Source: an uncultured Alphaproteobacteria bacterium (GTDB lineage Bacteria > Pseudomonadota > Alphaproteobacteria > UBA7985 > CAJQQZ01). Taken from it: DNA of 32,474 nucleotides. Positions 1-32,474 of this stretch are shown piece by piece; position 1 is the first letter of the stretch; every line of letters begins with the position of its first letter. A program made the translations under genes and the position numbers. The notes below the pieces were generated by a model. It saw nothing but the letters and a program-made list of their open reading frames with translations, was not told the DNA's origin and made no database searches. Location of the stretch: contig CAJQQZ010000172.1 of the NCBI GenBank assembly GCA_905480575.1, positions 1-32,474 on the forward strand, read 5' to 3'.

Positions 1-77
1 AAAGGTGTTGCGGAAGAACGCCATTTGAGACAATGATAGAGGGCAAAGAAATCTGGAAGGCCAAGTTCATAAACTGA
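1..77 (+). CDS. IS481-like transposase, C-terminal fragment
   Basis: Frame 3 of the plus strand is open from the window edge to the TGA at 75-77 and encodes RCCGRTPFETMIEGKEIW followed by KAKFIN. The CCGRTP(M/F)ET...GK.IW pattern is what I recall at the extreme C-terminus of IS481-family DDE integrases, just after the last catalytic Glu region. Only 24 complete codons are present, so neither the DDE residues nor an intact upstream part can be confirmed. The other plus frames are closed by stop codons within about 40 bases. The minus strand also has an open stretch here, but it has no start codon I can defend. Confidence 0.55.
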   Translation, partial: RCCGRTPFETMIEGKEIWKAKFIN

Positions 78-113
78 ATTTGATCCGACAGACACCGCAT
101 CAAAATCCGGAAA

Positions 114-140
114 CTGTCAGATCAGGTCTGAACTTCTACA
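114..140. repeat. Probable right terminal inverted repeat of the IS481-like element
   Basis: The sequence ends in ...CTTCTACA, so the outer end on the minus strand begins TGTAG, the 5'-TGT start typical of IS481-type ends. It follows about 36 bases after the transposase stop codon, the expected distance. The partner repeat is outside the window, so this is an inference from position and recalled sequence. Confidence 0.45.
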
Positions 141-488
141 GTTTATTGAGTTGCGATTTATGTCAAAGTCATTGAACGCTTTGAATTCATCAAGAAAATG
201 TTCTTCAAACTCGTCTCCTTCGAATTCATACCACTCTCCCTTATACCAAAACATCGCTAACCCAAGCTGTAGATATTTCTCTAACTCTCTATGGTTCCAA
301 AATGGCTTTATTCCTATGACTTCGCCATCCGGCAGCCAAGTCTTAGCTTCGCGTAATCTGGATTTTTTACTTTTGGAACAACCGATTTTTAAACGTGGAC
401 CTGATCTAATTACATAAATGTAACCAGGATCATTTGGAACTACACCAAATATCTTGAGACTTTCGGTAGCTTTGAAAGTATCAGACAT
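117..488 (-). CDS. GIY-YIG-like (T5orf172/MUG113-type) protein with IS-derived C-terminus
   Basis: A 123-residue protein with the compact T5orf172/MUG113 version of the GIY-YIG nuclease fold. GYIYVI at 22-27 and KIG at 34-36 correspond to the GIY and YIG strands. R44 in KSRLREAK is the expected catalytic Arg, ELE at 68-70 the helix, and GEWYEF at 84-89 the conserved end motif. Such domains occur in phage and mobile-element proteins; activity here is inferred. Residues 117-123 (CRSSDLI) and the stop codon are read from the IS end at 117-140, so the native 3' end has apparently been replaced by the insertion. The start lies 8 bases after the aminotransferase stop on the same strand, with no clear Shine-Dalgarno, so it may depend on read-through transcription. 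Its base composition is more AT-rich than that of the enzyme genes next to it, which suggests transfer. Confidence 0.6.
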   Translation of the reverse strand: MSDTFKATESLKIFGVVPNDPGYIYVIRSGPRLKIGCSKSKKSRLREAKTWLPDGEVIGIKPFWNHRELEKYLQLGLAMFWYKGEWYEFEGDEFEEHFLDEFKAFNDFDINRNSINCRSSDLI

Positions 489-496
489 AAAGGATG

Positions 497-1711
497 TTAA
501 ACCAAAGCCTCACAGCCCGCCCTCAAACGCACCATAGCCTTCTCAAGATCTGACTTCGCATAGGCGTAGGAAATGCGGAAGTAGCCCGGGACGCCGAATG
601 CTCGCCCTGGAACAAGAGCCAAAGCCTGACTGTCCAGCAAATAGCGGCAGAAATCAGCATCATCCTTCAACGCTTGGCCAGTTGGTGTTGTCTTACCAAT
701 AACACCTTTGCAGGACGGGAAGACGTAGAAAGCGCCAGGTGGTGATACGCAGCTCAATCCCTCGCAGGCATTAACACCTTCAACCACCAGGTCACGGCGC
801 TCTTTGAAAGAAGCCCTACGTTCAGCCAGCAAATCTTGTGGTCCGTTCAGGGCCCCGACAGCCGCAGCTTGGGATATAGATGAAGCGCCGGAGGTTGAGT
901 TGCCCTGAATGACAACCATGGCGCTGATCAGCTCTGCTGGACCAACACCAAAACCCAAGCGCCAACCGGTCATTGCATAGGACTTTGACACACCATTAAT
1001 GATCAACGTGCGGTCATTAAGTTGAGGCAGAATAGACCAAGCGGACTGGAAACCGTTGGATGCATAAACGAGATGTTCATAGATCTCATCAGACATCAAC
1101 CAAACTTGTGGGTGACGATCCAGAACTTCACCCAAGGCCTGCATTTCGTCGACGTCATAGACGGCGCCTGAAGGGTTACTTGGCGTGTTGAGCATCAGCC
1201 ATTTGGTCTTATCAGTGATTGCAGCTTCCAAGCGTTCAGCCGTTAGTTTGAAACCAGAATCTTGACCGCAAGGAATAACAATCGGAACGCCACCACAAAC
1301 CGTGACCATATCACTGTAAGATGTCCAATAAGGCGCTGGCATGATGACTTCGTCACCCGGCTCCAACGTTGCCATCAGGGCATTGAAAATAACCTGCTTA
1401 GCACCCGTGCTGGCAATGACATTGGAGATGTCGAGCGCTAGGCCATTGTCGCGGCGGAACTTCTCTACGATGGCTTCTCTCAGCGGCGGATTGCCAGCAG
1501 TCTTGGGATATTTGGTATCCTCGGCACGCATGGCGGCAATGGCCGCGTCCTTAGCATGCTCCGGTGTACCAAAATCTGGCTCGCCCGTACCAAGGGCCAC
1601 AACGTCATGGCCTTCGGCACGTTTTTTCTGAGCAGCCTCCTGAATCTGGACGATCTCGGAAAGTTCAATGGCGGCAATGCGCGATGCGCGTTTGAAAGAG
1701 CTGGCAGTCAT
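497..1711 (-). CDS. aatA: Class I PLP aminotransferase, aspartate aminotransferase type (Ib)
   Basis: A 404-residue fold-type I aminotransferase that would interconvert aspartate or a related amino acid and its 2-oxo acid in the cytoplasm. Visible hallmarks are YPKTAGNPPLREAI near residues 68-81, the NTPSNPSG motif at 175-182, SDEIYEHLVY with PLP-contacting D208 and Y211, the PLP Schiff-base lysine K243 in GVSKSYAMTGWR, and the substrate-carboxylate Arg in YFRISYA near the C-terminus. Length and motifs fit subgroup Ib, the alphaproteobacterial AatA type. The ATG at 1711 has AAGGA about 9 bases upstream. A LysR gene lies 68 bases upstream on the same strand. Exact substrate preference (aspartate, prephenate or other) cannot be decided from the sequence; the gene symbol is given for the family. 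Confidence 0.85.
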   Translation of the reverse strand: MTASSFKRASRIAAIELSEIVQIQEAAQKKRAEGHDVVALGTGEPDFGTPEHAKDAAIAAMRAEDTKYPKTAGNPPLREAIVEKFRRDNGLALDISNVIASTGAKQVIFNALMATLEPGDEVIMPAPYWTSYSDMVTVCGGVPIVIPCGQDSGFKLTAERLEAAITDKTKWLMLNTPSNPSGAVYDVDEMQALGEVLDRHPQVWLMSDEIYEHLVYASNGFQSAWSILPQLNDRTLIINGVSKSYAMTGWRLGFGVGPAELISAMVVIQGNSTSGASSISQAAAVGALNGPQDLLAERRASFKERRDLVVEGVNACEGLSCVSPPGAFYVFPSCKGVIGKTTPTGQALKDDADFCRYLLDSQALALVPGRAFGVPGYFRISYAYAKSDLEKAMVRLRAGCEALV

Positions 1712-1779
1712 GGGCGTTTTCCTTTGAGTGGATCAGTGCTGTCTAGCGCCTCTCGATTACTTGAACAACCCTCACCAGC

Positions 1780-2685
1780 CTAGTTTTGTTCCACCGCTTG
1801 TTCAGCCGTTAGGTTGTGCAACCAATCTTTGAATTTTTGGAGAGTTGGTCGCATTGTTCCCTTTCGCCAAACCAAAAAATAGCCAGCTTTCGCAAAGTCA
1901 GGACGTTCGGCATCAAAAAGAACAATTAGGCGACCGTTCTCAATATCCTCTTGGATCATAGCGCGGGTGGTGAGACCAACGCCTTGCCCCGCGAGTAAAG
2001 CTGAACGAAGCATTGCGCCGCTAATATGAATGCGGTTCTTATGTTTGCCCGGGTCAACGTCATTTCGGCGAAGCCAGTTTGGGAACTCCTCCTCGGCAGA
2101 TAGATCTTCAATCCAGGGAAGTTTCATCAAATCTTTGGGCTCTATAAATTCCCGGTTACCCAGCAGTTCTGGTGCAGCAACAACAACCGTCCCCGTATTC
2201 ATTAACTGTTCACTGCGAAACCCCGGCCAATTGCCATCGCCATAACGGATCGCCAGGTCATATTCACTTTTGGCCAAATCGGTTAATCGATTGTCTGCAT
2301 CGACGAAGAGCTCAACATCAGGGTTAGCCTGTTTAAACTCGACCAATCGTGGAATAAGCCAGTGAGCGGCAAAGCTTGGCGTCGTTGTTACATAGAGTGG
2401 TGGATCATCATCCACGGTGAGAATTTCCGCCAATCCGTCTTTAATCTGCCCCAACCCCTCGGTCAGTATGGCCGCCAGTTGCCGCCCCATAGAAGTCAGC
2501 GCAACACCGCCCTTTTCTCTAACAATGAGACTGTGCCCTAATTGCTCCTCAAGCCGCTTCACCTGCTGACTAACCGCGGAATGAGTGACGTTGAGCTCTC
2601 GCCCGGCGGACGAAAGATTCAAATGCCGCCCCACAGCCTCAAAAGCTCTGAGTGCCGAAAGTGGAGGCAGTTCAGACCATTCCAT
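1780..2685 (-). CDS. LysR-family transcriptional regulator, GcvA type
   Basis: A 301-residue LysR protein. The N-terminal winged helix-turn-helix starts PPLSALRAFEAVGRHLNLSS and continues AGRELNVTHSAVSQQVKRLE, ending in the linker helix by about residue 90. The rest is a periplasmic-binding-protein-like effector domain (about 90-295) with the GcvA-subgroup pattern LAIRYGDGNWPG and GQGVGL. It is transcribed toward the aminotransferase gene and is divergent from the possible small ORF at 2783. A short palindrome, AACAT-C-ATGTT at 2700-2710, lies just upstream of its start and could be part of an autoregulatory site. The effector is unknown. Confidence 0.9.
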   Translation of the reverse strand: MEWSELPPLSALRAFEAVGRHLNLSSAGRELNVTHSAVSQQVKRLEEQLGHSLIVREKGGVALTSMGRQLAAILTEGLGQIKDGLAEILTVDDDPPLYVTTTPSFAAHWLIPRLVEFKQANPDVELFVDADNRLTDLAKSEYDLAIRYGDGNWPGFRSEQLMNTGTVVVAAPELLGNREFIEPKDLMKLPWIEDLSAEEEFPNWLRRNDVDPGKHKNRIHISGAMLRSALLAGQGVGLTTRAMIQEDIENGRLIVLFDAERPDFAKAGYFLVWRKGTMRPTLQKFKDWLHNLTAEQAVEQN

Positions 2686-2782
2686 ACGTAAGTTTTTCTA
2701 ACATCATGTTATTTTCAATGATTCGAGTTTGTTGTCAAAAAGCAATAGATTGGCATTAACAAAACGCGAAAGGAATATAACA

Positions 2783-2917
2783 ATGATTAACATTTACGCA
2801 AGCATGATGCGAATTGCGACCCGCCTGGAAAGCGCGACAACTGAGGCTCCTAGCTTCAACATGACTGAGTGCAGGAACCGGATTAAAGTCTATGTGGAAG
2901 GATGTAAAGCTGACTAG
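2783..2917 (+). CDS. Possible 44-residue small protein, unknown function
   Basis: A 44-codon ORF beginning MINIYASMMRIATRLESA and ending RIKVYVEGCKAD. The ATG at 2783 is preceded by AAAGGA at 2770-2775, about 7 bases away, a good ribosome-binding site. An in-frame ATG at 2729 has no such site, so the shorter form is preferred. It is divergent from the LysR gene, and its reading frame does not mirror a longer gene on the other strand. There is no signal peptide or membrane segment; two Cys are present. I do not recognise a family. Evidence for expression is only the RBS and the isolated position. Confidence 0.4.
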   Translation: MINIYASMMRIATRLESATTEAPSFNMTECRNRIKVYVEGCKAD

Positions 2918-2950
2918 GTTATGCTTTCCAATCCTTAGAGCTAAAGATTG

Positions 2951-2988
2951 ACTGCTCCCGGATAAGAAAATGGCTTGCCGGGAGCAGT
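2951..2988. terminator. Strong hairpin, likely terminator between convergent units
   Basis: A perfect 11-bp inverted repeat, ACTGCTCCCGG (2951-2961) and CCGGGAGCAGT (2978-2988), with a 16-base loop. It lies between the end of the small plus-strand ORF and the end of the minus-strand SDR gene, where a bidirectional terminator is expected. Neither side has a convincing T run, so classical intrinsic termination is not certain. Confidence 0.55.
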
Positions 2989-3002
2989 AGAAGCAACAAT
3001 TT

Positions 3003-3704
3003 CTAAACCGCGGCTGTCAAACCACCGTCCACACGCCAGTTTTGCCCCGTCACGTAGGAAGACTTATCGGACGCTAGGAAAGCGACGACTTCCGACAATT
3101 CTTTTACATCCGCGTAACGACCCATAGCGATGCGAGCTTTGCGGTCTTCGGTTTCTGGCAGTGAGTTGATGAACCCTGGCAGCACATTGTTCATGCGAAC
3201 CGAATCAGGTGCAAACTTGGAGGAATGCAGTTTTGTGAACGCCGCCAAACTGGCACGGAAGACACCTGACGTTGGGAACAGAGGATCTGGCTCGAACACT
3301 GCAAATGTTGAGATGTTCACGATGGAACCGCCGCCTTGCTTCTGCATGATTGGTGTCACCAGACGCACCATGCGAATGACATTCATCAAATAAAAATCCA
3401 TGCCGAGATGCCAGTCCTCGTCGGAGATCTCCATAATGTCGCCCTTTGGACCATGGCCGGTGTTGTTAACAACGGCATCAATGCGACCGTGCTTGTCCAT
3501 CGCAAGTTTTACGAAAGCTTCGAGGTCTGCGGGATTCAATACAGAACCTGTGAAACCAAAACCGCCGAGCTCAACGCCCAATGCCTCGCCTTTTCCAGAT
3601 GACGACATCACGCCAACGGTGAAACCGTCTTCTGCTAACTTACGGGCTGCGTCAGCTCCAATACCGCTACCGCCACCAACGACGAGTGCTACTTTCTTTG
3701 ACAT
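3003..3704 (-). CDS. SDR-family protein lacking the YxxxK catalytic pair
   Basis: A 233-residue classical-length short-chain dehydrogenase/reductase fold. The cofactor motif GGGSGIG is at 10-16, NNTG (usual NNAG) at 80-83, and the active-site Ser S132 in NISTF. FINSLPETEDRKARIAMGRY and VTGQNWRVDGG are typical C-terminal SDR features. At the catalytic position the sequence reads F149-R-A-S-L153 instead of Y-x-x-x-K; the codons TTC and TTG are unambiguous. It may bind NAD(P) but should not work by the standard Tyr/Lys mechanism. It is the last gene of the hyuA-hyuB-FAD-Udh-SDR operon, 12 bases after the Udh-like gene, with AAGGA before its ATG. Confidence 0.8.
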   Translation of the reverse strand: MSKKVALVVGGGSGIGADAARKLAEDGFTVGVMSSSGKGEALGVELGGFGFTGSVLNPADLEAFVKLAMDKHGRIDAVVNNTGHGPKGDIMEISDEDWHLGMDFYLMNVIRMVRLVTPIMQKQGGGSIVNISTFAVFEPDPLFPTSGVFRASLAAFTKLHSSKFAPDSVRMNNVLPGFINSLPETEDRKARIAMGRYADVKELSEVVAFLASDKSSYVTGQNWRVDGGLTAAV

Positions 3705-3716
3705 GTCAGAAGTTCC

Positions 3717-4556
3717 TTATGATTTTTTAGTATCGTCAACGATGTTCATTTGTGCCTGGCCAGAATTCCCTAAAGGCACGGCAGCGAAGGGGCCGCCATG
3801 GCAGTTATGGCCGGGGTCTTTGGGATCAATGTCCGTGTCTTCTTTCAAAATCTGTTCAGCGAAAACTTCCGCATTGTCCTTAGGGGCAAAGCCAAGAAAA
3901 TGAGACTTCGAGTTATCAACGCCGCGACGATCATTGTTTGAAACACCGTAGATCACTGCAAAGCCCGTTACCGGCGTGTCAATCGCGCGCTGAACCAGCA
4001 ACACGAGATCGTCGTAGGATAACCAGGTTCCCAGTGCGCGAGCAGACGTTACCTGGGCACTGGACAAAATGCGAAGATGAACAGATTCAAGGCCACGCTT
4101 GTCAAAGTACAAACGACCGAGATCTTCGGCAAAACACTTAGCCAGACCGTAGAAAGTATCAGGGCGATGGGGAACGTCTGTGCCGATAAATTCGGTCTTT
4201 GGGTACATGCCAACAGCGTGGATCGAACTCGCATAAACAACGCGCTTCACCCCATGCTGGTAGGCTGCTTCCCAAACGTTGTAAGCGCCAACGATATTTG
4301 GCCCTACGATCTGTTCAAAGGGTGCTTCATCACCAATTGCACCGAAGTGTACAACCATATCCGCGCCCTTGATGACATCAGACAAAGCCTGAAAGTCTTG
4401 CAAATCGGCTTTGACATAAGTCTCACCAGGGTAAAGCTGTCCAACATCGCCCAGAATGTCCGTCGACACCAACTGCTGAGCCATTTTGGTAAGAGGCTCG
4501 CGCAAGTAAGAGCCCAGGCGGCCGCCGGCACCCGTTAATACTAGTTTCTTCATCAT
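3717..4556 (-). CDS. NAD-dependent sugar-acid dehydrogenase, uronate dehydrogenase-like
   Basis: A 279-residue extended SDR/epimerase-family protein. It starts MMKKLVLTGAGGRLGSYLRE, carrying the TGAxGxxG nucleotide motif. It follows the pattern of Agrobacterium-type uronate dehydrogenase: PFEQIVGPNIVGAYNVWEAA, ASSIHAVGMYP, DVPHRPDTFYGLAKCFAEDLGR, LYFDKRG and FAPKDNAEVF. The catalytic Ser in SSIH and the Tyr/Lys pair in YGLAK are present. Udh has SSNH where this protein has SSIH, so a substrate-binding Asn is changed to Ile and the substrate may not be a hexuronate. The stop of the FAD oxidoreductase gene directly abuts this start, which shows translational linkage in the operon. Confidence 0.75.
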   Translation of the reverse strand: MMKKLVLTGAGGRLGSYLREPLTKMAQQLVSTDILGDVGQLYPGETYVKADLQDFQALSDVIKGADMVVHFGAIGDEAPFEQIVGPNIVGAYNVWEAAYQHGVKRVVYASSIHAVGMYPKTEFIGTDVPHRPDTFYGLAKCFAEDLGRLYFDKRGLESVHLRILSSAQVTSARALGTWLSYDDLVLLVQRAIDTPVTGFAVIYGVSNNDRRGVDNSKSHFLGFAPKDNAEVFAEQILKEDTDIDPKDPGHNCHGGPFAAVPLGNSGQAQMNIVDDTKKS

Positions 4557-5780
4557 TTAGATTACAGCTTTCTCAATGAAAGGTTCGTTGCGCGCAATGC
4601 GTCCAAAACCAAGCGGCCTGAGATCAAGTGTCCGATACTCACCGTAAGTGACAACTTCGCTAAGGCCACGGCCCATTGCTGTTGATTGTTGAAAGCCATG
4701 ACCGGAGAAACCATTTACAAAAATGAAGTTAGACACTTCATCGTGCGGTCCTATGATGGCATTTTGATCAAGTGTGTTGAAGGCGTAGTGACCGACCCAA
4801 GAGTTAATCACTTTGACCGCTTCGAAAGCGGGCACGCGGGTTGCAATGATAGGCCACAGTTTGTTTTCCCAGATTGAATGATCGAGATAGAAATCATCGA
4901 AATCAACCGCTGGATCTCCGTCATCTGGTGGACAACCTGCCAGGTAGTATTGCCCATCTGTCCGCATATGCACACCGCTTGGATCAATGGTTAGCGGCAA
5001 ATCACGGCCCAATGGGCTTTCAGCATCGAAGATAAATGTGTAACGACGGCGTGGTTCAACGGGAACCGCCAAACCAGCCATTCCCGCTGTGCGATTGGCA
5101 CGTGGACCGGAGCAGTTGACGATCTTGCCCGCTTTGATAACTTCACCAGATTTGAGCGTGACGTTGGTTACTTGATTGCCTTCGCGACCAATAGCGACAA
5201 CTTCATTCGTCACGTACTCGGCACCGTTCTCGCGAGCTTTGCGACGCCACCACTGAAACATGGTATTGCCGTCAAAATAGCCCTCGTCGACTAAATTGTG
5301 ACTGCCACAAATAATGCCGTCGAGATTGTAGAATGGATAGGCTTCAGCGATCTCGTCGTGAGACATGATCTTCGTACCAGCACCCCAAGCTTTCTGGAGC
5401 TTCTGGTTTTCGCGTAAGACGTTGGCGAAGTTCTCATTGTCGGCCAGGTACATGTATCCATAGTTCTGGATAGGAATATCCGGCACCTCTGGATCACCTC
5501 CAAGGTTTTCGCGGAAGTTCTTCATGAACTCAGCACCGAACTGAGAAATTCGAATGTTAATCTCAGTCGAGAATTGCTGACGAATGCAGGAGTTGGTGTG
5601 CGACGTCGAGGTGAACTCGTAAGTCGGATCTTTTTCTACCACCAGCAATGAGCCGTTGAAATCGGGGTTGTTAGACAACCACCATGCAGAGGACGAGCCA
5701 ATCATGGCACCGCCAATGATCACAACATCATAGGATTTAAACTCTGGTGTTTCGACGATGGGTTTCAATTTTGCGGCCAT
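4557..5780 (-). CDS. FAD-dependent oxidoreductase of the DAO (glycine/sarcosine oxidase-like) family
   Basis: A 407-residue single-domain DAO-family flavoprotein. The FAD-binding dinucleotide motif VVIIGGAMIGSSSAWWL is near residues 19-35, followed by the acidic VVEKD strand end. The C-terminal FAD motif region is NFIFVNGFSGHGFQQSTAMGRGLSEVV. Such enzymes oxidise a C-N bond of an amino acid or N-substituted amino acid and pass electrons to O2 or an electron-transfer partner. It lacks the GcvT domain of dimethylglycine dehydrogenase. It sits 2 bases after hyuB in the operon, suggesting that it oxidises the product or a precursor of the hydantoinase-type reaction. The exact substrate is unknown. 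Confidence 0.8.
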   Translation of the reverse strand: MAAKLKPIVETPEFKSYDVVIIGGAMIGSSSAWWLSNNPDFNGSLLVVEKDPTYEFTSTSHTNSCIRQQFSTEINIRISQFGAEFMKNFRENLGGDPEVPDIPIQNYGYMYLADNENFANVLRENQKLQKAWGAGTKIMSHDEIAEAYPFYNLDGIICGSHNLVDEGYFDGNTMFQWWRRKARENGAEYVTNEVVAIGREGNQVTNVTLKSGEVIKAGKIVNCSGPRANRTAGMAGLAVPVEPRRRYTFIFDAESPLGRDLPLTIDPSGVHMRTDGQYYLAGCPPDDGDPAVDFDDFYLDHSIWENKLWPIIATRVPAFEAVKVINSWVGHYAFNTLDQNAIIGPHDEVSNFIFVNGFSGHGFQQSTAMGRGLSEVVTYGEYRTLDLRPLGFGRIARNEPFIEKAVI

Positions 5781-5782
5781 CT

Positions 5783-7450
5783 TTATTCTCCCAGTTGATC
5801 AGCGGTCAGACCGTAGTCCTCGCAAGCTTTTTCCAAAGTTAAGTACCCGCGACGGACGTCACGTTTGATCAGCTCGACATCGCGGTCTTTAGGATTTCCG
5901 TAACCTGCACCGCCGGGGAAGGCAAGCAAGACTGTGCGCCCTTCAGGAACCGACTGACGGCCTTTTCCACGCATCGGCGTACCGTCATCAAGGCCGATCA
6001 TGGTGGCGCCTCCCGGTGCACCACCATTGCGACCACGGGCTGGATGATCAACACGGTCAAGCATGGCAGAGAAGTCGAGATCCCAACCTTCGCGCACTGT
6101 GACTTCCATGTATTGTCCTAGGCCACCACGATGTTTACCGGCACCACCTGAGTCCGGCCTCAGCTCTTTGCGAGTTACTATGACTGGTCCGGCATGCTCT
6201 GTCGCTTCCACGGGCATGGTCATCACACCAGATGGAAATGCCGTTGCATTCATCCCATCCATGGTTGGTCGAGCGCCGGCACCACCGGAGTTGAACATCA
6301 AAACCTCTGATGGTTGAGCGCCAGCCGGCGCCCTCAAGTTCGGCTTCATAGAGACCTGGAAATTACACAGTGCTGCGGCACCTTCAGCCTGAACGGTTTC
6401 GGGCAACATCTGATCTAAAGCCCCGAACACAACATCAGGGATCATGTGACCAATTACATGTCGCAAGGCAACAGGTGCCGGATGGACTGCATTGACAATA
6501 GCACCTTCAGGAGCGATGACCTTGAAAGGTGCCAGTGAAGCCGTATTGTTTGGTATTTCTGGAGCAATCGCAACTTTCAAAGCGTAACAAGCATAGGCCT
6601 GTGTGTAGACAAGCGGCACGTTAATGCCCTTCTTATCGACTGGATCTGTGCCCGCAAAATCTGCGAGAATGTGGTCATCTTTAAACGTCAGTTTCACCTG
6701 TAGTTTGATCGGCGTATCAAAGCCATCAATTGTCATGTCATAAGAAGCCGGCTCACTTTTGGGCAAAGCTTTGATGGCTTCAATCGTCGCCTTGTGAGAG
6801 TGCTCAAGAATAAAAGCGCCGATCTCTTCCAGGCCATCGAGATCAAACTCATTCAACATCTCAATCAAACGACGATGGCCAATCTCGTTGCATGTCGCCA
6901 GTGCGTACATATCCCCGATCAGTTGATCGGGCTCTCGAACATTTATCCGGATGATTTTTACAAAAGTTTCGTCGACTTTGCCACGTTCCGCGAATTTCAT
7001 AATCGGGATGCGAACACCCTCTTCGTAAACCGAGTTAGCATCCGCGCCAAAGCCGCGACCACCAATATCCACAATATGTGCTGTACAGGCAAAAAAGCCC
7101 ACATGCTTGCCCTTGTGAAAAGTTGGCGATGTGACGGTGATATCATGGAGATGCCCAGTACCCTTCCAAGGGTCATTGGTGATGTAGACATCATCTTCAA
7201 AAATATTCTCAGGGCCGATTTCACGAATGAAATGTTTGACTGACTCAGCCATAGCGTTGACGTGACCAGGCGTGCCTGTCACGGCCTGTGCGAGCATCAG
7301 GCCTTGCTTATTGTAGACACCGGCAGAGAGATCGCCAGCTTCGCGGACAGACGTCGAGAATGCTGTGCGGATCAAAGCCTGAGCCTGTTCTTCAACGACT
7401 GAAATCAGGCGGTTCCACATGACCTGTTGTGATACGGATGAAAGGCTCAT
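5783..7450 (-). CDS. hyuB: Hydantoinase B / oxoprolinase-family subunit (HyuB)
   Basis: A 555-residue HyuB-family protein, partner of HyuA in ATP-dependent opening of cyclic amides (N-methylhydantoin, 5-oxoproline or similar) or in related carboxylases. Visible hallmarks are the NDPWKGTGHLHDITV motif, AHIVDIGGRGFG, the VRHVIGHMIPDVVFGAL-like region near LRHVIGHM, RPTMDGMNATAFPSG, and the Gly-rich tail LLAFPGGAGYGNPKDRD. Length is normal for the family. The start codon overlaps the hyuA stop by 4 bases (ATGA), the usual coupling of subunits made in equal amounts. The hydantoinase B superfamily has many substrates, so the reaction is not fixed by the sequence. Confidence 0.88.
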   Translation of the reverse strand: MSLSSVSQQVMWNRLISVVEEQAQALIRTAFSTSVREAGDLSAGVYNKQGLMLAQAVTGTPGHVNAMAESVKHFIREIGPENIFEDDVYITNDPWKGTGHLHDITVTSPTFHKGKHVGFFACTAHIVDIGGRGFGADANSVYEEGVRIPIMKFAERGKVDETFVKIIRINVREPDQLIGDMYALATCNEIGHRRLIEMLNEFDLDGLEEIGAFILEHSHKATIEAIKALPKSEPASYDMTIDGFDTPIKLQVKLTFKDDHILADFAGTDPVDKKGINVPLVYTQAYACYALKVAIAPEIPNNTASLAPFKVIAPEGAIVNAVHPAPVALRHVIGHMIPDVVFGALDQMLPETVQAEGAAALCNFQVSMKPNLRAPAGAQPSEVLMFNSGGAGARPTMDGMNATAFPSGVMTMPVEATEHAGPVIVTRKELRPDSGGAGKHRGGLGQYMEVTVREGWDLDFSAMLDRVDHPARGRNGGAPGGATMIGLDDGTPMRGKGRQSVPEGRTVLLAFPGGAGYGNPKDRDVELIKRDVRRGYLTLEKACEDYGLTADQLGE

Positions 7451-9540
7451 GCACTTTCTCCTTTTGCTATAATCTTAGAAATGACCATTGTCCCATCAGA
7501 TGCGAGCTCAGCTGCAAAGCCTTTGGGCACAACGATGGTTGTTTCATCCTCAGTGATAATCAGCGGTCCAATGGCACTGTCGCCCGTTGAGAACTGCACA
7601 CGTTCAATGACCGAAGCCTCAACGATCTCTTCCAACGCAGGCTCGAACAGATTTCTTGTAGCACTCGCGTTCAGTCTTTTGCCTGATGCAGCTTTCAATC
7701 CATCCGCTTTCGCTGCCGGTGTGGCAGCGTTCACAGACCAACAGGTCACCTCAATATCAAGTCCAGCAACGGTTCTGCCAAAGAGTTTAGCGTATTCCTG
7801 CTCAAACTCCTGCTTCAGCATTTCTGAGGTTGGCTTGGCCGCCTGTTCCGCCGTCAGAACTACAGGGATTTCCCACCCCTGACCGATGTAGCGGATAAAA
7901 GCCTTGTAGTCGGCAGCGACGGGTGCCTCCGCATCGCAAGAGCGAACAAAACTGGTTGCTTCTTCTGTCAATTCCTTCAGCAAAGATGCGATGAGTTCCT
8001 CGTCGAAGGAAGAAAGTCGCACGTAAACTGATCTGGACGCCTCGAACGAAAATGGCGCTTTCAGGAAGCCAATGGCTGAACCAACCCCAGCGCCCGATGG
8101 CACCAAGAGCCGATCAATTCCGAGCTTCTGACAAAGTCTGCCAGCATGCAAAGGTGCGGCGCCACCAAAAGCGATCATGGAATAAGTCGCCAGGTCTTCG
8201 CCGTTCTCAACCGCATGAACACGTGCAGCATTAGCCATGTTTTCATCAACCACCTCGGATACCCCAAAAGCTGCTGTTGTTTCATCGAGGGAGAGTTTGG
8301 ACCCAACCTCGGCGTTCAAAGCCGCTTTAGAGTTCTCGGTTGAGAGAGGAATTGATCCTCCGGCGAAATTATCTGGATCAAGTCGGCCCAAAACCAAATC
8401 AGCATCTGTCACTGCTGGGCGCAAACCGCCGCGCTTGTAACATGCAGGACCAGGCTCAGAACCTGCAGACTCAGGGCCGACACGAATTTGCTGCATCGCG
8501 TCGACGTGTGCAAGCGAACCACCACCAGCGCCGATCTCAACCATATCGATCACAGGAATCGAAATCGGCATGCCAGAACCTTTCTTAAAGCGGTAAGTTC
8601 TAGCGACTTCGAACACGCGGCTTGTTTTTGGTGTTTGGTCTTTGATCAGGCAGATCTTTGCTGTCGTACCGCCCATGTCAAAGGATAGCACTCTATCCAT
8701 GCCGTGGGATTTTGCGATGTGAGCCGCAAAGATTGCGCCACCAGCCGGGCCTGACTCAACCAAGCGAACAGGAAACTCAGCGGCACTCTCAAGCGAGATG
8801 ATCCCACCGCCCGAGTGCATGAGAAAGATCGGACAGTCAGCGCCGAGTTCCTTCACACGGTCGGAAAGGCGCGACAAATAGGATTTCATCTGCGGTTTCA
8901 CGTAAGCATTCGCTGCAGCTGTATTGAAGCGCTCATACTCACGCATCTGCGGCGAGACCTCCGATGAAAGAGAGGTCATCAAATCCGGCAATTTTGCTTC
9001 GAGCACTTCTCTGACCATGCGCTCATGGTTGTCGTTCAGATAGGAGTGAAGAAAACCAACAGCAACTGATTCAATGCCATCACTCGTCAACTGTTCTGCA
9101 AGGGCTTCGACCTCTTGACGGTCAAGTGCCTTAATGATTTTACCCGTGGCATCAACCCGTTCGTCCAAAACGAAACGGCGTTCACGCTCGATCAATGGTT
9201 CAGGGAGAGAAAGGTTGAGATCGTACTGTTCGAACCGACTTTCTGTGCGCATCTCTATGACATCGCGGAAGCCTTTGGTTGTTATTAAGGCTGTCTTTGC
9301 TCCGCGACGCTCAATCAACGAATTAGTCGCCAGCGTCGTTCCATGAACCAGAATCGAAATTTCAGTAGGGTCCACAGAAGCCTTTTCACAAACTTGACCG
9401 ATACCATCCAGGATCGCATCCTCAGGCGCAGAATAGGTTGTCAGTACCTTGGTAGAAAAGATTTGGCCATCAACATCTATGACGACATCTGTGAATGTGC
9501 CACCGATATCAGCGCCTAGTTTTACAGTTCGTTTTGACAT
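7447..9540 (-). CDS. hyuA: Hydantoinase A / oxoprolinase-family subunit (HyuA)
   Basis: A 697-residue HyuA-family ATPase subunit. It starts with the actin-like phosphate motif GADIGGTFTDVVID (about 8-21). It continues with VHGTTLATNSLIERRGAKTALITTKGFRD, the second phosphate-binding region RVLSFDMGGTTAKICLI, and GPESAGSEPGPACYKRGG with VTDADLVLGRL. The C-terminal part carries the HyuA tail TRNLFEP...GDSAIGPLIITEDETTIVVPKGF. It would phosphorylate or activate the cyclic substrate with ATP, with HyuB completing hydrolysis. It is the first gene of the five-gene operon ending at 3003. The LysR-cupin pair lies directly upstream on the same strand and could regulate it. The substrate could be N-methylhydantoin, which would yield a sarcosine precursor, but 5-oxoproline or other lactams are equally allowed. 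Confidence 0.88.
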   Translation of the reverse strand: MSKRTVKLGADIGGTFTDVVIDVDGQIFSTKVLTTYSAPEDAILDGIGQVCEKASVDPTEISILVHGTTLATNSLIERRGAKTALITTKGFRDVIEMRTESRFEQYDLNLSLPEPLIERERRFVLDERVDATGKIIKALDRQEVEALAEQLTSDGIESVAVGFLHSYLNDNHERMVREVLEAKLPDLMTSLSSEVSPQMREYERFNTAAANAYVKPQMKSYLSRLSDRVKELGADCPIFLMHSGGGIISLESAAEFPVRLVESGPAGGAIFAAHIAKSHGMDRVLSFDMGGTTAKICLIKDQTPKTSRVFEVARTYRFKKGSGMPISIPVIDMVEIGAGGGSLAHVDAMQQIRVGPESAGSEPGPACYKRGGLRPAVTDADLVLGRLDPDNFAGGSIPLSTENSKAALNAEVGSKLSLDETTAAFGVSEVVDENMANAARVHAVENGEDLATYSMIAFGGAAPLHAGRLCQKLGIDRLLVPSGAGVGSAIGFLKAPFSFEASRSVYVRLSSFDEELIASLLKELTEEATSFVRSCDAEAPVAADYKAFIRYIGQGWEIPVVLTAEQAAKPTSEMLKQEFEQEYAKLFGRTVAGLDIEVTCWSVNAATPAAKADGLKAASGKRLNASATRNLFEPALEEIVEASVIERVQFSTGDSAIGPLIITEDETTIVVPKGFAAELASDGTMVISKIIAKGESA

Positions 9541-9603
9541 AGTTTTCCATTGTCCTCTCGACCAAGGCGAAGCGCGTGGAGAGATCTGGTTTCAGATTAA
9601 TTG

Positions 9604-9631
9604 AGATCCTTCGACTTCGCTCAGGATGACG
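9604..9631. repeat. Short dispersed palindromic intergenic repeat
   Basis: The sequence contains ATCCT (9606-9610) and AGGAT (9623-9627) flanking TCGACTTCGCTC, and ends in GATGACG. I recall this type (GTCATCCTGAGCGAAGTCG, then AAGGAT in reverse) as a very common dispersed intergenic repeat in alphaproteobacteria and other groups. It lies in the 169-base gap between the LysR gene and hyuA, where it may act as a weak hairpin. Confidence 0.5.
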
Positions 9632-9709
9632 TTTGATAAGGAGAGTTACCGCGGAACACCCAGTTCAACAATTCCGAATTTTTTCAAACTATAAAGAATA
9701 AATTGGCAA

Positions 9710-10606
9710 TCATTGCTTGAGATTAGTGAGCCACTCGACGAAAGCGATGGCTTCTGGTGACAGTTTTTTGCTTAGAGATCGCAGCAAATAGAAAGCTGGC
9801 ACCTTATCTAATGGGATTTCAGCTAAGGCATCAATGCCCAGTGGCGCAACGAGAGTACCACGTTCAATATCTTCCAAAGCGTCTTCTTGCGAGATCAAAC
9901 CAACCCCCATGCCCGCTTGCGTTGCCTGACGCATGGTTGCGGCATCATCAAAAGCGTCGGAGATTTTCGCCCTTGCTTCCTTCAAGCCAAGAAAGGCCAG
10001 AACGTCTCGCCAAAGACGCGCGCTAACCGTGGTTGTCAGAAGGGGAAGTTTCAGAAGATCCACCTCGGTCTTGATATCCTTCCCTTCTAACAAACTCGGT
10101 GCGCAACAGATAACTTTGTGATCGTGAAACAGCAAATCCGCATCCAGTTTTTGCCAATCACCGTATCCCCATTGAACAGCCAGATCGACACCATCGGCTT
10201 GGAAATTCGGCATTTCAAGGCGGGTCGTGAGGGAAATTTCCTGGCCGGGGTTCTGTTCCCTAAAATCAGGAAGTGCAGGAATCAAAAACCTTGCAGCGAA
10301 ATAGGGCGTCGCGTTAACTGCGATTTGATTGGAAGAACCGTCGTTTGCTAGAGCCCTAACGCCAGCCTCAAATTCGGCGAAACCAGAGGCAACAAAAGGC
10401 TCCAGCTTTTCACCTTCTTTGGTCAGTCTGATGCCTTGTCCCGCTGCCTCCACTACGGCTTTCTCCAACCAATCTTCTAGCACCTTAATCTGCTGACTCA
10501 CCGCTTGGGGTGTCACCGCCAAATCCTCAGAGGCAGCCTTCACAGAACCAAGGCGCGCGACAGCTTCGAAAGCTCGCAAGGAGTTGAGTGGAGGAAGGCG
10601 GCGCAA
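9710..10606 (-). CDS. LysR-family transcriptional regulator, GcvA type
   Basis: A 298-residue LysR regulator. The helix-turn-helix domain is at the N-terminus (PPLNSLRAFEAVARLGSVKA, then ASEDLAVTPQAVSQQIKVLE). The effector-binding domain from about residue 90 shows the GcvA-type pattern VDLAVQWGYGDW and QAGMGVGLIS. The start is 2 bases after the cupin stop, so the two genes form one unit. That unit is divergent from the enolase-superfamily gene at 11056, and the gap holds a T-N11-A inverted repeat at 10993-11013. This is the standard arrangement for a LysR protein controlling its divergent neighbour. Its operon direction also makes hyuA a possible target. The inducer is unknown. Confidence 0.88.
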   Translation of the reverse strand: MRRLPPLNSLRAFEAVARLGSVKAASEDLAVTPQAVSQQIKVLEDWLEKAVVEAAGQGIRLTKEGEKLEPFVASGFAEFEAGVRALANDGSSNQIAVNATPYFAARFLIPALPDFREQNPGQEISLTTRLEMPNFQADGVDLAVQWGYGDWQKLDADLLFHDHKVICCAPSLLEGKDIKTEVDLLKLPLLTTTVSARLWRDVLAFLGLKEARAKISDAFDDAATMRQATQAGMGVGLISQEDALEDIERGTLVAPLGIDALAEIPLDKVPAFYLLRSLSKKLSPEAIAFVEWLTNLKQ

Positions 10607-10608
10607 GG

Positions 10609-10983
10609 CTAGAAACCACCTTCACGCGTCGCATAGAAAACCTTGGTTACATCTTCGATCACGTCCCAAGTCACGCGATCACCTTGGCGCGTGAAAAAGG
10701 AATCACCAGCCTCATAAACTTCGCTGGATCCATCAGCCTCGATCAAACGAACCTTGCCTTTAAGAATGGTTTGTAGTTCATCACCCAGTTCATTGCACTC
10801 AATCGCACCGGCTGTACAGTGCCAAACTCCCAAACGGAAATCGTGGCCCGGACCACCTTTATCCAATCGACCATAGGTCTTTGGATCACCGCGTTTAATG
10901 ACATAATCAGAAAGCGGATTGTCAAAAGCCCAAAACTCCAACTCTCCAAAGTCATCATCGGGTCGGTAGGAGAATACAGACAT
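10609..10983 (-). CDS. Cupin domain protein (cupin_3 / ureidoglycine-hydrolase-like)
   Basis: A 124-residue single cupin of the cupin_3 (DUF861) type. The core reads GDELQTILKGKVRLIEADGS, then VYEAGDSFFTRQGDRVTWDVIEDVTKVFYA, covering the two cupin motifs. His ligands of a classical metal site are mostly absent, as in many cupin_3 proteins, so binding of a small molecule is as likely as catalysis. The ATG at 10983 is preceded by AGAGGAAA. It is the first gene of the cupin-LysR unit and shares the divergent control region with the dehydratase-like gene, so a role in the same pathway (sensing or processing its substrate) is inferred. Confidence 0.75.
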   Translation of the reverse strand: MSVFSYRPDDDFGELEFWAFDNPLSDYVIKRGDPKTYGRLDKGGPGHDFRLGVWHCTAGAIECNELGDELQTILKGKVRLIEADGSSEVYEAGDSFFTRQGDRVTWDVIEDVTKVFYATREGGF

Positions 10984-10992
10984 TACGATTTC

Positions 10993-11013
10993 CTCTTGTC
11001 AGTCTCTAAAGAG
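10993..11013. promoter_or_regulatory. LysR-type operator (T-N11-A inverted repeat)
   Basis: CTCTT at 10993-10997 and AAGAG at 11009-11013 are perfect inverted arms separated by 11 bases, matching the classical LysR T-N11-A box. It lies in the 72-base divergent gap between the cupin-LysR unit and the enolase-superfamily gene. Binding by the LysR protein at 9710-10606 is inferred. Confidence 0.55.
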
Positions 11014-11055
11014 CGGCTAGTGTACCCAAAACAAATCTAAACAGGAAGCTTGTCG

Positions 11056-12291
11056 ATGAAGCTCAAAGACATCAAGACTTATGTCACCGTTCCACCAACC
11101 GGTATCGGGGGGTCTTTTTGGGTCATTGTCAAAGTTACGACCGACAACGGCATCGAAGGCATTGGTGAATGTTACGGCATTCCAGTCTCCGGTGACATAG
11201 CGGCGCGGATGGTTGAAGACACTTTCGAGCGTTTCTTTGTCGGTGAAGATCCTCACAATGTAGAGACCTTGTTCCGTCGGGTTTATTCCGCTGGCTTCAC
11301 ACAGCGCCCAGATGTTTCAATGATGGCTGTGTTCTCAGGCATTGAAATTGCCATTTGGGACATTCTCGGTAAAGCCCATGAGCAACCCGTCTATAATCTG
11401 ATTGGCGGCAAGTTCCATGAACGACTGCGCACCTATACCTACATCTATGCTGATGTGTTGGATGGCACTGAATGGGAAGGGCAAGACGTTTACCACGAAG
11501 GCGAAGCAGCAGCAGCGGCAGCTCTCAGGTACGTTGAAATGGGCTTTACTGCACTGAAACAAGACCCGGCTGGACCTTACTCTTTCCAGGGTGGACGTGA
11601 GCTTTCTCTCGCGGAGTTGGCACGCAGCGAACATTCCGTCAAATGTATCCGTGAAGCGGTTGGTGACAGAGCCGACATTTTATTTGGTACACACGGCCAG
11701 ATGACGACTTCATCTGCCATCCGATTGGCAAAGCGTCTGGAGAAATACGACCCATTGTGGTTCGAAGAGCCCTGCCCACCTGATCAAATGGATGCCATCG
11801 GCAAAGTTGCAGCGGCAACTTCCATTCCTGTGTCAACAGGTGAACGGCTAACTACCAAGATGGAGTTTCACGCGGCATTGAAAGCCGGTGTATCCATCCT
11901 ACAGCCAGACATTGGCCGCAGTGGTGGTATTTGGGAAACCAAGAAAATCGCTGTGATCGCAGAGCTTTATAATGCTCAAATAGCTCCACATATTTACTGC
12001 GGACCTATTGCTCATGCTGCTGCGGCTCATGTCGCCTTCTCATGCCCGAATTTTCTGATTCTAGAGACCATCCAGACTGATTTCCACGATGCAATCTTAA
12101 AGAAGCCTTTGCACTGGGAACAAGGTTACATGGATGCACCAACTGCACCAGGCCTTGGCATTGAGTTAGATGAAGAAGCGGTCCTAGCTCAACCTTATAC
12201 AACTGGCGGTACTCTGCATTTGGAGATGTGCCAAACGCCGCTGTCTTCAAACAACTCGAAGACCATTCAAGAATTGGGGCAAGAGGGTTAG
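11056..12291 (+). CDS. Mandelate racemase/enolase-superfamily protein (sugar-acid dehydratase-like)
   Basis: A 411-residue enolase-superfamily protein with N-terminal capping domain (about 1-120) and a C-terminal barrel. WFEEPCPPDQ (about 235-244) and STGERLTTK (about 260-268) supply two metal-ligand acids, and APHIYCGPIAHAAAAH carries the barrel His H312. Where most sugar-acid dehydratases have D-x-H, this protein has G211-T-H213-G-Q, so the first acidic ligand is replaced. I recall GTHGQ as a conserved variant in uncharacterised relatives. The ATG at 11056 is chosen because AGGAAG ends 7 bases before it; the in-frame TTG at 11050 would sit directly on that site. It is monocistronic, divergent from the cupin-LysR unit and probably controlled by it. 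The substrate is unknown, probably an acid sugar or related hydroxy acid. Confidence 0.82.
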   Translation: MKLKDIKTYVTVPPTGIGGSFWVIVKVTTDNGIEGIGECYGIPVSGDIAARMVEDTFERFFVGEDPHNVETLFRRVYSAGFTQRPDVSMMAVFSGIEIAIWDILGKAHEQPVYNLIGGKFHERLRTYTYIYADVLDGTEWEGQDVYHEGEAAAAAALRYVEMGFTALKQDPAGPYSFQGGRELSLAELARSEHSVKCIREAVGDRADILFGTHGQMTTSSAIRLAKRLEKYDPLWFEEPCPPDQMDAIGKVAAATSIPVSTGERLTTKMEFHAALKAGVSILQPDIGRSGGIWETKKIAVIAELYNAQIAPHIYCGPIAHAAAAHVAFSCPNFLILETIQTDFHDAILKKPLHWEQGYMDAPTAPGLGIELDEEAVLAQPYTTGGTLHLEMCQTPLSSNNSKTIQELGQEG

Positions 12292-12370
12292 GAATTGCCT
12301 TCATTTGTCACCCCGTCTTGTGCTGAATTCTCTATCTGTTCATGCAAGAAAATTGACCGCTGAAAGAAAG

Positions 12371-12391
12371 ACCCCCGCTCAAGGCGAGGGT
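12371..12391. terminator. Hairpin between convergent genes, repeat-like
   Basis: ACCCCCGC (12371-12378) and GCGAGGGT (12384-12391) form an 8-bp stem with one mismatch around the loop TCAAG. The flank GGGTGACAG, and the nearby TGTCACCCCGTCTTG at 12306-12320, resemble dispersed short intergenic repeats. It lies between the convergent enolase-superfamily gene and the AcuI-like gene, so a bidirectional terminator role is plausible. No strong T run is present. Confidence 0.45.
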
Positions 12392-12454
12392 GACAGTCTC
12401 GTAAGTCATCGAAAAGTACACCGACCGAAGGAAGGGATTTTTCAATGAGGTCTG

Positions 12455-13450
12455 TTAGGCATTCACATCAACAACAACACGGCCTTTTACTTGCCCTTTG
12501 AGAATGTCCTTGCCGAGTTTTGGAAGATCGGCCAGTGTTGCAGGAACAACCATATCTTCAAGCTTGTCCATCGGTAAGTCAGTTGCTACGCGCTGCCATG
12601 CACGGACGCGGTCTTCATAAGGACGCATCACTGAATCGATACCGAGCAAGTTCACACCGCGGAGCAAGAACGGAATAACTGTTGAGCCTTCCATAGCAGC
12701 GCCACCAGCCAAACCAACAGCGGCAACGGAACCACCATATTGAATTTGAGTGAGAACTTTTGTCAACATGGCACCACCAACAGCATCAATGCAACCCGCC
12801 CAAACTTCTGCTTCGAGAGGCTTACCCGATGGTGTTGCCATATCTTCGCGCGCAACGATTGATGTAGCGCCCAGGCCTTTTAGATAGTCAGTTTGTTCTG
12901 GACGGCCGGTAACGGCGGCCACTTCATAACCAAGATTGGCGAGGATTGCCGTCGCAACTGAGCCAACACCGCCAGCAGCACCTGTCACCAAAACCGGTTT
13001 ACCACCGGGTTTTAGGCCTTGGTCTTCCAACGCCATGACAGAGAGCATGGATGTGAAACCCGCAGTTCCCACTGCCATTGCTTGACGTGTTGTTAGGCCA
13101 TCAGGCAGAGGTACAAGCCAGTCTGCCTTAACTCGAGCCTTTTGAGCGTAGCCGCCCCACCAGGCCTCACCGACACGCCACCCCGTCAACACAACTTTAT
13201 CGCCAGCTTTGTAACGGTCATCGTCTGAGCTTTCCACGGTGCCCGCGAAATCAATACCGGGGACATGAGGGAATTTGCGGACCAAACCGCCCGTTGCGTT
13301 GACGCAAAGACCGTCTTTGTAGTTCACTGTTGAATATTCGACTGCAACTGTCACGTTACCATCTGCGGGCAATTGGTCATCGTTGAGTTCAACGATCTCT
13401 TGTGTGACGACTTTGTCTTCGCCCTTGTTAACCATCAAAGCTTTGAACAT
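12455..13450 (-). CDS. acuI: AcuI/YhdH-type NADPH-dependent acryloyl-CoA reductase-like enzyme
   Basis: A 331-residue zinc-free medium-chain dehydrogenase/reductase of the YhdH/AcuI group. The N-terminal part has VNYKDGLCVNATGGLVRKFP and VPGIDFAGTVESS. The Rossmann part has VLVTGAAGGVGSVATAILANLGY at about 153-175, followed by AVTGRPEQTDYLKGLGA. The C-terminal part has LRGVNLLGIDSVMRP and ends LKGQVKGRVVVDV. Known members reduce acryloyl-CoA to propionyl-CoA with NADPH, detoxifying acrylate from DMSP or 3-hydroxypropionate metabolism. The gene follows the acyl-CoA ligase by 15 bases, so the pair may activate and reduce one unsaturated acid. No DMSP lyase or demethylase gene is visible here. 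A general quinone-oxidoreductase-like role cannot be excluded. Confidence 0.82.
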   Translation of the reverse strand: MFKALMVNKGEDKVVTQEIVELNDDQLPADGNVTVAVEYSTVNYKDGLCVNATGGLVRKFPHVPGIDFAGTVESSDDDRYKAGDKVVLTGWRVGEAWWGGYAQKARVKADWLVPLPDGLTTRQAMAVGTAGFTSMLSVMALEDQGLKPGGKPVLVTGAAGGVGSVATAILANLGYEVAAVTGRPEQTDYLKGLGATSIVAREDMATPSGKPLEAEVWAGCIDAVGGAMLTKVLTQIQYGGSVAAVGLAGGAAMEGSTVIPFLLRGVNLLGIDSVMRPYEDRVRAWQRVATDLPMDKLEDMVVPATLADLPKLGKDILKGQVKGRVVVDVNA

Positions 13451-13465
13451 GGATTTGATCCTTCC

Positions 13466-15091
13466 TTAAAGTTCTTTGGCTGTTTGGCGCAGCACAAATT
13501 TTTGAATTTTCCCGGTTGCAGTCTTTGGCAACTCGCCAAAAACGACTTTCTTAGGGCATTTGAAGCCTGCTAGAAGCGAACGGCAATGCGCAATAATTTC
13601 TTCTTCAGTAGCTGCTGCACCTTCTTTGAGCTCCACAAAGGCGCAAGGCGTTTCACCCCATTTCTCGTCTGGTCTTGCAACCACAGCCGCCACAGCGACA
13701 GAGCTATGTTGGAAGATCGCACTTTCAACCTCGACCGACGAAATATTCTCGCCGCCAGAAATGATGACGTCTTTCAAGCGGTCTTTTACCTCGACGTAAC
13801 CATTGGTATGAACAACGGCGATATCACCCGAACGGAATGCACCTCCTTCGAAGGCTTCGTCGGTGGCTGACGTGTTTTTGAAGTAACCCTTCATCACGGT
13901 ATTGCCGCGAATAACGATTTCACCTTGAGTTTCGCCATCTGCCGGAACCCGTTTACGGGTAGAAAGGTCCACAACGGACACCTCTTCCGTCATCGGGAAA
14001 CGAACGCCCTGGCGTGCTTTGATTGAAGCCTGCTCAGCGGCATCCAATACATTCCATTGATCCTGCCAAACACATTCGATCACGTGGCCATAGGTTTCTG
14101 TCAGGCCGTAAACCTGGAGCACATCCATGCCCAGCTCTTTGGTTTTAGCCAGAATAGCCGCGGCAGGTGGCGCACCGGCTGTCATCACTTTAATCGGACG
14201 GTCAAAAGTTCTGCGGTCCTTTTCCGGCGCATTGACGAGCATCCCAAGGATAACCGGCGCCCCACCAAAATGATCGATGTCGTTGTCCGCCAAGGCATCG
14301 AAGATTGCCTTCGGCTGAAGGTCGCGAATACAAACGATGGTTCCTGCAACCGCAGCCATCGTCCAGGCATGCCCCCAACCGTTACAGTGGAACATGGGCA
14401 CCGTGTAGAGATAGCGCGGATGGCTCGGTAGATCCCAACCTGCAATGGTCCCCATTGTCATGAGGTACGAACCGCGATGATGATAGACCACCCCTTTTGG
14501 GCGTCCTGATGTACCGGAAGTGTAGTTGAGCGCAATCGCATCCCATTCGTTATTGGGCAGTTTTTCGGCCTTGTCCGACGAACCCATTTCCAGCAATTGT
14601 TCATAGGTCATTGAGCCGAGCTGCTCACCTTCGGGCATAGCTTCATCAACGATATCGATGACGGTCATGTCAGGTCTATTGGCCTGTGCTAGCGCTTCTT
14701 TGACGGCAGGTGCGAACTGTGTATCTGTCACCAACACAGACGTCTCGGCATGATCCAAGATGTAAGCAATCGTTTCGCTGTCCAGGCGTACGTTCATTGT
14801 GTTTAGAACCGCACCAGCCATAGGAACGCCAAAATGCGCTTCGACCATTTCTGGTGTATTGGCCGCGATGAAAGTCACGACGTCGCCCTTGCCAACTCCA
14901 AGCTTTTTCAAGCCAGAACAAAGCCGTCTTGCACGCTCATCAACCTGCTTCCAACTATAACGTCGGTCGCCGTAAACAACCCCATCCCGATTGCCAAAAA
15001 CATCGCGTGCTCTGGACAAATAAGACAAGGGAGAAAGCGGAACATAGTTTGCCGGTACTTGGGTGAACTGCTCAAAATCAGCTTTAGCCAT
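13466..15091 (-). CDS. AMP-forming acyl-CoA ligase (acyl-activating enzyme family)
   Basis: A 541-residue adenylate-forming ligase. The P-loop-like motif YTSGTSGRPKGVVYHHRG lies near residue 190, followed by QVYGLTETYGHV, FRSGDIAVVHTNGYVEVKDRLKDVIISGGENIS and the C-terminal lysine motif PKTATGKIQKFVLR. The N-terminus NYVPLSPLSYLSRARDVFG matches the plant AAE1-like / bacterial PRK08162 subgroup, which takes short- or medium-chain acids. It is sometimes annotated as 3-methylmercaptopropionyl-CoA ligase, but true DmdB N-termini differ as I recall. The gene precedes the acuI-like gene by 15 bases, and together they form a two-gene operon. The upstream region holds the terminator of the sox operon. 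Confidence 0.85.
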   Translation of the reverse strand: MAKADFEQFTQVPANYVPLSPLSYLSRARDVFGNRDGVVYGDRRYSWKQVDERARRLCSGLKKLGVGKGDVVTFIAANTPEMVEAHFGVPMAGAVLNTMNVRLDSETIAYILDHAETSVLVTDTQFAPAVKEALAQANRPDMTVIDIVDEAMPEGEQLGSMTYEQLLEMGSSDKAEKLPNNEWDAIALNYTSGTSGRPKGVVYHHRGSYLMTMGTIAGWDLPSHPRYLYTVPMFHCNGWGHAWTMAAVAGTIVCIRDLQPKAIFDALADNDIDHFGGAPVILGMLVNAPEKDRRTFDRPIKVMTAGAPPAAAILAKTKELGMDVLQVYGLTETYGHVIECVWQDQWNVLDAAEQASIKARQGVRFPMTEEVSVVDLSTRKRVPADGETQGEIVIRGNTVMKGYFKNTSATDEAFEGGAFRSGDIAVVHTNGYVEVKDRLKDVIISGGENISSVEVESAIFQHSSVAVAAVVARPDEKWGETPCAFVELKEGAAATEEEIIAHCRSLLAGFKCPKKVVFGELPKTATGKIQKFVLRQTAKEL

Positions 15092-15137
15092 GAGGGCCTC
15101 TTTAACTGGTTAGTCGTATCGGACACATCCTCTAACG

Positions 15138-15171
15138 AAAAACCCCGCCACCAGCAATGCCAATGACGGGG
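15138..15171 (-). terminator. Rho-independent terminator of the sarcosine oxidase operon
   Basis: Read on the minus strand, CCCCG (15171-15167) pairs with CGGGG (15147-15143) around a loop, and is followed at once by TTTTT (15142-15138). It starts 25 bases after the soxG stop codon, the expected place for an intrinsic terminator. The ligase start lies about 47 bases further on, so the ligase-acuI unit probably has its own promoter. Confidence 0.7.
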
Positions 15172-15195
15172 ATTGATTTCTAAATGTTGGTTTTG

Positions 15196-15756
15196 TTAGA
15201 CGATCTCAGCGCCAAACTGACCGGCGCCAGCTTCCAACATTTCCCAGAGTGAAAGTGCGAAACCGCGGGGAAGGAACAGTTCAAATCCCTCTTCCGACCG
15301 CCAGACAGCCACACCAACATGGTGAAAAGCAGTTGAGGCAACGGAACCGACCGGAAAGGCTGCTTCAGATAAATTGATCGGCAGATGACGGTTCAACAAC
15401 GTTGTCGCATTTTCACCCGACAAACGAATATGGGTACGAGAATGGGATACATCCAAGGTCGCCCCCTCCGAAGAAGCAAGCGAAGGTGCTTCTGCGCCGT
15501 AAAGCCACCATTTCATTGGCTCGATGCGCAGCATGGCTCCTTTTGAGCCATGAGAGGCAGAACAAGGTCCAGGAGCTTCTTTGGCTCCGACAGCGGTCGC
15601 TCCCTTCTTGCCAACGGCGTCCATCGTGTCGACCCAGCCAGCGATCTGGTGGAGTGTGAGGTCACGGACTTCAGTTAAAGTGATGCCAATGGATCCCTCT
15701 TTGCCGTAACGGCGCGGATTATAATGCCCTTCTAGAGCTGAAATGCGATTAGCCAT
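15196..15756 (-). CDS. soxG: Sarcosine oxidase gamma subunit
   Basis: A 186-residue small subunit of heterotetrameric sarcosine oxidase, with the YgfZ/GcvT-like fold. The family traits visible are LHQIAGWVDTMDAVGKK, LRIEPMKWWLYG, DVSHSRTHIRLSGENATTLLNRHLPINL, FPVGSVASTAFHHVGVAVW and FELFLPRGFALSLWEML. I place the start at the ATG at 15756 (MANRISALEGHYNPRR). It has AGGGGAG about 9 bases upstream and an 8-base overlap with the soxA stop. A longer frame to 15798 has no better site. Last gene of soxBDAG, followed by the terminator at 15138-15171. Its role is structural, holding the THF-binding half of the alpha subunit. Confidence 0.88.
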   Translation of the reverse strand: MANRISALEGHYNPRRYGKEGSIGITLTEVRDLTLHQIAGWVDTMDAVGKKGATAVGAKEAPGPCSASHGSKGAMLRIEPMKWWLYGAEAPSLASSEGATLDVSHSRTHIRLSGENATTLLNRHLPINLSEAAFPVGSVASTAFHHVGVAVWRSEEGFELFLPRGFALSLWEMLEAGAGQFGAEIV

Positions 15757-18724
15757 GCATTCTCTCCCCTTTTGGATCGTACATATGCGGTGAGACAATC
15801 TCCACTTCGACGTCCCCTGCTCGGGTCGGATCCGAAGCGATCAAGGTCTTTCCTTCCCAGGCTTTGTAGCCTCCTTCGAGGAAGCCAACACCAAGCCAAT
15901 GCCCAAAGGATGGCGAATGCGTGACGCCGGTTGTCCAACCAACACCAAAGCCAGACACCTTACCTTTCTCACAGAGAATGGCTCCAGCGTTGAACTTCTT
16001 GCTGCGGTCGACTGGGAAGATACCAACCAACTGCGGGCGTCCTTCCTTAGCCATTTCTGGCCGCTTGCGAAGAACATTGCCGATGTAGTCTTTCTTCTTC
16101 GACGCCATGCCACCGAGGCCAGCGTCTTCAATCGTGACACGCCCATCAAGCTCCGTGCCTGTAACGTGCCCCTTCTCAACCCGCATCGCTCCAAGGGCTT
16201 CAGTTCCGTACAGGCAACCGCCAACTTTAGTCGTTTCCTCCCAAAGCATGTCCATCAAATCACGGGAGTAATCTGAAGGAACGTAAGCCTCGTAAGCCAT
16301 CTCACCTGAGAACGAAATCCTGGCTATTCTTACCGGAATACCGCCCTTCAACGTTGTCTGAGTAACGCCCATAAAGGGAAGTTCGTCATTGGTCACTTCA
16401 GCAGCATTAGAAGCGATCTTTGAAAGCACGTTGCGTGACTCAGGCCCTGCAATGGCGATACCGGCCCATTGCTCTGACACTGAAGTCACATGAACCTTTA
16501 GATCCTGCCAACGGGTTTGCAGAAGCTCTTCTAACCAGACCATAACTTTGGCGGCGTGTGCTGTCGTCGTCGTCATGAAGTATTCGTCTTCGCTCAAACG
16601 CCATGTCGTGCCATCGTCCATCACCATGCCATCATCGCGAAGCATGATGCCGTAGCGTGCTTTACCAATGGCCAGCTTAGCAAAAGCATTGGTGTAGATG
16701 CGGTTCAGGAATGTTGTTGCATCAGGGCCTTGCACAGCAATCTTACCCAACGACGTCACATCACAAAGGCCAACTTTGTTACGCGTGATTTCCGTCTCAC
16801 GAATGTAAGCCTCTGAAATGCCTTCGCCTTTCTCGGGGAAGTACCAAGGACGATGCCAAAGACCGGCCTCCATCATGACCGCACCCTTTTCAAGGTTCCA
16901 GGCATTCATTGGTGTACGACGAAGCGGACGGAAGTGATCGTAAACACCGCGACCCGTCAAAGCACCAAGAGAGATCGGCGTGTAGGGTGGGCGGAAAGTT
17001 GTCGTTCCAACCTCTGGGATATCTTTACCCAGAGCTTCGGCCATCAAGGCAATGCCGATGATATTGCCCATTTTGCCTTGGTCGGTTGCCATGCCCAGCG
17101 TCGTGTAACGCTTAAGGTGTTCGACAGAAACAAAGCCTTCGAGATGCGCCAAACGAACGTCATCCGATGTCACATCATGCTGAGGGTCAATAAAGGACTT
17201 GAGCTTGTGGCTATCAACGCGCACTTCATAGAGAGGCTCGATGGGGTTCTCCCATCCCGCGTTAGCCGGAGCAGATACTTGAGTTTTCGAAACACCCAAC
17301 GCGTTCATAGCTTGAGTGGCAGCAGCGCGACCGGACGCGATGCAGTCTTCACGGTTCCAGTGCCCCGTTGCAGAACCCGCAACAGCCAAGGGCTCATTGC
17401 TCTCAACCGGCATGAAACAAGCATTCTCATGGTTCCACACTGGCTTGACACCACGATGTGAAAGTAAGTTCACAACCGGTGACCAGCCACATGAGATCAG
17501 AGCCAAATCACATGAAACAGTGCCAGCATGATGCCAGCCATGGTCCGAGTTAGAGGCGTACTCAAGTTTCTTGATCCCCTTGGGACCGTGCGCTCTCATC
17601 GGTGCAGCATTGAATGTGATATCGATACCTGCGCCAGATGCCATTTCAGCGGTAGCACCAGCAATTGTTTCACGAGCGTCCAACATTGAAACGCTGGCAC
17701 CGGCCCCCGCCAAATCAGCGGCCACAGAATAAGCGGAATCGTTGTTAGTTGAGATGACGATGTTCTCGCCAGCCAAAACGCCATGACGGTTGAGGTAGGC
17801 AGCACCAGCGTTGGCGGTCATGATACCTGGGCGGTCGTTGTGACCAAAGGCGACGTGACGTTCAAGTGAACCCGAAGCAACAATCGTGTATTTCGCCCGC
17901 ACAGTCCAAAACCGCTGACGAGGCATGTAGTCAGGCGCTTCTGCCATATGATCGGTTACACGCTCCAACAAACCTGCAACACCGTAATCGTAGAGACCAA
18001 AAGCGGTGGTTCTTGTCATCACCCGGATGTTCGATGCTTCAACAGCAGCGATCAGATCTAAATCACCAGCGCGATTGAGATCATCGCCGCCCAGCATAAA
18101 GTCTTGCTCGACCAACAAAACATCAAGACCAGCATCAGAGGCTTCAAGGGCAGCGGTCAATCCAGCGGGACCTGAACCTACAACCATCACATCACAAAAG
18201 TCATGACCATGTTCGTAAGTATCAGGGTCAAATTCACGCGACGCTCTGCCCATACCGGCGGCGTTGCGAATGACCTTCTCATACTGCATCCATAGCCAAG
18301 TACCTTTGCTACCCCACTCGAAAGGCGGCAAGCCCATGAAGGTCTTGTAATAGAAACCGGCGGCGAAGAACTTATTGAACAAATTGTTCACACCACCAAA
18401 GTCAAAACGCACAGATGGGAAAGCGTTCTGCCCAGAAGCCATCAGACCGTCGTAGAGTTCTTGCGTTGTGGCTTTTACGTTAGGGTCCTTTTTAGCACCT
18501 TCGCCAATGGTGACGATTGCACCAGACTCTTCAACACCAGCTGACATGATACCACGAGGTCGGTGATACTTAAAACTACGGCCTAAAACGTTCTCACCGT
18601 TTGCCATCAAAGCAGAGGCGAGAGTATCTCCAGCATAACCGTTGTAGATATTGCCATCCCATTTGAATGAAAGGGACTGGCTGCGATCAATACGACCGCC
18701 AGATGAAAGGCGTTTTGCGGTCAT
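15749..18724 (-). CDS. soxA: Sarcosine oxidase alpha subunit
   Basis: A 991-residue alpha subunit of the cytoplasmic heterotetrameric sarcosine oxidase, which turns sarcosine, O2 and THF into glycine, H2O2 and 5,10-methylene-THF. The N-terminal ferredoxin-like part has GYAGDTLASALMANGENVLG and FKYHRPRGIMSAG. The NAD/FAD domain has VVGSGPAGLTAALEASDAG from 181 and the second nucleotide motif VISTNNDSAYSVAADLAGAG. The C-terminal third is a GcvT-like THF-binding domain (EAGLWHRPWYFPEKGE, CDVTSLGKIAVQGPDA, RISFSGEMAYE, GTEALGAMRVEKGH). Length is normal and no frameshift is seen. The start overlaps the soxD stop by 4 bases and the end overlaps soxG. The GcvT domain could be mistaken for DMSP demethylase, but the whole architecture is SoxA. 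Confidence 0.95.
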   Translation of the reverse strand: MTAKRLSSGGRIDRSQSLSFKWDGNIYNGYAGDTLASALMANGENVLGRSFKYHRPRGIMSAGVEESGAIVTIGEGAKKDPNVKATTQELYDGLMASGQNAFPSVRFDFGGVNNLFNKFFAAGFYYKTFMGLPPFEWGSKGTWLWMQYEKVIRNAAGMGRASREFDPDTYEHGHDFCDVMVVGSGPAGLTAALEASDAGLDVLLVEQDFMLGGDDLNRAGDLDLIAAVEASNIRVMTRTTAFGLYDYGVAGLLERVTDHMAEAPDYMPRQRFWTVRAKYTIVASGSLERHVAFGHNDRPGIMTANAGAAYLNRHGVLAGENIVISTNNDSAYSVAADLAGAGASVSMLDARETIAGATAEMASGAGIDITFNAAPMRAHGPKGIKKLEYASNSDHGWHHAGTVSCDLALISCGWSPVVNLLSHRGVKPVWNHENACFMPVESNEPLAVAGSATGHWNREDCIASGRAAATQAMNALGVSKTQVSAPANAGWENPIEPLYEVRVDSHKLKSFIDPQHDVTSDDVRLAHLEGFVSVEHLKRYTTLGMATDQGKMGNIIGIALMAEALGKDIPEVGTTTFRPPYTPISLGALTGRGVYDHFRPLRRTPMNAWNLEKGAVMMEAGLWHRPWYFPEKGEGISEAYIRETEITRNKVGLCDVTSLGKIAVQGPDATTFLNRIYTNAFAKLAIGKARYGIMLRDDGMVMDDGTTWRLSEDEYFMTTTTAHAAKVMVWLEELLQTRWQDLKVHVTSVSEQWAGIAIAGPESRNVLSKIASNAAEVTNDELPFMGVTQTTLKGGIPVRIARISFSGEMAYEAYVPSDYSRDLMDMLWEETTKVGGCLYGTEALGAMRVEKGHVTGTELDGRVTIEDAGLGGMASKKKDYIGNVLRKRPEMAKEGRPQLVGIFPVDRSKKFNAGAILCEKGKVSGFGVGWTTGVTHSPSFGHWLGVGFLEGGYKAWEGKTLIASDPTRAGDVEVEIVSPHMYDPKGERMHG

Positions 18725-19005
18725 CGGTTGCCTCCTGTCGCCTTACCCATATCTGGGTGGGATAGCTTCACAGAATGAATTTCGTGAGTCATGGTATCGC
18801 GTTCAACAAGAAGCCAAGAGCGGCAACCAGATGTATGCTGCCAAGTTTCGAGCTGAGAGCCGCGGATGTTCTCGCGCATGAACACCGCTTCAGTCCAGTC
18901 TTCTAAAGAAGCGTCCAGCGCTGGATATTCGATTGAACCGTCGCCACCGTAGGTGAATTCGCTATGGTCGCGTTCGCCGCAAAAAGGACATTGAATTCTT
19001 AACAT
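18721..19005 (-). CDS. soxD: Sarcosine oxidase delta subunit
   Basis: A 94-residue delta subunit. CPFCGERDHSEFTYGGD near the N-terminus supplies two zinc-ligand Cys, and HTSGCRSWLLVERDT supplies the His and Cys that complete the SoxD zinc site. WTEAVFMRENIRGSQLETW is the family's central helix. It has a strong AAGGAGG ribosome-binding site about 8 bases before the ATG and lies 12 bases after soxB. The subunit is small and non-catalytic; it packs against alpha and beta. Present in heterotetrameric sarcosine oxidases but not in monomeric ones, so it confirms the enzyme type. Confidence 0.93.
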   Translation of the reverse strand: MLRIQCPFCGERDHSEFTYGGDGSIEYPALDASLEDWTEAVFMRENIRGSQLETWQHTSGCRSWLLVERDTMTHEIHSVKLSHPDMGKATGGNR

Positions 19006-19017
19006 TCCCTTGCCTCC

Positions 19018-20286
19018 TTAACCGTGCAGCTTCGGGTCAGGACCCGCGCCGCGTTCATCAATATTGTAGCCACGCTCAAAACGCTTGAGATCGTGGTTAG
19101 CAATGTGTTCGTGAGGACGATCATTCGCGATCAAGTCAGCGAAGTACCAACCAGAGGCCGGGCTGGCTTTGAAACCACCATAGTTCCAACCAGCATTGAG
19201 ATAGAGATTGTCCAAAGGCGTTTTACAAATAAATGGCGTTCCATCCATGGACATGTCCATCACACCCGACCAGTGACGCAACAACCTCACACGTCCAAGA
19301 CAAGGCAGGATCGAAGTCGCGCACTCAGCGACGTCTTGCACAATTGGAAGGTTTCCACGCTGCGCATAAGACTTGTACCAATCCAAGTCACCACCAAAGA
19401 CCATTCCGCCCTTGTCCGACTGAGAAATGTAGAAGTGAGCGCCGCCAACACCGAACACAACAACCTGATCCAAGAGCGGCTTCAGCGGCTCTGATACGAA
19501 GGCCTGAAGCTTGTGTGTCTCAATGGGGAGTTTCCCAAGGCCAGCCATTTGCCAAACGCGCGATGTATTACCGGCTACTGCAAAGCCAATCTTCTTACCC
19601 TTAATGGTACCACGATTGGTTTCAACGGAGACCATCTTACCATTCTTCGTCGTTGTGCCTGTCACCTCGCACTGCTGGATAATATCGACGCCCAGCTGAT
19701 CCGCTGCTCTTGCATATCCCCAAGCAACTGCATCATGACGCGCTGTACCTGCCCGGCGCTGAACAGCCGCTCCGATAATCGGAAAGCGTGAGTTCGGGCT
19801 ATAATTCAGATGGGGCACTTCTTTCTTGAGCTTGTCCAAACCCCAAATCTCGCCATCTGATCCGTGCAGCCGCATGGTATTGTAGCGACGGGCCGCCCCG
19901 TCGCGAGCACCCGGGCTGTGCAGCAAAGATATGTGCGCACGCTGAGAGAACATGACATTGTAGTTTAGGTCATGGCTGAGGCCTTCCCAGAGTTTCAATG
20001 AATGCTCATAGAACTCGCGGTTGCCCTTCATGAAATAGTTGGAACGCACAATCGTTGTGTTACGCCCGGCGTTGCCGCCGCCAAGCCAGCCTTTTTCAAG
20101 AATAGCAATGTTCTTCTGGCCATGATTTTTGGCGAGATAGTAAGCGGTGGCGAGACCATGAAGGCCGCCGCCAACGATGATGACGTCGTATTCCTTCTTT
20201 GGCTCTGGGTCACGCCAAGCACGGTCCCAGTTCTTTTGACCTGTTAGGCCATTCCAGAATACACTCCAGGCTGAATAGCGAGTCAT
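19018..20286 (-). CDS. soxB: Sarcosine oxidase beta subunit
   Basis: A 422-residue beta subunit, a DAO-family flavoprotein where sarcosine oxidation takes place. The FAD motif YDVIIVGGGLHGLATAYYLA is at 33-52, the GNAGRNTTIVRSNYF region near 71-85, and AGTARHDAVAWGYARAADQL at 179-198 contains H184, at the place of the His that carries covalent FMN in characterised enzymes. The C-terminal motif is DNLYLNAGWNYGGFKASPASG. The ATG at 20286 has AGGTG about 6 bases upstream. It is the first gene of soxBDAG. The 188-base gap before it (20287-20474) must hold the promoter; a weak TTGACC-N17-GATAGT is readable on the minus strand, but no convincing operator or terminator. Confidence 0.95.
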   Translation of the reverse strand: MTRYSAWSVFWNGLTGQKNWDRAWRDPEPKKEYDVIIVGGGLHGLATAYYLAKNHGQKNIAILEKGWLGGGNAGRNTTIVRSNYFMKGNREFYEHSLKLWEGLSHDLNYNVMFSQRAHISLLHSPGARDGAARRYNTMRLHGSDGEIWGLDKLKKEVPHLNYSPNSRFPIIGAAVQRRAGTARHDAVAWGYARAADQLGVDIIQQCEVTGTTTKNGKMVSVETNRGTIKGKKIGFAVAGNTSRVWQMAGLGKLPIETHKLQAFVSEPLKPLLDQVVVFGVGGAHFYISQSDKGGMVFGGDLDWYKSYAQRGNLPIVQDVAECATSILPCLGRVRLLRHWSGVMDMSMDGTPFICKTPLDNLYLNAGWNYGGFKASPASGWYFADLIANDRPHEHIANHDLKRFERGYNIDERGAGPDPKLHG

Positions 20287-20474
20287 TCGGGCACCTGTAT
20301 TTTATAAGTTTTTGACAAATTTGCGCGACTATCTACCGCGACTCTTTCAAGGTCAACACTGCAGGGAGTTGGAGCGGCACTTTTGCCAAGTTTATCAAAA
20401 CCATATGAGATAAAACGACCCTTACTTGGTCATTCTAGACTCAGAGTAATTTCGCGCTCTCGCCTAAAACTCAC

Positions 20475-21632
20475 TCAAGAAATAATCATGTCCTCAGGGT
20501 TCTTCGGATGATCCGTGATTTGTTCATAACCGTCTTCCGTGATGATAAAACTGTCCCCGACCTGTGCACGGAAGGTTTTAGCAACTGAAACAGAACCATC
20601 AACGGCCAGAACCATACCGGGCTGGAGAATAGTTTTGTCGCCAAAGACCAGTTCAGGCTTCTCCAAAAACGAGAAGCCAGTCGCACGACCACAGCGGAAA
20701 GGATATTCATATCCAGCGCCCTGAATAACATCGGCATAGGCTTTATGAACTTCTTCAGCAGAGACGCCCGGTCGAAGCACTTCTAACGCCGCTTTTTGGC
20801 TATCAACGGCTACCTGATAAACCGCTTCCTGACTTTTATCAGCGATCTCTTCGATCCAAAACGTGCGGTCAAAGCCCAGTTTGAAACGATGGAAGTTGGT
20901 CATGCCGCAAAAACAAAGGAAGACCGGTTCGCCTCTTTGCATAATCCGGGTTGATGCGCGGTGATGGGGCATCGTAATGTCTCGGCCAGACGCCATAATT
21001 TGTAAGAAATGAGTGTTTGGCGACATACGGTGGTCGTCATAATGAGCGGCCAACAATTCTGCAGCTTTCCTGGTCCCCGCCGCTGAAGTCGCCAAGGCCA
21101 CCTCAAATTCGGGTACACCAGCACCAATTGCACCCCGTCCAGCGTTCATCATCGCCATAGCCACCTGACCAGCGTGACGCGCGAGATTGAGCTCTTCTTC
21201 TGATTTGATCATCCGCATGTCTGAAATGACGGGCACGATGTCCTTCAAACGAGCCTCGGCAACCAAAGAGTTGATGTAGTTGCGCACCAAAGGCGGCATT
21301 AGATCAGGTTCGATTGCTACGGAACCTTTGCCAGCAAGCAACGCCGGCAACTCTTCACGCCACTCGTTGCCCATGCCATCGTTCCAGGCCTCAATTCGGT
21401 CCACTTGAGCTGCAGCTTCAGCCATATCCATTTCCATCGACGGCGTGATTAGCAGCGAACCACCGTCCCGGCTGATGGCAAGAATAGAAGGCCTGCCAAA
21501 CTCCATATGGAGATAGTCGTAATAGCCTGTGTAGTAGTAAACGGAATCATCATCCGTGATCAGAGCAACATCAATATCTTGTTCAGCAAGTTTGCCAACA
21601 AGGGCAGCAAGGCGATTCTTGAAGATCGACAT
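20475..21632 (-). CDS. Creatinase-like M24-family (pita-bread) hydrolase
   Basis: A 385-residue two-domain M24 protein resembling creatinase, Xaa-Pro dipeptidase and ectoine hydrolase DoeA. VYYYTGYYDYLHMEFGRPSI matches creatinase NYYSDFLYCSFGRPY, including F45 and R47 at the creatine-carboxylate Arg position. MRMIKSEEELNLARHAGQVA also matches creatinase. The conserved His is in MPHHRAS (223/224). The metal set is not standard: the first Asp is missing, the second acid is D255 (FDRT), the usual His region reads PFRCGRATGF, and the late Glu is D345. A metal-free, creatinase-type mechanism is therefore likely. Creatinase has Glu where D255 and D345 stand, so creatine itself may not be the substrate. 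It overlaps the upstream lyase gene by one base (TAATG) and lies next to the sox operon. Confidence 0.75.
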   Translation of the reverse strand: MSIFKNRLAALVGKLAEQDIDVALITDDDSVYYYTGYYDYLHMEFGRPSILAISRDGGSLLITPSMEMDMAEAAAQVDRIEAWNDGMGNEWREELPALLAGKGSVAIEPDLMPPLVRNYINSLVAEARLKDIVPVISDMRMIKSEEELNLARHAGQVAMAMMNAGRGAIGAGVPEFEVALATSAAGTRKAAELLAAHYDDHRMSPNTHFLQIMASGRDITMPHHRASTRIMQRGEPVFLCFCGMTNFHRFKLGFDRTFWIEEIADKSQEAVYQVAVDSQKAALEVLRPGVSAEEVHKAYADVIQGAGYEYPFRCGRATGFSFLEKPELVFGDKTILQPGMVLAVDGSVSVAKTFRAQVGDSFIITEDGYEQITDHPKNPEDMIIS

Positions 21633-22714
21633 TATTCAGGTCCTTCAGAAATGATTGCTAAGACATGTGAGTTTTCATCAAGATTAATCAAACCATTCAC
21701 GAAAAGTGCAGCGACGCCGCCACCGCCACTGGATGTCGTCGCCACATCGTAGTTGGCTAGCTTGTTCACCGCGTCAGAACCTTCATCTTCTGTCACCGTG
21801 ACAAAGACGTCAGCGTCAGTCCGCAAAGCATCGAACGCGATAAGAGAAGCATCCTTACAATCAAGGCGGCCCATGTGGGACAAAGGCCCAGGCGAATTAG
21901 TTAACTCCCCAGCCCTCATGGATGTGATCAAGCAAGGCGCAGCCTCAGGCTCCACGACAGCTATATGAGGTTGCACCGCCCAATGATCACGAATATGGGC
22001 AGCCATGGCACCAGCCAATCCACCAACACCCGCCTGTAGTATTACGTGCGTTGGCCAGTCTCCTGAAGCTTCAAATGCTTGGCGGCATTCTTCAGCCATC
22101 ACCGTGTAACCTTCCATCACCAAGGCTGGCGGGTCTACGTAGCCTGACCAAGAACCGTCAGCCAATAATTGCCAGCCTTCGCTTGAAGCCGTGTCAATTG
22201 CATAGGCCACCGAGTCCTCATAAGAACCATCAATGCGAACAACTTTTGCACCAATGGCTCTAATGCGATCGGCAAAAGCCTCTGGGACGGATACAGCCAA
22301 GACGATCACGACATTCGCGCCAAAGATCGCCCCACCTGCGGCAACCGACAAACCATGATTACCTGCACTGGCAGTAATGAACGTCTCTTTCGCAGCGATG
22401 GCTTTAACGTCATCTGACTGCATCTCTTCCGCGTGAACAGTTCGACCCAGAACCGTTGACGCTTTGTCATTGACCATTTGAGCCAAGGCAAAGGCCCCAC
22501 CTAGTGCCTTGAATGAACCCAAACGCATGCGGTTTGATTCAAGCTTTAGACTGGCTTTTCTGATCCCGAGATCTCTGGCTAAAACATTGGCGTCAACCAG
22601 AGGCGTAGCAGCATGAACCGGACAAGCCGCCAAAAGCGCCTGTGCCCTGTCAGCGGTCGTGCGGAATAATCTGGGACTTGTTCTGGCAGTTCTGTCGTTG
22701 ATCAGCTTGTTCAT
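21632..22714 (-). CDS. PLP-dependent lyase, diaminopropionate ammonia-lyase-like
   Basis: A 360-residue fold-type II PLP enzyme. The Schiff-base Lys is in GSFKALGGAFALAQM, the phosphate and substrate loop is ASAGNHGLSVA, the Gly loop is LQAGVGGLAGAMAAH, and HIAVVEPEAAPCLITSM matches the DpaL/YgeX family better than serine/threonine dehydratases. The C-terminal SSGGGGVAALFV and LAIISEGPE are also family-like. It is shorter than YgeX (about 398 residues), mostly at the N-terminus. Members remove ammonia from diaminopropionate, serine, threonine or hydroxyaspartate. It is translationally coupled to the M24 gene, a pairing reminiscent of eutB-doeA/eutD in ectoine use, but other ectoine genes are absent. 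A small palindrome (TCAGA-AC-TCTGA, 22757-22768) lies upstream. Confidence 0.78.
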   Translation of the reverse strand: MNKLINDRTARTSPRLFRTTADRAQALLAACPVHAATPLVDANVLARDLGIRKASLKLESNRMRLGSFKALGGAFALAQMVNDKASTVLGRTVHAEEMQSDDVKAIAAKETFITASAGNHGLSVAAGGAIFGANVVIVLAVSVPEAFADRIRAIGAKVVRIDGSYEDSVAYAIDTASSEGWQLLADGSWSGYVDPPALVMEGYTVMAEECRQAFEASGDWPTHVILQAGVGGLAGAMAAHIRDHWAVQPHIAVVEPEAAPCLITSMRAGELTNSPGPLSHMGRLDCKDASLIAFDALRTDADVFVTVTEDEGSDAVNKLANYDVATTSSGGGGVAALFVNGLINLDENSHVLAIISEGPE

Positions 22715-22804
22715 GATGTCATCACAGTGAGGTTCGTTATAGCGATCCTCCCTTAATCAGAACTCTGACGGAAAGTCGAGAAATCTTTCTAACCTCAACC
22801 GAGA

Positions 22805-23902
22805 TCATTCAGAGAGTGTCATCAAGAATGCTACTAACTGATCAATCTGACGGTGAGTCAGCCCAAGAGGTTCCAGGATTTTCTCACCTGTTTGCGGTAA
22901 GTCCTGCTCGTCAAAATCAGAGTAATGAGAAACGGCTTCAAGCAAAGTTTCGAAACGCCCGTCGTGCATATAGGGCGCTGTTTTAGAGAGTCCTCTGAGG
23001 GAGGGGACTCTAAAAGCTTTCAGTGTCTCGTGCGGTGATGTCCGATCCGGGCCATCGGATTTTTGGTCACTGAAGGCACCCGATTTGACCCAAGGATTAG
23101 CCGCCAAAATATCGAGGCCACTGTCACGCCCTTCGTCATCAACATCAGGCAATCCTATGTTATGGAATTCGTCTAGCGCAAAGTTTGGCCCATCATGACA
23201 GCGAACACAGTTAGCCTTGCCGAGGAAAAGACGCAGCCCGCGTTTGGCGTTCTTTGGGTACTCATCGATTGCAACTTTGTCGGCTTCGAGGAGTCCTTTT
23301 CTGAAACGATCAAAAGCCGTGACTTGAGAGTTCAATGTCTCCTGAAAAGCAGCAAGTGCTTTGCCCACATTCACCAGCACTTGGTCTTCGTTGTGATCTC
23401 TTGGGTTCTCTCCCGTCATTGTTTGATAGGCCAGGGAAAATTCATTGATTTCGGAAACGCGTTCACGCACCGATTCCGGTGACATACCCATTTCACGAGG
23501 ATCAAGGATCGGTCTAATCGAGGCACTCCAGAGTGTATCGGATTGTCCGCTCCAACCATACCACTGGCGTAGTCTAACATCAAAAAGGCTAGGGGTATTA
23601 CGACCCACACCTGCAATACCTTGGCCTAAGTTTAACCCATCGGTGAAAGCTCTATTCGCCTGATGACAAATACTGCAGCCCTGATCCCGATCAGGAGAGA
23701 GATCCTCAGTCTCAAAGAGCAACTTTCCAAAGGCTATGGCTTCTGCCCTCCCTGAAAATCGGTTGCTCGCGTCGCTGGTAAAAGCTTGCGGCCAGGGACC
23801 CAGAGACCGGATCTGTTCAATCTCCTTGTCTGAAAAAGAGAACGCTGAGGCGTTGGAACAGAGGGAAATCGCAAACAGTAGGCATGTAACGAATCTAACC
23901 AT
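22805..23902 (-). CDS. Diheme cytochrome c peroxidase / MauG-family protein, secreted
   Basis: A 365-residue periplasmic diheme protein. I choose the ATG at 23902 because it starts directly with a signal peptide, MVRFVTCLLFAISLCSNASAF, likely cut after ASA. The open frame extends to a TTG at 23932, but no Shine-Dalgarno supports it. Heme sites CSICH (76-80) and CVRCH (232-236) and the motif TAPYMHDGRFETLLEAVSHY with M312 identify the CcpA/MauG superfamily. It would reduce H2O2 or carry out a MauG-type oxidation in the periplasm. It is the last gene of the TMADH-like, ligase, peroxidase unit, about 54 bases after the ligase stop. Nearby oxidases make H2O2, but in another compartment, so a direct link is only a guess. 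Confidence 0.88.
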   Translation of the reverse strand: MVRFVTCLLFAISLCSNASAFSFSDKEIEQIRSLGPWPQAFTSDASNRFSGRAEAIAFGKLLFETEDLSPDRDQGCSICHQANRAFTDGLNLGQGIAGVGRNTPSLFDVRLRQWYGWSGQSDTLWSASIRPILDPREMGMSPESVRERVSEINEFSLAYQTMTGENPRDHNEDQVLVNVGKALAAFQETLNSQVTAFDRFRKGLLEADKVAIDEYPKNAKRGLRLFLGKANCVRCHDGPNFALDEFHNIGLPDVDDEGRDSGLDILAANPWVKSGAFSDQKSDGPDRTSPHETLKAFRVPSLRGLSKTAPYMHDGRFETLLEAVSHYSDFDEQDLPQTGEKILEPLGLTHRQIDQLVAFLMTLSE

Positions 23903-23956
23903 TGTTAGAAGCGAGCTCTTCGCTGGTGCCAATCAAGATTTGTCATCACGCAAAAT

Positions 23957-25471
23957 CTAGAGAAGGTCAGCAAATTCGTCTAAAACACGATACTTTAACA
24001 CTTTGCCTGTCGCAGCGGCCGGTAACTTATCAACAATAAAAATACGCGACGGTCGCTTGTAGGCCACCAGACGATCCTTCACAAAAGAGTGCAATTGCTC
24101 CGCGTCAACCGGTGACCCGGCCAATTTTTCTACAAAAGCCAAGACCTCTTCGTTGCCATTCTTTTCAGTTTTCCCAACTACGGCAGCCAGAACAATGTCG
24201 CTGTGATCCGTTAAAGCCGCTTCAACTTCGGGTGGGTAAACGTTGAAGCCAGAGCGAATAACCAATTCTTTGCAGCGGCCAACAATTGATAAGTGTTCGT
24301 TGTCATCAATTACGCCCAGATCACCGGTACGAAACCAGCCTTCCTTATCCAAGGCTTTGGCCGTTTCTTCCGGGTTCCTATAATAGCCCTTCATAATATT
24401 GGGACCACGAACCAACACTTCACCAACACCGTTTTGCAACTCGTCCTGGCCGGGTTGCGCGATGAGTTTAATCTCATGACGAGCAAAGACTGGTCCAACC
24501 GTAATATTGCCGATGGCCTGTTCTCGCGAAGTGGCCGCGACACCCGCCGCAGTCTCAGTGAGACCATATCCATTACAAACAGGACAGCCCAAGAATGCCT
24601 CCACTGAGGCCTTCCAATCTGGATCTAATGGCGCGCCGCCTGAAGAAACGTAGCGTAACTTGCGAGCCTCCAGCTTCTCGATCCCCTGCTCTCGCGCATA
24701 TTTCATTAACTGCGCGTGCATCTGTGGAACAGCAGGAAAAGACGTCACTCTGGTTGAAAGTGCGTCGAATATGGGACCCGGTTCGAACCGTGGCATCAGC
24801 TCTACGGTGGTTCCGGCATTCACCGCAGCCAGCGTCACTGAAGCCAACCCAAAGACATGAGTAATTGGCAGCACCAACAACAAGTGATCATTCGGTTGCA
24901 AATCCCTCAAGCCAGAGGAAAGCTCTGCAGCGGAAATCAAATTATTGTGGGTCAGCATCACACCTTTTGGGTTGCCCGTGGTGCCAGTGGTATAGAGCAG
25001 AACAGCAACCTGGGACTTTCCATCTTCTTCAACGGGTTCGGGCGCACCAGCAGCGTCATTGCTCGAGATCATCACCTCGCCAAAGGAACCCTGGTGAGTC
25101 GTTACCATTTGTTCTTCTGCATGATGCTTCGCAGCGGAGGATACCCCTGTTGTGAAAACCAAGACTCTGGGTTCAGCGTGGTTTTTTAGCTTGTCGATCT
25201 CAACTGAGGTCAACCGCGCATTGAGTAATGAAGCCCAAGCGTCCAACCGGCTGGCGGCGAAGAGAAAAGCTACCGTCGCAACGGAATTCTCAGCGACAAG
25301 CATTACGCGATCTCCCGCAACAACGCCCGCCGCCCTCAGTACCGTCGTTGCATCTTCAATCGCCAAAGCAAAATCTTGATAGGATACATCGCGGCCATCA
25401 AAGTCGATGAATGCCTTTGCGTGCGGTTGTATCTTTACCCAGCGGTCTAGAAGCTGATGAATGCGTTCCAT
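23957..25471 (-). CDS. AMP-forming acyl-CoA ligase (class I adenylate-forming)
   Basis: A 504-residue acyl-CoA ligase. Motifs in order are LLYTTGTTGNPKGVMLTHNN (near 158-177), VCNGYGLTETAAGVAA, GWFRTGDLGVIDDNEHLSIV, GRCKELVIRSGFNVYPPEVE and the catalytic lysine motif PAAATGKVLKYRVLDEF. It activates a carboxylic acid to the CoA thioester; the acid cannot be named from sequence. The start is 8 bases after the TMADH-like gene, so the two are co-transcribed. This suggests that the flavoprotein makes, or is accompanied by, a carboxylic acid that enters CoA-linked breakdown, for example after C-N bond cleavage. It is unrelated at subgroup level to the ligase at 13466. Confidence 0.85.
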   Translation of the reverse strand: MERIHQLLDRWVKIQPHAKAFIDFDGRDVSYQDFALAIEDATTVLRAAGVVAGDRVMLVAENSVATVAFLFAASRLDAWASLLNARLTSVEIDKLKNHAEPRVLVFTTGVSSAAKHHAEEQMVTTHQGSFGEVMISSNDAAGAPEPVEEDGKSQVAVLLYTTGTTGNPKGVMLTHNNLISAAELSSGLRDLQPNDHLLLVLPITHVFGLASVTLAAVNAGTTVELMPRFEPGPIFDALSTRVTSFPAVPQMHAQLMKYAREQGIEKLEARKLRYVSSGGAPLDPDWKASVEAFLGCPVCNGYGLTETAAGVAATSREQAIGNITVGPVFARHEIKLIAQPGQDELQNGVGEVLVRGPNIMKGYYRNPEETAKALDKEGWFRTGDLGVIDDNEHLSIVGRCKELVIRSGFNVYPPEVEAALTDHSDIVLAAVVGKTEKNGNEEVLAFVEKLAGSPVDAEQLHSFVKDRLVAYKRPSRIFIVDKLPAAATGKVLKYRVLDEFADLL

Positions 25472-25479
25472 GACAGGTT

Positions 25480-27540
25480 CTAGTCCTCCCTCTTGAAGAC
25501 TGCGTAATCACGGTCTATCTCGGTCCCAAACTCCTGAGCATAACGATGCCCAGCATAAACAGCATGAGCAATGATATTCGGAGCATCGCAATCGCCTATG
25601 ACTTTTACCGTCTTAACGCCTGCATCAGCCCACTCCTCCCCTCTCGCCATTAAGTCCAGATAAAGCTGATCATTGGGCAGCCTAGCGGTGACCGGAATAA
25701 GAACTGCACAGTCCACCTTGGTTTTCTTGCCCGTGTACCCACAAGAAATCTCGAGCACGTCTTCGTCGCGTTTGGAAAGCGTATGAGAACAGTGAATTTC
25801 TACGCCCATCTCCATCAGTCGAGATTGAATGCGGTGTTGCTCAAGCGTGTTTGCCGTCCAGTTTGCAACCAAAGAACTGGGTGTCACAAAAGTGACCTTA
25901 CGCCCAGCAGTAATCGCGAGTTCCGCCATCAATGATCCCATGTAGTAGTGGTCATCGTCGAAGATGACGACGGGACCTGAAGGCTCTTTTTGAAGTACAT
26001 CTGCGTTGTCCATCAGGTCGTCGGGAGAATGCAATGCGCCCTCACCTAAGCTAGGAATCTCTTTGAGCAAACTCCGACCGATCGCGTCTTTGCGCCAACG
26101 ACTGCCGGTAGCGATCACGACGTTTCCGATGCCGTAAGACAGAATATCATCCACCGAGAGCGAGCTTTCCAAGTAGGCATTGACGTTGGGCATTTTCTGA
26201 ATTTGGCCAACACGCCAATCGCGTACGCGCGCCCATTCATTGAGACCAGGCAGTCGAGCTTCTCTGCTAACGCGTCCTCCCCATTCATTCGACGCTTCAG
26301 CCAAAGTGACTTCCAAACCCCGAGCGCCACAGGCTCTCGCTGCCTCAAGGCCAGCAGGTCCACCACCAACAATCAAGACTTGCTCTTTGGCGGTGGCCGG
26401 GGCGATTTTTTCCGGATGCCAACTCTTACGCCATTCCTCTCCCATAGTCGGGTTTTGAGTGCAGCGCATAGGCACCATGAGATGATCGCCGGCGACACAA
26501 ATGTTACAACCGATACATTCGCGAATGTCGTCGATCCGGCCTTCTTCGATTTTCTTCGGCAAGAAAGGATCAGCAATAGATGGGCGGGCGGCACCGATCA
26601 TATCCATGATGCCTTGCTTCACCACGCGTACCATTGAGTCAGGTGATGTGTAACGCCCGACACCTACAACTGGCTTGGTTGTCAGCCCTTTGACAAACTT
26701 GATATAGTCTTCCTGATAGCCCTCTTGGGAAAATCGTGAGACCTGGGAATCATTATCCCAATCGGAAACATTAACATCCCAGAGATCTGGTAACTCAGCC
26801 AACATAGCAACGACATCATGGCCTTCCCCCAGATGCGTCAAGCCATCGGCCCCCAACAACTCGTCGACCGCAAAACGCACAGCAATTCCGCAGCGATCAC
26901 CGACGGCCTCTTTTGTGTCAGTTAGAACCTCCTTGAACAAGCGCAGCCTGTTTTCGAGGCTGCCGCCGTACTCGTCTGTGCGATCATTGTGCCGCGCACA
27001 CAAAAAGTGCTGTAGGAGCGTGAGGTCGTGACCAGCATATACATAGACAATATCAAAGCCCGCTTCTTTGGATCTGATCGCTGCCTGGCGATACCACTTT
27101 CGAACGTTCGCGATGTCTTGTTTATCCATGGCTCGCGCCTGACCAGACCCGCCGATTATGGGCCGATGAGACGGACCCATCGGCGTTTCGCGAGAAAAGT
27201 TGTTCGGAGCATTGATGCCGGAATGGCAGAGTTCAACAGCCGCTAATCCGCCGTGTTTTTGAACTCCCTCTGTCCAGCTCTGCAATCTCGCGAAGTCACG
27301 ACCATCCCAAACCCGATTTTCATTAAAGGGAGAAACGTCTGACGATGGATGGATCTCCGCTTCCTCCGTAGAGACAACAGCCCAGCCGCCTTCGGCCTTC
27401 ATCGCGCGCATGGCCGCCTGGGTTTGTGCATAGCGTGATCCCATGCCACAGCAATGAGGCACTTGATAGAACCGGTTCTTTGCAACGACCGGACCAATTT
27501 GTACCGGCTCCATCAATATGTCGTAACGTGGGTCGCGCAT
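25480..27540 (-). CDS. Trimethylamine/histamine dehydrogenase-family iron-sulfur flavoprotein
   Basis: A 686-residue old-yellow-enzyme barrel plus ADP/FAD-like domains, close to trimethylamine dehydrogenase throughout (RDPRYDILMEPVQIGP, then NRFYQVPHCCGMG). C30 is at the position of the 6-S-cysteinyl-FMN Cys. The catalytic Tyr-His pair Y168/H171 and D264 are kept. The [4Fe-4S] cluster Cys are C342, C345, C348 and C360. The nucleotide domain begins VLIVGGGPAGLEAARA. The aromatic bowl that binds trimethylamine is changed: E60 replaces Tyr60, W261 is kept, D352 replaces Trp355. This is nearer, from memory, to histamine dehydrogenase (Gln/Trp/Asp). Members oxidatively cleave C-N bonds of amines and pass electrons to ETF. 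Dimethylglycine demethylase (DgcA) is a distant relative. It is the first gene of a three-gene unit. Confidence 0.87.
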   Translation of the reverse strand: MRDPRYDILMEPVQIGPVVAKNRFYQVPHCCGMGSRYAQTQAAMRAMKAEGGWAVVSTEEAEIHPSSDVSPFNENRVWDGRDFARLQSWTEGVQKHGGLAAVELCHSGINAPNNFSRETPMGPSHRPIIGGSGQARAMDKQDIANVRKWYRQAAIRSKEAGFDIVYVYAGHDLTLLQHFLCARHNDRTDEYGGSLENRLRLFKEVLTDTKEAVGDRCGIAVRFAVDELLGADGLTHLGEGHDVVAMLAELPDLWDVNVSDWDNDSQVSRFSQEGYQEDYIKFVKGLTTKPVVGVGRYTSPDSMVRVVKQGIMDMIGAARPSIADPFLPKKIEEGRIDDIRECIGCNICVAGDHLMVPMRCTQNPTMGEEWRKSWHPEKIAPATAKEQVLIVGGGPAGLEAARACGARGLEVTLAEASNEWGGRVSREARLPGLNEWARVRDWRVGQIQKMPNVNAYLESSLSVDDILSYGIGNVVIATGSRWRKDAIGRSLLKEIPSLGEGALHSPDDLMDNADVLQKEPSGPVVIFDDDHYYMGSLMAELAITAGRKVTFVTPSSLVANWTANTLEQHRIQSRLMEMGVEIHCSHTLSKRDEDVLEISCGYTGKKTKVDCAVLIPVTARLPNDQLYLDLMARGEEWADAGVKTVKVIGDCDAPNIIAHAVYAGHRYAQEFGTEIDRDYAVFKRED

Positions 27541-27605
27541 AGATCCTCCTTTGATTCAACTCATCCCATAAACCATGGAAAATGCGTGGCGTCAAAATTT
27601 GATCG

Positions 27606-27651
27606 ACAGCCATAAAGAGCTGTGATTAAGGTCGCACAAACAAATTGTGCG
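27606..27651. promoter_or_regulatory. Two inverted repeats in the divergent control region
   Basis: The 118-base gap between the TMADH-like gene and the plus-strand dehydrogenase operon holds ACAGC (27606-27610) with GCTGT (27619-27623). It also holds a perfect 7-bp inverted repeat, CGCACAA (27633-27639) and TTGTGCG (27645-27651). The second repeat touches the GAGG ribosome-binding site at 27651-27654. Both could be operators for a shared regulator of the two divergent units; the second could also act as an RNA hairpin at the start of the mRNA. No regulator gene is adjacent. Confidence 0.5.
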
Positions 27652-27658
27652 AGGCTTT

Positions 27659-28612
27659 ATGAAAGTTGGATTTATTGGACTGGGAAATGTTGGCGCGAAG
27701 CTCGCTGGTTCTCTAATCCGGAACGGTGTTGATACCGTCGTTCGCGATGTTGAGAAAACTGCAGCCCAACCTTTACTGGACCAGGGTGCTGCTTGGGCAA
27801 ACTGTGGCAAAGAAATGGCGGAAGTTTGTGACGTTGTCATCACCTGCCTGCCTTCGCCCAAAGTCTCGGCAGAGGTTCTCGAAGCTGAAGACGGCGTTAT
27901 CGCCGGACTATCGGAAGGTAAAGTTTGGCTAGAGATGAGCACCACGGACAGTAACGAAGTCAAACGTCTAGGCAGAAAAGTTTCCGCGAAAGGCGCTATT
28001 GCAATGGATAGCCCAGTCTCCGGCGGATGCCACCGAGCGACCACCGGCAACATAGCGATCCTTGTCGGTGGAGAACGGAAAGGTTTCGACAATGCCATGC
28101 CCGTCTTAAAGCATTTGGGGCGAGAAATCTTGCACACCGGGCCACTAGGGACAGCCTCGGTGATGAAGGTCATCACTAACTATCTGGCAGGCGTGCAACT
28201 GGTATCCACTGGTGAAGCTTTCATGGTTGCCAAGAAAGCGGGCATGGATCTGGCCACAGCTTACGAGGCCATCCGGATCTCTTCTGGTAATTCTTTTGTT
28301 CACGAGACTGAAGGGCAATTGATCCTTAATGGTTCTTACAACATCAATTTCACCATGGATCATGAGTTAAAGGACGTTTCTTTATTTGACCAACTGGGTC
28401 AGGATTTGGGTGTGCCGATGGACCTCTCACCGGTTGTGGTTGATGTCATGAAAGATGGCCTAAAACGCTACGGGCCGCGTGTTTGGTCTTCACAGGTTGT
28501 AAAACGATTGGAAGATGATTGTGAAACCGATTTGAGAGCCGATGGGTTTCCAGAAATACTAGAAGATAGCGAGCCCGAAGTGGAAGGCTACGAAGTCAGG
28601 AGAGAAAGCTAA
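27659..28612 (+). CDS. 3-hydroxyisobutyrate dehydrogenase-family oxidoreductase
   Basis: A 317-residue beta-hydroxyacid dehydrogenase. The NAD motif GFIGLGNVGAKLAGSL is at 4-19. The substrate-binding motif DSPVSGGCHRATTGNIAILVGG is at about 117-138. The catalytic lysine is K170 in SVMKVITNYLAG, with N174, and the C-terminal motif is DHELKDVSLFDQLGQDLGVPMDL. The enzymes oxidise 3-hydroxy acids to semialdehydes or reduce the reverse. The ATG at 27659 is preferred because GAGG lies just upstream; a GTG at 27647 is an alternative. The C-terminus is about 20 residues longer than in most relatives and acidic (EILEDSEPEVEGYEV). It is coupled to the methyltransferase gene by a TAATG overlap, so the two act in one pathway, still unnamed. 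Confidence 0.83.
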   Translation: MKVGFIGLGNVGAKLAGSLIRNGVDTVVRDVEKTAAQPLLDQGAAWANCGKEMAEVCDVVITCLPSPKVSAEVLEAEDGVIAGLSEGKVWLEMSTTDSNEVKRLGRKVSAKGAIAMDSPVSGGCHRATTGNIAILVGGERKGFDNAMPVLKHLGREILHTGPLGTASVMKVITNYLAGVQLVSTGEAFMVAKKAGMDLATAYEAIRISSGNSFVHETEGQLILNGSYNINFTMDHELKDVSLFDQLGQDLGVPMDLSPVVVDVMKDGLKRYGPRVWSSQVVKRLEDDCETDLRADGFPEILEDSEPEVEGYEVRRES

Positions 28613-29538
28613 TGCCCTACGCAAAAATCAAAAAGGATATCGACCAAGGACAGATCGTCATTATTGATGGCGGAACGGGAACAGAACTGGAAAAACGCGG
28701 CGTTGAAATGGACCCCAACGCCTGGTGCGGTCGGGCTAACCTGGATGGCTTTGACACTTTGGTGGATGTGCATAGTGACTACATTTCGGCTGGAGCTCAA
28801 ATCATCACGACAAACACCTATGCTTCGTCCCGCCTGATGCTAAGCCCTTCTGGCCTCGGTGACAGAACAAAAGAGATCAACCAACGAGCTTTTGAAGCTT
28901 GTGCTACTGCGCGCGATAAGGTGAAAAGACCTGACGTCGCTATAGCGGGTTCTGTGTCACACGCGGTCCCGATGATCCCAGGAACGTCCACCTCTGACCG
29001 ATCTCAAATGCCAAGCGAAACGGAAATGTTTGAAGCCTTCCAAGAAGTCGCAACGATCCATAAAGAATCAGGTTGTGATCTGATGATGCTTGAAATGATG
29101 TTTGATCCGATCCGGGTGAGACTGGCGACGGAGGCCGCTCTTTCAACCGGCCTGCCAGTCTGGACTGGCCTTTCCGCCAAAAGGGGCGCGGATGGTAAGG
29201 TTTATGCTTTTACACAGGATGAGGATCAAGATTGGGAAGAACTGGTCAAATTAGCCGTCAGTTATGATGTTGAGGCCGCCGGTATTATGCACACGCCCGC
29301 CAACGTTACGACAGAGGCTCTGCCAGCTCTAAAAAAGCACTTCAAAGGTCCATTAACGGCCTATCCTGACTCAGGCTATTTCAAAGCGCCGAATTGGCAG
29401 TTTCACGACATTATCCCGCCTAACGAGTTGGCTGAATTTGCCAAACTGTGGGCAGAATCAGGCGTGCAGGTGTTCGGAGGTTGCTGCGGGCTTTCGCCGG
29501 AACACATTCAAGCGCTGTCGCAAGAATTCAAAGCTTAG
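28612..29538 (+). CDS. Homocysteine S-methyltransferase-family protein with altered zinc ligand
   Basis: A 308-residue barrel of the homocysteine S-methyltransferase family (MmuM, BHMT and the MetH N-domain). IIDGGTGTELEKRG (17-30), ITTNTYASSRLML and the zinc tail FGGCCGLSPEHIQAL with C291/C292 are all present. The first zinc ligand, normally Cys in a G-x-N-C-T/S motif, is replaced: the segment reads GIMHTPANVTTEALPAL with H227. A Cys2His site is possible. Known members transfer methyl from S-methylmethionine, betaine or similar donors to homocysteine; donor and acceptor here are open. Second gene of the dehydrogenase-methyltransferase-amidotransferase operon, 3 bases before the next gene. 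Sarcosine and amine oxidation genes next door make a methylated nitrogen donor attractive but unproven. Confidence 0.8.
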   Translation: MPYAKIKKDIDQGQIVIIDGGTGTELEKRGVEMDPNAWCGRANLDGFDTLVDVHSDYISAGAQIITTNTYASSRLMLSPSGLGDRTKEINQRAFEACATARDKVKRPDVAIAGSVSHAVPMIPGTSTSDRSQMPSETEMFEAFQEVATIHKESGCDLMMLEMMFDPIRVRLATEAALSTGLPVWTGLSAKRGADGKVYAFTQDEDQDWEELVKLAVSYDVEAAGIMHTPANVTTEALPALKKHFKGPLTAYPDSGYFKAPNWQFHDIIPPNELAEFAKLWAESGVQVFGGCCGLSPEHIQALSQEFKA

Positions 29539-29541
29539 CCC

Positions 29542-30249
29542 ATGTCGAAGGAAGTAGTTCTCATCCACCATACCGACGACAAGATAATTGACCGTGCTTA
29601 TCGGTATTTCGAAGAAAATGACTTCGACATTACTGTGAAACGACCGTTCAACGGTGATGAGTTGGGTTCTGTTTCGGAAGATCTGGCTGGCAGCGTAGTC
29701 TATGGCGGCCCTTTTAACGTTTTCGAAGAAGACAAGCACCCCTTTTTACATGAAGAAAACCGGTGGATCGTTGAGTGCATGGCGCTCGATATTCCGCTTT
29801 TGGGCATTTGTCAGGGTGCTCAATCCATCGCCCGTGTTTTAGGCGCTAATTGTGGCCCTAGACCTGGAACCCCTCGGGAGTTTGGCTATTTTGAAGTTAC
29901 GCCGACGGAAGTGGCCATAGCTGAAGATTTTTTGGTGGAGCCAACTTACTTTACGGAATCGCACTTTCATGAATTTGACCTGCCGGAGGGAGCAACGCTT
30001 TTGGCCTACAGCGAGATCTTTCCTCACCAAGCCTTTCGATATGGCGACAGAGTCTATGCCTTCCAGTTTCACGCGGAATGCACAGTTGCGGGGTTTAGCG
30101 GCTGGCAACAATCGCCTGGCCGAGTTTTTGGCAGAGATGGTGCACAAACTCTAGAAGAACAAAATCGGCTACAGTCAATCGTTGATCCGGCTCAGCACGA
30201 CTGGTTTATGAACTTCATGGCCAAATTTTTTGGCCAACCTCCTGCCTAG
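29542..30249 (+). CDS. Class I glutamine amidotransferase, GMP synthase-like stand-alone domain
   Basis: A 235-residue DJ-1/GATase1-fold protein. The nucleophile is C90 in LLGICQGAQSIARVLGA, and the catalytic His and Glu are in FQFHAEC (H177, E179). YGGPFNVFEEDKHPFLHEENRWI is the oxyanion-side region. It would hydrolyse glutamine or a gamma-glutamyl compound; no synthetase partner is adjacent, so gamma-glutamyl hydrolysis is also possible (the PuuD and GATase-hydrolase type). It is the last gene of the three-gene operon, 3 bases after the methyltransferase. Its TAG stop and the stop of the convergent small protein gene share the bases CTAG at 30246-30249, so the two genes overlap tail to tail. 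Confidence 0.82.
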   Translation: MSKEVVLIHHTDDKIIDRAYRYFEENDFDITVKRPFNGDELGSVSEDLAGSVVYGGPFNVFEEDKHPFLHEENRWIVECMALDIPLLGICQGAQSIARVLGANCGPRPGTPREFGYFEVTPTEVAIAEDFLVEPTYFTESHFHEFDLPEGATLLAYSEIFPHQAFRYGDRVYAFQFHAECTVAGFSGWQQSPGRVFGRDGAQTLEEQNRLQSIVDPAQHDWFMNFMAKFFGQPPA

Positions 30250-30617
30250 TTACCACCGCGTCTCAAGAAGTCACGTTCTCTAACCGAACGACAATAGTTG
30301 CTGTAGTAGTTTCTGCGGCTCTGACGACAACGCCGATCGCGAAGACTGAAGTCGTTGCCAAAAAAAGAGCTCTTTGGCTTTCTAAACGGCTTATGAAACC
30401 TGAACTCCCCAGGTTTGCTACGCACGATAAAACCGCTGCGGCTGCCAAAGTGACTGTTGAAAGAACCTCGCGATGAGTGTGAAAAGAATGAACTGCCTGC
30501 CAACTGCACCAGCCCTGGCTTAACAATTTGTCTCTGTGATAACGCCTGGGTAGTTAAAGCCGCTTGGGAAACAAAAGGAAACACAACGACGAACAATAAG
30601 GCTAATCCAAATCTCAT
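30246..30617 (-). CDS. Small basic secreted protein, unknown function
   Basis: A 123-residue protein. The ATG at 30617 is chosen over an upstream in-frame start because AAGGAG lies 7 bases before it and it begins with a signal peptide, MRFGLALLFVVVFPFVSQAA. The mature part is rich in Ser, Arg, Phe and Gly, with repeats of RS/RGS/RKP type (SSRGSFNSHFGSRSG, RFHKPFRKPKSS). It ends in an Arg-rich stretch with two Cys and two YY/NY pairs (CRQSRRNYYSNYCRSVRERD). It is predicted to be periplasmic or secreted and strongly basic. I recognise no family. It could be an envelope-associated or nucleic-acid-binding peptide, but that is only a guess from charge. Confidence 0.6.
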   Translation of the reverse strand: MRFGLALLFVVVFPFVSQAALTTQALSQRQIVKPGLVQLAGSSFFSHSSRGSFNSHFGSRSGFIVRSKPGEFRFHKPFRKPKSSFFGNDFSLRDRRCRQSRRNYYSNYCRSVRERDFLRRGGN

Positions 30618-30933
30618 TTGTCTTCTCCTTGATGACATGGCTTCACTCTATGCTGCTCTCTTCGCTTTGTCAGCCCGCCATTCCTCACCTCTGTTCACGA
30701 CTACGACAGAACTACTGACGCCGCCGGTCCATGGTTCTTGGCTTAGTTGGGCATACTGATTTTAGCGATTCTTAGTGAAACTCCAGCGCTTGTTGAGTAC
30801 GAGCATCGCGGTTGAATTCGCAATTTCGAGTATACATTTAGGGAAAATGACCCGCAATTTTGCAAGCTTTTGGCAGAATCGATTCGTTCTGAACGCAAAT
30901 ATGCGGGCACTTACTTCAAGAAACCTATCAAAA

Positions 30934-30963
30934 TTGGCAGCTTTAAACTAAAAATTGTATAAT
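30934..30963 (+). promoter_or_regulatory. Sigma70-type promoter for the cqsA-like gene
   Basis: TTGGCA at 30934-30939 and a perfect TATAAT at 30958-30963 are separated by 18 bases. Transcription would begin near 30970, giving a leader of about 180 bases before the TTG start of the cqsA-like gene. The good match suggests fairly strong or constitutive initiation, with control possibly in the long leader. Confidence 0.6.
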
Positions 30964-31049
30964 ATTTCATATAAATTCTCAAAAATGGAAAAATTTGCAC
31001 CTACCAAATCTTGAGGAGTTGCCGAGTCGTTTACGATAGCAATTCGCGG

Positions 31050-31088
31050 ACCGCAAAGACTCACTCTTGAGTTGCCACAATTTGCGGT
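31050..31088 (+). promoter_or_regulatory. Nested inverted repeat in the cqsA leader
   Basis: ACCGCAAA (31050-31057) and TTTGCGGT (31081-31088) are perfect 8-bp arms around a 23-base interior. That interior contains a second palindrome, ACTC-TT-GAGT (31063-31072). In RNA this could form a two-level stem-loop about 65 bases upstream of the start codon. It could equally be a DNA operator. Confidence 0.45.
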
Positions 31089-31153
31089 AAACTTTTCCAA
31101 AAAGACAAAACAAAAACAACAATAAAAACACGTTTGCTGGAAAGGGAAGTACG

Positions 31154-32359
31154 TTGCCAGATTCTGGGATAAATCATTTATTTCAGCAGGAACCCGAGTT
31201 CCTGAGGAACCGAGTGGATAACTATTATGAAGTCCGACTGAAAGGGGATTGGGCTGGAAGGCATCCGTTAAAAGGTAAGATGCCGGGCCCAACTTGCGTG
31301 CAATTGAGAACAAATGACTACCTTTGCATCGCGAACGATCCCCGCGTGATAGAAGCTGAAATTGAAGTTCTTCGAGAGGGTGGTCACGGAGATACAGCCT
31401 CGCGGGTCTGGTCATATCACCGCGCCGATCCAATCAAAGAGTTTGAGCTGCGACTTGCTAATCTTATGGGGGCTCAAGATGCTGTTCTAACCACTTCTGG
31501 CTATACAGCCAACGTAGGGCTTATCCAATCAATAGCACGTCCGGAAATTCCGATATACATGGACATGAAGGCCCATATGTCCCTTTGGCAGGGAGCAGTA
31601 AGTGCCCTAGCAAGGCCCATCCCCTTTAGACATAATAATCCTGATAGTCTCGAAACATTGCTACGCAAACATGGAGCAGGCATCATTGTTGTAGACTCTC
31701 TATACAGCACAGATGGAGCGATTGCACCGCTCGAAGACTTCGTCTTTTTGGCTGAACTTTACGGGAGTGTACTCGTCGTTGATGAGACGCACTCTTTCGG
31801 AACACAAGGCCCAAACGGTGCCGGTTTAGTGACTGCTCTCGGGTTAGCTGATCGGGTACATTTCCGCACTCTCGGTATGAGCAAAGCGGTAGCTGCGAGA
31901 GGAGGTGCCGTCGTTTGTTCACGTCGTCATGCCGAGTTTTATCGCTATGAAGCGTTCCCATCCATTTTTTCAACTGGGGTACTCCCGCACGAAGTAGCTG
32001 GTTACAACGCTGCTCTAGATATCTTCGAGCAAGAGGCATGGAGAAGAACACAGTTGCATTTGAACCATTTGCAAATTCGAAAAGGATTGGATGATCTTGG
32101 TTACAACGTTGATGCAAGTGGTGCACAAATAATCGCACTTGAATCTGGCCTCCCTTTACAAACAACTATTTTGAGGGATGCGTTAGAGGCGAGAGGTATT
32201 TTCGGGTCCGTCTTTCTTCCATCGGCCACTCCACCTTCTCGCTGCCTTGTGAGACTTTCGATTAATTGCAATCTGAGCACTGCTCAAATCGAGAGAGTAA
32301 TCGGGGCCTGTCGAGAGATTAGAGATGAAGTAGATTTAGCTGAATTAGTTCCGACTTAA
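31154..32359 (+). CDS. cqsA: CqsA-type alpha-hydroxyketone autoinducer synthase
   Basis: A 401-residue alpha-oxoamine synthase-fold PLP enzyme. PLP contacts are D210 and H213 in VVDETHSFGTQGPNGAGL, and the Schiff-base lysine is K244 in LGMSKAVAARGGAVV. Stretches shared, from memory, with Vibrio CqsA and not with BioF or KBL are AHMSLWQGA (140-148), RKHGAGIIVVDSLYSTDGAI with APLED (171-195) and GIFGSVFLPSAT (348-359). CqsA condenses an acyl-CoA with a small amine donor to make CAI-1-type signals. The start is a TTG at 31154 with GGGAAG just upstream; the first internal Met is residue 43, so no ATG fits. The gene is AT-richer than the catabolic genes, which suggests transfer. It is followed by strong hairpins and, probably, another gene past the window. 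Confidence 0.8.
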   Translation: MPDSGINHLFQQEPEFLRNRVDNYYEVRLKGDWAGRHPLKGKMPGPTCVQLRTNDYLCIANDPRVIEAEIEVLREGGHGDTASRVWSYHRADPIKEFELRLANLMGAQDAVLTTSGYTANVGLIQSIARPEIPIYMDMKAHMSLWQGAVSALARPIPFRHNNPDSLETLLRKHGAGIIVVDSLYSTDGAIAPLEDFVFLAELYGSVLVVDETHSFGTQGPNGAGLVTALGLADRVHFRTLGMSKAVAARGGAVVCSRRHAEFYRYEAFPSIFSTGVLPHEVAGYNAALDIFEQEAWRRTQLHLNHLQIRKGLDDLGYNVDASGAQIIALESGLPLQTTILRDALEARGIFGSVFLPSATPPSRCLVRLSINCNLSTAQIERVIGACREIRDEVDLAELVPT

Positions 32360-32368
32360 TCTGACATA

Positions 32369-32398
32369 GTAGTCCTTCCAGCTAGCTGGAAGGACTAC
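32369..32398. terminator. 30-bp perfect palindrome downstream of cqsA
   Basis: The 15-bp arm GTAGTCCTTCCAGCT (32369-32383) is followed at once by its exact reverse complement (32384-32398). It begins 10 bases after the cqsA stop. In RNA it would make a very stable hairpin with a tight loop. No T run follows on the plus strand, so it may be a 3'-end stabiliser, a processing site or a protein-binding palindrome rather than a classical terminator. Confidence 0.55.
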
Positions 32399-32402
32399 GT
32401 TC

Positions 32403-32470
32403 GGCTCTTGAAGGAGCCAGCCGTTTCCGGTTTTGATGTAGGTGCAAACCAAAAACATCAAACAAAGGAA
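32403..32470 (+). promoter_or_regulatory. Tandem hairpins and ribosome-binding site leading into a gene beyond the window
   Basis: GGCTC (32403-32407) pairs with GAGCC (32414-32418). TTTGATGT (32432-32439) pairs with ACATCAAA (32455-32462). Directly after the second hairpin comes AAAGGAA (32464-32470), a good Shine-Dalgarno, and the window ends 4 bases later. A plus-strand gene therefore probably begins just outside, with its translation start next to the hairpin. Confidence 0.45.
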
Positions 32471-32474
32471 ACTA

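Follow-up and report, generated by a model that had tools for sequence, protein, structure and literature searches.

A CqsA/LqsA-type autoinducer synthase gene of an uncultured alphaproteobacterium, truncated by an IS481-family insertion sequence

The synthase gene and its place among the alphaproteobacteria

The window analysed here, 32,474 nucleotides in length, is the whole of contig C172 of the draft genome G000 (GCA_905480575.1), an uncultured alphaproteobacterium whose assembly comprises 4.03 Mb in 189 contigs and is 99.83% complete. The open reading frame (ORF) 31154-32359 on the forward strand begins with TTG and encodes 401 amino acids. The features of this locus are collected in Table 1. 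Three further observations concern the rest of the window. The products of a gene pair at 5783-9540 were related to subunits of the caprolactamase/acetophenone-carboxylase type but did not reach the family cut-offs, and a large protein at 15749-18724 scored 1194 bits with the sarcosine oxidase subunit alpha family, over the cut-off of 1164. A MauG/MbnH-like di-heme enzyme, also below family cut-offs, was encoded at 22805-23932 near oxidoreductase genes.

Table 1. Positions of features in the window and the evidence for each.
Feature	Position	Strand	Basis
Right end of the same insertion sequence (IS), at the opposite contig end	1..140	-	TGTAGAAGTTCAGACCTGATCTGACAG, 51 matches in the genome
Upstream region with sister-conserved blocks, including the ribosome-binding region before TTG	30876..31153	+	Alignment with L004
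Native part of the CqsA/LqsA-family synthase gene, residues 1-395 and two bases of codon 396	31154..32340	+	NF005526, PDB CqsA, tree, dN
Codons of GHGDTASRVW (residues 77-86)	31382..31411	+	Alignment; common to the alphaproteobacterial clade
Target-site copy ATTTAGC beside the IS	32334..32340		7-bp flank matching
Left end of the IS481-family insertion sequence	32341..32474	+	50 occurrences of TGAATTAGTTCCGACTTAATCTGACA, close to contig ends

The TTG start appears credible because the sister locus L004, in the same-genus genome G001, keeps both this codon and the GGAAGGGAAGTAC ribosome-site region, in agreement with the non-ATG start given in the preliminary description of this DNA. That description also gave the gene its own promoter; a promoter-like TTGGCA-18-TATAAT site does lie at 30934-30963, but its -10 element is not conserved in the sister. 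The upstream gene order is the same in L004, with a homocysteine methyltransferase-like gene, a glutamine amidotransferase-like gene and a small reverse ORF. This small ORF (30246-30638, reverse strand) encodes 130 aa, lies after the amidotransferase-like gene and before the synthase gene, and is conserved in the sister with 140 aa.

Family identity was assessed with curated models, solved structures and a tree. The protein scored 460.6 bits against NF005526, the curated NCBIfam model of alpha-hydroxyketone autoinducer synthases, and so passed the cut-off of 428. It failed the models for BioF (236.1 bits, cut-off 426.45), glycine C-acetyltransferase or KBL (173.5, cut-off 460), SPT (at best 221.1, cut-off 500) and ALAS (151, cut-off 339). 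Its best match by sequence among solved structures was Vibrio cholerae CqsA, at E about 1e-87, with the next family at 1e-42, and when the structure of the sister protein, predicted from an alignment of the window and genome loci with a mean pLDDT of 86, was used in a fold search, its six top matches were all CqsA chains. The stretches AHMSLWQGA, IIVVDSLYST and GIFGSVF, which had been pointed out as CqsA-specific, are all present, and D210, H213 and K244, proposed as pyridoxal phosphate (PLP) residues, align with their CqsA counterparts: K244 corresponds to K236 and H213 to H205 of V. cholerae, and D210 lies within the same VDE motif. A tree of 35 proteins was built from CqsA-type, SPT, BioF/KBL and ALAS enzymes, without Legionella LqsA, and all CqsA-type enzymes split from the others at 100/100 support. 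Judged by its sequence, ORF 31154-32359 encodes a genuine alpha-hydroxyketone autoinducer synthase of the known CqsA/LqsA family, and the earlier identification as a CqsA homologue holds by model score, closest structure and clade.

Within the tree, the window protein fell inside a 12-member alphaproteobacterial clade (98/99), in a subgroup with Hyphomicrobium, Rhodomicrobium and an uncultured Hyphomicrobiaceae (99/97). Its sister is the L004 protein (100/100; 80% identity). The Vibrio, Cupriavidus and Myxococcus enzymes formed other branches, and other alphaproteobacteria formed one further branch. The synthase of Tistrella mobilis (L056) is encoded on pTM3, a 1.1-Mb plasmid typed as conjugative. 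The CqsA/LqsA family is rare in the class, since 8 of 385 genomes in an even draw of Alphaproteobacteria carried a gene over the cut-off in a patchy distribution, yet its presence there is no novelty: a list of CqsA homologues from 2013 (PMC3566124, Fig. 7) already includes Rhodomicrobium vannielii. Apart from this figure list, no publication devoted to the alpha-hydroxyketone circuits of alphaproteobacteria turned up in our literature search. Between the window genome and its sister, dN was 0.136 for the synthase and 0.23–0.26 for its neighbours, with synonymous sites saturated; the lower dN of the synthase points to selection having acted on the protein after the two genomes split.

CqsA/LqsA enzymes are PLP-dependent alpha-oxoamine synthases and turn a medium- or long-chain acyl-CoA and S-adenosylmethionine (SAM), or an aminobutyrate-type amine, into an amino- or hydroxyketone autoinducer. 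By analogy with the literature on this family, the product of the window enzyme is most likely an amino- or hydroxyketone. The substrates of CqsA itself are SAM and acyl-CoA, and the acyl pocket of the V. cholerae enzyme consists of H30, V32, F79, F257, I263, F264, C346, P348 and A349 (PMC3285556). In our alignment, four of these nine positions are identical (H37, I271, F272 and A358) and five differ (L39, W86, Y265, L355 and S357); a different acyl preference from that of V. cholerae CqsA is possible. S357 is unique to the window protein within the clade, and the other four differing residues are common to at least part of it. The segment GHGDTASRVW, in which W86 aligns with F79, had been singled out as different from Vibrio CqsA. 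It does differ, but it is not peculiar to the window gene because it is common to the whole alphaproteobacterial clade, and the GxGxxxSR motif in other oxoamine synthases, for instance the SPT loop, is similar to it.

Two other readings of the gene were weighed against these data. One is that the protein is in truth a metabolic oxoamine synthase of the BioF, KBL, SPT or ALAS type, mistaken for CqsA: these enzymes belong to the same fold superfamily, and all of their models do match the protein, at E 1e-70 to 1e-43. The protein nevertheless scores far under every one of their cut-offs and stands outside the BioF/KBL/SPT/ALAS clade; models and tree alike thus keep it apart from the three groups, BioF, KBL and SPT, whose membership the preliminary description had set against its own proposal. 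Separate ALAS and KBL genes sit elsewhere in G000, each over its own cut-off, and we rejected a metabolic identity on these three grounds, as extremely unlikely. The preliminary description had itself suggested a transferred alpha-hydroxyketone module with new acyl specificity, and a recent transfer was weighed here. The patchy occurrence of the family (the 8 of 385 genomes) and the Tistrella copy on a conjugative megaplasmid would suit a transfer, and the replacement of pocket residues F79, F257 and C346 by W, Y and L would suit a new specificity. Against transfer, however, stand the supported alphaproteobacterial clade, the conserved upstream flank in the sister and a near-normal GC content: the gene is indeed lower in GC than its surroundings, as had been noted, but by about 2 points only (48.4%, with 50.6% over the window as a whole), a small dip that recurs in the sister gene. 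Most of the pocket changes, moreover, are common to the clade. Recent horizontal transfer was discarded as an origin, and we regard the transferred module as very unlikely.

The insertion sequence at the end of the gene

The terminal 115 bases of the window recur in at least 40 places in G000, each near a contig end. The left terminal sequence of the element occurs 50 times in the genome, behind 50 differing flanks, and every flank gives way to TGAATTAGTTCCGACTTAATCTGACA at one and the same base; in the window the switch falls at 32341, inside codon 396. The right end TGTAGAAGTTCAGACCTGATCTGACAG matches the left terminal repeat at 20 of 26 bases. In longer copies of the element, the first 122 residues of an ORF match transpos_IS481 (NF033577) at E 1.3e-24, with a score of 87 bits for what is a partial protein, the cut-off of 224 holding for the whole protein. 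A comparison of left and right flanks gave 31 pairs with 7-bp matches and none in a shifted control. Because these 31 pairs share exactly 7 bases, the element makes 7-bp target duplications. It resembles the IS481 family in a transposase start that matches the family model, in terminal inverted repeats and in target duplications; it is known here from partial copies only, and its duplication is exactly 7 bp in G000. With approximately 50 copies present, about 100 contig ends in G000, both ends of the window included, are ends of this element. A mate with the 7-bp duplication was found for 29 of the 50 left ends, and 21 were mateless. About 40% of the copies, by this measure, look rearranged or incomplete.

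The first bases of the element encode the final ORF residues ELVPT and the stop codon. Because the flanks switch to IS sequence at 32341, in codon 396, the annotated stop of ORF 31154-32359 is not native, and the synthase gene is truncated, with native coding up to 32340. Approximately 19 final native residues have been replaced, including the conserved W-S-T-R-R tail. Relatives run on for about 20 residues with EVxxAxWxSTRRR, which is kept in most relatives outside Vibrio. The predicted structure of the sister protein places the end of the last core helix at residue 389, and its confidence is low for the chain beyond 401. On this model, the catalytic core of the truncated synthase is intact, since the core helices finish before the insertion. 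The complete core suggests that the truncated enzyme may still work; it could also be impaired, because the lost tail is conserved in most non-Vibrio relatives. Two candidate features were rejected in the course of this analysis. A palindrome at 32369-32398 is not the gene's own terminator, as it is part of the IS end and present in all copies, and the element at L091 (C56) is a different one and not the body of the IS in the synthase gene.

Kinase and regulator genes in related loci

Related loci were retrieved through the synthase alone. Eleven loci of the clade are complete (L005-L013, L015 and L016), and each of them has a histidine kinase gene and a response regulator gene adjoining the synthase gene. 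The Hyphomicrobium and Rhodomicrobium loci have the kinase convergent to the synthase and the regulator beyond it; the order differs in other loci. In the sister L004 the kinase gene is likewise convergent to the synthase gene, with approximately 18 bases between the stops, and the contig then ends. The preliminary description had pointed to the genes beyond the window for a CqsS/LqsS-type sensor kinase, and in the relatives such a kinase does adjoin the synthase; the window contig instead ends in the insertion sequence. The kinases of the related loci contain HisKA and HATPase domains after a hydrophobic N-terminal half. A profile of the clade kinases aligned with Vibrio CqsS over its sensor and kinase parts at 327 bits, and the motifs GFPxYYxxW, PQPYE, LPxFF, LLMN and VWxMS of the membrane part are common to both. 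The regulator's best solved relative was 6sy9 ('response regulator'), which we take to be Legionella LqsR, matched at E 1.5e-32 over almost its whole length. Judged from these similarities, the alphaproteobacterial branch is of the Lqs type, with a synthase, a CqsS/LqsS-type kinase and an LqsR-type regulator.

Compared with the CAI-1 system of Vibrio (CqsA/CqsS), the window gene shares the synthase family, the catalytic residues and four of nine acyl-pocket residues, and its relatives share an adjacent membrane kinase whose sensor half aligns with CqsS. The remaining pocket residues differ, and the W-S-T-R-R tail is absent in Vibrio. Vibrio CqsS has a C-terminal receiver domain, whereas the alphaproteobacterial kinases tested are without it, and the alphaproteobacterial loci have a separate LqsR-type regulator. 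The combination of synthase, kinase and LqsR-type regulator is that of LqsA/LqsS/LqsR in Legionella pneumophila and JqsA/JqsS/JqsR in Janthinobacterium, and the clade layout is closer to these two systems than to that of Vibrio (PMC3376566, PMC3566124). Unlike Lqs and Jqs, gene order varies among the alphaproteobacterial loci, and in the genome of the window only the synthase was found. The Rhodomicrobium row, from the genus of the R. vannielii CqsA homologue, groups with the window gene as given above (99/97), but in the Rhodomicrobium loci compared here the kinase and regulator genes are present and the tail is complete.

Other arrangements were observed outside these loci. One alphaproteobacterial genome (G011) has two unlinked CqsA-type genes (L037 and L038), each beside a histidine kinase gene, and a search of that genome with the regulator profile found no LqsR-type regulator. 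In Myxococcus, no matching kinase or LqsR-type regulator was found in the 10-kb flanks of the CqsA-type synthases (L014 and L017). An ORF of approximately 1200 residues (L178:6938-10513; G289:C86) encodes a complete HAE3/MMPL-type transporter fused to a CqsA-type synthase. The fusion also occurs in G398:C320 and G399:C26, and thus in three species of one alphaproteobacterial genus. These loci have a second, stand-alone CqsA-like gene just upstream, preceded in G289 by an RND-pump-like ORF. The fusion suggests coupled synthesis and export of the signal; no report of it turned up in a brief search of the literature.

The missing receiver genes and the proposed circuit

In G000, the sister kinase as a query found general kinases only, with a best E of 2e-10 vs. 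2e-212 in the sister genome. Single queries and a 10-row profile found no LqsR-type regulator in G000 or in G001 (84% complete), and the same profile recovered the regulators of control genomes at E 1e-93 to 1e-148. The 7-bp flank of the synthase insertion, ATTTAGC, recurs at one right end, on contig C149, and also at the left end of C78. C149 was rejected as the far side of the insertion, since C78 and C149 join into a continuous pentapeptide-repeat protein and the join to the synthase gene gives an unrelated frame. A copy of the element therefore interrupts a gene for a pentapeptide-repeat protein, the halves of which lie on C78 and C149 (L069 and L148). Because the sole right end with ATTTAGC belongs to C78, 7-bp matching yields no true mate in the assembly for the IS end in the synthase gene. 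The mateless end fits a deletion or rearrangement between IS copies; missing contigs would look alike.

We put at roughly 0.85 the probability of the following explanation, that the gene is a CqsA/LqsA synthase of an Lqs-type branch, truncated by the IS at codon 396 and parted from its kinase gene. The synthase would condense an acyl-CoA with SAM, or with an aminobutyrate-type amine, and so produce the autoinducer, an amino- or hydroxyketone; this is the chemistry expected of the family. In the alphaproteobacterial branch, a CqsS/LqsS-type histidine kinase that spans the membrane several times and is encoded next to the synthase would sense this signal, and an LqsR-type response regulator would be the third part of the circuit. 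The IS481-family element would have inserted at codon 396, exchanging the last approximately 19 residues for a few of its own, and the same insertion would have parted the synthase gene from the kinase gene that comes next in the sister genome. A working circuit in G000 is unproven, as neither kinase nor regulator was found in the genome.

What became of the kinase and regulator genes can be read in two ways. Recombination between IS copies may have deleted both, which would leave an orphan synthase that either still signals or is decaying; this is a variant of the explanation above in which a signal, if made, would be perceived by other species or through a receptor whose gene is unlinked. 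The absence of kinase and LqsR-type regulator from a 99.83%-complete assembly argues for such a loss, as does the mateless end in the synthase gene when 29 of 50 left ends have a mate. Unpaired ends are not rare, however (21 of 50), contigs between nearby IS copies may be absent from the assembly, and the completeness figure counts marker genes only, so we hold the deletion tentatively, at somewhat under an even chance. The IS may equally have come to lie between synthase and kinase with the kinase and regulator genes intact beyond it, on unassembled sequence. Gaps at IS copies are the rule in G000, where so many contig ends are IS ends, and the sister has its kinase at just that spot. No right-end flank in the assembly combines the 7-bp duplication with a kinase, and the far-side contig would have to be missing altogether; a simple separation of this kind is plausible, if short of even odds. 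That a burst of IS481 elements deleted the kinase and LqsR-type regulator and left a working synthase, and thus a bacterium that 'speaks but cannot hear', we consider unlikely. If true, this bacterium would release an alpha-hydroxyketone to which the rest of its community still responds.

Most descriptions of alpha-hydroxyketone signalling come from Vibrio and Legionella. The loci compared here form a coherent alphaproteobacterial branch with a complete synthase–kinase–LqsR set, as judged by similarity, in Hyphomicrobium, Rhodomicrobium, Niveispirillum and others. Several members of this branch are cultured, which makes the signal and its function testable without a pathogen. The window gene, in turn, indicates how the insertion of a mobile element can break up a circuit of this kind and mislead the annotation of a gene end.
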